Assembly: GCA_016490735.1 (NCBI GenBank) | Contig: JAEMWC010000105.1 | Coordinates: forward strand, 207,001-271,000 | DNA length: 64,000 nucleotides | Direction: 5' to 3' | DNA from: Pachyseris speciosa | Lineage: Eukaryota > Cnidaria > Anthozoa > Scleractinia > Pachyseridae | Shown here: one piece after another, positions 1 to 64,000 of the stretch | Layout: the number at the start of each line of letters is the position of its first letter | How positions within the stretch are numbered: the first letter of the stretch is position 1 | Position numbers and translations under genes: made by a program | The notes under the pieces: generated by a model | Told to the model about the DNA's origin: nothing | Databases searched by the model: none | The model's input: the letters and a program-made list of their open reading frames with translations, nothing else

Positions 1-62
1 CGGTGGTCAATTCACATTACCAACTCCGTTGATAAACCTAATTTTCGTGTTTCACACCCCCA
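1..62 (+). repeat. Left inverted repeat of the unit core
   Basis: Begins CGGTGGTCAATTCACATTAC and matches the reverse complement of about 3072-3133 over roughly 62 bp with a few mismatches. The adjoining TA on both outer sides extends the symmetry (TACGG and CCGTA). Equivalent sites occur in every copy and in the diverged copies at about 27419 and 51949. Confidence 0.85.
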
Positions 63-734
63 CCGACGCGAATCCAAGTCTTTACTTGTCGGAAAATCAT
101 CTTAGCCATAACTTCGTCCTGAAACTGAGTACAGAGCCAGAAAACGCTCTAAGTAGTTTCTCCATACCTGCGGTTCAACTCCTTGGCTTTTTAATGTTAT
201 AAATGCATGGCGACGTGTTTTGTTTTGTTGATGAAAACCAATGTTTAACTCTGGAATGTTTAAAGTAAATGCATTTTCGCAAGACTTGCAAAGTGCGAGA
301 TGGGAAATTAAGAGAAAAGACCCAGAAAAGGGTAAATCTGCCGCCAAAGCTGTTTCACCGGTTTCACCTTGTAACGGAGTTAGAATATTGACTAGACGAA
401 TACAAACACTGCCTGCGAGTCGCTGTCTTATTCAAAAAGAAAAACAAAATGATGAGTGGTCTCGTCGTTCGTTGTCATTTCAGCTCCTTTATGTCACCGT
501 TTCAGAGCCGTGTAGCTTGTCGAAATTTACTCTGAAGTGAACAAGGCCTCAAGGATTGTACGCCGGGATCACAACGGCTATGTAAAGTAATTAGCATACA
601 TAATCAGAATTGTTTGAGCATTCACTTTGTATATTTAGGTAATCGTGCTCAGGGCTCCTGTTGATAGAAGGTTACTTCTAAGCACCTGGAAGGGTTACCT
701 TGAGCCTAAAAGTAAATTAAGGATTGTGATCTGT

Positions 735-868
735 TCTCTTCTGATGGATAAATGACTGTGAATATATAAAAATTCATATATTCGCCCCGCTGCGCGTAGG
801 ATTGAAGATGATCATTCACATCTTCATTCCTTAATCCGCGGTTCAAATATACGAATTTTCATACATTC
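735..868 (+). repeat. Imperfect palindrome resembling a SINE 3' tail
   Basis: From GATGGATAAATGACTGTG through AATATATAAAAATTCATAT to TCATACATTCACAGT the sequence folds back on itself with an AT-rich stem, and CTTCATTCCTTAATCCGCGG sits on one arm. Similar sequence follows the tRNA-like SINE heads at about 52140 and 52950. It is present in every array unit. Confidence 0.55.
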
Positions 869-1164
869 ACAGTAATTTGAACTAAAGTAAATATTGAATC
901 GAAAAGTTATTAGTTTTGTACCTTGCTCAGATGCTCTGCTGTATGTTCTCGATTCTCGCGCTCTTCAGGTCGATTTGTGGTGGAACACTCAATTAGGAAC
1001 ACATTCCGTCGTTCGGTTTTTGTCTGTCTTCGTTCGAGTCAAGTTTCTTCTCAGTTTACCGTTATATAAAGTCGGACTCTATAAGAGGTGAGTTGTGAAA
1101 TTAAGTGCCGAAAATTGAAACCTTTACAAAGTTCTATTGTCTAAACCTGTATTCAAGGTCACGT

Positions 1165-1359
1165 CCCCGGGCGAGGAAGTCTCCTATAAAAATAACGGGG
1201 GTGTTCGTCGTACCTTTTAGGGGGTAAAATTGATGGATTGGTACTGCTTAGGGTAGTTTAACCTAAAATTACCACTGCTAGAGTTGTCGCGGCACCTTTT
1301 AGGATATTGAGCCAAAAAAATGACAATGTGGATCATTTTTATGGGGGAGCCTCCCGGGG
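1165..1359 (+). mobile_element. 195-bp MITE with TSD TCACGT (one per unit)
   Basis: Starts CCCCGGGCGAGG and ends GGGGGAGCCTCCCGGGG, forming imperfect terminal inverted repeats that include ATAAAAAT next to the G/C block. TCACGT flanks both sides (1159-1164 and 1360-1365), a clear 6-bp target duplication. Equivalent copies sit 3651 bp apart through the array. The right G/C run varies in length between copies 5, 6 and 7. The diverged copy near 53420 keeps only its left end. Confidence 0.8.
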
Positions 1360-3071
1360 TCACGTCACAGTGAGCCTGAACGCTTCATAGCTACTTTTAA
1401 GCTTTATAGGTTAGGTTGGAGGTTACTGATACGATTACAATAAAAAAGAGAAAATTTACCTATGTGTCTTCATCTTTCTTTCGTCGTTTTGGAAGGCATC
1501 TTTATTAGAATAAAGACGGTTTCTCTGTGAACTGTTCGATTTCAATACACAATCGGCTCAGGTGCGTCGGAGACGACATAGCGTTACGAGTTTCAAGTAT
1601 TGACTATTAATGGCCACTTTTCATGTAGCCTCCCACGCAGTCAGCGTTTTTAGAGTAAGTCCGTAAATTTCCACAGGAAACGCAACACCCCTCACGATTT
1701 TCAGAGTGGTGTACTGTCGTGTTGGCACCGTCAGCGTTAAATGATCTGTTCACAAAAAAAAATTGCGGTGAGCAACAGTGCGGTGAAACTGGAGCGAGGA
1801 GAAAAAAGCGAAAAGAGACTGGGGAGAGGTGAGTCTTCTCCATGTTGTTAACGATATCTGCCAGCATTTATTTATGAATTTAGTTTCATTGTCAGTGTTA
1901 TTTTTTTGTCTTTTCTTACTCATTTCGTTACTCATTGCTCGAAGATGGAAGTTTTGTAATGTTGCTCTTAATTTAATAACCGTAATTAAACTGGCCGCAA
2001 GTAATGTGCGCAAAAGTGTTCTGCCGAAACTGCTGACGTGCTTCTCTGGGATGAAACTGGCTTAAGGCCACGTGACAGAGAAATAGCTGCGGATCCTTCT
2101 GTGCCCCAATATTGTTCTATCAGCAAAACAGATCGTTTTAGGTAGAAAAAAGACATATGGTATGGAGAGGGGTGGGGTTCAGCTTGAAAGGAGTGTTTTC
2201 CTTGGCAACCATCTCCTTTAACAACTCTTACCTTGCTCTCCCCTCGTTATCACGAACTGTCAAATGAAATCTATTTGCTTTGCATATCTTTTTTGTAATT
2301 CGTCGGCTCATGACGTCATGCATTCGTGGGTCTATATTCTTCTATATCAATCAGAATGCGAGGTGTCATGTGACAAGTTGGTCACTCAGGACAATGTAAA
2401 GCTGAAGTTGGTGAAATTAAGAAATATTGATAAGTGTCGTTTTACAAACTGTGTGACCGTTGCGAATTTAGTTGAAATGTATGGGAATATCTAAAAAAAA
2501 GGTTCATATTATCGTAATATGCTACGGTTAACATCTACATATAACATCAAAATAAACGTCTTTTTACCTGAAATGTTGTTTATTGTCGTTCTTGTAGCTG
2601 AAAACGTCGAATTTTAGTGATTTGAAGAGTTTTGCGTGCGACGATGAAGAGCATTTACTCCAGGTAGTGGCACATGGAAATCTCATCTTCAGTATATTTT
2701 AAACAAAAATGGAGGCTTCCCTTCCTGCTTTTTAACCGTAATTACAAAGTGGGACTCAACATGGATCACTTGGAAATCAATTCTCAATTTTACAGATAAC
2801 TATTACAGTGGAGGGCTGAATTTCGTGAAAATTTCACAGAGGAAAAAGATTGACAATTTATCTTGGAATTATAAAGAAATATTAATCGACAACAAACCAG
2901 TTTAGTATAGACAGTATTCAAGATCTGGCATTATCTCTGTAAACGATGTGGACACCCGCAGTGAAAAAATCATTTATTTGTGAATAAAAGTCTGAGATAT
3001 AGTTATTCACTTGTTAGCTTAATTTTTGATAAAAGGGGGTCAGTTTCTAAAGAAACTGTGGTGCGCGTCAG

Positions 3072-3133
3072 AGGAGGAGTGAAACACGAAAATTTGGTGT
3101 ATCAACGGAGTTGATAACGTAAATTGACCACCG
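3072..3133 (-). repeat. Right inverted repeat of the unit core
   Basis: Ends AATTGACCACCG and is the inverted partner of 1-62. Together they bound a ~3133-bp core within the 3651-bp unit. The pair could be transposon terminal repeats or the inverted pseudo-LTR ends seen in some Penelope-like elements. Confidence 0.85.
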
Positions 3134-3139
3134 TACAGG

Positions 3140-3182
3140 GATTTAAAAAGCTGACATTTCGAGTGTTAGCCCTTCGTCATGG
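3140..3182 (-). other. Degenerate hammerhead-like motif of a Penelope-like element
   Basis: Read on the minus strand this is CATGACGAAGGGCTAACAC followed by TCGAAATGTCAGC. It has the layout of the hammerhead core reported from Penelope-like pseudo-LTRs (CTGATGA, stem II, CGAAAC, GTC), but the first conserved box is altered, so activity is unlikely. It lies just downstream of the GIY-YIG relic, where such a motif is expected. Repeated in each unit and, as a closer match, near 26850. Confidence 0.5.
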
Positions 3183-3207
3183 TTTATATACAGAATATGG
3201 AGTTACG

Positions 3208-3567
3208 CTATTGTTCGTAACATTGTAAAGCGAAAAACGGGAAAAAATTAATTGAATGACCGTGTGGATTAAGGGTGCCGATTTGAAAGATGAATTCTTG
3301 CTCTAGATTTTTACGTCTTTCCGTGATATCTTGATGTAGAGAAAGGCCGCAGATCGACATGGTTGGTTGTTGTTTGGAATGCTGGGCTGAGTTGCTCGAA
3401 GTATTGGTTAGCGCTAACCATTCGTTAACATGTAACAGCCAGCCGGGCGAGTGGTTTGGATGCGTGTTTGTCATCTTTCTCAACATCAGGTGTTCTCGGA
3501 ATCGGTCGCCTAGTGGTCTTCCTGTTCGCCGATGCATAACGTTTTCCATAATGTACAGGTTATGCAA
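3208..3567 (-). pseudogene. GIY-YIG endonuclease relic of a Penelope-like element (copy 1)
   Basis: A 119-codon minus-strand frame holds recognisable pieces of the GIY-YIG nuclease domain that ends many Penelope-like retroelement proteins: RTGRPLGDRFREHL, then MSICGLSLHQDITERRKN, then LEQEFIFQIGTLNPHG. The nuclease nicks the target site for the fused reverse transcriptase. The entry GIY motif is spoiled (LYIM). About 20 residues in the middle (roughly 50-72) are not nuclease but translated remnant of a small MITE carrying GGTTAGCGCTAACC. No reverse transcriptase lies upstream in the unit, so this is a 5'-truncated fragment. This copy has Pro where the others have Arg in the TGRRLGD motif. Confidence 0.75.
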
Positions 3568-3651
3568 TAGATATCATCTGCGTAGGTACACGTGAAACGA
3601 TCAGTCATCTTAACAGATCGCCTTGGGCGCGCAATAAATTAAATCTCTTTA

Positions 3652-6600
3652 CGGTGGTCAATTCACATTACCAACTCCGTTGATAAACCTAATTTTCGTG
3701 TTTCACACCCCCACCGACGCGAATCCAAGTCTTTACTTGTCGGAAAATCATCTTAGCCATAACTTCGTCCTGAAACTGAGTACAGAGCCAGAAAACGCTC
3801 TAAGTAGTTTCTCCATACCTGCGGTTCAACTCCTTGGCTTTTTAATGTTATAAATGCATGGCGACGTGTTTTGTTTTGTTGATGAAAACCAATGTTTAAC
3901 TCTGGAATGTTTAAAGTAAATGCATTTTCGCAAGACTTGCAAAGTGCGAGATGGGAAATTAAGAGAAAAGACCCAGAAAAGGGTAAATCTGCCGCCAAAG
4001 CTGTTTCACCGGTTTCACCTTGTAACGGAGTTAGAATATTGACTAGACGAATACAAACACTGCCTGCGAGTCGCTGTCTTATTCAAAAAGAAAAACAAAA
4101 TGATGAGTGGTCTCGTCGTTCGTTGTCATTTCAGCTCCTTTATGTCACCGTTTCAGAGCCGTGTAGCTTGTCGAAATTTACTCTGAAGTGAACAAGGCCT
4201 CAAGGATTGTACGCCGGGATCACAACGGCTATGTAAAGTAATTAGCATACATAATCAGAATTGTTTGAGCATTCACTTTGTATATTTAGGTAATCGTGCT
4301 CAGGGCTCCTGTTGATAGAAGGTTACTTCTAAGCACCTGGAAGGGTTACCTTGAGCCTAAAAGTAAATTAAGGATTGTGATCTGTTCTCTTCTGATGGAT
4401 AAATGACTGTGAATATATAAAAATTCATATATTCGCCCCGCTGCGCGTAGGATTGAAGATGATCATTCACATCTTCATTCCTTAATCCGCGGTTCAAATA
4501 TACGAATTTTCATACATTCACAGTAATTTGAACTAAAGTAAATATTGAATCGAAAAGTTATTAGTTTTGTACCTTGCTCAGATGCTCTGCTGTATGTTCT
4601 CGATTCTCGCGCTCTTCAGGTCGATTTGTGGTGGAACACTCAATTAGGAACACATTCCGTCGTTCGGTTTTTGTCTGTCTTCGTTCGAGTCAAGTTTCTT
4701 CTCAGTTTACCGTTATATAAAGTCGGACTCTATAAGAGGTGAGTTGTGAAATTAAGTGCCGAAAATTGAAACCTTTACAAAGTTCTATTGTCTAAACCTG
4801 TATTCAAGGTCACGTCCCCGGGCGAGGAAGTCTCCTATAAAAATAACGGGGGTGTTCGTCGTACCTTTTAGGGGGTAAAATTGATGGATTGGTACTGCTT
4901 AGGGTAGTTTAACCTAAAATTACCACTGCTAGAGTTGTCGCGGCACCTTTTAGGATATTGAGCCAAAAAAATGACAATGTGGATCATTTTTATGGGGGAG
5001 CCTCCCGGGGTCACGTCACAGTGAGCCTGAACGCTTCATAGCTACTTTTAAGCTTTATAGGTTAGGTTGGAGGTTACTGATACGATTACAATAAAAAAGA
5101 GAAAATTTACCTATGTGTCTTCATCTTTCTTTCGTCGTTTTGGAAGGCATCTTTATTAGAATAAAGACGGTTTCTCTGTGAACTGTTCGATTTCAATACA
5201 CAATCGGCTCAGGTGCGTCGGAGACGACATAGCGTTACGAGTTTCAAGTATTGACTATTAATGGCCACTTTTCATGTAGCCTCCCACGCAGTCAGCGTTT
5301 TTAGAGTAAGTCCGTAAATTTCCACAGGAAACGCAACACCCCTCACGATTTTCAGAGTGGTGTACTGTCGTGTTGGCACCGTCAGCGTTAAATGATCTGT
5401 TCACAAAAAAAAATTGCGGTGAGCAACAGTGCGGTGAAACTGGAGCGAGGAGAAAAAAGCGAAAAGAGACTGGGGAGAGGTGAGTCTTCTCCATGTTGTT
5501 AACGATATCTGCCAGCATTTATTTATGAATTTAGTTTCATTGTCAGTGTTATTTTTTTGTCTTTTCTTACTCATTTCGTTACTCATTGCTCGAAGATGGA
5601 AGTTTTGTAATGTTGCTCTTAATTTAATAACCGTAATTAAACTGGCCGCAAGTAATGTGCGCAAAAGTGTTCTGCCGAAACTGCTGACGTGCTTCTCTGG
5701 GATGAAACTGGCTTAAGGCCACGTGACAGAGAAATAGCTGCGGATCCTTCTGTGCCCCAATATTGTTCTATCAGCAAAACAGATCGTTTTAGGTAGAAAA
5801 AAGACATATGGTATGGAGAGGGGTGGGGTTCAGCTTGAAAGGAGTGTTTTCCTTGGCAACCATCTCCTTTAACAACTCTTACCTTGCTCTCCCCTCGTTA
5901 TCACGAACTGTCAAATGAAATCTATTTGCTTTGCATATCTTTTTTGTAATTCGTCGGCTCATGACGTCATGCATTCGTGGGTCTATATTCTTCTATATCA
6001 ATCAGAATGCGAGGTGTCATGTGACAAGTTGGTCACTCAGGACAATGTAAAGCTGAAGTTGGTGAAATTAAGAAATATTGATAAGTGTCGTTTTACAAAC
6101 TGTGTGACCGTTGCGAATTTAGTTGAAATGTATGGGAATATCTAAAAAAAAGGTTCATATTATCGTAATATGCTACGGTTAACATCTACATATAACATCA
6201 AAATAAACGTCTTTTTACCTGAAATGTTGTTTATTGTCGTTCTTGTAGCTGAAAACGTCGAATTTTAGTGATTTGAAGAGTTTTGCGTGCGACGATGAAG
6301 AGCATTTACTCCAGGTAGTGGCACATGGAAATCTCATCTTCAGTATATTTTAAACAAAAATGGAGGCTTCCCTTCCTGCTTTTTAACCGTAATTACAAAG
6401 TGGGACTCAACATGGATCACTTGGAAATCAATTCTCAATTTTACAGATAACTATTACAGTGGAGGGCTGAATTTCGTGAAAATTTCACAGAGGAAAAAGA
6501 TTGACAATTTATCTTGGAATTATAAAGAAATATTAATCGACAACAAACCAGTTTAGTATAGACAGTATTCAAGATCTGGCATTATCTCTGTAAACGATGT

Positions 6601-7302
6601 GGACACCCGCAGTGAAAAAATCATTTATTTGTGAATAAAAGTCTGAGATATAGTTATTCACTTGTTAGCTTAATTTTTGATAAAAGGGGGTCAGTTTCTA
6701 AAGAAACTGTGGTGCGCGTCAGAGGAGGAGTGAAACACGAAAATTTGGTGTATTAACGGAGTTGATAACGTAAATTGACCACCGTACAGGGATTTAAAAA
6801 GCTGACATTTCGAGTGTTAGCCCTTCGTCATGGTTTATATACAGAATATGGAGTTACGCTATTGTTCGTAACATTGTAAAGCGAAAAACGGGAAAAAATT
6901 AATTGAATGACCGTGTGGATTAAGGGTGCCGATTTGAAAGATGAATTCTTGCTCTAGATTTTTACGTCTTTCCGTGATATCTTGATGTAGAGAAAGGCCG
7001 CAGATCGACATGGTTGGTTGTTGTTTGGAATGCTGGGCTGAGTTGCTCGAAGTATTGGTTAGCGCTAACCATTCGTTAACATGTAACAGCCAGCCGGGCG
7101 AGTGGTTTGGATGCGTGTTTGTCATCTTTCTCAACATCAGGTGTTCTCGGAATCGGTCGCCTAGTCGTCTTCCTGTTCGCCGATGCATAACGTTTTCCAT
7201 AATGTACAGGTTATGCAATAGATATCATCTGCGTAGGTACACGTGAAACGATCAGTCATCTTAACAGATCGCCTTGGGCGCGCAATAAATTAAATCTCTT
7301 TA
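3652..7302 (+). repeat. Array unit, copy 2
   Basis: Has TATTAACGG at the right inverted repeat, as do copies 3 to 5, and GTCG in the nuclease relic. Confidence 0.95.
6859..7218 (-). pseudogene. GIY-YIG relic, array copy 2
   Basis: Same fragment as at 3208-3567, with Arg in TGRRLGDRF. Confidence 0.75.
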
Positions 7303-10300
7303 CGGTGGTCAATTCACATTACCAACTCCGTTGATAAACCTAATTTTCGTGTTTCACACCCCCACCGACGCGAATCCAAGTCTTTACTTGTCGGAAAATC
7401 ATCTTAGCCATAACTTCGTCCTGAAACTGAGTACAGAGCCAGAAAACGCTCTAAGTAGTTTCTCCATACCTGCGGTTCAACTCCTTGGCTTTTTAATGTT
7501 ATAAATGCATGGCGACGTGTTTTGTTTTGTTGATGAAAACCAATGTTTAACTCTGGAATGTTTAAAGTAAATGCATTTTCGCAAGACTTGCAAAGTGCGA
7601 GATGGGAAATTAAGAGAAAAGACCCAGAAAAGGGTAAATCTGCCGCCAAAGCTGTTTCACCGGTTTCACCTTGTAACGGAGTTAGAATATTGACTAGACG
7701 AATACAAACACTGCCTGCGAGTCGCTGTCTTATTCAAAAAGAAAAACAAAATGATGAGTGGTCTCGTCGTTCGTTGTCATTTCAGCTCCTTTATGTCACC
7801 GTTTCAGAGCCGTGTAGCTTGTCGAAATTTACTCTGAAGTGAACAAGGCCTCAAGGATTGTACGCCGGGATCACAACGGCTATGTAAAGTAATTAGCATA
7901 CATAATCAGAATTGTTTGAGCATTCACTTTGTATATTTAGGTAATCGTGCTCAGGGCTCCTGTTGATAGAAGGTTACTTCTAAGCACCTGGAAGGGTTAC
8001 CTTGAGCCTAAAAGTAAATTAAGGATTGTGATCTGTTCTCTTCTGATGGATAAATGACTGTGAATATATAAAAATTCATATATTCGCCCCGCTGCGCGTA
8101 GGATTGAAGATGATCATTCACATCTTCATTCCTTAATCCGCGGTTCAAATATACGAATTTTCATACATTCACAGTAATTTGAACTAAAGTAAATATTGAA
8201 TCGAAAAGTTATTAGTTTTGTACCTTGCTCAGATGCTCTGCTGTATGTTCTCGATTCTCGCGCTCTTCAGGTCGATTTGTGGTGGAACACTCAATTAGGA
8301 ACACATTCCGTCGTTCGGTTTTTGTCTGTCTTCGTTCGAGTCAAGTTTCTTCTCAGTTTACCGTTATATAAAGTCGGACTCTATAAGAGGTGAGTTGTGA
8401 AATTAAGTGCCGAAAATTGAAACCTTTACAAAGTTCTATTGTCTAAACCTGTATTCAAGGTCACGTCCCCGGGCGAGGAAGTCTCCTATAAAAATAACGG
8501 GGGTGTTCGTCGTACCTTTTAGGGGGTAAAATTGATGGATTGGTACTGCTTAGGGTAGTTTAACCTAAAATTACCACTGCTAGAGTTGTCGCGGCACCTT
8601 TTAGGATATTGAGCCAAAAAAATGACAATGTGGATCATTTTTATGGGGGAGCCTCCCGGGGTCACGTCACAGTGAGCCTGAACGCTTCATAGCTACTTTT
8701 AAGCTTTATAGGTTAGGTTGGAGGTTACTGATACGATTACAATAAAAAAGAGAAAATTTACCTATGTGTCTTCATCTTTCTTTCGTCGTTTTGGAAGGCA
8801 TCTTTATTAGAATAAAGACGGTTTCTCTGTGAACTGTTCGATTTCAATACACAATCGGCTCAGGTGCGTCGGAGACGACATAGCGTTACGAGTTTCAAGT
8901 ATTGACTATTAATGGCCACTTTTCATGTAGCCTCCCACGCAGTCAGCGTTTTTAGAGTAAGTCCGTAAATTTCCACAGGAAACGCAACACCCCTCACGAT
9001 TTTCAGAGTGGTGTACTGTCGTGTTGGCACCGTCAGCGTTAAATGATCTGTTCACAAAAAAAAATTGCGGTGAGCAACAGTGCGGTGAAACTGGAGCGAG
9101 GAGAAAAAAGCGAAAAGAGACTGGGGAGAGGTGAGTCTTCTCCATGTTGTTAACGATATCTGCCAGCATTTATTTATGAATTTAGTTTCATTGTCAGTGT
9201 TATTTTTTTGTCTTTTCTTACTCATTTCGTTACTCATTGCTCGAAGATGGAAGTTTTGTAATGTTGCTCTTAATTTAATAACCGTAATTAAACTGGCCGC
9301 AAGTAATGTGCGCAAAAGTGTTCTGCCGAAACTGCTGACGTGCTTCTCTGGGATGAAACTGGCTTAAGGCCACGTGACAGAGAAATAGCTGCGGATCCTT
9401 CTGTGCCCCAATATTGTTCTATCAGCAAAACAGATCGTTTTAGGTAGAAAAAAGACATATGGTATGGAGAGGGGTGGGGTTCAGCTTGAAAGGAGTGTTT
9501 TCCTTGGCAACCATCTCCTTTAACAACTCTTACCTTGCTCTCCCCTCGTTATCACGAACTGTCAAATGAAATCTATTTGCTTTGCATATCTTTTTTGTAA
9601 TTCGTCGGCTCATGACGTCATGCATTCGTGGGTCTATATTCTTCTATATCAATCAGAATGCGAGGTGTCATGTGACAAGTTGGTCACTCAGGACAATGTA
9701 AAGCTGAAGTTGGTGAAATTAAGAAATATTGATAAGTGTCGTTTTACAAACTGTGTGACCGTTGCGAATTTAGTTGAAATGTATGGGAATATCTAAAAAA
9801 AAGGTTCATATTATCGTAATATGCTACGGTTAACATCTACATATAACATCAAAATAAACGTCTTTTTACCTGAAATGTTGTTTATTGTCGTTCTTGTAGC
9901 TGAAAACGTCGAATTTTAGTGATTTGAAGAGTTTTGCGTGCGACGATGAAGAGCATTTACTCCAGGTAGTGGCACATGGAAATCTCATCTTCAGTATATT
10001 TTAAACAAAAATGGAGGCTTCCCTTCCTGCTTTTTAACCGTAATTACAAAGTGGGACTCAACATGGATCACTTGGAAATCAATTCTCAATTTTACAGATA
10101 ACTATTACAGTGGAGGGCTGAATTTCGTGAAAATTTCACAGAGGAAAAAGATTGACAATTTATCTTGGAATTATAAAGAAATATTAATCGACAACAAACC
10201 AGTTTAGTATAGACAGTATTCAAGATCTGGCATTATCTCTGTAAACGATGTGGACACCCGCAGTGAAAAAATCATTTATTTGTGAATAAAAGTCTGAGAT

Positions 10301-10953
10301 ATAGTTATTCACTTGTTAGCTTAATTTTTGATAAAAGGGGGTCAGTTTCTAAAGAAACTGTGGTGCGCGTCAGAGGAGGAGTGAAACACGAAAATTTGGT
10401 GTATTAACGGAGTTGATAACGTAAATTGACCACCGTACAGGGATTTAAAAAGCTGACATTTCGAGTGTTAGCCCTTCGTCATGGTTTATATACAGAATAT
10501 GGAGTTACGCTATTGTTCGTAACATTGTAAAGCGAAAAACGGGAAAAAATTAATTGAATGACCGTGTGGATTAAGGGTGCCGATTTGAAAGATGAATTCT
10601 TGCTCTAGATTTTTACGTCTTTCCGTGATATCTTGATGTAGAGAAAGGCCGCAGATCGACATGGTTGGTTGTTGTTTGGAATGCTGGGCTGAGTTGCTCG
10701 AAGTATTGGTTAGCGCTAACCATTCGTTAACATGTAACAGCCAGCCGGGCGAGTGGTTTGGATGCGTGTTTGTCATCTTTCTCAACATCAGGTGTTCTCG
10801 GAATCGGTCGCCTAGTCGTCTTCCTGTTCGCCGATGCATAACGTTTTCCATAATGTACAGGTTATGCAATAGATATCATCTGCGTAGGTACACGTGAAAC
10901 GATCAGTCATCTTAACAGATCGCCTTGGGCGCGCAATAAATTAAATCTCTTTA
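7303..10953 (+). repeat. Array unit, copy 3
   Basis: I found no difference from copy 2 by eye. Confidence 0.95.
10510..10869 (-). pseudogene. GIY-YIG relic, array copy 3
   Basis: Same predicted peptide as copy 2. Confidence 0.75.
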
Positions 10954-13900
10954 CGGTGGTCAATTCACATTACCAACTCCGTTGATAAACCTAATTTTCG
11001 TGTTTCACACCCCCACCGACGCGAATCCAAGTCTTTACTTGTCGGAAAATCATCTTAGCCATAACTTCGTCCTGAAACTGAGTACAGAGCCAGAAAACGC
11101 TCTAAGTAGTTTCTCCATACCTGCGGTTCAACTCCTTGGCTTTTTAATGTTATAAATGCATGGCGACGTGTTTTGTTTTGTTGATGAAAACCAATGTTTA
11201 ACTCTGGAATGTTTAAAGTAAATGCATTTTCGCAAGACTTGCAAAGTGCGAGATGGGAAATTAAGAGAAAAGACCCAGAAAAGGGTAAATCTGCCGCCAA
11301 AGCTGTTTCACCGGTTTCACCTTGTAACGGAGTTAGAATATTGACTAGACGAATACAAACACTGCCTGCGAGTCGCTGTCTTATTCAAAAAGAAAAACAA
11401 AATGATGAGTGGTCTCGTCGTTCGTTGTCATTTCAGCTCCTTTATGTCACCGTTTCAGAGCCGTGTAGCTTGTCGAAATTTACTCTGAAGTGAACAAGGC
11501 CTCAAGGATTGTACGCCGGGATCACAACGGCTATGTAAAGTAATTAGCATACATAATCAGAATTGTTTGAGCATTCACTTTGTATATTTAGGTAATCGTG
11601 CTCAGGGCTCCTGTTGATAGAAGGTTACTTCTAAGCACCTGGAAGGGTTACCTTGAGCCTAAAAGTAAATTAAGGATTGTGATCTGTTCTCTTCTGATGG
11701 ATAAATGACTGTGAATATATAAAAATTCATATATTCGCCCCGCTGCGCGTAGGATTGAAGATGATCATTCACATCTTCATTCCTTAATCCGCGGTTCAAA
11801 TATACGAATTTTCATACATTCACAGTAATTTGAACTAAAGTAAATATTGAATCGAAAAGTTATTAGTTTTGTACCTTGCTCAGATGCTCTGCTGTATGTT
11901 CTCGATTCTCGCGCTCTTCAGGTCGATTTGTGGTGGAACACTCAATTAGGAACACATTCCGTCGTTCGGTTTTTGTCTGTCTTCGTTCGAGTCAAGTTTC
12001 TTCTCAGTTTACCGTTATATAAAGTCGGACTCTATAAGAGGTGAGTTGTGAAATTAAGTGCCGAAAATTGAAACCTTTACAAAGTTCTATTGTCTAAACC
12101 TGTATTCAAGGTCACGTCCCCGGGCGAGGAAGTCTCCTATAAAAATAACGGGGGTGTTCGTCGTACCTTTTAGGGGGTAAAATTGATGGATTGGTACTGC
12201 TTAGGGTAGTTTAACCTAAAATTACCACTGCTAGAGTTGTCGCGGCACCTTTTAGGATATTGAGCCAAAAAAATGACAATGTGGATCATTTTTATGGGGG
12301 AGCCTCCCGGGGTCACGTCACAGTGAGCCTGAACGCTTCATAGCTACTTTTAAGCTTTATAGGTTAGGTTGGAGGTTACTGATACGATTACAATAAAAAA
12401 GAGAAAATTTACCTATGTGTCTTCATCTTTCTTTCGTCGTTTTGGAAGGCATCTTTATTAGAATAAAGACGGTTTCTCTGTGAACTGTTCGATTTCAATA
12501 CACAATCGGCTCAGGTGCGTCGGAGACGACATAGCGTTACGAGTTTCAAGTATTGACTATTAATGGCCACTTTTCATGTAGCCTCCCACGCAGTCAGCGT
12601 TTTTAGAGTAAGTCCGTAAATTTCCACAGGAAACGCAACACCCCTCACGATTTTCAGAGTGGTGTACTGTCGTGTTGGCACCGTCAGCGTTAAATGATCT
12701 GTTCACAAAAAAAAATTGCGGTGAGCAACAGTGCGGTGAAACTGGAGCGAGGAGAAAAAAGCGAAAAGAGACTGGGGAGAGGTGAGTCTTCTCCATGTTG
12801 TTAACGATATCTGCCAGCATTTATTTATGAATTTAGTTTCATTGTCAGTGTTATTTTTTTGTCTTTTCTTACTCATTTCGTTACTCATTGCTCGAAGATG
12901 GAAGTTTTGTAATGTTGCTCTTAATTTAATAACCGTAATTAAACTGGCCGCAAGTAATGTGCGCAAAAGTGTTCTGCCGAAACTGCTGACGTGCTTCTCT
13001 GGGATGAAACTGGCTTAAGGCCACGTGACAGAGAAATAGCTGCGGATCCTTCTGTGCCCCAATATTGTTCTATCAGCAAAACAGATCGTTTTAGGTAGAA
13101 AAAAGACATATGGTATGGAGAGGGGTGGGGTTCAGCTTGAAAGGAGTGTTTTCCTTGGCAACCATCTCCTTTAACAACTCTTACCTTGCTCTCCCCTCGT
13201 TATCACGAACTGTCAAATGAAATCTATTTGCTTTGCATATCTTTTTTGTAATTCGTCGGCTCATGACGTCATGCATTCGTGGGTCTATATTCTTCTATAT
13301 CAATCAGAATGCGAGGTGTCATGTGACAAGTTGGTCACTCAGGACAATGTAAAGCTGAAGTTGGTGAAATTAAGAAATATTGATAAGTGTCGTTTTACAA
13401 ACTGTGTGACCGTTGCGAATTTAGTTGAAATGTATGGGAATATCTAAAAAAAAGGTTCATATTATCGTAATATGCTACGGTTAACATCTACATATAACAT
13501 CAAAATAAACGTCTTTTTACCTGAAATGTTGTTTATTGTCGTTCTTGTAGCTGAAAACGTCGAATTTTAGTGATTTGAAGAGTTTTGCGTGCGACGATGA
13601 AGAGCATTTACTCCAGGTAGTGGCACATGGAAATCTCATCTTCAGTATATTTTAAACAAAAATGGAGGCTTCCCTTCCTGCTTTTTAACCGTAATTACAA
13701 AGTGGGACTCAACATGGATCACTTGGAAATCAATTCTCAATTTTACAGATAACTATTACAGTGGAGGGCTGAATTTCGTGAAAATTTCACAGAGGAAAAA
13801 GATTGACAATTTATCTTGGAATTATAAAGAAATATTAATCGACAACAAACCAGTTTAGTATAGACAGTATTCAAGATCTGGCATTATCTCTGTAAACGAT

Positions 13901-14604
13901 GTGGACACCCGCAGTGAAAAAATCATTTATTTGTGAATAAAAGTCTGAGATATAGTTATTCACTTGTTAGCTTAATTTTTGATAAAAGGGGGTCAGTTTC
14001 TAAAGAAACTGTGGTGCGCGTCAGAGGAGGAGTGAAACACGAAAATTTGGTGTATTAACGGAGTTGATAACGTAAATTGACCACCGTACAGGGATTTAAA
14101 AAGCTGACATTTCGAGTGTTAGCCCTTCGTCATGGTTTATATACAGAATATGGAGTTACGCTATTGTTCGTAACATTGTAAAGCGAAAAACGGGAAAAAA
14201 TTAATTGAATGACCGTGTGGATTAAGGGTGCCGATTTGAAAGATGAATTCTTGCTCTAGATTTTTACGTCTTTCCGTGATATCTTGATGTAGAGAAAGGC
14301 CGCAGATCGACATGGTTGGTTGTTGTTTGGAATGCTGGGCTGAGTTGCTCGAAGTATTGGTTAGCGCTAACCATTCGTTAACATGTAACAGCCAGCCGGG
14401 CGAGTGGTTTGGATGCGTGTTTGTCATCTTTCTCAACATCAGGTGTTCTCGGAATCGGTCGCCTAGTCGTCTTCCTGTTCGCCGATGCATAACGTTTTCC
14501 ATAATGTACAGGTTATGCAATAGATATCATCTGCGTAGGTACACGTGAAACGATCAGTCATCTTAACAGATCGCCTTGGGCGCGCAATAAATTAAATCTC
14601 TTTA
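10954..14604 (+). repeat. Array unit, copy 4
   Basis: I found no difference from copies 2 and 3 by eye. Confidence 0.95.
14161..14520 (-). pseudogene. GIY-YIG relic, array copy 4
   Basis: Same predicted peptide as copy 2. Confidence 0.75.
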
Positions 14605-17600
14605 CGGTGGTCAATTCACATTACCAACTCCGTTGATAAACCTAATTTTCGTGTTTCACACCCCCACCGACGCGAATCCAAGTCTTTACTTGTCGGAAAA
14701 TCATCTTAGCCATAACTTCGTCCTGAAACTGAGTACAGAGCCAGAAAACGCTCTAAGTAGTTTCTCCATACCTGCGGTTCAACTCCTTGGCTTTTTAATG
14801 TTATAAATGCATGGCGACGTGTTTTGTTTTGTTGATGAAAACCAATGTTTAACTCTGGAATGTTTAAAGTAAATGCATTTTCGCAAGACTTGCAAAGTGC
14901 GAGATGGGAAATTAAGAGAAAAGACCCAGAAAAGGGTAAATCTGCCGCCAAAGCTGTTTCACCGGTTTCACCTTGTAACGGAGTTAGAATATTGACTAGA
15001 CGAATACAAACACTGCCTGCGAGTCGCTGTCTTATTCAAAAAGAAAAACAAAATGATGAGTGGTCTCGTCGTTCGTTGTCATTTCAGCTCCTTTATGTCA
15101 CCGTTTCAGAGCCGTGTAGCTTGTCGAAATTTACTCTGAAGTGAACAAGGCCTCAAGGATTGTACGCCGGGATCACAACGGCTATGTAAAGTAATTAGCA
15201 TACATAATCAGAATTGTTTGAGCATTCACTTTGTATATTTAGGTAATCGTGCTCAGGGCTCCTGTTGATAGAAGGTTACTTCTAAGCACCTGGAAGGGTT
15301 ACCTTGAGCCTAAAAGTAAATTAAGGATTGTGATCTGTTCTCTTCTGATGGATAAATGACTGTGAATATATAAAAATTCATATATTCGCCCCGCTGCGCG
15401 TAGGATTGAAGATGATCATTCACATCTTCATTCCTTAATCCGCGGTTCAAATATACGAATTTTCATACATTCACAGTAATTTGAACTAAAGTAAATATTG
15501 AATCGAAAAGTTATTAGTTTTGTACCTTGCTCAGATGCTCTGCTGTATGTTCTCGATTCTCGCGCTCTTCAGGTCGATTTGTGGTGGAACACTCAATTAG
15601 GAACACATTCCGTCGTTCGGTTTTTGTCTGTCTTCGTTCGAGTCAAGTTTCTTCTCAGTTTACCGTTATATAAAGTCGGACTCTATAAGAGGTGAGTTGT
15701 GAAATTAAGTGCCGAAAATTGAAACCTTTACAAAGTTCTATTGTCTAAACCTGTATTCAAGGTCACGTCCCCGGGCGAGGAAGTCTCCTATAAAAATAAC
15801 GGGGGTGTTCGTCGTACCTTTTAGGGGGTAAAATTGATGGATTGGTACTGCTTAGGGTAGTTTAACCTAAAATTACCACTGCTAGAGTTGTCGCGGCACC
15901 TTTTAGGATATTGAGCCAAAAAAATGACAATGTGGATCATTTTTATGGGGGAGCCCCCGGGGTCACGTCACAGTGAGCCTGAACGCTTCATAGCTACTTT
16001 TAAGCTTTATAGGTTAGGTTGGAGGTTACTGATACGATTACAATAAAAAAGAGAAAATTTACCTATGTGTCTTCATCTTTCTTTCGTCGTTTTGGAAGGC
16101 ATCTTTATTAGAATAAAGACGGTTTCTCTGTGAACTGTTCGATTTCAATACACAATCGGCTCAGGTGCGTCGGAGACGACATAGCGTTACGAGTTTCAAG
16201 TATTGACTATTAATGGCCACTTTTCATGTAGCCTCCCACGCAGTCAGCGTTTTTAGAGTAAGTCCGTAAATTTCCACAGGAAACGCAACACCCCTCACGA
16301 TTTTCAGAGTGGTGTACTGTCGTGTTGGCACCGTCAGCGTTAAATGATCTGTTCACAAAAAAAAATTGCGGTGAGCAACAGTGCGGTGAAACTGGAGCGA
16401 GGAGAAAAAAGCGAAAAGAGACTGGGGAGAGGTGAGTCTTCTCCATGTTGTTAACGATATCTGCCAGCATTTATTTATGAATTTAGTTTCATTGTCAGTG
16501 TTATTTTTTTGTCTTTTCTTACTCATTTCGTTACTCATTGCTCGAAGATGGAAGTTTTGTAATGTTGCTCTTAATTTAATAACCGTAATTAAACTGGCCG
16601 CAAGTAATGTGCGCAAAAGTGTTCTGCCGAAACTGCTGACGTGCTTCTCTGGGATGAAACTGGCTTAAGGCCACGTGACAGAGAAATAGCTGCGGATCCT
16701 TCTGTGCCCCAATATTGTTCTATCAGCAAAACAGATCGTTTTAGGTAGAAAAAAGACATATGGTATGGAGAGGGGTGGGGTTCAGCTTGAAAGGAGTGTT
16801 TTCCTTGGCAACCATCTCCTTTAACAACTCTTACCTTGCTCTCCCCTCGTTATCACGAACTGTCAAATGAAATCTATTTGCTTTGCATATCTTTTTTGTA
16901 ATTCGTCGGCTCATGACGTCATGCATTCGTGGGTCTATATTCTTCTATATCAATCAGAATGCGAGGTGTCATGTGACAAGTTGGTCACTCAGGACAATGT
17001 AAAGCTGAAGTTGGTGAAATTAAGAAATATTGATAAGTGTCGTTTTACAAACTGTGTGACCGTTGCGAATTTAGTTGAAATGTATGGGAATATCTAAAAA
17101 AAAGGTTCATATTATCGTAATATGCTACGGTTAACATCTACATATAACATCAAAATAAACGTCTTTTTACCTGAAATGTTGTTTATTGTCGTTCTTGTAG
17201 CTGAAAACGTCGAATTTTAGTGATTTGAAGAGTTTTGCGTGCGACGATGAAGAGCATTTACTCCAGGTAGTGGCACATGGAAATCTCATCTTCAGTATAT
17301 TTTAAACAAAAATGGAGGCTTCCCTTCTTGCTTTTTAACCGTAATTACAAAGTGGGACTCAACATGGATCACTTGGAAATCAATTCTCAATTTTACAGAT
17401 AACTATTACAGTGGAGGGCTGAATTTCGTGAAAATTTCACAGAGGAAAAAGATTGACAATTTATCTTGGAATTATAAAGAAATATTAATCGACAACAAAC
17501 CAGTTTAGTATAGACAGTATTCAAGATCTGGCATTATCTCTGTAAACGATGTGGACACCCGCAGTGAAAAAATCATTTATTTGTGAATAAAAGTCTGAGA

Positions 17601-18254
17601 TATAGTTATTCACTTGTTAGCTTAATTTTTGATAAAAGGGGGTCAGTTTCTAAAGAAACTGTGGTGCGCGTCAGAGGAGGAGTGAAACACGAAAATTTGG
17701 TGTATTAACGGAGTTGATAACGTAAATTGACCACCGTACAGGGATTTAAAAAGCTGACATTTCGAGTGTTAGCCCTTCGTCATGGTTTATATACAGAATA
17801 TGGAGTTACGCTATTGTTCGTAACATTGTAAAGCGAAAAACGGGAAAAAATTAATTGAATGACCGTGTGGATTAAGGGTGCCGATTTGAAAGATGAATTC
17901 TTGCTCTAGATTTTTACGTCTTTCCGTGATATCTTGATGTAGAGAAAGGCCGCAGATCGACATGGTTGGTTGTTGTTTGGAATGCTGGGCTGAGTTGCTC
18001 GAAGTATTGGTTAGCGCTAACCATTCGTTAACATGTAACAGCCAGCCGGGCGAGTGGTTTGGATGCGTGTTTGTCATCTTTCTCAACATCAGGTGTTCTC
18101 GGAATCGGTCGCCTAGTCGTCTTCCTGTTCGCCGATGCATAACGTTTTCCATAATGTACAGGTTATGCAATAGATATCATCTGCGTAGGTACACGTGAAA
18201 CGATCAGTCATCTTAACAGATCGCCTTGGGCGCGCAATAAATTAAATCTCTTTA
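14605..18254 (+). repeat. Array unit, copy 5 (3650 bp)
   Basis: One base shorter at the right end of the internal MITE (GAGCCCCCGGGG near 15953 instead of GAGCCTCCCGGGG), and CTTCTTGC instead of CTTCCTGC near 17326. Confidence 0.95.
17811..18170 (-). pseudogene. GIY-YIG relic, array copy 5
   Basis: Same predicted peptide as copy 2. Confidence 0.75.
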
Positions 18255-21200
18255 CGGTGGTCAATTCACATTACCAACTCCGTTGATAAACCTAATTTTC
18301 GTGTTTCACACCCCCACCGACGCGAATCCAAGTCTTTACTTGTCGGAAAATCATCTTAGCCATAACTTCGTCCTGAAACTGAGTACAGAGCCAGAAAACG
18401 CTCTAAGTAGTTTCTCCATACCTGCGGTTCAACTCCTTGGCTTTTTAATGTTATAAATGCATGGCGACGTGTTTTGTTTTGTTGGTGAAAACCAATGTTT
18501 AACTCTGGAATGTTTAAAGTAAATGCATTTTCGCAAGACTTGCAAAGTGCGAGATGGGAAATTAAGAGAAAAGACCCAGAAAAGGGTAAATCTGCCGCCA
18601 AAGCTGTTTCACCGGTTTCACCTTGTAACGGAGTTAGAATATTGACTAGACGAATACAAACACTGCCTGCGAGTCGCTGTCTTATTCAAAAAGAAAAACA
18701 AAATGATGAGTGGTCTCGTCGTTCGTTGTCATTTCAGCTCCTTTATGTCACCGTTTCAGAGCCGTGTAGCTTGTCGAAATTTACTCTGAAGTGAACAAGG
18801 CCTCAAGGATTGTACGCCGGGATCACAACGGCTATGTAAAGTAATTAGCATACATAATCAGAATTGTTTGAGCATTCACTTTGTATATTTAGGTAATCGT
18901 GCTCAGGGCTCCTGTTGATAGAAGGTTACTTCTAAGCACCTGGAAGGGTTACCTTGAGCCTAAAAGTAAATTAAGGATTGTGATCTGTTCTCTTCTGATG
19001 GATAAATGACTGTGAATATATAAAAATTCATATATTCGCCCCGCTGCGCGTAGGATTGAAGATGATCATTCACATCTTCATTCCTTAATCCGCGGTTCAA
19101 ATATACGAATTTTCATACATTCACAGTAATTTGAACTAAAGTAAATATTGAATCGAAAAGTTATTAGTTTTGTACCTTGCTCAGATGCTCTGCTGTATGT
19201 TCTCGATTCTCGCGCTCTTCAGGTCGATTTGTGGTGGAACACTCAATTAGGAACACATTCCGTCGTTCGGTTTTTGTCTGTCTTCGTTCGAGTCAAGTTT
19301 CTTCTCAGTTTACCGTTATATAAAGTCGGACTCTATAAGAGGTGAGTTGTGAAATTAAGTGCCGAAAATTGAAACCTTTACAAAGTTCTATTGTCTAAAC
19401 CTGTATTCAAGGTCACGTCCCCGGGCGAGGAAGTCTCCTATAAAAATAACGGGGGTGTTCGTCGTACCTTTTAGGGGGTAAAATTGATGGATTGGTACTG
19501 CTTAGGGTAGTTTAACCTAAAATTACCACTGCTAGAGTTGTCGCGGCACCTTTTAGGATATTGAACCAAAAAAATGACAATGTGGATCATTTTTATGGGG
19601 GAGCCCCCCGGGGTCACGTCACAGTGAGCCTGAACGCTTCATAGCTACTTTTAAGCTTTATAGGTTAGGTTGGAGGTTACTGATACGATTACAATAAAAA
19701 AGAGAAAATTTACCTATGTGTCTTCATCTTTCTTTCGTCGTTTTGGAAGGCATCTTTATTAGAATAAAGACGGTTTCTCTGTGAACTGTTCGATTTCAAT
19801 ACACAATCGGCTCAGGTGCGTCGGAGACGACATAGCGTTACGAGTTTCAAGTATTGACTATTAATGGCCACTTTTCATGTAGCCTCCCACGCAGTCAGCG
19901 TTTTTAGAGTAAGTCCGTAAATTTCCACAGGAAACGCAACACCCCTCACGATTTTCAGAGTGGTGTACTGTCGTGTTGGCACCGTCAGCGTTAAATGATC
20001 TGTTCACAAAAAAAAATTGCGGTGAGCAACAGTGCGGTGAAACTGGAGCGAGGAGAAAAAAGCGAAAAGAGACTGGGGAGAGGTGAGTCTTCTCCATGTT
20101 GTTAACGATATCTGCCAGCATTTATTTATGAATTTAGTTTCATTGTCAGTGTTATTTTTTTGTCTTTTCTTACTCATTTCGTTACTCATTGCTCGAAGAT
20201 GGAAGTTTTGTAATGTTGCTCTTAATTTAATAACCGTAATTAAACTGGCCGCAAGTAATGTGCGCAAAAGTGTTCTGCCGAAACTGCTGACGTGCTTCTC
20301 TGGGATGAAACTGGCTTAAGGCCACGTGACAGAGAAATAGCTGCGGATCCTTCTGTGCCCCAATATTGTTCTATCAGCAAAACAGATCGTTTTAGGTAGA
20401 AAAAAGACATATGGTATGGAGAGGGGTGGGGTTCAGCTTGAAAGGAGTGTTTTCCTTGGCAACCATCTCCTTTAACAACTCTTACCTTGCTCTCCCCTCG
20501 TTATCACGAACTGTCAAATGAAATCTATTTGCTTTGCATATCTTTTTTGTAATTCGTCGGCTCATGACGTCATGCATTCGTGGGTCTATATTCTTCTATA
20601 TCAATCAGAATGCGAGGTGTCATGTGACAAGTTGGTCACTCAGGACAATGTAAAGCTGAAGTTGGTGAAATTAAGAAATATTGATAAGTGTCGTTTTACA
20701 AACTGTGTGACCGTTGCGAATTTAGTTGAAATGTATGGGAATATCTAAAAAAAAGGTTCATATTATCGTAATATGCTACGGTTAACATCTACATATAACA
20801 TCAAAATAAACGTCTTTTTACCTGAAATGTTGTTTATTGTCGTTCTTGTAGCTGAAAACGTCGAATTTTAGTGATTTGAAGAGTTTTGCGTGCGACGATG
20901 AAGAGCATTTACTCCAGGTAGTGGCACATGGAAATCTCATCTTCAGTATATTTTAAACAAAAATGGAGGCTTCCCTTCCTGCTTTTTAACCGTAATTACA
21001 AAGTGGGACTCAACATGGATCACTTGGAAATCAATTCTCAATTTTACAGATAACTATTACAGTGGTGGGCTGAATTTCGTGAAAATTTCACAGAGGAAAA
21101 AGATTGACAATTTATCTTGGAATTATAAAGAAATATTAATCGACAACAAACCAGTTTAGTATAGACAGTATTCAAGATCTGGCATTATCTCTGTAAACGA

Positions 21201-21905
21201 TGTGGACACCCGCAGTGAAAAAATCATTTATTTGTGAATAAAAGTCTGAGATATAGTTATTCACTTGTTAGCTTAATTTTTGATAAAAGGGGGTCAGTTT
21301 CTAAAGAAACTGTGGTGCGCGTCAGAGGAGGAGTGAAACACGAAAATTTGGTGTATCAACGGAGTTGATAACGTAAATTGACCACCGTACAGGGATTTAA
21401 AAAGCTGACATTTCGAGTGTTAGCCCTTCGTCATGGTTTATATACAGAATATGGAGTTACGCTATTGTTCGTAACATTGTAAAGCGAAAAACGGGAAAAA
21501 ATTAATTGAATGACCGTGTGGATTAAGGGTGCCGATTTGAAAGATGAATTCTTGCTCTAGATTTTTACGTCTTTCCGTGATATCTTGATGTAGAGAAAGG
21601 CCGCAGATCGACATGGTTGGTTGTTGTTTGGAATGCTGGGCTGAGTTGCTCGAAGTATTGGTTAGCGCTAACCATTCGTTAACATGTAACAGCCAGCCGG
21701 GCGAGTGGTTTGGATGCGTGTTTGTCATCTTTCTCAACATCAGGTGTTCTCGGAATCGGTCGCCTAGTCGTCTTCCTGTTCGCCGATGCATAACGTTTTC
21801 CATAATGTACAGGTTATGCAATAGATATCATCTGCGTAGGTACACGTGAAACGATCAGTCATCTTAACAGATCGCCTTGGGCGCGCAATAAATTAAATCT
21901 CTTTA
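18255..21905 (+). repeat. Array unit, copy 6
   Basis: Shares TTGGTGAAAACC (near 18483) and TTGAACC (near 19561) with copy 7, has GAGCCCCCCGGGG at the MITE end, a private AGTGGTGGG near 21061, and TATCAACGG at the right inverted repeat as in copy 1. Confidence 0.95.
21462..21821 (-). pseudogene. GIY-YIG relic, array copy 6
   Basis: Same predicted peptide as copy 2. The truncated copy 7 has no equivalent; the matching segment of the older sequence lies at 26946-27370. Confidence 0.75.
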
Positions 21906-24349
21906 CGGTGGTCAATTCACATTACCAACTCCGTTGATAAACCTAATTTTCGTGTTTCACACCCCCACCGACGCGAATCCAAGTCTTTACTTGTCGGAAA
22001 ATCATCTTAGCCATAACTTCGTCCTGAAACTGAGTACAGAGCCAGAAAACGCTCTAAGTAGTTTCTCCATACCTGCGGTTCAACTCCTTGGCTTTTTAAT
22101 GTTATAAATGCATGGCGACGTGTTTTGTTTTGTTGGTGAAAACCAATGTTTAACTCTGGAATGTTTAAAGTAAATGCATTTTCGCAAGACTTGCAAAGTG
22201 CGAGATGGGAAATTAAGAGAAAAGACCCAGAAAAGGGTAAATCTGCCGCCAAAGCTGTTTCACCGGTTTCACCTTGTAACGGAGTTAGAATATTGACTAG
22301 ACGAATACAAACACTGCCTGCGAGTCGCTGTCTTATTCAAAAAGAAAAACAAAATGATGAGTGGTCTCGTCGTTCGTTGTCATTTCAGCTCCTTTATGTC
22401 ACCGTTTCAGAGCCGTGTAGCTTGTCGAAATTTACTCTGAAGTGAACAAGGCCTCAAGGATTGTACGCCGGGATCACAACGGCTATGTAAAGTAATTAGC
22501 ATACATAATCAGAATTGTTTGAGCATTCACTTTGTATATTTAGGTAATCGTGCTCAGGGCTCCTGTTGATAGAAGGTTACTTCTAAGCACCTGGAAGGGT
22601 TACCTTGAGCCTAAAAGTAAATTAAGGATTGTGATCTGTTCTCTTCTGATGGATAAATGACTGTGAATATATAAAAATTCATATATTCGCCCCGCTGCGC
22701 GTAGGATTGAAGATGATCATTCACATCTTCATTCCTTAATCCGCGGTTCAAATATACGAATTTTCATACATTCACAGTAATTTGAACTAAAGTAAATATT
22801 GAATCGAAAAGTTATTAGTTTTGTACCTTGCTCAGATGCTCTGCTGTATGTTCTCGATTCTCGCGCTCTTCAGGTCGATTTGTGGTGGAACACTCAATTA
22901 GGAACACATTCCGTCGTTCGGTTTTTGTCTGTCTTCGTTCGAGTCAAGTTTCTTCTCAGTTTACCGTTATATAAAGTCGGACTCTATAAGAGGTGAGTTG
23001 TGAAATTAAGTGCCGAAAATTGAAACCTTTACAAAGTTCTATTGTCTAAACCTGTATTCAAGGTCACGTCCCCGGGCGAGGAAGTCTCCTATAAAAATAA
23101 CGGGGGTGTTCGTCGTACCTTTTAGGGGGTAAAATTGATGGATTGGTACTGCTTAGGGTAGTTTAACCTAAAATTACCACTGCTAGAGTTGTCGCGGCAC
23201 CTTTTAGGATATTGAACCAAAAAAATGACAATGTGGATCATTTTTATGGGGAGCCCCCCGGGGTCACGTCACAGTGAGCCTGAACGCTTCATAGCTACTT
23301 TTAAGCTTTATAGGTTAGGTTGGAGGTTACTGATACGATTACAATAAAAAAGAGAAAATTTACCTATGTGTCTTCATCTTTCTTTCGTCGTTTTGGAAGG
23401 CATCTTTATTAGAATAAAGACGGTTTCTCTGTGAACTGTTCGATTTCAATACACAATCGGCTCAGGTGCGTCGGAGACGACATAGCGTTACGAGTTTCAA
23501 GTATTGACTATTAATGGCCACTTTTCATGTAGCCTCCCACGCAGTCAGCGTTTTTAGAGTAAGTCCGTAAATTTCCACAGGAAACGCAACACCCCTCACG
23601 ATTTTCAGAGTGGTGTACTGTCGTGTTGGCACCGTCAGCGTTAAATGATCTGTTCACAAAAAAAAATTGCGGTGAGCAACAGTGCGGTGAAACTGGAGCG
23701 AGGAGAAAAAAGCGAAAAGAGACTGGGGAGAGGTGAGTCTTCTCCATGTTGTTAACGATATCTGCCAGCATTTATTTATGAATTTAGTTTCATTGTCAGT
23801 GTTATTTTTTTGTCTTTTCTTACTCATTTCGTTACTCATTGCTCGAAGATGGAAGTTTTGTAATGTTGCTCTTAATTTAATAACCGTAATTAAACTGGCC
23901 GCAAGTAATGTGCGCAAAAGTGTTCTGCCGAAACTGCTGACGTGCTTCTCTGGGATGAAACTGGCTTAAGGCCACGTGACAGAGAAATAGCTGCGGATCC
24001 TTCTGTGCCCCAATATTGTTCTATCAGCAAAACAGATCGTTTTAGGTAGAAAAAAGACATATGGTATGGAGAGGGGTGGGGTTCAGCTTGAAAGGAGTGT
24101 TTTCCTTGGCAACCATCTCCTTTAACAACTCTTACCTTGCTCTCCCCTCGTTATCACGAACTGTCAAATGAAATCTATTTGCTTTGCATATCTTTTTTGT
24201 AATTCGTCGGCTCATAACGTCATGCATTCGTGGGTCTATATTCTTCTATATCAATCAGAATGCGAGGTGTCATGTGACAAGTTGGTCACTCAGGACAATG
24301 TAAAGCTGAAGTTGGTGAAATTAAGAAATATTGATAAGTGTCGTTTTAC
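21906..24349 (+). repeat. Array unit, copy 7 (truncated)
   Basis: Matches unit positions 1 to about 2444. Has GGGGAGCCCCCCGGGG at the MITE end and a private CATAACG near 24213. At about 24349 it passes into ACTCGTTAGGCGTC, which is also the sequence found at the equivalent point of the diverged copy near 55186. The recently amplified unit and the older copies therefore differ at this point. Confidence 0.9.
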
Positions 24350-24437
24350 AACTCGTTAGGCGTCTAAATGTTAATTACATTATGTGAAACACCACGTAAC
24401 TATCGTCGTTTCAATCAATCGTGAATTTTTTCAATCG

Positions 24438-24474
24438 AAATGCTCATATCTACTCATATCTGCTCATATCTATA
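24438..24474 (+). repeat. Short tandem repeat (CTCATATCT)
   Basis: Three imperfect copies of an 11-bp motif, CTCATATCTAC / CTCATATCTG / CTCATATCTA, just upstream of the LINE relic. The rest of 24350-24489 shows no gene. Confidence 0.6.
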
Positions 24475-24489
24475 GCTTTCTAAAAAAAT

Positions 24490-26148
24490 AGTCATAATTC
24501 GTGCAAGAGCCCGATGGCACGAATACGGTGAGAAAAGCTCGAAGTAATTTTTAAATCTAGAAAAAAGAAACCAGGTGAAAAAGCACATAAGACTGAAAAC
24601 TTCAGATTAATAGTTCCTTAACAACTAAACCCACCGTTATTCTTTCGGAAGCAAAACACTTCGATATGAACTTATACCAATCACTATTCATAGCTGCGGA
24701 CAGAAAAATTGACAGAGAACTTCTTAAATAGTCTGGAATTTCCAAAATTATCAGAAGAAGATTAACAATTATGCGAACGGAGAACGGAAAATATCGCAGC
24801 AAGAACATGCAAAAATTTTTTAGAAAGCTTTAACGATAACAAACTCACCTGGGCCCAGTTGCTTGAAGCATGGTTAGCGCTTACCTGGGTTAAATACCGT
24901 GACAACCTATAGGTCTTAAACAATGGTTAGCGCTAGCCATGCTTCGAGGAACTCAGGCCTAGAAGTGATGGGATTCCCATCGAATTCTGCAAACGATATT
25001 TGGATATAATAAAGAAACCTTTTATTGAATGTGTCAACGAATCTTTTGAAAGCGGGTGAAATGTCAAATACACGGAAAAAAGCTGTAATAACGCTAATTG
25101 GGAAGAAAGGTGAAGACCGCTGTTTCATTGAGAATTGGGGACCTATCTCATTGCTAAATGTTGGTGCTAAAATAATGTCAAAAGTGGTTAACACTGCCAG
25201 AATAAAAGATGTTTTGCCAATGTAATTCATAGCAACCAAACTGGGTATGCCAAAGACCGATACATAGGTGAAACTGTTAGGTCTATCTTTTACATCATGG
25301 AATTCACAGATGCTGAAAACATTCCTGACCTTTTAATATTTATTGAGTTTCAAAAAGCCTTCGATACCCTAGAATGGGACTTTCTTCTTAAATGCCTTGA
25401 AGCCTTCAACTTTGAACATAATTTTATACATTGGGTCACCAGGCTATTCCATAAAAACATTCAAAGTTGTGTGATAAATATAAACAATGATACTACCTCA
25501 GATTATTTTACCCTTAAACGCGGTGTCAGGCAAGGTGATCCACTTTCCCCTTATCTTTCTATTTTAGCCGTTGAAACCCTCGCAATTGCTATTCGAAATA
25601 ACTGGTTCAAAATAGGGGATGAAGTGACAAAAGTAACTCCAATTTGCAGATGACACAACAGCAGTTCTCTCATTTCGAGATTCTATCAGGCCTGAAAGTA
25701 AACAATTCAAGAACAGAGGGACTATGGATTGGCGTGTTAAAAAACAATGACAGCAAACCCCTAGACATCAAATGGCCAAACGAGCCAAGAAAGGCCTTGG
25801 GAACCTTCTTCACCTACGACAGAACACTCCTCTATGAAAAAAATTTCAGGGAGAATCTTGTAAACATTGAAAATCTTATAAATCCCTGGTCATCTAGTGG
25901 ACTCTCACTTTACGCAAAAGTCGTTATCATTAAAAGCGGCTATTCCTAGCTACCCCTGTCAAAGCTAATATATGTTTCTCCATTATTACCCACTCCTAAT
26001 TATATTACAAAAGAAGCAAATCAGCTGTTAATTGTTCAAGTTTTTATGGAAGGGTGTTGATAAAGTGACGAGACTGTCGACAATAAACAGTTGCAAAGGA
26101 CGTGGCTTACGAATGGTAGATTTAGATTCACAGATCAAAGCTCTTATC
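24490..26148 (+). pseudogene. Tx1/L1-like LINE ORF2 relic (reverse transcriptase)
   Basis: Broken plus-strand frames together cover much of a Tx1-type LINE reverse transcriptase. In order: RARARWHEYGEKSSK near 24500 (connector before the RT), KKGEDRCFIENWGPISLLN near 25100 (RT motif 1-2), FIEFQKAFDTLEWDFL near 25340 (motif A region), LKRGVRQGDPLSPYL near 25520 (motif B region), FADDT-like coding near 25645 (catalytic box, reached through a frameshift), and VDKVTRLSTINSCKGRGLR near 26060. No endonuclease remains, so it is 5'-truncated. Stops, frameshifts and an inserted MITE (24851-24958) make it inactive. Clade assignment is from remembered motif patterns. Confidence 0.85.
24851..24958 (+). 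mobile_element. ~110-bp MITE with AGCATGGTTAGCGCT ends
   Basis: Left arm CAGTTGCTTGAAGCATGG TTAGCGC and right arm AGCGCTAGCCATGCTTCGAG are inverted copies. It sits inside the LINE relic. Related copies are at 27098-27215 and about 51619-51737, and a shortened form lies in every array unit near 3390-3435. Confidence 0.75.
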
Positions 26149-26446
26149 GTGGGCCCACACGAGTTGCAGGAACATGTTGCTCCAACATGAAGCAGGGAAA
26201 AAATTGCGTTAAGTACGCACTGAGGGACATGTTGCAGGGATATGTAGCAGGGACCAATTCTCAGAGTTTGCGCACTCGTGAAAAAGTCCCCGGGATATGT
26301 TTCAGGGACGTGTTGCAGGGACATATCCCTTCGTGTGCGTTGACACCTTTTTCACTCGTGCAACATGAATTTTGTGCAAATTGTCCCTGCAACATGTCCC
26401 ATGAAGTTCAACAAGTTGAACTCCGTGCGACATGTTGCAGGGACAC
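26149..26446 (+). mobile_element. Palindromic repeat rich in GACATGTTGCAGGGAC
   Basis: The motif TGTTGCAGGGAC and its reverse complement GTCCCTGCAACA recur on both strands (26228, 26313, 26388, 26432), and the block starts with GTGGGCCCACACGAG. It looks like a non-autonomous inverted-repeat element inserted at the LINE/unit junction. Exact ends are uncertain. Confidence 0.6.
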
Positions 26447-26945
26447 ATGGATCACTTGGAAATCAATTCTCAATTTTACAGAGAACTACTACAGTGGTGG
26501 GCTGAATTTCGTGAAAATTTCGCAGAGGAAAACGATTGGCAATTTATCTTGGAATAATAAAGAAATATTAATCGACAACAAACCAGTTTACTATAGACAG
26601 TATTCAAGATCTAGCATTATCTGTGTAAGCGATGTGGACACCGCGCGGTAAAAAATCGCTCGTTTGTGTGTAAAAGTCTGAGATATAGTTATTCACTTCA
26701 CTTTGTTTGTTTGTTGTTTTTTTTGAAAAAAGGGGATTAGTTTCTAAAGAAACAGTGGTGCTGCTTCTTTGGAGGAGTAAAACACGAAAATTTGGTTTAT
26801 CAACGGATTTGATAACGTAAATTGACCACCGTACAGGGATTCAAAAAGCTGACGTTTCGAGTGTTAGCCCTTCGTCATGGTTAATATACAAATTATGATG
26901 TTACGCTATTGCTCGTAGCGTTGTAACGTGAAAAACGGGAATAAA

Positions 26946-27370
26946 TTAATTGAATGAAAAGCGTTCGTTGATACCATGGGGATTAAGGGTGCCGATTTGA
27001 AAGATGAATTTTTGCTCTTGATTTTTACGTCTTTCCGTGATACCTTGATGTAGGGAAAGGCCACAGATCGACATGGTTGATTGTTGTTTGGAATGCTGGG
27101 CTAAGTCGCTCGAAGCATGGTTAGCGCTAACCATTGGTGAGATGTATCAAAACCTATAGATGTTCATGGTATTTAACCCGTGTTAGCGCTAACCATGCTT
27201 CGAGGAACTGGAGCCAGCTGGGCGACTGGTTTGGATGCGTGTTTGTCATCAGTCTTTCTCAACATCAGGTGTTCTCGGAATCGGTCGCCTAGTCGTCTTC
27301 CTGTTCGCCGATGCATAACTTTTTGCATAATGTACAGGTTATACATTAGATAACAATTGCGGAGGTACAC
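26946..27370 (-). pseudogene. GIY-YIG relic of a Penelope-like element (diverged copy)
   Basis: The N-terminal half (27173-27370) has MHRRTGRRLGDRFREHL followed by KTDDKHASKPVA; the C-terminal half (26946-27134) has MSICGLSLHQGITERRKN and FIFQIGTLNPHGINERFSF. They are separated by a full-length copy of the GGTTAGCGCTAACC MITE (27098-27215). This copy keeps the GINERFSF ending that the array units have lost, so it preserves an older state. Confidence 0.75.
27098..27215 (+). mobile_element. ~118-bp MITE with GGTTAGCGCTAACC arms (full length)
   Basis: Left arm GTCGCTCGAAGCATGGTTAG and right arm GCTAACCATGCTTCGAGGAA are inverted. The middle contains AACCTATAGATGTTCATGG. In array units the middle and right arm are missing, leaving about 35 bp. 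Confidence 0.75.
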
Positions 27371-27420
27371 GTGAAACGATCAGTGATCTTAACACATCGC
27401 CAAGGGCGAAATCTGTTTAC

Positions 27421-27997
27421 GGTGGTCAATTTACATTGTCAACTCCGTTGATAAACCAAATTTTCACTCCCCCACCGGAAAATTATCTTAGCCATAACTT
27501 TGTTCTGATACTAGGTACAGAGCCAGAAATCGTTCTAAGTGGTTTCTCCATACCTGCGGTTCAACTCCTTTGCTTTTTAATGTTATACATGCATGGCGAC
27601 GTATTTTATTTTGTTGTTGAAAACCAATGTTTAACTCTGGAATGTTTCAGGTAAATGCGTTTTCGCAAGACTTGCAAAGTGCGAGATGGGAAATTAAGAG
27701 AAAAGACCCAGAAAAGGGTAAATCTGCCGCCAAAGCTATGTTTCACCGGTTTCACTTTGTAACTGAGTTAGAATATTGACTAGACGAATACAAACACTGC
27801 CTGCGAGTCGCTGTCTTATTCAAAAAGAAAAACAAAATGATGAGTGGTCTCGTCGTTCGTTGTCATTTCAGCTCCTTTATGTCACCGTTTCAGAGCCGTG
27901 TAGCTTGTCGAAATTTACTCTGAAGCGAACAAGGCCTCAAGGATTGTACGCCGGGAACACAACGGATATGTAAATTAATTAGGATACATAATTAGAA
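27421..27997 (+). repeat. Diverged array copy, unit positions 1-~600
   Basis: Aligns with the start of the unit from the left inverted repeat onward, with small deletions (the CCCACCGACGCG stretch near 27470 is shortened). It is interrupted at about 27998 by the Penelope-like fragment. I see no gene in it. Confidence 0.88.
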
Positions 27998-28039
27998 TTA
28001 TTAATATTGCTTTAGAAATACACAGGCAAGTAAAAACTA

Positions 28040-28078
28040 GCGATATAATGTTCCGACGTTTCGGCGACCTCATGAGGC
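28040..28078 (-). other. Hammerhead-like core in Penelope-like flank
   Basis: On the minus strand the sequence reads CTCATGAGGTCGCCGAAAC then GTC. This fits the minimal hammerhead layout (CTGATGA, stem II GG-TCG-CC, GAAAC, GTC) except for one base in the first box. The inverted flank at 29030-29062 has CGTCATGAGGTCGCCGAAAC. Confidence 0.5.
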
Positions 28079-28297
28079 TATTCTCAAGGAATGAATAATA
28101 CAAGCGGGTTCAACGGAGTAAGTTCTTAGATTTACATTAATGGGATTAATTTAAATAAATACTTTGGCGCGGATCGAATCAGTTTGTACATTCAAGCGTG
28201 GTCTTAATTGTTTGATGTACAGCATTTCGTTAATTAAACAATCAAATTTGTTCCTGCATTTTTTCAGTACTTTGAAACAACTGAGGAGGTCTTCAGG

Positions 28298-28749
28298 CAG
28301 GGGCACCCAACGACAAGTTTCGGTAGATATCTGTTCGGTGGAGGGTAGTTCGCCTTTGGCTTTCGGCGTCGATTAAAGAGTGCACTCGCTTGGATTTTCG
28401 TAACTAAAACGTGGCCTAAAAGATTTGCAATTGAGAAATCATAGCTCCTGAGGTTTTCGAAAAGGTCATAATTGCTGTTTTTGGCAGTTAAAAACGTCAG
28501 CTAGCATTTTCGGAAAGAAAATAGGTTCCTAGAAAGTTCCTGGAAAGTTCATTTCAGCTTGCATTTTCTCAAAGGAAGATTTTGTTCCCTAACATTTTCG
28601 GGCAATTAAAATTTCAGCTAGAGAATCCGAACAGATGAACTTCTTGTAGCTTATGAAAAAATCACTTTAAAACAGACTTGAAACACCATAAGGTACTTAA
28701 AAATGCCTTTCTACAGCTTTTGGTTGATTTGGCTTGTTGGGTGCCCCTG
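28298..28749 (+). mobile_element. 452-bp MITE, TIR CAGGGGCACCCAACGA, 6-bp TSD
   Basis: Begins CAGGGGCACCCAACGA and ends TTGGGTGCCCCTG, with TTCAGG directly repeated at 28292-28297 and 28750-28755. It splits the GIY-YIG frame of the Penelope-like fragment. A second copy in inverse orientation lies at 63318-63770 with its own duplication (TCAAAT). No coding capacity. The transposase family is not recognised. Confidence 0.88.
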
Positions 28750-29075
28750 TTCAGGGACTGCGCTCACGTGGTCATTATCATAATGTTTCCGCACAGAGGA
28801 TGAAGTGCAGTTGTGGCCAACAACGCGTGCATGCAGATGTCCACGAGTATAACCAACATAGCTACCTGTATCGCACAGGTTACATTGAAAGCGGTAAACT
28901 ACGCACTGTTGGTTAACTAGCTGTGGTTTGGGCTCAAATTCTTGAAGGTCTTTGCCAATTTTGCGACTAACAAATACGGGTTGGATTGTGTTTACTCCGT
29001 TGAACTCGCTTGTATTATTCATTCTTTGAGAATGGCGTCATGAGGTCGCCGAAACGTCGGAACATTATATCGATA

Positions 29076-29417
29076 ATTTTAGAATTGTTTTAGCATTCAC
29101 TTTGTATATTTAGGTAATCGTGCTAAGGGCTCCTGTTGGTAGCAGGTTGCTTTTAAGCACCTGAAAGGGTTACCTTGAGCCTAAAATAAAATAAAGGATT
29201 GTGATCTGTTCTCTTCTGATGGATAAATGACTGTGAATATATGAAAATTCATATATTCGCCTCGCTGCGCATAGGATTGAAGATGATCATTCACATCTTC
29301 ATGCCTTAATCCGCGGTTCAAATATACGAATTTGTTATATATTTACTGTCATTTAAACAAAATTAAATACCGAATCGAAAAATTGTTAGTTTTGTACCTT
29401 GCTCAGATGCTCTGCTG
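29076..29417 (+). repeat. Diverged array copy, unit positions ~600-935
   Basis: Resumes with GAATTGTTTTAGCATTCACT after the Penelope-like insertion and ends at GCTCTGCTG, where the Polinton interrupts it. It continues at 51045. Confidence 0.88.
29412..29417 (+). repeat. Left target-site duplication (CTGCTG)
   Basis: CTGCTG directly precedes the left terminus AGTAGTATACTG and recurs after the right terminus. Six bases is the duplication size known for Polintons. Confidence 0.92.
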
Positions 29418-29603
29418 AGTAGTATACTGACGTCAAACGAATACGGATTCGTAGTTAAGCAAATAAGACTCATTTTCCCATTAAAACCCGCTGAGTGACA
29501 ACTTCCCCACCACCCAAGTTGTCCCTCAGCGGGTTAAAATGGGAAAATGAGTCTTATTTGCTTAACTACGAATCCGTATTCCTGTTGACGCCAGTATACT
29601 ACT
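29418..29603 (+). repeat. 186-bp terminal palindrome, left end
   Basis: AGTAGTATACTG at the tip is mirrored by CAGTATACTACT at 29592-29603. Between them two ~65-bp arms (29440-29504 and 29515-29580) are almost exact reverse complements around a C/A-rich loop, CCCCACCACC. The terminus could fold into one long hairpin, unlike a simple terminal repeat. It may be an origin or a protein-priming end. Confidence 0.92.
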
Positions 29604-29905
29604 TCGTACCCCACCCACTACCACTTTCAACCAGCCAAAACCAGTCAAACCAATTTGAAACCAGATTGACTAGTCACCCAATTAGAGAAAGGGGGATGAA
29701 GAATAATCGTGTCACCCAATTAGACACAAGGGGTACCAATAAACGAGCCGGAATTTTTTTCCAGCGAAAATATAGACAGGAGAATGGCAACCACTGGAAA
29801 GACGGAACAAACAGAGACAACAGAGCCGTTTGTTGAATGGTTTTACCAAATGATGTTGGAGGACGAAGAGAGTGAGAGTCCACCCGTTCCACCCCCACGC
29901 AGAAA
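29418..29905 (+). repeat. Left Polinton terminal inverted repeat (~488 bp)
   Basis: Near-identical in inverse orientation to 50557-51044. The outer 186 bp is a palindrome; the inner ~300 bp is not, and contains the upstream region and first ~40 codons of the polymerase gene. Similarity ends shortly after CCACGCAGAA. Confidence 0.93.
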
Positions 29906-32900
29906 GAAGTTTCGCAGATAGCAGCCAACCCCCGTTCTTGAAACACAAGCTCCATATGGAGAAATTCCCCGCCCATCCAGACGGAGAGTAACCGAAACTT
30001 TTGCCCCCGCTGAATTTCGAGGTGTGGAAAAAAGAAACCCGAAGGCGCGAAATCTTGTGGTATATTCCCGGACAAGATCTCGCCGACAATCGCGATCACA
30101 CGCGAGAAATGATGGCACTTCTTCGCCAAAATGTCGACACTTCTTTTATCTTTAAACACGCAACCACCAATGTCCTTCGCAACATCGAGACCGGTGATGA
30201 AATGGAATACCAAGACAACAAAAACAGCCGTTCCCCATGGTTCACTAAAATTGCAGATGCAGAATAATGGTTGAGAGAGCGGGAGAGAGAACGGTTGCAG
30301 CAGCAAGTTGCTCGCCCCACCACAAAATGGGTCTTTGAAAGGTATAACCATCTTAAGTTAAAAGTTTTGTTGGATCGTCAACCACTTCTGGGAACAGGTC
30401 CACTTCCAGTTTGGCTTCGCAACTTGGCAAGGGGGAACCATGGAATGATTTGTCTGGACACCTTTGGTGACAACCTTTGCTTCTAGCGCTGCTTGGCAGT
30501 GCACCGCGACAAAAGACCAGATTGTTGCGAACGGGATTGCCGCAAGTTGGCGCGAAGCTATCTCGATCTTCCCAAACTTCCAAAAGATACAGTTGGAACC
30601 TCCCTCGATGAATTGGACAGCATTGAAAACTATTTCAACAAGTCTCTTCCTCCAACCGAATGGCTTGGTATTCGCGTCTACGAACCCGAACCAACAAACG
30701 ACAAACCCATTTGGCATCTGGTACGAAACCCAAATCCAAAGTTAAAAGACATTCTGACAATTGGTATTTACGAGGGCATGCCTTCTATATTCGGGACATT
30801 TCCAAACTCGCAAAAGCTTACCATTGCGCCCAATGCGACCAGAGATTCACAAGACTTGGGGATCTCCACCGCCACGCAAACGAAAGGTGTCACAACGGTG
30901 AAACAAAAATTCGCTGCTGGTCGAAACCAGTCGAAAAGCCCGCAACCGCATTTGAAAAGGCTTTCTTCCCTCGAAACACAAAGTTTTCCGAAACAGGCTG
31001 TCGTTGGATGGAACGAGAGGCAGAAAAACGTGGAGCCCGCATCCACCATGCGCTTTGTGGACATGGAGGCGAGAGACATATCGAGAAAAGTTTTGTGGAT
31101 GGGTTTGACCCTACAACCCAAACAGTCTTTCAATTGCACGGTTGTCTTTACCACGGCTGTCGCAGATGTTTCCCCGAAGGCAGAGACGAACCATTCGAAG
31201 ATGGGGACACGCTCGAAGATCGATGGAAAAGAACCCGAAAACGCACCGCGCAGCTTCGCGAGGCTGGCTTTGAAGTTGTGGAGAAGTGGGGCTGTGAAGT
31301 CGGCACCCTTTCCAGAAAATACCACCACGAGGCATACACAACAAGCTATCCTCACGCAATAACCTACGACTTCGAAGCATTCGGAGACACCAACCGCCGA
31401 AAAGAACAGACACCATCTTTGACGATCGAAAACGTACACACCCCAATCTCTGTCTCCGTACAACCGTGTGCCCAACCACATTTGCAACAAAGATCCCTAC
31501 ACCTTAGTCTTTCTTTTCCTGGACGAGCTGCACCGGGGAGGGGAGAAAATCCGAAGGGCTGTCCGAGCAAAGTTCTTTCCTCCCGACATGGATTTTCCCC
31601 CCAAAAAACAACACAAACGCATCGAAAATTGGTGCAACCAAGTTCCCACCCTCGGGTTCAACTCTGGGAAATACGATTTGAACTTGATCAGAAACCAGTT
31701 CGTGGAACAACTTTGCAAATGCGACACAAACGTGAAAGTGGGGAAACAAGCCAACCGGATTATGTACCTTCTCGAACCAAAATCGAGATTTCTCGACATT
31801 GTCAACTACATTGGCCCAGGGACCAGCTACGACAAATGGTTAAAAGCATTCGAGTGTGAGGGAGAGAAGTCGTGATTCCCATACGATTGGTTCGATTCGC
31901 CAGACAAACTCGATTACCCTGGGCTTCCCCCTTATTCCGAATGGTATTCTAAATTGCGCAGCGAATATTTGCTTTCGGAAGAAGAGTACACAAAATGTGT
32001 CCAGTTGTTTCAAGACGAAGGAATGAAAACGTTTGCCGACTGGTTGGAATACTACAACAATTTGGACGTAGCCCCAGGCTTGGAAGCATTGGAAAAAATG
32101 CGGGCCTTCTACACCGAGAAAGGAATTGGCATCTTGAAAGACGCGGTGTCGATCCCTGGGGTAAGCATGCACTATCTCCTCCGTGGCGCAATCGAACGAG
32201 GGGCGGACATTTGGATACCAAGGAAAGAAGCTTTCGACATGTTGAAAGGATCTGTGGTTGGTGGACCAAGTATTGTTTTCACAAGGTACCACGAAGCACA
32301 AAAAACAAAAATCCGAGACCACCAGTTTCGAAACCCCCACCTCTGTCAGAAAATCCTCGGCTACGACGCCAATGCGTTGTATCTCTCGACAATGGCGCAG
32401 GACATGCCTTGCGGGCAGGGGATGGTTCGACCATACGACAATCCTACCGCTGCCACACGCAGTCTCGCGTTCAGACTTCGAAGAGGTCTTTGGTTCGGCT
32501 TCGCAGAGGTCGACATCGAGATTTCCAAACGTTTGTGGCCGAAGTTCGAGGAGATGTGCCCATTCTTCCACAACACAGAAGTGCCGGCTGAAGCTGTTCC
32601 CTAACACATGTTTGACTGCCTGGAAAAAACTGGTCGTTCTCGTGGGGATGGAAAGAAGTTGGTCGGCGCACTTTCTGCAAAGAAAATACTTCTCTACGCC
32701 CCCTTGTTGCGATGGTACATCGATCACGGGGCATGGATCACAGCAGTGTATCGCACAATTGACTATACAGCCGCCAAACCCATTGTCTGGTTTGTGGAAG
32801 AAGTCACAACAGCCAGGCGAACCGGCGACACCGACAAAAGCAAGAACTTCTCGCCGAAATGTTCAAACTGTTGGGGAATTGTGCGTATGGGAAAATGACC

Positions 32901-33581
32901 AAGGCAGTCGAGCGGCAGACGAACGTGACCTATACCAAAGACGAGAAGACTGTTGACCGGACAATGCGTAGCCCCTTCTTCGAGGATCTCGAGGAAATTG
33001 GCAGCGCGTACGAGTTGGAAAACCGAAAGACAAAGGTGACGATCGATTGCCCCTTCCAAATCGGAATCGCAGTGTACCAACTCGCAAAGCTGCGGATGTT
33101 GGAATTCTACTACGATTTTCTGGACAAGTACATCGACCGAAAAGACTTCGAGTTGATGCAAATGGATACCGACAGCAACTATTTGGCGATATCGGGGGAG
33201 AAGCTGGAGGATGTTGTGCGTCCACACATGCGGGAGGAATTCGAGGCCGACAAAAAGAACTGGCTGGCGTGGGACAAGTGGCGTGGGCGGACACCGGGGC
33301 TGTTCAAACTTGAATGCTCAGGAGAACGGATGATTGCGCTCTGCTCGAAGTGTTACTTCGTGGATGTCGACGGAAAGTACGCGAAGTTCTCCACAAAGGG
33401 AGTGTCGAAGCGGCAAAACGAAATTCGGTGGGAGCGGTTTGAAGCTGCGCTCGCGGGACACAAGGACATGGCGGAAAACACAGGCTTCCGAATGCACGAA
33501 TCCAATACAAAACAGGTTGGTTCTGTTTTGTCATTTCCCACTCGACGGGGTAAATTCGCAAAGACCAAACAGGATCAGTGA
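29784..33581 (+). pseudogene. PolB: Protein-primed DNA polymerase B (pPolB), disrupted
   Basis: About 1,265 codons long, as expected for a Polinton polymerase, which would copy the element from its ends by protein priming. The ATG at 29784 lies within the terminal repeat and begins MATTGKTEQTETTEPF. Then come a conserved Polinton N-terminal segment (CLAVHRDKRPDCCERDC near 30490), a C2H2-like finger (YHCAQCDQRFTRLGDLHRH near 30815), LHGCLYHGCRRC near 31140, exonuclease motif ITYDFEAF near 31355, palm motif A YDANALYLS at 32362, motif B KLLGNCAYGKM at 32863 and motif C MDTDSNYL at 33161. Breaks: in-frame stops at 29919, 30265, 30484, 31873 and 32602, and frameshifts near 29925-30090, 30780, 31455 and 32850. 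The C-terminal end beyond NTGFRMHES (about 33485) looks cut short. Catalytic Asp residues remain in place. Confidence 0.93.
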
Positions 33582-34428
33582 CTCTTCGCACACCTCCCTC
33601 GAACTCCCCCGGCTGGAAAAGAAATCGAACGCGTGTTCCAAGGGGCAGTTTTCTTTCTTCCTTGCCGACAGGTCTTCCGTACGGAGCAGTGGCGGGTTCT
33701 GCGAATACACTTTGTTGTTTTATCGCATCGACAGGTTTTGCGTCTATCAACCGCGTGACTTGGTTGTTCGCAGCAGCAACAATTCGCGGAAGCCGTTGCA
33801 CCTGCGCCACAGACCGCTCTCCCTCAGGCAGTCGCATTTCTACCGCGTATTGGTGGCGAAACAACGCCTCTGCCGACGTTCGGTTCCATCGCTCCACAAT
33901 TGCTCGGTCGCGGTGCACTTCGGGATGCCCGCGTCGGATGGTTGTGCCATGCTTCGCCATCGTTTGCGAGACAGCACCCATGAACTCTCGCCCAGGGTCG
34001 ACTTGCAACATCTTCGGCCATTGCAACGGACTACGTTTGTAAATTTTTTCGAAAGCCGCAGCAACTTCCTCCGCGTTCTTTGTGGGGAGAGGTTCGGCCT
34101 CTTTGTATCTGCTCGCCACATCGACAACCGTCAGCGTGTACTTCCAAAGTTTGCCCCCAACCTTGTCATGTGACATAAAAAGCAGGTCAGCTTGGTGCAC
34201 CGCGTTGGGAATGGACACGTCGAACCTCGGGCGAGGAATTTTCGAGGGCGGGGGGAGAAAGATTTGCCAAACAGCCTGTTTGTGCAATCATCTCTTCGCA
34301 ACCGCTTCCGGGATTCTGGCTTTTTGCGCCAATTTTTTTGCCGCATCCCACCCCTTCCAGTATCCTTCTGGACTGTAATAGATTCGCGAAAGTCGCCGTT
34401 CTTCCCTTTTCGAAGGAACGTTTGTCAT
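33500..34428 (-). pseudogene. INT: Polinton integrase (rve superfamily), disrupted
   Basis: DDE integrase of the retroviral/LTR-retrotransposon type, which would insert the element and make the 6-bp duplication. The ATG at 34428 begins MTNVPSKREERR, followed by YYSPEGYWKGWDAAKKLA (Polinton-specific N-terminal region) and an in-frame TGA at 34288. The catalytic core follows: HQADLLFM (first Asp), LQVDPGREF (second Asp) and RDRAIVERWNRT (Glu). A C-terminal DNA-binding part LPLGTRVRFL...DPVWSLRIYPVEW ends at QPVLYWIR near 33505. The frame runs on to 33304, antisense to the polymerase, but this tail lacks the expected ending, so the gene seems cut at the same point as the convergent polymerase gene. 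Confidence 0.92.
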
Positions 34429-34535
34429 TCATTTGAACATCTGCTTTGCAGAAAAAAATATATTTCTGAAAGAAAAATATATCCAAAAGAAAAAGTCAAC
34501 CACTACAGCGAAGCTGTCACTAAATCGAAGCTGTA
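34429..34535. promoter_or_regulatory. Divergent intergenic region, AT-rich
   Basis: A 107-bp gap between the integrase start (minus) and the next plus-strand gene. It contains AAAAAAATATATTTCTG and AAAATATATCC, TATA-like on both strands, so it probably drives both genes. This is inferred from position and composition only. Confidence 0.4.
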
Positions 34536-35171
34536 ATGCTCGGAATCGAGATTGGAGAAGAAGAGAAACAAAAAGCTTGGCAGGCGTTTACGCACCCTGA
34601 GGTGGGAATCGCTGCTCCCAAACCACTTGTGGTGAGTGAAGAAAAAATCGAATGGCATTGCGAAGAGAAAATGGAGGAAAGACAGGAAGATTTCGAACTT
34701 GTTTGCCGAAAATGCGGGCTTGTGAAGAAGCTCGACACAGTGCTCCACCCCTCCAGAGAAGATAGAGGCTGGCGGCCAGTTGTGATTCCCCAGAAACACA
34801 TCCGCAAAACTCTGGAAAGATACAACATTTTCAACGCAGTCAACACCTGCATGTTGGCTGATGGGCGGGAGTGTGGTACACCACGGTGGGAGATTTTGGG
34901 AAACGTCATCCACGAGTTGGCGCACTTTGACAAGAAGTCAGTGAATTATATTTGTTTCTTTCACGACTATTTCGAAGCGGTTCCAGAGGAAGTTTGACCG
35001 CGCAAAAAAGAAATTCTCGCAAGAATTTCACCAACCTTTGAGAAAATGCAGCCAAAGACACGGCAAAAGGCGAAAGAAAGGTTCGACAGGTGGTGGAACA
35101 TTGCGAATTCGCAGGTTGTAGTGAAAAAACTTGGGTCAATTGAAGAAATACCCATCAAGAGGTATTCATGA
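34536..35171 (+). pseudogene. Unrecognised Polinton protein with CxxCG motif
   Basis: About 211 codons with one in-frame TGA at 34995-34997, after which the same frame continues (PRKKEILARISPTFEKMQ) to a stop at 35169. The N-terminus is acidic; residues ~65-70 hold VCRKCGLVKKL, a single CxxCG pair that could be half of a zinc ribbon as in TFIIB-like or late viral transcription factors, but no second pair is obvious. The C-terminal part is basic and Trp-rich (RFDRWWNIANS). The stop overlaps the ATG of the next gene (ATGA), as in compact viral transcription units. I cannot assign a family. Confidence 0.6.
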
Positions 35172-36398
35172 ATCTCATTGAGAATATTCAAGCTCTTCCT
35201 TTTGAGCTTCGAGAAAAAATTCTCAAAGAGTTCATCGCCATTAAAATTGAAGAGCGTAAGGACATGGGTTGGGGAAAGGTGTTTTTTCACATCAAATACG
35301 GCCCCTATTGCCAAAAATGTGAGCAGCTTACGAAAATTACCCATTGTCTTGAGTGCTGGGCTACTACAAATAACATGCTACTGAATCCCAAGAAAACTAA
35401 AGATATGTGGATCTCCTTCTGCAAAAATTCTATCGAACCGGAAACTCTGCGAATGAATAACACACAAGTGGAGAGGGTATCCCAGTTTAAACTACTTGGA
35501 GTATGGCAGCAAAATAACCTACGTTGGAACTACCATGTTGAACAAATAATAAAGAAAGCTTGCAAGAGATTATATCATCTACGTGAATGTAGGAGCGCAA
35601 GGTTGCCTACGGAGGTTGGCATTATAGTTTATTGTACCAAAATCCGCCCACTCCTTGAATATGCGTCACAAGTCTGGGGTGGTCTACCACAGTATTTGGC
35701 AGACGACCTACAGTCCATACAAAACAGGTGTCTGGATATAATAGGTATATCGAGAACATCTCTCCCAGCGTTGGAGCAGAGACAAATGGAAGCAAAAAAA
35801 CGTGAATTGGGAAGAACGATAGAAGACATCAATCATCCCAATCAAATATTTCTCTTAAAGCCAAGAATAAGTCATAGTTACAATCTACGATCCAAACCTG
35901 GTCCAGTAGTCATACCAAGGTCTGGAACCCAAAGACATGCAAACTCTTTTATAGCAAGAGCCGCAAGGCTGCTAAATTCTTAAATGTATAGTACATTTAT
36001 ATATCTATATTTACATTTATATTTATTATTTCCAGGTAAAACCGTGAGGTCTGAAAATCATTTTATTGTAATTTTACATTATTTCTTATACTGTAAATCC
36101 ATTGTATTTCTCTGTCAAAGATGGATCATTAAAGTTATTGTTATTATAATGCAACAATCATTGGTACAGAAACAATATGTGTTATGAATGCTACAAACAT
36201 GGAGAAGTTCACACAATGTTTCCAACATTTTCTGAAGAATGTTTTTATGTGTATATTTCAAGGTTGGGTGTGTTGGATTATCATGGCACAAACCCCAGGG
36301 AATTCAGAGCAGTATTGTCGTGAGAAATCGCGTGGGTGGAAAATGGAGGTTAGTACTCAAGGAATTTTCCATCAATTAAGTTCGCGTTCACATGTTAA
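35168..36398 (+). pseudogene. F-box-like / Cys-rich protein, split by a LINE
   Basis: The first ~60 codons (35168-35352) start MNLIENIQALPFELREKILK, where LPFELREKILKEF fits the start of an F-box helix, and go on to GPYCQKCEQLTK. A LINE fragment (35353-36150) interrupts, and the gene resumes near 36160 with CYECYKHGEVHTMFP and SRLGVLDYHGTNPREF. The two CxxC pairs could form one zinc site. In-frame stops follow at 36321 and 36351 before the terminal TAA at 36396. F-box proteins recruit substrates to SCF ubiquitin ligases; that role is only a suggestion from a short motif. It ends 14 bp from the convergent membrane-protein gene. Confidence 0.55.
35353..36150 (+). mobile_element. 5'-truncated CR1/L2-like LINE, 3' end
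   Basis: Frame-continuous with the host gene by chance, coding the last ~210 residues of a LINE reverse transcriptase: WATTNNMLLNPKKTKDMW, FKLLGVWQQNNLRWNYHV, TKIRPLLEYASQVWGGLP and IQNRCLDIIG. This thumb/C-terminal region has no catalytic Asp boxes. After the stop at 35981 comes an AT-rich 3' tail ending TTATTGTTATTATAATG. No clear target duplication was found. Confidence 0.82.
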
Positions 36399-36412
36399 TT
36401 TATAATTAGGTG

Positions 36413-36936
36413 TCAGTTCGCAGTGAAATGTTCGGCGTACTTCGCCTGGAGTTTCTCGGGGATTTCCATACAATGGTCGGAAACGAAGTCGTCGATCATT
36501 TTCAGCTTGTCGAGAAACTTCTCTGCTTCCAAAGATTCTCCCCGGAGATGGAACCGGATGGCATCCAGAATTTTTTTGTACTCCACTCGCGCGAAGCTGG
36601 CCTTTTCGGCCTTTCTATCGTATTTCTTCGCCGTCGCGACAATTTTCACGACAGCACCAAACGCGGTCAGATCGGCAATGACACTTGAGCAGGTTGAAGA
36701 GTAACCCCTCCCGCGACAGCTCCAGTCACAACAGCTTTTCCGGCAACCACGTTACAAATCAAGTTTCTGCGCTGAAACGTTCGGAAAAGTTTTTCGTAGC
36801 CCCAATGTTTCTTGTTGTAAAAAGCGAAGAGTCGCTTCAACATATCGACAGTGTCCTTTGGAAGCGTCATGTCGATGTGGTTGAAGTCAAAGATGTTGAT
36901 GGGGGGAGGGCGAGGTTTTGTTTTCAGAAACCGCAT
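36413..36936 (-). pseudogene. Conserved Polinton membrane protein, frameshifted
   Basis: Two frames belong together. The first, from ATG 36936, has MRFLKTKPRPPPINIFDFN, then DTVDMLKRLFAFYNKKHWGY and a Gly/Ala/Val-rich hydrophobic stretch NVVAGKAVVTGAVAGGVT. Near 36690 the reading passes to a second frame with VIADLTAFGAVVKIVATAKK, then the C-terminal RGESLEAEKFLDKLKMIDDF, ending at 36413. Total about 170 residues with two hydrophobic segments around a turn. I recall the order FYNK, hydrophobic pair, RG...F...K..DD as a recurrent unassigned protein of animal Polintons; a virion or host-membrane role is a guess. It lies downstream of the small Cys-rich gene with 30 bp between. Confidence 0.6.
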
Positions 36937-36966
36937 TGTATACCTGCGTATACACAAGGAAAAATT

Positions 36967-37209
36967 TTAGAAGACAGTGTCGTGGGAAGAGTCATCATTT
37001 TGTGTCTGTGCAGCAAGCATGGCTGCGCGCATTCTTTCCCACCTTTGCGCCCCGCGCCTTTGCGCGAGCGCAGGGTGCAAAGGCGCAGTGTAGTACTTCG
37101 GTTCGGACAAATAGCGCATGAGCAGGTTGCGAGAGCAAACAAGGCGACACTTGTCGCACCACCCGCACCAGGTGTATGTGCACAGGAGGCTGTCGATGTG
37201 GGGGTCCAT
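36967..37209 (-). CDS. Small Cys-rich Polinton protein (80 aa)
   Basis: Uninterrupted from ATG 37209. The N-terminal half has LLCTYTWCGWCDKCRLVCSR, with Cys spaced C-x4-C-x2-C-x2-C-x4-C, suitable for zinc binding. The middle reads EPKYYTAPLHPALAQRRG and the C-terminus is basic then acidic (ERMRAAMLAAQ, NDDSSHD). It starts 21 bp after the fibre gene and precedes the membrane-protein gene, so the three probably share a minus-strand transcript. Function unknown. Confidence 0.6.
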   Translation of the reverse strand: MDPHIDSLLCTYTWCGWCDKCRLVCSRNLLMRYLSEPKYYTAPLHPALAQRRGAQRWERMRAAMLAAQTQNDDSSHDTVF

Positions 37210-38856
37210 ATATGGAAACGTGAAAACTTTCAGGGCACGAGGTCGAATTCCACCTTTGCGAAGTTGTTTTTAAGCCCTTTCATCTCGAAAAGAAGGCGGT
37301 GAACGTTCGTGAGGGAGGGGGGGGGATATGGATTGACGTTCCAGCACCGATCCACCCCATGGAAATATAATGGCTGAAATATAACATCGATGTGTTCAAT
37401 CTTTTTGAAAAGCGACAACGGCAACATGTCATTCACCATGAAACTGAAGAAAGTGTCGGTATTCTCAGAACTGGAAAGGGTGGCACTTTTCACTCGATAA
37501 AGCATGCCCGGCCAAAACACCGGTTTTGAAAAGCGGACGGCGCTGTCCCGATACTCGAACAAAAGGTCGTCATTATTGTAAACCGCATTATTATTCAAAT
37601 TCCAATTTCCACCCAACTTCGGCTCTTTGAGAAGGAAGGTATTCATGTTCACATCACTGTGCATTGTTACCTCTCCATTAATCCCATCAAACAAGGTTGT
37701 CTGCCCGCTCTTTACGTAGTTTCCGTCTAAATCCAAATCATCACCCAGTTTCGGTTGATAAATGGAAAACCCGCCCAGGTCCAGCGCGGTCTCCATTATC
37801 ATTCCGGTGACGCTCGCGCGAAACAAATTCAGGCCGTCGCTGTGAATGCGGTTGTAGTTCAAATCTAAATCGCCCCCCATCTTGGTAAGCAACAGAAGAT
37901 GGCCATTCAAATCCAAGTCGGTTTGCATGGTCATGTTGCCATTTTCCACAGCCCATACCTGATCAAAGACACGAAGGCACATTTGAAACCAACCCCTGGA
38001 CACCATAGACCACCATTCTGCCCGAAGGTGTCGAATCTGTAGACACTCCATGCAAATCGAGATGGATGTAGTTGGGGGTCGCGCTTGACCATCTATGGAA
38101 TTGCACCAAAGTTTTCACAAAGGACGCAGCCGAACCGACCGCAGGGAGGGTTTTCGACGACTGCCGCGTTATCGAAATCGTGGTCCCGCTAGCGTTCACA
38201 CTGACATTCCGCACCTCTGGCGGAAAATATTCGACAACGAAGGTGTAGTAACCAAGAGGCAGTTTGAAGAGATTGAACCCGAGGCGCGAGCGGTATTGGT
38301 TGCTGCCATCGTCGTCTTTCTTCAGTGTGAAGAGGTACGCCCTTTTGTCGATCGAATGGGGTGAGGCAGCGAAGTTGTCGATGTGCAGAACTGTGATTCT
38401 GTTTTCACCCGAAGATTCGTCGATGTTGTCCATCAGATATTAGAAAGGGTTTGCTTGCTGACCGGAAAAAGACAAATTAGCCGCATCGACGTATTTTTTG
38501 TTGACACCATTCCCAGGGTTCGTGGGGTCTTTCACATTTGCAATTTCGTTATTGCGCATGTCAATTGCCCCTGCCATTTGTCCACCAGCAAGTGGAAGAA
38601 AAGGCGCTTGGTCGACATAAATTTTGTTGGCCGCGTGTTTGTCGTTTGTTGGGGCCCCGACATTTTCGATTTTGTGGTTGACCATATCCAGATCCCCATA
38701 CATCGTACTCGAGCCATCTCTTTTCACAAAATACTCATCCACATATTCTTTGTTCACCGCGGGGCGCAAGATTCTCGATTGCGTTATCGTTCATGTTCAA
38801 GTCTTTTTGCGCGATCGCGTCGAGTTTGGTTCGAGTTGGGTGAAAAAGTAAGTATC

Positions 38857-40712
38857 ATGGCGGACGGTCCTGTTTCTATTAGCTCCGACAACAGTTCCTT
38901 GGAGAACACATATGCCGAACTGTTTTCGATTAAACATGATAGCTCTGAACTAGAAAATCTGCTACTTAGAGGTGAACGTCTGATCTGGACTGGCGACCTG
39001 GAAACCTTGAAGAAATAAGTGGAAGAAACTATTCAGCAACAGGGGAAATGGTCATCACCTGGCGGAGCAGCGAAGACGTTTAAAAGTTATAACAATCGAT
39101 TGACGATAACGTGGTATCGTGGAAAGCAATTAACTCTCTCTTTTCAAGGGAAGGACGGTCCTTTATTGAAGGAGCAACTAGTTAACTTGATTCAGCGGAA
39201 CAGGACTGAGAAGCCAATCGACGATAGTGATTCACTTTTATCAAATTCAACTGTGTTGCAATCGGGCGGTCATGGACCCCTTGCATCGAATGGACACAGC
39301 TTCCAGTCGGGGGCATTATCAGACGACTCCATCGTTGATTCTTGCGATACATCGACGTTCGAAGCTAAAGCCCGCTCGCAAGGATCAAAAAGTCCACCAT
39401 CTGTGCCTGAAGTCATCCATAGCGATAAACAACAGGTAATGGCTTCTGGGGAGGGCAGTAGATTAGATAATTGTGGCTGCAAAGGGCTGAGTCGAAAATT
39501 GTCTGCTGAAATAGAGGGCATTAAACTCGAACCGGTGATTTTACAGAAGCAGGTCGAAGGAAATACAAGATCGTTGTTGAGCAATTGGCTTAGCGAGGAA
39601 ACTATTACCAACGAGGAGCTCCGACCATCGGAATTAACGAGACTCCGAGACGAAAATCGCGCTCTTAGACAGAGGCTAAGTGATCTTGAATACAGTTATG
39701 AGTCTTTGAAGCGGGAATCGAGTTCAGTCCATGACGAAAAGAAAAGTTTGATAACGGCTCTAAGAATCCTAAATAATGAAATCAGTAAGGAAAATAAACA
39801 TTTAATCCAAGAGACTAACAAAAATGATTTGCATACAGACGTTCGATCCTCTTGGTAGGTAGATCAACAACCTCGATCAATCCTCTTGGGAGGCCGATCA
39901 ACAACATTAACAACAAACAATCGCTTCTCAGTTCTAAGTAATTGTGAACCTGTTGACGAGGGGAATTTGTCAACTAACGCAACAAAATTAACAACAAATC
40001 ATCGCTTCCCAGTTTTAAGCAGCTTTGTAACCGTCGACAGTCCTCTCAGCCTACAATCCTCTCAACCCTCTCAGCCTACGAGAGGTGCTACATCTGGCGC
40101 TCAACCGAAATCGGTTGTAATTATAGGAGATTCCCTAATCAAGAACATCGATCCCAGAAAGTCACCAAGAAAACAGTCGATAAGCGCATGTATCCAGGTA
40201 AAACAAGGGACCAAATCTGCCATGAAGTAGATAACTTCCACATCGATGTTGAGCCCTCGCATGTGATCATTCATTCGGGCACGAATAATTTGCCATCTGA
40301 TAGTGTCGAGTCTCGTGTGTCAAAAACAGAAAACCTGGCTTTGAAGATTCGAAATAAATTCCAAACCGCGAAAATAGGTATCTCCAGTCTCACACACAGA
40401 GAAGACATTGATGTGTCGACGAAGTTATCGGAGGTCAACGAAAAACTTACGGAGATGAGCAAAAGAAATGGCTTTCATTTCATTGACAATTCACATATAG
40501 ATGGATCCTGCCTCAAAAGTAGTAAATTACACGTGAACTCTAAGGGATCAGCTTATTTAGTTACTAGTTTTATTAAATTTCTCACACCGTCGGCAAATAA
40601 AGCAAGACGTACCCAGGGTTTTCAGACCCCACTACGTCAGCTAGGACAGTTAATAATGCAGCTAGCGTCAGGATCAATTGCTCCCCCAGTACACAAGAAA
40701 CCACGTCGGTAG
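38857..40712 (+). pseudogene. LINE ORF1 with coiled coil and SGNH/GDSL-type esterase domain
   Basis: Begins MADGPVSISSDNSSLENT at 38857. In-frame stops occur at 39016 and 39856 and a frameshift near 40190. The middle has a predicted coiled coil (LTRLRDENRALRQRLSDLEY, then SLKRESSSVHDEKKSL). The C-terminal third is an SGNH hydrolase-like domain: block I VVIIGDSLIKNI near 40120, block III VIIHSGTNN near 40265, and a final D..LHVNSKG near 40530. Esterase ORF1 proteins are known in CR1-group LINEs and are thought to act in RNP formation or membrane contact. The usual nucleophile Ser in GDS is present. Confidence 0.82.
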
Positions 40713-40756
40713 ACACGGCTTGTCATGCCCCAATAAGAGGTGAGTTTGGTTCCACA

Positions 40757-42266
40757 ATGAGTAACGTCGCTAAACTAAAGGGTCTCAAAATTGCCAACCT
40801 GAATGTTAATGGTCTACTCAAACATATCAATGAAATTAGGCATGTCTTACTTAGCACACCTTTTGATATTTTCGCTATAAATGAGTCTAAAATTGATGAA
40901 TCAATACCCAACAATGAGATAAGTATTCCTGGCTATAATCTTATTAGAAAGGATCGTAATAGAGTTGGAGGCGGTGTCGTCTTGTACATTCGGGATAATA
41001 TACCGTATTCTGATAGGGAAGACTTGGTGCCTAGCAGTCTTGAGATAGTCTGTGCTGAAATCAACCGCCCACATAGCAAATCTTTTCTTGTATGCACTTG
41101 GTATAGGCCTCCAAATTCAGATATGGACCTATTCAATGAGTGCGAGATATTTTTTCAAAGGTGTGACGCCGAGAGCAAAGAGTTAGTGTTAGTCGGTGAT
41201 CTTAATTGTGACGTTAGTAAAGTTTCATTGGATCCCCACACAAGACAATTAATTTTTCTCTGTTCACTATACCAAATTGATCAGCTAATAGACAAACCCA
41301 CCAGGGTGACAGATACTTCAGCCACCCTGATAGATCTAGTTGTAACAAATGCCAAAGAGAACATACATTCTTCTGGTGTTATACATCTAGGAATCTCAGA
41401 TCACAATTTGATTTATGCAGTGAGGAAATCTGTGTCACCAAAAACTAATCAGGGGGTGAGAGAAATCAGAGACTACAAACACTTTGATGCTGAGCTTTTC
41501 GTTGAAGATTTATCCCGAATGCCTTGGAACGTGATTGAACAAATCAATAATCCCAACACATGTTGGAATGTATGGAAATCCTTTTTTACTGAGACATTAA
41601 ATAGGCATGCACCAATACGACACAAAAGAACAAGAGGGAACTCCGTTCCCTGGATTGCACCTCACATCAAGGACCTCATGAGAAATCGAGACTATCACAA
41701 AAAACGGGCAATAAAACATGCCTCACACACCCACTGGGAGAGTTTCAAAAATTGCGTAATAAAGTAAATATTCAAATGCGTAATGCCAAATCCAAATTTT
41801 TCCACGATAAGATTAATGACTGCTCTAGGTCGAATGACCCTAAGAAACCTTGGACGCTCATTAATACGTTATTGGGAAAAAATAATAAATCGAACAATTG
41901 GAGCGAGCTCTTAGTTAACGATAATTTAGTGTCAGATCCCAAATCTATAGCTGAGGGTTTGAACGACTATTTTGTTAATATTGGGCCGACGCTAGGAGCA
42001 GAATACGTGCCAAATCAACATTGATATTTAAAATACTAAATGACGACACTGCGCCCGACCTCAGGAACTCTTTTGGTAGAAGGAATGTTCATCAGACTAA
42101 TTACCATCTTAGAAATAGTGCTACAGATCTGACACTTCCTAAACCGAAGAGAAAGTTGCTAAAAAGAAGTTTCAAATACAGCGGCGCGATGCTTTGGAAC
42201 CAACTCCCAAATGAAGCAAAACTAGCGGAATCGATATATTCATTTAATAAATATATCAAAACGTAA
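40757..42266 (+). pseudogene. LINE ORF2: endonuclease intact-looking, RT deleted
   Basis: Residues 1-~230 form an APE-type endonuclease: LKIANLNVNGLLKHINEIRH (N of block I), FAINESKIDESI (catalytic E), GGGVVLYIRDNIPY, VCTWYRPPNSDMDLF, LVLVGDLNCDVS (GDLN) and HLGISDHNLIY (SDH). After a stop at 41765 a shifted frame (41752-42024) carries the pre-RT connector NDPKKPWTLINTLLGKN. Then, without any RT catalytic motif, comes the extreme C-terminus of ORF2 (LRNSATDLTLPKPKRK, GAMLWNQLPNEAKLAESI, ending 42266). Roughly the whole RT core is absent, so it could move only with help. Confidence 0.88.
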
Positions 42267-43064
42267 TTGGGTCATGTCATGCTATATAGTCTTGTGTTAG
42301 TTATGTCCTAGCTATCCTAATACTTTTTAATATTTAGTTTATAAGGGTTAGTTCTCGTTCTTAGCTGAATTTTTGTAGTGTTAGATTTTTCATATTATTA
42401 ACTCGTAGTATTAGCTTTACTTTCATTTTTATGTCCGTATAAACACGCCCTCCATGGAACCAGCTTAGTGTTGTTGGGGCTAGCGTGTTTCTTGATTTAA
42501 ATAAAGTATACCTACCTACCTACCTGGTTCACATATTTTTTGTTGACGGCGTTTTCAGTGGGGGTGCTAGAATCAACGTCTTTCAAATCTTTAATGGCAT
42601 ACCCAGCCATATTCAGATCACCCAGCGCCGGGTCGCTTCCGTCCAGTTTCAAACAAAACGCGATTTCAGAGTCGACATAGCTTTTGTTCGTGGCATCGAG
42701 GTCGTTCACAGCGTAAACCATGTTGGTGATCAGGTTACGCCCCATGTCGAGATTGCCTGTCATCGCGATGCTGCCGTCTTTTCGGAAGTCGCCCGAGCCG
42801 GTCGGGCCTTGTGGTCCTTGTGCACCTTGCGGGCCTGGAGGCCCTTGCAGTCCACTTGTCCCTCGAGGCCCCGCAGGCCCGGCAGGCCCTGCAGGTCCGT
42901 GTGGACCGGTTGGACCTTGCGCACCTGTTGGACCTGCCGGGCCGTGATCCCCCTTTTCCCCACGTAAACCATGCGGACCGGGAGGACCACGAGGGCCTGG
43001 TTTTCCTTCTCCCGCTCTTCGGAAAAAGCTTCCCGGAAGTTCGTTCAACCACCCCATGTCTTTT

Positions 43065-43711
43065 CTATATTCTCTCGTCGAAATTTTTCTTCATCTCTTT
43101 CCTTGGTTTGTCGTAATAAAAAAATGAGAATTTTTTGCTGGTTGCACGGTCCAGCAGGTCGGGATCCACCCCAAGATCGGCAGCGATCCGCCTGTTTTCT
43201 CTCGGGAGGAAAGCAAAAATGCAGAAATGGCTGCAGTTGTCACGGATGTTCTTGGGGGTTTTGAGAAAGTCCTATGAAAGACAGATCACAGCGCAGTTGC
43301 GGTGCCGGCCGTTGATAAAATAGTTTAGTATGTCGTTTTTGTTTTTTTCGCAAACAAAGTCGTCGAACACGACAATTATCTGGTTGTCGGGTATTCCCAC
43401 CTTGGAGTGGGGAAGTTCCTAGAGTGGAACAATGTCGTCGCCGGGATGCGCTTCGATTACTTCGTAACCAGCCTTGGGGTCGATTCTTTCGGCGAAGTAA
43501 TCCAAAAGAGCCTGGTATTTGTTCTGGTGAAGGTTCTTCGAGAAAAGCAGAACCTTGTCGTACTGCAACAGCTGGTACAGCATGTGCAGCAGGATGTTTG
43601 TCTTGCCGGAACCACTGGGGCCGCAGATCAACATTCGGAAAATATTCTCGGGCATGGACGGGTCAGCCGATTTGTTTTCGCAGTGCCGGGGTCATAGTTC
43701 GGAATTTTCAT
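43065..43711 (-). pseudogene. ATPase: FtsK/HerA-type DNA packaging ATPase, disrupted
   Basis: From ATG 43711 (MKIPNYDPGTAKTNRL), a frameshift near 43656, then FRMLICGPSGSGKTNILLH, a perfect Walker A (GPSGSGKT). Downstream, past an in-frame TAG at 43419, lies the Walker B region DNQIIVVFDDFVCEKN, and past a second TAG at 43272 DFLKTPKNIRDNCSHFC, ending at 43065. About 215 codons, the usual size for Polinton packaging ATPases, which pump the genome into the capsid. It is 8 bp upstream of the fibre start, so the two were likely cotranscribed. A divergent gap of 45 bp separates it from the plus-strand capsid module. Confidence 0.92.
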
Positions 43712-43756
43712 TCTCCATATATCCTCCGCGAGAAAACATTGTCTTTCAGACAGGGT

Positions 43757-44635
43757 ATGTCTTTAAAGAAGAGGCGAGAACGGGCCGCGGCAGAAGCCGC
43801 GCTGGAGAAACAAGAAGACGAGATTTGACAAACTTTCAAACAAGACAAACTCGCAAAGGCGATGGGGGAAATCGAAGCGGAGTGGGTTTTCAAACCGATC
43901 AGAAGACTGCTGGAACAAACACCACCACCCCCTGAAGAAGTGGCGGGGCCAGACTATGGAATGGAGGAGTTTGACCGAATCAACCCGTTCGACTGGCAGG
44001 AGGGGTTCCAGCCAGTCCCCACAACCCCTCTTTCTAGTTTCCTCCAACCCCTCCACTTGTGGAAGAAGAAGCTCCGCGCAAAACCTGGGAGGAACCGGCA
44101 GCAACAGAGTTTCTCGAGTCATACAGCGAGTCGAACGATTTGCGGTCGCTCGGCAGCATGATCACGAATATGGAACGAAATGGGCAAAAAAGGGTGAAAA
44201 GTGGAAGATACAAAGGTTGGTCTTTGGAGGACATCAAACGGCGCAGAAATGACATTCTCGCTGCACGAATACTGCCGCTGCCCCCACCACCTGTCCCCAC
44301 TGTCGGCGAGCGAGCTCCAGCGAGGAAAGAAGAGTTTGAAGAAAAACCCCCCTACCACCCCGAAACAAAGACCAATGACGCCTTTGGAAGAAGCTTTCAT
44401 GAGTCGCAGACCTGCAATCGAAGGAGATGGCGATGAAAATGAAAACAATGACGTCTGGGACGTCGGAGAAGAAGAATGGCTGGAGGGGAGCGGGGTGGGA
44501 GATTCCCGCCTTGGGGTGGGAAATTCCCGCTTTGCGGGAGAGGAGGAAGAGGAGATGATCAACGATTTGTACGTAAAACTTGGCTCTTTGAGAGGGGGAA
44601 ACACCTCGTCCAAGCTGCGAAAAGAGATTGTGTGA
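43757..44635 (+). pseudogene. Putative capsid accessory protein upstream of penton, disrupted
   Basis: Starts MSLKKRRERAAAEAALEKQE at 43757, has a TGA at 43826, and continues in frame with WVFKPIRRLLEQTPPPPEE and FDRINPFDWQEGFQ. Frameshifts near 44040 and 44350 link TEFLESYSESNDLRSLGSM and GWSLEDIKRRRNDILAARIL to an acidic C-terminus (DENENNDVWDVGEEEWLEG, EEEEEMINDLYVKLG) ending at 44635. About 290 codons, rich in Pro, Lys and Glu, probably largely unstructured. Its place at the head of the capsid genes suggests a minor virion or scaffold protein, but no family is recognised. Confidence 0.55.
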
Positions 44636-44709
44636 TTGGTTTCCAAACTCGTCAAACGCAACTTGTTGACTCAAGCACAAGGTAAAAAAATCCTTCGGGA
44701 TAATATAGG

Positions 44710-45489
44710 ATGACTTTCCACCTGCTTCTTGACTCCAGTCTTGCGCTGCTGCAGCGGGGACAACACGACCAAGAGACCCACAATTTTCGAATCCATTTCA
44801 ACCCCCCAATCTTGCTCGACCAAAAACGGAACTACGAGGCCGCACTCGACAAGCTGATCACGACGACCTATTCTTGGCACAACGTGGCGGCGCAGTACAA
44901 CAACAACCAGCTACGATGGAGAAAAAAAGGTGAAGACTGGAATACTTTGACGATCCCTGATGGAATGTACGGGTACACCAACCTCGCCTCGTGTTTGCAG
45001 GGACACACGGGGTTCGTTGATCCCGACGCTGCAAACAAAGAGCACATTTTCTATCTGTACTTTGATTTGACGGTCTATCGGGTCGTGATCAGGGTCGCAA
45101 AAGACTACGAGCTCGACCTCTCCGTCGGGAAATTCGTTGAGCTGTCGGACTTTGACAAAAAGATTTTGAAAGATGCAACAAGTTTTGTTGGCGATAGGAT
45201 TCCAAATATAACGAGAGGCGTGGATTGGGTTTTTCTTCACTGCGACTTGATCACAAGGAGGGTGAGGGATGTTCCAAGTGACGTTTTGTACAGCGTTTCC
45301 TCTGTGGGGCTGCCTGTCAGCTACCCTTTCAAAGAAGAACCCCGCCGCCTTGCATTCCACCCTGTGAACAAAGTGCGTATCGACTTAATCGGAATACGGG
45401 TCACAGACGGGAGAAACAACATTCTGAACCTCAATGGCGCCGATGTGGCTTTGGCTCTTGTGATCCGGGAGGCACCCACGGGGGTGTAA
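44710..45489 (+). CDS. mCP: Minor capsid (penton) protein, single jelly roll
   Basis: Uninterrupted 259 codons, the usual size for Polinton penton proteins, which form the fivefold vertices. It starts MTFHLLLDSSLALLQRGQHD and ends NNILNLNGADVALALVIREA, a beta-rich ending typical of the family. Strand-rich segments such as HIFYLYFDLTVYRVVIRV and WVFLHCDLITRRVRDV fit a jelly roll. It lies between the accessory gene and the 90-residue gene, upstream of the major capsid gene, the normal order. Assignment rests on position, size and remembered family pattern rather than on a catalytic motif. Confidence 0.82.
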   Translation: MTFHLLLDSSLALLQRGQHDQETHNFRIHFNPPILLDQKRNYEAALDKLITTTYSWHNVAAQYNNNQLRWRKKGEDWNTLTIPDGMYGYTNLASCLQGHTGFVDPDAANKEHIFYLYFDLTVYRVVIRVAKDYELDLSVGKFVELSDFDKKILKDATSFVGDRIPNITRGVDWVFLHCDLITRRVRDVPSDVLYSVSSVGLPVSYPFKEEPRRLAFHPVNKVRIDLIGIRVTDGRNNILNLNGADVALALVIREAPTGV

Positions 45490-45552
45490 AATTTCTTGAA
45501 AAGTATATTCGTGTCTTCGACGAGTGTCTTCGACGTGTGCCCTAAACTCGAA

Positions 45553-45825
45553 ATGAACCAGCCAACTGAGTGGATGAAATTTTTCGACCCGCGGGCCGGT
45601 TGGCATCGCTATAAACACAAAGGGTCTGGTGTGGTTCGCGACTCGCTCACGGACATTGGCAAAAGTTTCACGAAACCGACCCTGCCGCCGGTTCCTGAAA
45701 TTTCTTTCCCGAAAGAAGAAAACCCCTCCAAGAGGAAAGGGGGCGAAAACGATCCAACAACTGTTGGGGGAGGTGGAAAGCGCAACCAAGAGGAGAGGCC
45801 ATGTGGAAACTCACCCAAATTGTAG
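45553..45825 (+). CDS. Small basic virion-associated protein (90 aa), unrecognised
   Basis: Starts at the internal ATG 45553, MNQPTEWMKFFDPRAGWHRY, rather than upstream, because that start gives a compact frame right after the penton. Features: HKGSGVVRDSLTDIGKSF then Pro-rich PTLPPVPEIS and a Lys/Gly-rich tail (KRKGGEND, GGGGKRNQEER). Located between penton and major capsid genes, where adenovirus-like viruses place core or cement proteins. No disruption seen. Confidence 0.6.
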   Translation: MNQPTEWMKFFDPRAGWHRYKHKGSGVVRDSLTDIGKSFTKPTLPPVPEISFPKEENPSKRKGGENDPTTVGGGGKRNQEERPCGNSPKL

Positions 45826-45862
45826 CCAATCGGCTTTGAATTTTTTTTTATGAATATATCTC

Positions 45863-47107
45863 ATGGCCTGGTTCAGGTCGCCGCAATATCTTGAAAAGGC
45901 AGACTTTGAGCGCCTCCTTCTCGACACCCCGCTCGGTGCGCCAGCAAATGGCCAACATCAACTGAAAACAGGGTTGGTCTTCTTTGCATCGAATCGGAAC
46001 ATCATCCACGCCTGGTACAACGCTTATTTCAATGTTGAGTACCAGTTCGAGGTTCTTGCGGATGGCGCCAACATTGCGGACAACGCACAAACGGTGCCAA
46101 TCAACGACTCTTTCTCATTGATAAGGAATTTGACTTTGAAATCCTTTGGAAAACCCATTTACACAGCAACCGACGTCCACAAAGTGATCTTTATCAAAAC
46201 TTTGTTGGATTATTCCGACGACTACTCGCGGAGCGTGGCGAAGGGTGAGTTGTGGTATCTCGACACCGATAACACAACTGTTACCAACCCCGCCACCAAC
46301 AAAGGTATCGATGCGCGACACAAACTTTCGCGAGGGGCGGGAACGCTGAAAACTTTGATCCCTCTCAAACATTTCTCGTTTTTCGAAAAGCTGTTGGCCA
46401 TTTTTCTCCCCGCGTTGAACCTTGAGTTTGAAATTGAGCTGCAGAATGACAACGAAATGATTTTCCAGAAGGACACCACTGGGAGACAAATTGTGGTAAA
46501 AAAGTTCGAACTGTGGGTTCCAAAACTGCAGCTGAAACCGGCGGGGAAGAAAAGGGTGAATGAGCAGCTCTTCAGGCCGATAAAATGGAATTACTTGCAG
46601 GAAACACTGGTCCCCAGCCCGGCCCAGAGAGATGCGGATGGTGTCAAAAACCCGAAACACGTCTTTGTCTTCTTTTAACAAACAAGAAAAGCAAACGCCC
46701 TCACGTTCAATCCATACAGCGTTGACACCTCCTACCTCGATGGAGACAACTCGGCGAAACTGAGCTTTTGCAAGCTGAAGTATGTTTCCACCTTCTACCC
46801 CGAGCTCGACTATGATGAAGGAGACCGGACACGCATCTACAGCGATCTGATCGAGTTCCGTTACAGGAAGAACGACCCCAACTCCGGAACTCAAATCGAT
46901 GTAGACAACTTTTTATCTCTTTACCCTGTTGTTTACTTCGACCTCCGCGCGACCAAAGAAAGCATGACGGGCGATGCGATGGATATGGAACTGCATTTTC
47001 GGTTGAATGAAGCCGCCAATGCCCACGATTACAAAATTTTCGCGGCCGTCTTGAACGAAAAAGAATTCGTTATTGTGCAAAAAGGAAACGAATTGGTTGT
47101 GGGCTAA
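45863..47107 (+). pseudogene. MCP: Major capsid protein (double jelly roll), one stop codon
   Basis: 414 codons from ATG 45863 (MAWFRSPQYLEKADFERLLL) with a single in-frame TAA at 46676; the same frame continues with ANALTFNPYSVDTSYLDGD and ends LNEKEFVIVQKGNELVVG at 47107. Size, gene position and segments such as KTGLVFFASNRNIIHAWYN and KNPKHVFVFF followed by FNPYSVDTSYLD fit the Polinton hexon-like major capsid protein, which forms trimers of two jelly rolls per subunit. The stop falls between the two jelly rolls, so the host genome could at most express the first. Confidence 0.9.
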
Positions 47108-47151
47108 TTTCCTCAGGTGGAAAGTGTGGAAATTCTTTTCTTTGGTATAAG

Positions 47152-47864
47152 ATGGCGACGAAGTACCATCCGTTTCAGATTGCCTTGACAGGTGGCCAGA
47201 AACAAAGCCTGCGAAAGGCTCTTGCCTCGCGAACGGCCGTGACTTTGCGGGTCAAACCCGGACAAATTGAGCGTGGCGATACTCTTCTTTTGACTGCTAC
47301 CCAAATCAACCACACAAAAAAAGCAGCCAGCGAGGGGCGCGGCGCGGACATCACGATCAGTCAAACGCAAATTGCAAAAATTGCACAGAGTGGCGGTAAT
47401 CTTTTTTCGACGGTGTTCAGTCTGGCTCTCCCCCTTCTTGTGCCCGCTGCAAAATCCGCAGCCAAATCTTTGGCAGCTGCGGGGCTGAGTTTCGCCGCGG
47501 ATAAAGCTTTGAGGAAGATTTTCGGAAAGGGCTATGGACCAAGGGAAGTGGAACTTTACCGTTTGACGCAAATGTTGTCGCCAGACCAGAGAAAGGCGAT
47601 TGAAAGGCACTTGGTTGGGAAAGGAATGGTTCGCGGTGGAGGAAGTGCGCTGTATGGTGGGTTTCTGGGGATGCTGGCTTCCATCGGGTTCCCCTTGCTT
47701 TGTCCCTTGTGAAATGTTCCGTTGGGAAAGGAATGCAAGTGGGTCGGCCCCGTTCGAGACGCTCGTTGCCACAACTCCCCCCTCCACCACCGCCACAGAG
47801 TGGAAGAGGAAAAGGGAGAGGAATGCAGATTAATCCTCCGTGGTATCGCCTGCTGCCTGTTTGA
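47152..47864 (+). pseudogene. pX-like minor virion protein, one frameshift
   Basis: Begins MATKYHPFQIALTGGQKQSL, then VTLRVKPGQIERGDTLLLT, ISQTQIAKIAQSGG and a hydrophobic stretch FSTVFSLALPLLVPAAKSA. Near the end GGFLGMLASIGFPLL runs into a frameshift around 47690; the other frame gives GKGMQVGRPRSRRS and Pro-rich LPQLPPPPPP, ending NPPWYRLLPV at 47864. About 237 codons. The hydrophobic helix next to GG/GKG motifs resembles the adenovirus pX / adintovirus core-protein group cut by the viral protease. It sits between the capsid and protease genes, which supports a virion role. Confidence 0.7.
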
Positions 47865-47893
47865 GGCACTTGGAGAGATTGGGAGAAAAAAAA

Positions 47894-48332
47894 ATGAAAT
47901 TTAGGGATGTCCCGCTCTCGAACATTGATCTGAGCAATTGGTGCGAATATCTCGGCATCCCGATCCGAGGGATTTTCTCTCGAAACGAAGTCAAACCTCT
48001 GCACCATTCCCCTTGCATTTTAAACTTGGATGACTTTGGCAACACACTGGGTCGCTTGCTGGAAGGGAAAAGATTCGGAGTATTTCGACTCGTTTGGGCA
48101 GCACCCTCCGATGGAATGGGAAAAAGAGATGCTGAAAGTGGGGCACAAAACCTTTTTGCGCAACGAGGATCAAATCCAAGCAATCAACAGTGTGCGATGT
48201 GGGTACTATTGTCTTTTGTTTCTGAATGAGTGCAACAGGGGAACAGGCTACCAAGATATTCTCCGGATGTTTTCTTCGGATGTGCAGGAGAATGAGAAAG
48301 TTGTAAAAAATTATTTTGAGCATATAGCGTGA
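47894..48332 (+). pseudogene. PRO: Adenain-like cysteine protease, one frameshift
   Basis: From ATG 47894: MKFRDVPLSNIDLSNWCEYL, then GIPIRGIFSRNEV and SPCILNLDDFG. A frameshift near 48045 leads to THWVACWKGKDSEYFDSFGQ (catalytic His, then the Asp/Glu region) and SVRCGYYCLLFLNEC (catalytic Cys). It ends at 48332, overlapping the next ATG (TGATGG). About 145 codons, shorter than adenovirus protease but normal for Polintons. The enzyme would cleave capsid and core precursors during maturation. The catalytic His and Cys are present. Confidence 0.92.
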
Positions 48333-49235
48333 TGGTGGATGTCTATTGTGTGAGAGAGAAGCGAAAGACTCCGAATGTCCCTGGGTCACAAAAAGTGGTC
48401 AGCGAAAAATGGGCGAAGAATGCTGAAAGTGAAATGTGCAAGTTGTGGAATAACAAAAACGCGATTCTTGCCGAAGTCGGGAAACTAGCGGGGCTCTCTC
48501 TTGCAGAGAGCAATTCCCACCAAGATGGTAAAGGTATTGGCAAAGATATTGCTGGCACGGCAATGGATTTGTTTCTTCATCATGGGGTTCCGTATCTTGC
48601 AAAAAAGGAGTGGAAATGGGTCGGTACTATGCGTCAGAAGCAATGAGAGATTCCAAACTCCAAAGAAAGGCAATCGATTGGGCTGTGGAGAAGGGGCAAG
48701 CCCATGTTTCGAAAGGTTGGAAGCACCGTGTTGGACGAGCTTTCCACGAAGGTCTAGCCCAACATCCGCTACAAAACCGACAGCCCCGATCTCGACAATC
48801 CCACTGGAAATTCCCACCTCAAGGTGGGGGGGGGGGGGGGGGGGGGGGAGGGATTCCTGTTCCCATCCCATTCGCTGATTTCAAAAAACTATGGAGTGTT
48901 GTTTCTGACCCAAAACTTTTCAAAGGTCCTGAAGTTTCTGCAAAAGAGGGGAGAGCAATGGTCGCCGAATACAAACGCCAATATGCCGACTACAAGCGGC
49001 AGGGTGACTCCCGTAGCTATGGGTCTTGGATCAAATGGAAGGGTTACGGGAGAGGTATCGGGAGCTTGTTTGATCCCCGGTTTGTTTCACAAGGTGTGCT
49101 GGCTCCCAAGTTCGCAACTGACACAACGTTTTTGAAAGCTTTCGCCAAAGCGATCCCCCAACACCGCGGTTTCGCAGATGTTTTCAAGAAAACCCTGCGC
49201 AACTACTATGGGTCTGGTGTGGATGTTCATGCGTG
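48332..49235 (+). pseudogene. Zinc-motif minor virion protein, front part of the PLA2 gene
   Basis: Starts at 48332 with VDVYCVREKRKTPNVPGS. In a shifted frame from about 48400 comes KNGRRMLKVKCASCGITKT, a Cys-rich knuckle I recall as a conserved opening of Polinton virion proteins. The reading then changes frame again (DGKGIGKDIAGTAMDL; GVEMGRYYASEAMRDSKL) and again to VLDELSTKV, TAG at 48755, and NIRYKTDSPDLD. After a poly-G run (about 48826-48848) a long frame holds IPFADFKKLWSVV, SYGSWIKWKGYGRG and RNYYGSGVDVHA to 49234. At least four frameshifts. I think this and the PLA2 segment are one gene, but the part after the G run could be a separate one. Confidence 0.6.
48826..48848 (+). repeat. 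Poly-G run inside the PLA2 gene
   Basis: Twenty-odd consecutive G with a single A near the right end. Length is probably unstable and hard to sequence, so the local reading frame is not reliable. Confidence 0.85.
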
Positions 49236-49592
49236 ATTGGAAAACTACCCGCGCCAAAAGGTGGTTGGACCCTTCCTGGGCATAATTACACCGGACCTTA
49301 CAATCCCTTGCACCATCAACTGAGATTTGACCCTGAAACAGGTGAGATCTTGGAAATATTACAGAAGCCGACCGACGCAACGGATGCTATTGCGATGTAA
49401 CATGATGTGGATTACAGCGGTTGTGGACACCGGGCAAAAAATATGGTGAGGACGAAAAAAAAATGCAAACATGCTGCTGACAGGAAAATGGTTCGAGCTT
49501 TGGATGCTGTCCCATGGAAAGATAGACAGTAGGGGCATTCTTTGGCACGAAATCCAATCAACACGAAAGAGAAGTTGGGACTTGGGTTTTAA
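49236..49592 (+). pseudogene. Parvovirus-type phospholipase A2 domain
   Basis: A frame beginning IGKLPAPKGGWTLPGHNYTG, then PYNPLHHQL, matches the calcium-binding entry of the parvovirus VP1 PLA2 fold (GxxxPG.xYxGPxN). TDATDAIAM and, after an in-frame TAA at 49398, HDVDYSGCGHRAKN provide the catalytic His-Asp pair. KCKHAADRKMVRALDAVP follows, a TAG at 49530, and the end NTKEKLGLGF at 49590-49592. A frameshift at about 49235 joins it to the preceding frame. In parvoviruses this enzyme opens the endosomal membrane during entry; the same role for a Polinton virion is inference. It is convergent with the minus-strand gene on its right. Confidence 0.85.
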
Positions 49593-49599
49593 CACCCTT

Positions 49600-50172
49600 G
49601 ATTTTCTACCGTTTCTTTGATACTTTCTAACATTCGTCTTATCCCCCAAACATTCAATAAAAATTCCCAATCCAAACCAATATAATTTTGTTGTTGTTGT
49701 ATACAACACATTGAATGAGGTAGCCATAGAAGAAAAAATTTCGTCTAATTCACCAATCGCATCTTTCAAAATATCAAGTTTTCCTTTGAATGTTTTAAAA
49801 GGAAATCTTGAAGGTGCCCAACAATAGTTAAATTTAAATTTTTCCAAAAAAAGTTTGGTTTCCCTAACAAAATTTAAAAGTTCTGTAGAACAATATTCAA
49901 CTTCATTTCCAAAAATAAGTGGGGGGTTATAAGATGAAAAATGACAACTAACTGGTCACATGTTCCAACAATTTTTCAACCGCTTTTTGAAAACGAACGC
50001 GAGTATTTTCTTTTGCCATCGATATAACACAACATTTTCTTCTTTAAAACAATGCACTTTTACAAAAAATTTCATCAACCACACGCGTCATTTCTTTTTT
50101 CACCCCACAAACAATCGGATGCACAAATTCTTCTTGCAAAAAATGAAAAAGGATTACCAACGAAGCAATCAT
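49600..50172 (-). pseudogene. AT-rich unknown Polinton gene, disrupted
   Basis: Read from ATG 50172: MIASLVILFHFLQEEFVHPI, VVDEIFCKSALF, TAA at 50044, then MAKENTRVRFQKAVEKLLEH, TAG at 49948, and after a frameshift YNPPLIFGNEVEYCSTELL, KFNYCWAPSRFPFKTF and KDAIGELDEIFSSMATSFN. About 190 codons. The third codon positions are strongly A/T, unlike the G/C-richer capsid genes beside it, which suggests a different history. I recognise no domain. The exact C-terminus near 49600 is uncertain. Confidence 0.55.
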
Positions 50173-50220
50173 TGTTAATAAAAAGAACATTTATTCAATT
50201 GCGCGTGCGCAGAGGGTGTA

Positions 50221-50678
50221 TCAACACATAATCATCCCTTGCATCCATTCATCCCAGACGCACGCGGGAAGATCTTCTTTTCCAATCCAAGGTGGAGGTG
50301 GGGCGCCAGTTCGCAAGCAAATACCATCCTCGTTGCAGCCCGTGCATTTCGAAGACCAATCTTCATCGTCTTCATCCTCCTCCAAACTGCCCACAACAAT
50401 CCACTTGTCTTTATTGTTTGAGATGTCAAACTTTTGCACCACTAAGGTGGAGGGTTTTTCAAGGGTGGAGAGTTGCCTGCTCTCCGTCTGTGGGGTGGAA
50501 CGTAAAGTGGAACAGGGGGGCTTCTCTCTTCCTCCGCCAACATTCCGTGAAGCCTCCTTCTGCGTGGGGGTGGAACGGATGGACTCTCGCTCTCTTCGCC
50601 CTCCAACATCATTTGGTAAAGCCATTCAACAAACGGCTCTGTTGTCTCTGTTTGTTCCACCTTTCCAGTGGTTGCCAT
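50221..50678 (-). pseudogene. Right-terminal small gene sharing its N-terminus with PolB
   Basis: Starts inside the right terminal repeat at ATG 50678, MATTGKVEQTETTEPFVEWL, almost the same as the polymerase start. After the repeat ends the sequence is its own: HGMLAEEERSPPVPLYVPPH (Arg/Pro-rich), a frameshift near 50445, then FDISNNKDKWIVVGSLEEDE, WSSKCTGCNEDGICL and LPACVWDEWMQGMIMC, ending at 50221. About 152 codons. The Cys-x2-Cys-x5-Cys group and later Cys could bind zinc. Function unknown. Confidence 0.65.
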
Positions 50679-51044
50679 TCTCCTGTCTATATTTTCGCTG
50701 GAAAAAATTTCCGATTGGTTCATTGGTACCCCTTGTGTCTAATTGGGTGACACGATTATTCTTCATCCCCCTTTCTCTAATTGGGTGACTAGTCAATCTG
50801 GTTTCAAATTGGTTTGACTGGTTTTGGCTGGTTGAAAGTGGTAGTGGGTGGGGTTCCAAGTAGTATACTGGCGTCAACAGGAATACGGATTCGTAGTTAA
50901 GCAAATAAGACTCATTTTCCCATTTTAACCCGCTGAGGGACAACTTGGGTGGTGGGGAAGTTGTCACGCAGCGGGTTTAAATGGGAAAATGAGTCTTATT
51001 TGCTTAACTACGAATCCGTATTCGTTGGACACCAGTTTACTACT
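50557..51044 (-). repeat. Right Polinton terminal inverted repeat (~488 bp)
   Basis: Inverted partner of 29418-29905, with scattered differences (for example CCCATTTTAACC against CCCATTAAAACC, and AAACTGGTGTCC against ATACTGACGTC at the tip). It includes the start of the minus-strand terminal gene. Confidence 0.93.
50859..51044 (-). repeat. 186-bp terminal palindrome, right end
   Basis: AGTAGTATACTGG at 50859 is mirrored by CCAGTTTACTACT ending at 51044, with arms meeting at GGGTGGTGGGG (50937-50947). Same length as the left palindrome. Confidence 0.92.
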
Positions 51045-51050
51045 CTGCTG
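51045..51050 (+). repeat. Right target-site duplication (CTGCTG)
   Basis: Follows the right terminus TTTACTACT. Removing the element and one copy restores the array-unit context GCTCTGCTGTATG seen in every unit near 930-946. Confidence 0.92.
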
Positions 51051-51514
51051 TATGCTCTCGGTTCTCGCGCTCTTCAGGTCGAGTTGTGGTGGTTTTGGTT
51101 TGTTAAAAGACTCAATTAGGAACACACCCCGTCGTTCGGTTTTTGGAAAGTAACGTTTCTTCTCAGTTTACCGTTTTATACAGTCGAATAAGAGGTGAGT
51201 TGTGAAATCAAGTCCCAAAAATTGAAAACTGCTTCCCTTATCACTGTAACTCTAACTTCTATCAAGCGGCCACCTCTATTGAGCGGTCGCGGTCGCGGTC
51301 ACCCTTTAGTAAGTTCTATTCTCTTGACCGCGTCCCCGGACGAGGGACCCTCCTACAAAAATGCATGACGCGTTTTGCGTTTAGGGATTTTTTAAATTTC
51401 TCTTTTTATTCTGTCCAACATTGCAGGGAAATATTATGGATCGATCCCGAGGATCAGTAGAAGAGGTGGTACCTTTTAGGGTTGAATTTTATTTTCTTTG
51501 GGGTTGGGGGCTGC
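51051..51514 (+). repeat. Diverged array copy, unit positions ~945-1250, then deleted
   Basis: Continues the interrupted unit (TATGCTCTCGGTTCTCGCGC) to about 51400, with an extra AAACTGCTTCCCTTATC block absent from the recent units but present again near 53329. After GGTACCTTTTAGGG it jumps to unit position ~3275 at 51515, so about 2 kb is missing. No gene seen. Confidence 0.82.
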
Positions 51515-51950
51515 CGATTTGAAAGATGAATTTTTGCTCTAGATTTTTACGGCTTTCCGTGAGACCTTGATGTAGGGAAAGGCCACAGATCGACATGGTT
51601 GGTTGTTGTTTGGAATGCTTGGCTGAGTTGCTCGAGGCATGATTAACGCTAACCATTCGTTAAGATGTATCAAGACCTATTGGTTGTCATGGTATTTAAC
51701 CCGGGTTAGCGCTAACCATGCTTGGAGGAACTGGAGCCAGCTTTGCGACTGGTTTGGATGCGTATTTGTCACCTTTCTCAACATCAGGTGTTCTCGGAAT
51801 CGGTCGCCTAGTCGTCTTCCTGTTCGCCGATGCATAAATTTTTGCATAATGTACAAGTTATGCAGTAGATATCATCTGCGTAGGTACACGTGAAACGATC
51901 AGTCATCTTAACAGATCGCCTTGGGCCAGCCGTAATTAAATCTCTTTACG
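51515..51950 (-). pseudogene. GIY-YIG relic, diverged copy
   Basis: Matches the spacer part of the unit (GCCGATTTGAAAGATGAATT to GCCTTGGG) and carries a nearly full-length GGTTAGCGCTAACC MITE at about 51619-51737. The nuclease pieces are visible on the minus strand but broken. Confidence 0.65.
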
Positions 51951-51977
51951 GTGGTCAATTTACATTATCAACTTCAC

Positions 51978-52205
51978 TTAAGCAGCATCTGGGAGCTGGC
52001 AGCTCCCAGATGGCTTGTTAGCTCAGTCGGTAGAGCGCTGCACCGGTATCGAAGAGGCCGTGGGTTCGAATCCCGTACAAGCCTGAATTTTTTTCAGGCT
52101 TTATTTTCACTACTGCTTAAGTAGTGTTCATAACTGCGATGATCATTCACATATTCAATCATTAATCCGCAGTTCAAATATATGATTATCATATATTCAT
52201 TCTCA
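51978..52205 (+). mobile_element. tRNA-derived SINE, plus orientation
   Basis: Inserted in the unit's left inverted repeat with ATTATCAACT on both sides (51965 and 52208 area). Contains a perfect 25-bp palindrome ATCTGGGAGCTG-G-CAGCTCCCAGAT (51987-52011), a tRNA-like head (52012-52083) and a tail with GATGATCATTCACATATTC and AATCCGCAGTTCAAATATAT. Confidence 0.75.
52012..52083 (+). other. tRNA-like SINE head (not a functional tRNA)
   Basis: 72 nt: acceptor arms GGCTTGT/ACAAGCC pair fully, D-arm GCTCAGTCGGTAGAGC and TTCGAAT T-loop are present, so pol III A and B boxes exist. The anticodon stem (CTGCA against CGAAG) does not pair. Confidence 0.7.
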
Positions 52206-52784
52206 TTTATTATCAACTCCGTTGATATACCAAATTTTCGTGTTTGACTCCCCCACCGACGCGAATCCAAGTCTTAAATTGTCGGAAAATCATCTTAGCC
52301 ATAACTTTGTCCTGACACTGAGTACAGAGCCAGAAATTGTTCTAAGTGGTTTCTCCATACCTGCGGTTCAACTCCTTGGCTTTTTAATGTTATAAATGCA
52401 TGACGACGTGTTTTATTTTGTTGATGAAAACCAATGTTTAACTCTGGAATGTTTAAGGTAAATGCGTTTTCGCAAGACTTGAAAGTGCTAGAAGGGAATT
52501 AAGGGAAAAGACCCAAAGCTATATTTCACCATGGTTTCACTTTGTAACGGAGTTCAGAGAATATTGACTACCCGAGTAGCTATTAATTGCCAAGATCACG
52601 TTTAAACTCTAATACAAACAATGCCTGCGAGTCGCTGTTTTATTAAAAAAAAAAACTCAGTGTCGTTGTCCATTTTGTTATCGTCTGTGTCGCTGTCATA
52701 ATTTTATGTCACCGTTTCAGAAATTTACCCTAACAGGGCCTCAAGGATTGTGCGCCGGGAACACTACGGATACGTAAATTAATG

Positions 52785-52945
52785 AGGATGTGAATGATCA
52801 TCAGAGTTACTTAACACTACTCTTAAGCAGTAGTCCTGAAGGCTTGTACGGGATTCGAACCCATGACCTCTGTGATACCGGTGCAGTGCTCTACCAACTG
52901 AGCTAACAAGCCAGCTAGGGGCTGGTCATTTTGTTGGTTCGTAAT
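52785..52945 (-). mobile_element. tRNA-derived SINE, minus orientation
   Basis: Reverse-complement counterpart of the SINE at 51978. The tRNA-like part is 52841-52912 (on the minus strand GGCTTGTTAGCTCAGTTGG to ACAAGCC); CTACTGCTTAAGAG follows on the minus strand. The anticodon stem is again mismatched. The two SINEs form an inverted pair ~0.8 kb apart. Confidence 0.72.
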
Positions 52946-54644
52946 TCGTGAGTGATGGATAAATGACTGTGAATATATGAAAATTCATATATTCGCCCCG
53001 CTGCGCATAGGATTGAAGATGATCATTCACATCTTCATTCCTTAATCCGCGGTTCAAATATACGAATTTTCATACATTCACAGTAATTTGAACTAAATTA
53101 AATATTGAATCGAAAAGTTATTAGTTTTGTACCTTGCTCAGATGCTCTGCTGTATGTGCTCGGTTCTTGCGCTCTTCAGGTCGATTTGTGGTGGAACACT
53201 CAATTAGGAACACATCCCGTCGTTCGGGTTTTGTCTGTCTTCGTTCGAGTCAAGTTTCTTTTCAGTTTACAGTTATATACAGTGGACTCTATAAAAGGTG
53301 AGTTGTGAAATTAAGTGCCGAAAATTGAAAACTGCTTCCCTTAACTTCTATCAAGGGGCTACCTCTCTTGAGCGGACGCGATCACCTTTTACAAAGTTCT
53401 ATTGTCTTGACCTGTATTCAAGGTCACGTCCCCGGAAGAGGGAGTCTCCTCCTCTGTCCACTAATCGAGATTAGGTTGGAGGTTACTGATACTATTACAA
53501 TAAAAAAGAGAAGATTTACCTATGTGTCTTTATCTTCTTTGGTGGTTTTGGAAGGCATCTTTATTAGAATAAAGACAGTTTCTCTGTTAACTGTTCGATT
53601 TCAATACACAATCGCCTCAGGCGCGTTGGAAACGACATAACATCTCGAGTTTCAAGTATTGACTAGTAATGGCCACTTTTCATGTAGCCTCCCACGCAGT
53701 CAGCGTTTTTAGAGTAAGTCCGTAAATTTCCACAGGAAACGCAACATCTCTCACGATTTTCAATATGGCGTACTATCGTGTTGGCAACCTCAGCGTTAAA
53801 TTATCTGTTCACACACACAAAAAAGATATTCGGCCGTTTGCATGGGTATAGTGTCATTCTTCGTTCAGAACTACTGGAGTTATCTTCTCGCGAAAAATAT
53901 TTCGGCCCTTTGAAGTATCACGCTGCCAATTTTATTGAGTCAAAACAAATTTTCCGCCGGTCGAAAGCTTCCGAGTAAACTCATCGATTTTAAAAAACTC
54001 TCATACCAGACTGCTGGCATTCCATCAACAGCGCGGTGAGAAACCGTGCGCCGAAAAAGCGAAAAGAGACTGGGGAGAGGCAAGTCTTCTCTGTGTTGTT
54101 ACAGATATCTGCCAGCATTTATTTATGAATTTAGTTTCATTGTCAATGTTATTTTTCTGCCTTTTCTTACTCATTTCGTTTCTTATTGCTCGAAGACGGA
54201 AGTTTTGTAATGTTGCTCATAATTTCATAACCGTAACTAAATTGGCCGCAAGTAATGTGCGCCAAATTTGTCTGTCGAAACTGCTGACGTGCTTCTCTGG
54301 GATGAAACTGGCTTACATCACGTGACAGAGACATAGCTACGGATCCTTCTGTGCCCCAATATTGTTCTATTAGCAAGACAGATCGTGTTACCGGTAGGTA
54401 GAAAAAAGAAATACGTAACGGGGAGTGGTTGGGTTAGGAGTGAAAGGAGTGTCTTCCTTGGCAACGATCTTGCTTGGCAATTCTCACCTTGCTCTTCCTT
54501 CGTTCAGTCACGAACTGTCAAATGAAATCTATTTAATTTACGCACCTTTTTTGTAATTCTTCGGCTCATAACGTCATGCATTCGTGAGTCTATATTTTAT
54601 CGCAAACTCCTCTATATTAATCAGAACGCGACGTGTTTAGTCCC

Positions 54645-55110
54645 ATGATGACCAATATTGGCGTATTGGCCACTTTGTTAACGAGTAAGGGCCTGGGAAC
54701 GAATCCAAGCTTCATTGAAAATCAATGAAATTGAACTAAATCGATTCTCACATGAAAAGGTATCTGAAAATAAGCAGTTTCAGTAAGTTTGAGCATGTTT
54801 GGTTGAAACGCTGCCAGATAACATGCACTTAAAACTTGAAAAAATCCCATACAAATGTCTCGGAAAGTGCGTCTCTCTAATACAGTCTCTAATTTTCACA
54901 ATTTTCAAAGGCTTTTTTTCAGTTCCAATTCAACCGAACAGCATCAAAGTTGGTTAGATGACTGTGTTTTAGATGCTCTTTCATGCAGTGGAAACAATCT
55001 TTCCAATCGAGAAATTTTAAAACCTCATTCCCAGGCCCTTACTCGTTTAGAAAGTGGCTGATATTGGTCCAGGGTGACCCATATTGACTGATATCGGCAA
55101 AGATCACGGG
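54645..55110 (+). mobile_element. Inserted element with CCAATATTGG motifs
   Basis: Interrupts the diverged unit between TTTAGTCCCATGATGACC and GATCACGGGACATAAG. The ends TCCCATGAT and ATCACGGGA are roughly inverted. No coding capacity seen. Not present in the recent array units. Confidence 0.5.
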
Positions 55111-55199
55111 ACATAAGACAAATTGGTCACTTTGGACAATATAACACTGAAGTTGGTCAAATTAAGAAAAATTAATAAGGGTCGTAACTCGTTAGGCGT

Positions 55200-55400
55200 C
55201 AAAATAAACCAATATTGCAATATTGGCCAATATGTGTTAACCAGAAAACCATGCACCAGACTGCTCCTAGTGTCTAACTAAGCCAATATTGTCCCATGCG
55301 AATTCACATTGGCCGATTTTGGCCTGGGGAGAGCCATATCGGCCAAAATTGGTCGAGAGCGACCAATATCAGCCATGCAATATTGGCCCCTGGCACAAGA
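55200..55400 (+). repeat. Palindromic block of CCAATATTGGC-type motifs
   Basis: CAATATTGGCCAATA, GCCAATATTG, TTGGCCGATTTTGGCC, TATCGGCCAAAATTGG, GACCAATATCAGCC and CAATATTGGCCCC follow one another, giving strong self-complementarity. Related to the insertion just upstream. Confidence 0.55.
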
Positions 55401-55541
55401 CTGAATCCCGCTTAAAATTTTGTTTTTGCGCATTCCCAAAAGAAAGCCTGATTTTCCCTAACGAAACTTGCGTTATTGAAAAAAATAAATAAAAATAAAA
55501 AAAGGACAAGGTGACAAACTTTAAAGTAATTACTTAGATGA

Positions 55542-55935
55542 ATGAAGGAAAGTGTGAAGCATTATACAAACATTTTTCGAGTCCTTTCTTACAGCGTAAA
55601 AGTGGTAGGCAACGGGCACTTGCCCCCTGAGCTCTGCGGTCTCAAAAATAAAGTGAATAAGCCTACATACATGTCCATCATAGCGGATTTACGGGAGATT
55701 GATAGGTTTACTTTACCATTATACAAGTAAATAAAGGAAGGCTTGTCACTGACCTTGCCTACCAGCGTTGGGGATGCCAGTTGTTTTTATACCCTGACCA
55801 AAATACACAAGCCGACTCCCGTAAGGAGACGAATAACCAGGGTGCGACGGCCCTATAGAAAAGCTATCATGCTTTGTTGATAAATATAACATCCTTCAGC
55901 CGATAGCACAACAACAAAAGTCATGTTGCGAGGCT
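55542..55935 (+). pseudogene. Penelope-like reverse transcriptase fragment
   Basis: In shifting frames: CFYTLTKIHKPTPV near 55780, then CDGPIEKLSCFVDKYN and LQPIAQQQKS near 55840-55920. These follow the RT motif order of Penelope-like elements (KIHKP..., GCDGPTE, LQPIAQ). Stops are frequent and no catalytic YADD is present. It is separate from the GIY-YIG fragments elsewhere in the window. Confidence 0.7.
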
Positions 55936-57110
55936 TTCTTTGGCGTGATGCGGTTCTGAACGGATTTATTCTTCACTGTGCCGATAAACTTCAGTCCTTA
56001 CACTGAAACCGATGCAAAAATCAGGACGCCTAACTCGAGCGACGCGCTGTAATTGGCTGGGGAATGCGTTCTTTTGTTGGGCGGCAACTTCTAAGGTAGC
56101 AACGGCGTTCTCTGAACAAATATTAGCCGCGTTCTTTTCTTCAAGAAACGTTAATAGAATTCGACCGAAAACTTGAAAGTTAGTTCCAGCTACAAGACAA
56201 ATTCAGACTGAAATGTCTTTTGAGCGCCAACCACTGCGAACGCCGGACTAAGTGCGTCTTGAATCTGACTTGTTTTTCAAACAAGTTCAAAAAGTTAATT
56301 TGACGTAAGAAACAACTCGATTATAATGTTCTAGCACAATTAAGATGGAACCAAATAGTTCCAAAGTTCTTGTCTATATTTGCCACTTCCACATCTCCCA
56401 TAATACACCATGTTTTCCCACCCATTTCCGGTTAAAATCCGGGTATTCTGGCGAAAATTGAAATTGAAGGGGAGAATGGACTCTGGACTGACGCATAATT
56501 CGCGCCGCGCGCACATAACTTATATCTGACGGAAAGATTTCATTTCCCCTGAGAGACCCTCTTCAGTGTCTCGTACATTGTCGTGGTCAATTATTTATCA
56601 TAAATTTTGGGCAGACACTGGTGTTTCAGTGTTGTTTGTCGGGGCGCGCTAATCTTCTGTTACATTCAGTCTTCTATCTTACAATAGGAAAAAGGCAAGG
56701 CCGAGAGTTGAAACCATCGCAAAACTTAGTTTTAGTTACCCAAGATTTGATTCCGCCATGCTGGTGGACGTAAACAATAGATCTCTCATTAGCTCCTTTT
56801 GTTCGTCCACCAGCATTTGTTCGTTTCACCGATGTTATCTGTGTCTCCAGAGATTGATTGCAAACCACCTATAGCAGTATTTATACTTGAGATAATTAGC
56901 ATTGTACAGAATAAATGGATCTATTAGAGTAAGTATAATTCTCTGGAGGATTTAAGGCCATAATCAAGGTAGGCTTCAAGTTCTTTATGCAAAACACTTC
57001 CAGGAAACCTATCTGAAACCAGTTGTAGTTACAATCTATTAGTTCACAGTTATTGTAAAGAAACTTCATTTATACATGGTTCAGATTTAAAGCTGCAAGC
57101 TTGTGGGGAC
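55936..57110. other. No gene seen
   Basis: Only short frames with no recognisable domain; composition is ordinary AT-rich intergenic DNA. I could not identify a repeat family here. Confidence 0.6.
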
Positions 57111-57280
57111 GTGTGGGATAAATGTTGGTTTTTGAGAAGATGGGAAAACCGGAGAACCCGGAGAAAAACCTCTCGAAGCAGAGTAGAGAACTAACAAACT
57201 CAGTCCGGAAATCGAACCTAGGACACATTGGTGGAAGGCGAGCACTCTCACCACTGCGCCAACCCTGCTCCCCTATTGTG
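57111..57280 (-). mobile_element. tRNA-derived SINE (GGTTGGCGCAGTGGT type)
   Basis: On the minus strand: GGGGAGCAGGGTTGGCGCAG, TGGTGAGAGTGCTCGCC (A box) and CCTAGGTTCGATTTCCGG (B box), followed by CGAGAGGTTTTTCTCCGGG. The minus-strand frame 57070-57330 that reads through it is a translated SINE, not a gene. Confidence 0.72.
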
Positions 57281-59190
57281 AAATTCATGGTGAATACGTT
57301 CATCAAGACTGATAGTACTTGAACCATCATTAATGTAATCAGGTAACCCGAGAAAAAAAACGTGATTGCATTTGGTTTAATTGTTCTCAGTCAGTTAATG
57401 AACATATCAACGCATCCACAATAAGGGCAGGACATAGTTACCGGATCGCACCTAATTTTGATATGATTTCATTTCTCTGCCGGCCTCACCTTCTTCCTAT
57501 ACTTTTCCCCAAAATGTCGGCTCTGGTTTTTGGTCAAATATGACAGTAGAGTTAACTTTATACTCAAAGATCGTGGCACAAGGAGCGCATTCTTAACCGT
57601 GTTTTCACAGGGAAGATTAAAGAAAGATAAGAATCTTTCCTTTGACTCGTTAAGTCAGAAAATATACCTCTTTTACAAGAGGGAAGTCAAAAGTCGAGCG
57701 CATGTTTGCTAAGAAAAGAATAAGTCACCTTAAAGCTTTTCGAATTCTTTTTCAATTTTTTCAATTATCGCATATGATATTCGTAAAGGTCTTACTAATC
57801 ATTTCTTTAAGAATTGGCCGAGCTCCTTCCAAAGAAAAAACTTACCAGACGAAGTACACGACGCTCCTTATGGCTGGTAGCTTGTGGATTGTGATGTGGT
57901 CGATGGGTGATGCATATTTCAGTAGCTTGCGCAGTGCATTCTGGTAAAAAAGCCGCCACAGCAAAACCGACGTGGAAACAGAAACAATACACCTGATGCA
58001 ATTGTCATCAAAATGCTCTTAATCATACAGGAACACAGAAATGCAACCTGATTAAACTTCAGACTGTATGAAATATTTCCTATCACCTATTGGCCGGATT
58101 TTTATGTGCAGCATAAATCATTGCTGTTCGGTGTGAATATATTGGATCTTATTGAAAGGAATTTCATTGCCTTAAGCTAAACAAGACCGGACGATTGTTC
58201 AGTGAAACCATGGCCGTGGCTAAGCTATTGCAGGACAACCGGGACAAGTATGTCCCATGCATCAAGGTTAAAGCTTCAGAAAAAGTCGCAAGTTCACTGC
58301 CTTAGACTATTACATGTTAAAACGTCGCAGCGAATTGGCCAAACTTGGCAATCTGACAGTCAAAGAGAGAGCTGCGTTAGTATCAGTGTTGAAAGATATT
58401 CAGTCACTTTTGGGAGGCCTTTGGGCCTCACTCCTATCCATACAATGAGAATGAAATCATGAAGAGCAGAGTTAAAGGAAAACAGACCATGCAAAGACAT
58501 ATAGCGCGCGCGAACCCGCGCGAACAGAAGTAGACAATGTACGGCCCAAGGCAATGTATTTTGCCAAAACAAACCGTAAATCGGCTCGACTGAGCACAAT
58601 CCTACCCATGCTCTCTTTGAAATTTGCAATCCCAGAATGAAGGGAGCTTTATTCCCAAAAAAATCGAGCGCGATCTACGAACGACGGTTAATAATTTTAA
58701 AAGAAACTCCAGCGAGCGCAAACCAGAATTCAAAATGGTGTACTGTTTGTCGAAACAAAGCACTTGTCATTTCTTACGATCAGCCGAACTTTGTAAACCC
58801 AAGGATTTTTGACGCAAACAATGAGAATCCGGACTACCCTCACGGGGTCCAACTAGCGTACAATAAATATTTTGCTGGGCGCAATGAGAAGCTAGGTTGA
58901 GGACACGGTTGTTGCTCTCTTTTACATGGATTAATGACAAATCTTTCTTATTAGTTTTCTTTTTCTTTCCCAGGCCGTTGTGAGTTTGTGAAAGCGGCAA
59001 TTTTATTTTAAGATGTGTGAATACGCTAGACAATAGCAAACATAATAGCACAAAAGTTACTTGTTTAGATGAACCGCCCCCTTCAAGTTAATGAGCAGAA
59101 CCTAACTTCCCTGCGGAAAATAGAGCGCGTTTATCGTAACCGTCTTAACCAATGAGACTCGTCTCTCTAATGCTCATTTAAATTAAAAAC
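57281..59190. other. No supported gene; one unrecognised short frame
   Basis: The longest plausible frame is 58637-58900 (+), 87 codons, with KWCTVCRNKALVISYDQPNF and NPDYPHGVQLAYNKYFAGRN. The N-terminal CxxC is the only motif, and there is no visible splice or promoter context. It could be an exon or a transposon fragment. Confidence 0.4.
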
Positions 59191-59385
59191 GCAATATGAA
59201 AGACCTAAGATATTTCGTCAACTGCAAGTAAATGTCCTGAGAACAATGGGCATTCTGCGCGATGGCCGGTATAATGAGATCTTCATCGAGCCAGCCGATA
59301 AGGGAGTAGCTGTGGTGGTCTGTGCTCGACATCTGTACATACAAGAAGCTGAGAGACAGCTCCTTGGTTTTCACATGACGTCATA
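59191..59385 (+). pseudogene. Penelope-like RT N-terminal fragment
   Basis: Translates to GILRDGRYNEIFIEPADKG then VAVVVCARHLYIQEAERQL. This matches the PADKG...Y..EA.RQL segment that precedes the RT core in Penelope-like elements. Isolated, with stops on both sides. Confidence 0.7.
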
Positions 59386-60018
59386 AAAAACTAAAATTCA
59401 AAAATTAAACAGATTTTTGTATTTTTAACTTCATCGCGTAAAAGACATTTTAGAAATGTATCTGCTTGCATGTTTTCTGCTCGGCAGCGTGCTTTGTTTT
59501 GAAAATAGAGCAGTTAGAATTTTAGGTTTTTTCACAGTGCGTGACATAAACATGTCTGCTCACAGGCATGTCACGTACACGAAAACATCGATTCAACTTG
59601 TGTTTTTGAGGTTTGAAAAGCCAACATGACAGGAGAAGCGTCTTTGCGAATGTTTGCAAGCTTAAAAGAGAGAAGAATGTTTTAACACGTTTCCGGCCGC
59701 CATATTTGTGCCCCTCAGAGGGACACAAACATGGATTGTCCGTACTAAACTCTATAATTCTGAGTGATACATTTTGCCGAATAACTCGAGTACGGAATAT
59801 CGCACAGCTACAAGACTTTGGTATGTTGTTTAATTATTACTCTTCTACAACATCTCAATTTCTTGACTTTGTCTATCGAATGGTAGATGATTTTATTTTT
59901 TTACTTGCGTGACTGAAAACCAAGAATTCTATCAGAAACGAGATCATGATGATATGATAGAAAATAACAACATCAGTGGTAACCAGAGTGATCAACGAGG
60001 CAATTTCCAAATGGGAGC
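59386..60018. other. No gene seen
   Basis: Contains an inverted motif pair around CATGTCTGCTCACAGGCATG and GTGCCCCTCAGAGGGACAC near 59550-59730, likely part of another repeat. No coding support. Confidence 0.5.
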
Positions 60019-60467
60019 TACCGTAAAAGTTCTATTAAGCCCCCCGGTCTCTATTAACCCACCCTCTCTAATAATCCTCCGGTTTGGAAGTCGGTTTTTG
60101 TAATAAGCCCCCCCCCCCCTCTCTCTAATAAGCCCCCCTTCCCCACTTTTGGGACATGAGATTTTGTAATTAGTCCCTTCTATTCTCTCTTACGAAATCC
60201 ACTTCATGCGACCCAGTTGGTTTGCTTTTAAACAAATATACACTCAAAACACATAATACTGTTTCCTGATCTGTATTAAATACTAAAGTTTCACTGCAGC
60301 TGTTTGAGTTATGTACAAAAACTATTTTAAGACAAAAACGGCGTGTTTGAGATTTGAAATAAGCCTCCCCCCCCTCTCTATTAAGCCCCCCTCTCTAATA
60401 AGCCCCCCGTTAATGAGGCCTAAAATTAAATAAGCCCCCCGGGGGTTAACAGAGCTTAAATTACGGT
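60019..60467 (+). mobile_element. C-rich MITE, TIR TACCGTAA
   Basis: Left end TACCGTAAAAGTTCTATTAA and right end TTAACAGAGCTTAAATTACG GTA are inverted. The interior is full of CTCTCTAATAAGCCCCCC repeats. About 449 bp. A TA duplication is possible. Confidence 0.7.
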
Positions 60468-60516
60468 ATACCTAAATCAGCCGCGAATCTTATCGTAGAC
60501 GAGTACATATGTAGAT

Positions 60517-60811
60517 GTGATCAAGTAAGCTGAAGCCACTCAAAAGGCACTAAGGCCACAAGGTAGCGGGCATTACCCCTTAAATCTACCAAAGCAAAGA
60601 TTGAGCCCAAGCATTAGCAGCCATGTACAGCTGTTTCGGCCTTGTTAGGCCTCATCAGCATGGCATAGCTAATGCTCAGGCTCAAGTACCCACATATCAA
60701 TAAAACAAGCAATGAAAACGTAAAGCTTGTGGGATGTGGCTGGAGTGACAAGGATACTTCACAAATTAATGTGATCAAGTAAGCTGAAGCCACTCAAAAG
60801 GCACTAAGGCC
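60517..60811 (-). mobile_element. Retrozyme-like unit: 41-bp direct repeats flanking a hammerhead
   Basis: GTGATCAAGTAAGCTGAAGC and the following bases to CTAAGGCC are repeated exactly at 60517-60557 and 60771-60811 (period 254 bp). The hammerhead lies between them. Bases 60753-60789 recur inverted at 60812-60849, giving a ~37-bp hairpin arm. No protein is coded. The layout fits a one-and-a-bit copy of a hammerhead-bearing tandem element or a Penelope-like pseudo-LTR. Confidence 0.6.
60601..60684 (-). ncRNA. Hammerhead ribozyme, type I
   Basis: On the minus strand all conserved parts are present: stem I arms TTGAGCCTGAGCATTAGC and GCTAATGCTTGGGCTCAA plus inner GCCATG/CATGGC, then CTGATGA, stem II GGCC-TAACAA-GGCC, GAAA, a two-base-pair stem III (AC/GT, loop AGCT), and GTA as the cleavage triplet. 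Predicted cut between the bases complementary to 60626 and 60625. The tiny stem III is known from Penelope-like elements and metazoan retrozymes. No core mismatch seen. Confidence 0.85.
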
Positions 60812-60849
60812 CTTCAGCTTACTTGATCACATTAATTTGTGAAGTATTC

Positions 60850-62180
60850 ATGGTTAAAGGGTGAACTCGTTGTGGCCACCTCGTTTTATAGCCTTGAATC
60901 GGCCTGTGTTTGCTGTGCTGGGCTTTCCATGGCCACAAAATCAATTACAGATTATTACTTTATCATCGGCAATGACATGATGACAGAGAAGGATCAAGAA
61001 ACTGGAACAAAGCTTTAGTAGCATGAAGAGGCTCAAGACGCACTTCGGAGCGTTATATATGCGTGGTTGTCCTCACTATCTGTGATACATTTTCATAAAC
61101 ATAAGGAAATCGACTTAAATGAGGTCATTTCTGGATTTGTTGGAAAGAAAGACTTACAAAATAACCTCAAAATGCTGATAGTAAAAAGAAATTTAATGAA
61201 GGAACGTGAAAAAGATTGGAGACTTTCGGGGCGAGGAAGGCAGATTTGGAAAATTGTGCGTACCTGAGGAAAAAACCTGGCTACGCCCCTGTGCAATAGC
61301 TCACATTTTCCAGCAAGGCATGAGAAAATTGGCCCGTAGACGTGAGTTGGCGTGTCATCGAAATTTGTCTACCAGCAGGCGGGAGACCTGGCAGGTACAT
61401 AATTGTGAACTACGTAAAGTGGTGAAACACCGCAGAAAAACCTGCCCGAGATCCGCGAAAAGTTGTTCCCAATGATATAGACTGAAAATGTAAGAGTCAC
61501 GAATATTTGTTCCCGGAAAACGCGAAAAACAACGACTGACCACGAAAATTTCTACCCAAGCGGTAGGTCACCTTTCCGTCCCTCTAAAAACAAAAGGCCT
61601 CGAAGAGGGCACGTGGTTACTGGCAATAAAAAGACACGAGGAGAAGGAAAAGAACGAGCAAAATGTGAATTTCAGTAAAATTGTTTATCATTGTGGCTAT
61701 ATATCTAACAACTCCAGATAAAGCCAGTGTGCATAGTAATCAATCACTCAGTTGTAAAAAAAACCCAAACATTTATTTCCAGGTTGTAAGAAGTAATGAT
61801 AAAAAAAGAAAGATAGAAAAACTCAACTCAGTCATAACAGCTGCTGACAATAACACAACTTAAAGCAAGTGCTTGCCCCCCCTCCCCCCCCCCTCCCCCC
61901 CGCGGCATACATTTCTTTGTAAAAATTGACGTATTTCCACCAGTTTGCGACGGACTGTTATAAAACCTCGCATATTTACTACATTTAGATGAATATAGAT
62001 GAATCGATCTCTGGAGGATCATGGTTTTTGTTTATAAGAAAAATATGAAAAATTGTTATTTTGCGTGAAATCGTGGAAGTGGTCCAAATAATTGCCAGTA
62101 ACCACAACAACACGGTACACTTCGTTGGTAAACAAAGTGTATTTCCGTCTCATGGACTGGAATTCTATGCGTAACTGAAT
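60850..62180. other. No supported gene
   Basis: A 66-codon frame at 61067-61267 (LNEVISGFVGKKDLQNNLKM) has no recognisable family. GGCTACGCCCCTGTG at 61279-61293 is the end of a repeat family seen again near 63273. A C-rich low-complexity run lies at 61876-61901. Confidence 0.5.
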
Positions 62181-63288
62181 GAGGGGCGTAGCGAGGTTTT
62201 TCAATAGTTGTAGTCCTGTTATCACGCCGAAGGCTTGTATCGAGCGCCGAAGTTGCGAACTTCTGAAGGGGGGGGGGGGGGGGGGGTCCGGAGGCATGCT
62301 CTCCCGGGAAATTTTTGTTACCGAAACCTCTTTAAACGCCATTTCATGCATTCCTGAGACTAAAAAAGTGTTTTTGAAGTGAAGATATATACCCTGAAAT
62401 TTACCATAATTTTGGGCCAGAAAACTAAAAGTTTTACAATCAAGTATTCCCCAAGGAAGAAATGCCCGTTTTATTTGCCATGAATGAATGTGATCTGAAC
62501 TTCCCTTTACCACGCACACAAATTTGAGAAAGATAAAAACTGTGCCTAGAAGAGACCATCGATGGTCCCGCTTCGCCATGGCTGCCCAGGAACTTCGCTG
62601 TGTTGCCATATGTAACCGCTGTACGATTGTCGGTAGCACTTTTCATTGCCTGTGGTCTTCTAAGTTTTCCCTTGCTTTCGTAATCTCACCCTTACAGAGT
62701 GGTTGCGATTGTTATAATCCTAAGGGCCTGGTTACATGGAGGTGGGGGACCCCAGGCAGGTGAGGTACCCCTCGGTGGGGTTACCAATCTCTCCATACAA
62801 TCTCTCTTTATTTCTCGATCGCGTTCACATGTGAAGTGGGATACCTCACCGAGGTGGGTTGCCCGGTCAGCCAGGGCGGGTAACCCGCTTAGCTGGGGTG
62901 AGTTTTCTCCATGTGAATGCTGGAGGTGGGGTTGGGTGATGTTCATCCGGGAAATTGTCTCTGAATTCTTTGTTAATATACGTACTTAGCGACCACGCGA
63001 TAGCATTTTAAACCTCACCCCAGCGCCCCGGGGTTGCATGTGAAAGCCAATTTTTTTTTACTACGGCTAGGTGGGGTATCTCACCTATCTGGGGTCTTCC
63101 ACCGCCATGTGAACAGGCCCTAAAATACGTTGATAGATTGCGTTTCCTTTTGATAATTTTCGCAAAGAATTTCAGGAAATTGTTCATCTCTCACAACGGC
63201 ACAATGAAAAGTATATAGGACGAGCAGGCTGAAAATTTTGTAGGCCCGCGCCTACGGGCCTATAGGCTCGCTACGCCCCTGTGAATGA
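62181..63288. mobile_element. Repeat bounded by GGGGCGTAGC ends
   Basis: Left GAGGGGCGTAGCGAGG and right CTCGCTACGCCCCTGTG are inverted. It contains a poly-G run (62269-62287) and a nested Harbinger-like MITE. It may be one element or two end fragments of the same family. Confidence 0.45.
62724..63120 (+). mobile_element. PIF/Harbinger-like MITE, TSD TAA
   Basis: Left end GGGCCTGGTTACATGGAGGT and right end CCGCCATGTGAACAGGCCC are inverted, with TAA on both sides (62721-62723 and 63121-63123). 397 bp, no coding. GGGCCTGTTTACATG ends with a TAA/TTA target are usual for Harbinger-group MITEs. Confidence 0.75.
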
Positions 63289-63317
63289 TATAAAATTGTC
63301 AACAGAGCATCTCAAAT

Positions 63318-63770
63318 CAGGGACACCCAACGAGCCAAATCAACCAAAAGCTGTAGAAAGGCATTTTTAAGTACCTTATGGTGTTTGAAGTATGTTTAAG
63401 AGAAGTTTTTATAAGCTAGAAGAAGTTCATCTGTTCGGATTCCCTAGCTGAAATTTTAATTGCCCGAAAATACCAGGGAACAAAATCTTCCTTTGCGAAA
63501 ATGCAAGTGGAAATGAAATTTCCACTCACGAACTTGCTAGGGAACTATTTTCTTTCCGAAAAAGCTAGTTGACGTTTTTGACTGCCAAAAACAGTGATTA
63601 CGACCTTTTGGAAAACCTCAGGGGCTATGCGATTTCCCAATTGCGATTCCTTAGGCCACGTTTTAGTTACGAAAATCCGAGTGCATTCGGTTTAATCGAC
63701 GCCGAAAGCACAAGGCAAATTACCCTCCTCCGAACAGATATCTACCGAAAATTTTCGTTGGCAGCCCCTG
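63318..63770 (-). mobile_element. 453-bp MITE, second copy of the family at 28298
   Basis: Ends CAGGGACACCCAACGA and TCGTTGGCAGCCCCTG, with TCAAAT at 63312-63317 and 63771-63776. Internally it is the inverse of 28298-28749 with scattered differences (e.g. ACCAAAAGCTGTAGAAAGGC). The 79-codon frame 63569-63808 within it is not a gene. Confidence 0.88.
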
Positions 63771-63776
63771 TCAAAT

Positions 63777-64000
63777 TAAAATGTACCAGTCGTAAAGACA
63801 TAATTTGAAGAAGTTTGCTAACCCTTGTCTTCAGAAACGACTGTCGCTCATTTAAAACTGCGTCACAAACGTATCTGCAGTCACGTAGTCAACTGAGAAG
63901 AGTATCTTCTACGCTAAGAAGTTCACCTAATGTAAAGGAACAAAAAGCAACAGTCCACTTACTTTTTTCTCTCTCTGGTTCTTTTTGGCCTAAGAAATAC
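63777..64000. other. No gene seen
   Basis: Short AT-rich stretch with no recognisable feature up to the window end. Confidence 0.6.

Follow-up and report, generated by a model that had tools for sequence, protein, structure and literature searches.

Introduction

Polintons (Mavericks) are assigned a position close to the root of many eukaryotic DNA viruses, and we know of no case in which their copying or integration has been watched directly. Hairpin transfer, the mode of end replication that long terminal palindromes bring to mind, would yield termini in both flip and flop orientations, and MVM-type ends of a single orientation exist as well.

Vertebrate Mavericks most often end in the motif (AGT)2//(ACT)2 and have duplications of 6 bp, and the Mavericks of the swamp eel carry the end motif (AC)3A; neither "hairpin" nor the stem "palindrom" occurs in the main text of that report (PMC8097293). 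Polinton polymerases (pPolB) are described as containing a terminal-protein domain and a vOTU protease (PMC11071308). Bidnaviruses have a polinton-type protein-primed PolB (PMC4061559), and their termini are devoid of palindromes and form a panhandle (PMC4938981, PMC4061559). The hairpin ends of vaccinia can depend on their structure and mismatches rather than on their sequence (PMC8956199). Among the best matches listed in a search of titles and abstract openings, no description of palindromic Polinton ends was found, and their newness is unproven.

Boundaries, Genes, and Termini of the Element

The window, a stretch of 64,000 nucleotides from Pachyseris speciosa, contains an element whose ends could be placed by comparison with its own target site. 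The site without the element was found eight times, at 88.5% identity, in the tandem units of the host array within the window (e.g., at 862-983 and 53073-53194). We therefore delimit the element to positions 29418-51044, flanked by a 6-bp target site duplication (TSD), CTGCTG, at 29412-29417 on the left and 51045-51050 on the right. Because the empty site fixes the insertion to the base, the palindromes described below are the exact ends of the element and the outer arm is complete. The terminal inverted repeats (TIRs), which include these palindromes and are 95% identical, extend over 29418-29918 on the plus strand and 50544-51044 on the minus strand; the repeat search itself had reported 505 bp at 95% (29414-29918 versus 50544-51048), and the outer edges were set by the empty site. 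The host array, whose unit measures about 3651 bp, occupies positions 1-29417 and continues from 51045 on, with the element inside one unit; array markers lie at 750, 4401, 8052, and so forth to 22655 and again at 52961, and two tRNA matches are found at 52012-52084 (+) and 52840-52912 (−).

The element contains a retrovirus-type rve integrase (33307-34176, minus strand; Pfam rve E = 6.6e-8, 33.2 bits, cut-off 32.6), which, together with the long TIRs with (AGT)2//(ACT)2 tips and the 6-bp TSD, identifies it as a Polinton/Maverick. A region of broken frames at 30660-33578 (+) was assigned to a family B DNA polymerase from a QMDTDSNY motif recognized by eye and a weak Pfam match to DNA_pol_B_2 at 31954-32601 (E = 0.0065, 15.8 bits, under the cut-off of 25.8), and comparison of this piece with solved structures gave no useful match. 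The ORFs at 44710-46678 (+), for which Pfam returned no match, are by their place candidate capsid genes. Nested in the element are a LINE-type endonuclease ORF (40757-41767, +; Pfam Exo_endo_phos) and a fragment at 35168-35983 (+), which we take to be RT-like and whose only Pfam match, to ALKBH8_N, was below the cut-off; the ORF domain scan also revealed a collagen-repeat ORF (42512-43057, −). As the LINE-like endonuclease ORF sits inside the element, the window copy is probably old. In the 20 ORFs scanned of this decayed copy, Pfam detected no HUH/NS1-type domain. A parvovirus-type PLA2 domain, proposed in the first-pass annotation of this DNA, likewise had no Pfam match among the ORFs scanned in the element and reduces to a short HD-type motif, ARQHDHEY, near 44148 (+) in broken frames, which we judge to resemble a phospholipase A2 active site.

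Full mirror symmetry amounts to 186 bp at either end of the element, 29418-29603 on the plus strand and 50859-51044 on the minus strand, in agreement with the same annotation, which had described both termini as 186-bp palindromes with near-perfect arms and the right end as a repetition of the left in design and length. The left palindrome consists of an outer arm, the apical loop CCCCACCACCC, and an inner arm, with AGTAGT as its tip on the outside and ACTACT on the inside; read outside-in, the right palindrome has the same orientation. The arms resolved by the repeat search (29439-29504/29516-29581 and 50881-50946/50958-51023) measure 66 nt, are 95% complementary, and are separated by a spacer of 11 nt. 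The mirrored tips that had been noted are present at both ends, except that the outermost tip on the right reads CAGTTTACTACT, one base off the CAGTATACTACT originally quoted. Folding as DNA gave −85.4 kcal/mol for the left end, against −13.8 ± 2.8 kcal/mol for shuffled sequences (z = −25.6), and −81.7 kcal/mol for the right end (z = −22.5); with 0 of 200 shuffles equal to either end, the folding-energy check suggested at the outset came out clearly in favor of the palindromes. Thirteen further palindromes of 80-300 bp were detected in the window outside the element, none of them with the element's tip.

Palindromic Ends across the Genome

The genome searched was the window's own (983.7 Mb), the sole genome tested. 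A search with the left end gave at least 80 matches, both palindrome strands counted (40 of 128 candidates scored). Of 36 palindrome-anchored loci that were fetched, 29 had an almost complete palindrome (170-228 bp) at the match, and in the other seven (L015, L016, L018, L026, L028, L037, and L042) the palindrome was partial, interrupted, or absent. The key test of the initial observation, inspection of the termini of related elements, thus supported it in this genome: end palindromes of about 100-214 bp recur across several families, most of them tipped with (AGT)2 and one with (AC)n. Palindrome lengths are 183-196 bp in family A, 203-207 bp in family B, 187-207 bp in family C, and 184-214 bp in family D, which has the (AC)n-like tips. 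We folded 26 ends, two from the window and 24 from fetched loci; left out, mostly as duplicates, were both L012 ends and the ends of L024, L029, L033, and L034. The self-complementarity of 32 ends ranged from 0.75 to 0.94.

Integrase genes related to that of the window were located close to ends of families B and C (on C84, C567, and C540). None of the best integrase matches listed falls inside a family D element, and family D is therefore classed as Polinton by its ends alone. Several loci are duplicates of single insertions (C424/C1513; C540/C552/C1039; C271/C1436/C904). On C1513 (L023, L024, and L029) and C424 (L021 and L033-L035) we observed family B ends multiplied with host flank, some about 5.7 kb apart. 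Ten ends of family F were chosen by their match to the palindrome part of the query, so that 10 out of 10 in this set is no frequency. In viral contigs, no relatives emerged with the core pattern, and none with the integrase, for which alignment confirmed 0 of 7 pattern-matching stretches.

A sample selected independently of the palindrome was drawn from the matches of the window integrase, of which there are at least 137 in the genome (135 of 4388 candidates scored). Twelve of these 137 were taken, and 5.5 kb were fetched beyond the gene toward the expected end. Six stretches contained a tipped palindrome of 100-179 bp, those of L051 and L055 being the weakest, two were truncated, and four had no recognizable end. 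In the truncated pair, L054 and L061, the inner tip and apical stem are kept and the outer arm is broken off (in L054 as judged by eye). A strict scan over the 66 kb of integrase-anchored sequence returned five palindromes, all tipped with AGTAGT/ACTACT when one mismatch is allowed; L055 fell under the strict filter, and a 460-bp palindrome of another kind in L062 lies outside its size range. The sampled ends are 0.37-0.65 identical to representatives of families A-D, with identity counted over the longer sequence of each comparison, so that length contributes to the difference, and the six palindromic ones have little in common with family A beyond the tip, to which five of them add a motif resembling TCAAACRAATACC. 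Six PolB-anchored stretches (27 kb, from other element groups), which were not shown to reach the element ends, contained no palindrome in the strict scan; of the three pairs of copies among them, two can be aligned along their full length and one from base 449 onward. A genome-wide search for family B polymerase gave at least 127 matches (80 of 2627 candidates scored), including several open frames of 1345-1346 aa.

Three of the six contigs with sampled palindromes (C603, C579, C578, C146, C1132, and C1539) were searched for the opposite end. For C603 and C579, the palindromes were confirmed as termini by the opposite end together with a duplication, and for C578 no opposite end was found within 8 kb. 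In C603, the two end palindromes lie 16.1 kb apart with the integrase inside and a duplication of AAAAG. Palindromes at both ends combined with a matching 5- to 6-bp duplication were seen in the window element, C43 (TTTGAG, 6 bp), C603, C858 (CTTTC, 5 bp), C540 (GGAAT, 5 bp), and C271 (AATTA, via its duplicate copy), and the duplications of C255, C318, and C552 match at four of five positions. C579 has a near-perfect left palindrome and a right end devoid of the inner arm, with CTTTC as a perfect duplication on both sides; the inner arm was therefore either lost later or is dispensable for integration. Relatives that lack the inner arm, which had been named as grounds for refuting the original claim, are represented by this one end, to which two C68 ends devoid of the outer arm can be added (L016 and L018; inner arm and loop kept, break at the loop); the palindrome is otherwise common to related elements.

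Other damaged ends were also recorded. The outer arms of L015, L054, and L061 are broken about 34-40 nt from the tip (L054 by eye), near the position of the unpaired pocket of other families described below, by chance or at a cleavage-prone site. L026 and L037, both on C56 and with flanks alike, have 79-bp palindromes that correspond to the apical core only. In L028 (C74:583919-588039), the end palindrome is apparently split by an insert of about 1.7 kb within the outer arm.

Pairing between the Two Arms

Pairing was analyzed in two alignments. A3 holds 16 of the 26 folded ends, from families A-C (family D, two C424 rows, C1039, and both C540 rows, the family C exceptions, being left out), and A4 holds 11 of the 12 family F ends, C904 being omitted as a duplicate of the C271 right end. 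In A3, 90.5% of the cells in 87 pairs are paired, and 25 of these pairs (83 cells) have changed on both sides. In A4, 94.7% are paired over 56 pairs, of which 13 (42 cells) have changed on both sides, 11 of them in the outer stem. In both alignments, 0 of 500 shuffles reached the values for pairing and both-side change or the covariation score, and controls in which the structure was slid were only 36-56% paired. One of five measures, that of further pair types, was not above the shuffles, as 54 of 500 (A-C) and 317 of 500 (F) reached it. Related copies inflate the covariation counts, but kinship is probably not the whole story, given the low pairing of the slid controls and the agreement of families A-C with family F. 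Since the two halves keep matching while their letters change, the ends are probably foldable DNA structures, although the covariation may reflect arm-to-arm copying rather than selection.

The 214 mismatches in 2722 pairs of the 32 ends comprise 51 G-T, 55 A-C, and 108 of transversion type, the commonest kind, many of them in the unpaired pocket; family F has 5 G-T and 10 A-C mismatches in 620 pairs. As G-T is not in excess over A-C, pairing appears to matter at the level of DNA and not of a single RNA strand. Except for one cell, AGTAGT/ACTACT does not vary in either arm of the 16 A3 and 11 A4 ends.

The Unpaired Pocket and the Orientation of the Ends

The fold of families B, C, and F, like that of L051 and L060, is interrupted some 28-37 nt from the tip by a mismatched pocket. 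In the three families, each side of the pocket is conserved in sequence, while the surroundings match. In most ends of family A, a bulge of one or two bases around position 20 takes its place, and L058 has no pocket. Because of this unpaired pocket, outer and inner arms can be told apart. Compared with its family reference, the end as it stands beats its reversed form in 18 of 18 ends of families A, B, and D and in 10 of 10 of family F, counts that include some duplicate rows of one insertion. A single orientation in 28 of 28 ends does not bear out the resemblance to parvovirus termini that had first been proposed, at least for termini of the AAV type, and AAV-like hairpin transfer is disfavored by the fixed orientation. 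In family C the orientation is mixed, two of four rows fitting better in reverse, and all of these rows are copies of one insertion. Judged by their flanks, C540, C552, and C1039 (L030, L031, L040, L041, and L043) are this one insertion. Its copies differ in the direction of the apical loop, and the outer arm of C540a has turned into a duplicate of the inner one. The loop inversion and arm replacement in family C may be due to later recombination, fold-back repair, or an assembly error.

Discussion

The recurrence, covariation, and fixed design of the palindromic tips make it very probable that they are a conserved functional structure of these Polintons, acting at the level of DNA. The fuller statement, that this structure also has a role in protein-primed strand-displacement replication, is put forward tentatively, the replication step being one that we infer. 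The element would replicate as extrachromosomal linear DNA by protein-primed strand displacement, and the displaced single strand would fold its own 3′ end, outer arm onto inner arm, rebuilding a blunt duplex end made of the tip and the next 20 or so base pairs. Terminal protein and polymerase could then restart at the rebuilt end without annealing to the other end of the element, as if the adenovirus panhandle were formed at each end separately, and the duplex, once unfolded, could later serve the integrase. Slide-back initiation of the adenovirus kind is a possible role of the (AGT)2 tips. Copying that always starts from the true tip would keep the orientation fixed, with the pocket telling outer from inner arm. 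This second fold may be redundant, as the 505-bp TIR already allows a panhandle, and it is not needed by polinton-type polymerases as a class, since bidnaviruses, which have no terminal palindromes, use a panhandle. Fold-back ends had initially been contrasted with the linear ends expected for protein priming; this contrast is not forced, as the tip is the commonest of vertebrate Mavericks and polinton polymerases have a terminal-protein domain (PMC8097293, PMC11071308). A covarying terminal structure directs attention to a life-cycle step open to experiment on native DNA, and the palindrome offers a marker for locating the true ends of such elements in genomes.

The alternative that survives best, although we regard it as unlikely, is that the ends are hairpin telomeres, i.e., fold-back, self-primed, or covalently closed ends of the mobile form that are resolved by a nuclease as in parvoviruses and poxviruses. 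This nuclease would be a viral nickase or else the integrase of the element itself, which would act on the copies of the tip that border the palindrome on either side. Long terminal palindromes with the tip sequence at both borders fit this reading, as do the conversion of the C540a outer arm into a copy of the inner arm, the two loop orientations among the copies of one family C insertion, and the mismatched pocket, which recalls the mismatches reported for vaccinia hairpins (PMC8956199). The inversions, however, occur only in duplicates of one insertion and may be later events or assembly errors; in addition, the ends of families A, B, D, and F all keep one orientation, the ORFs of the decayed copy gave no HUH/NS1 match, and the tip is the usual Maverick motif of PMC8097293. 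A specific version, true hairpin telomeres with the rve integrase doubling as the nickase that resolves replicated hairpins, is improbable. If true, it would combine protein-primed with rolling-hairpin replication in one element and could plausibly link Polintons with bidnaviruses and parvoviruses.

Somewhat less probable than hairpin telomeres in general is that the palindromes are a by-product without function, arising when a broken end is healed by fold-back self-synthesis, with the arms made or kept alike in the process. The conversion of the C540a outer arm to inner-arm sequence is what such healing would produce, and the changes in family F come blockwise when judged by eye. On the other hand, families B, C, and F conserve both sides of the pocket amid matching surroundings, palindrome lengths are family specific, and the same design is present at both ends wherever both were seen, save in C579. 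We also consider it improbable that the two inverted tip copies at each end only provide a site, paired or cruciform, for the integrase to bind, with no role in replication: the near-invariance of AGTAGT/ACTACT in both arms is in accordance with such a site, yet a palindrome of 100-214 bp exceeds what an integrase generally needs, and the single-arm end of C579 has a normal duplication.

Selection on RNA pairing, with transcripts of the tips giving rise to small or regulatory RNA, is very improbable. Any long inverted repeat yields a stable RNA hairpin, but the palindrome stops exactly at the insertion point and G-T mismatches (51 versus 55 A-C, and 5 versus 10 in family F) show no excess, on which ground an RNA-level hairpin is disfavored. 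Finally, a chance local inversion or a small foldback MITE at the element ends can practically be dismissed, common as other host palindromes are (the 13 in the window outside the element and others in L063 and L065), because the co-terminal design with the element's tip occurs in many insertions and families with the duplications outside the palindrome; copies throughout the genome, together with the empty site, rule out a copy-specific palindrome, and a duplication that flanks the whole element, not the palindrome alone, does the same for a foldback MITE at the window.

Returning to the conserved, foldable DNA end that we favor, its features can be set against those of known systems. The telomeres of linear Streptomyces replicons combine palindromic ends with protein priming, as we propose for this element, and differ from it in being bacterial and in having several short palindromes. 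With parvoviruses (AAV and MVM) the element shares a terminal palindrome at both ends, and the small mismatched pocket of MVM termini is comparable to the one described here. Unlike parvoviruses, the element shows no flip and flop in families A, B, D, and F, has no NS1/HUH match in the ORFs scanned, is integrated with a TSD, and carries an rve integrase; its fixed orientation counts against AAV-type ends and is compatible with single-orientation, MVM-type ends. Poxvirus telomeres are likewise imperfect hairpins with mismatches that matter, but they are closed (PMC8956199) and occur in both flip and flop forms. Bidnaviruses resemble the element in their polinton-type PolB and differ in having termini without palindromes. 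Adintovirus-like Polintons/Mavericks share with the element the rve integrase, the PolB region, the long TIR, the 5- to 6-bp duplication, and the (AGT)2//(ACT)2 tip, while the (AC)n-like tips of family D compare with the (AC)3A motif given for swamp-eel Mavericks in the main text of PMC8097293. What sets the elements described here apart is that the tip of the TIR is itself a long conserved palindrome.
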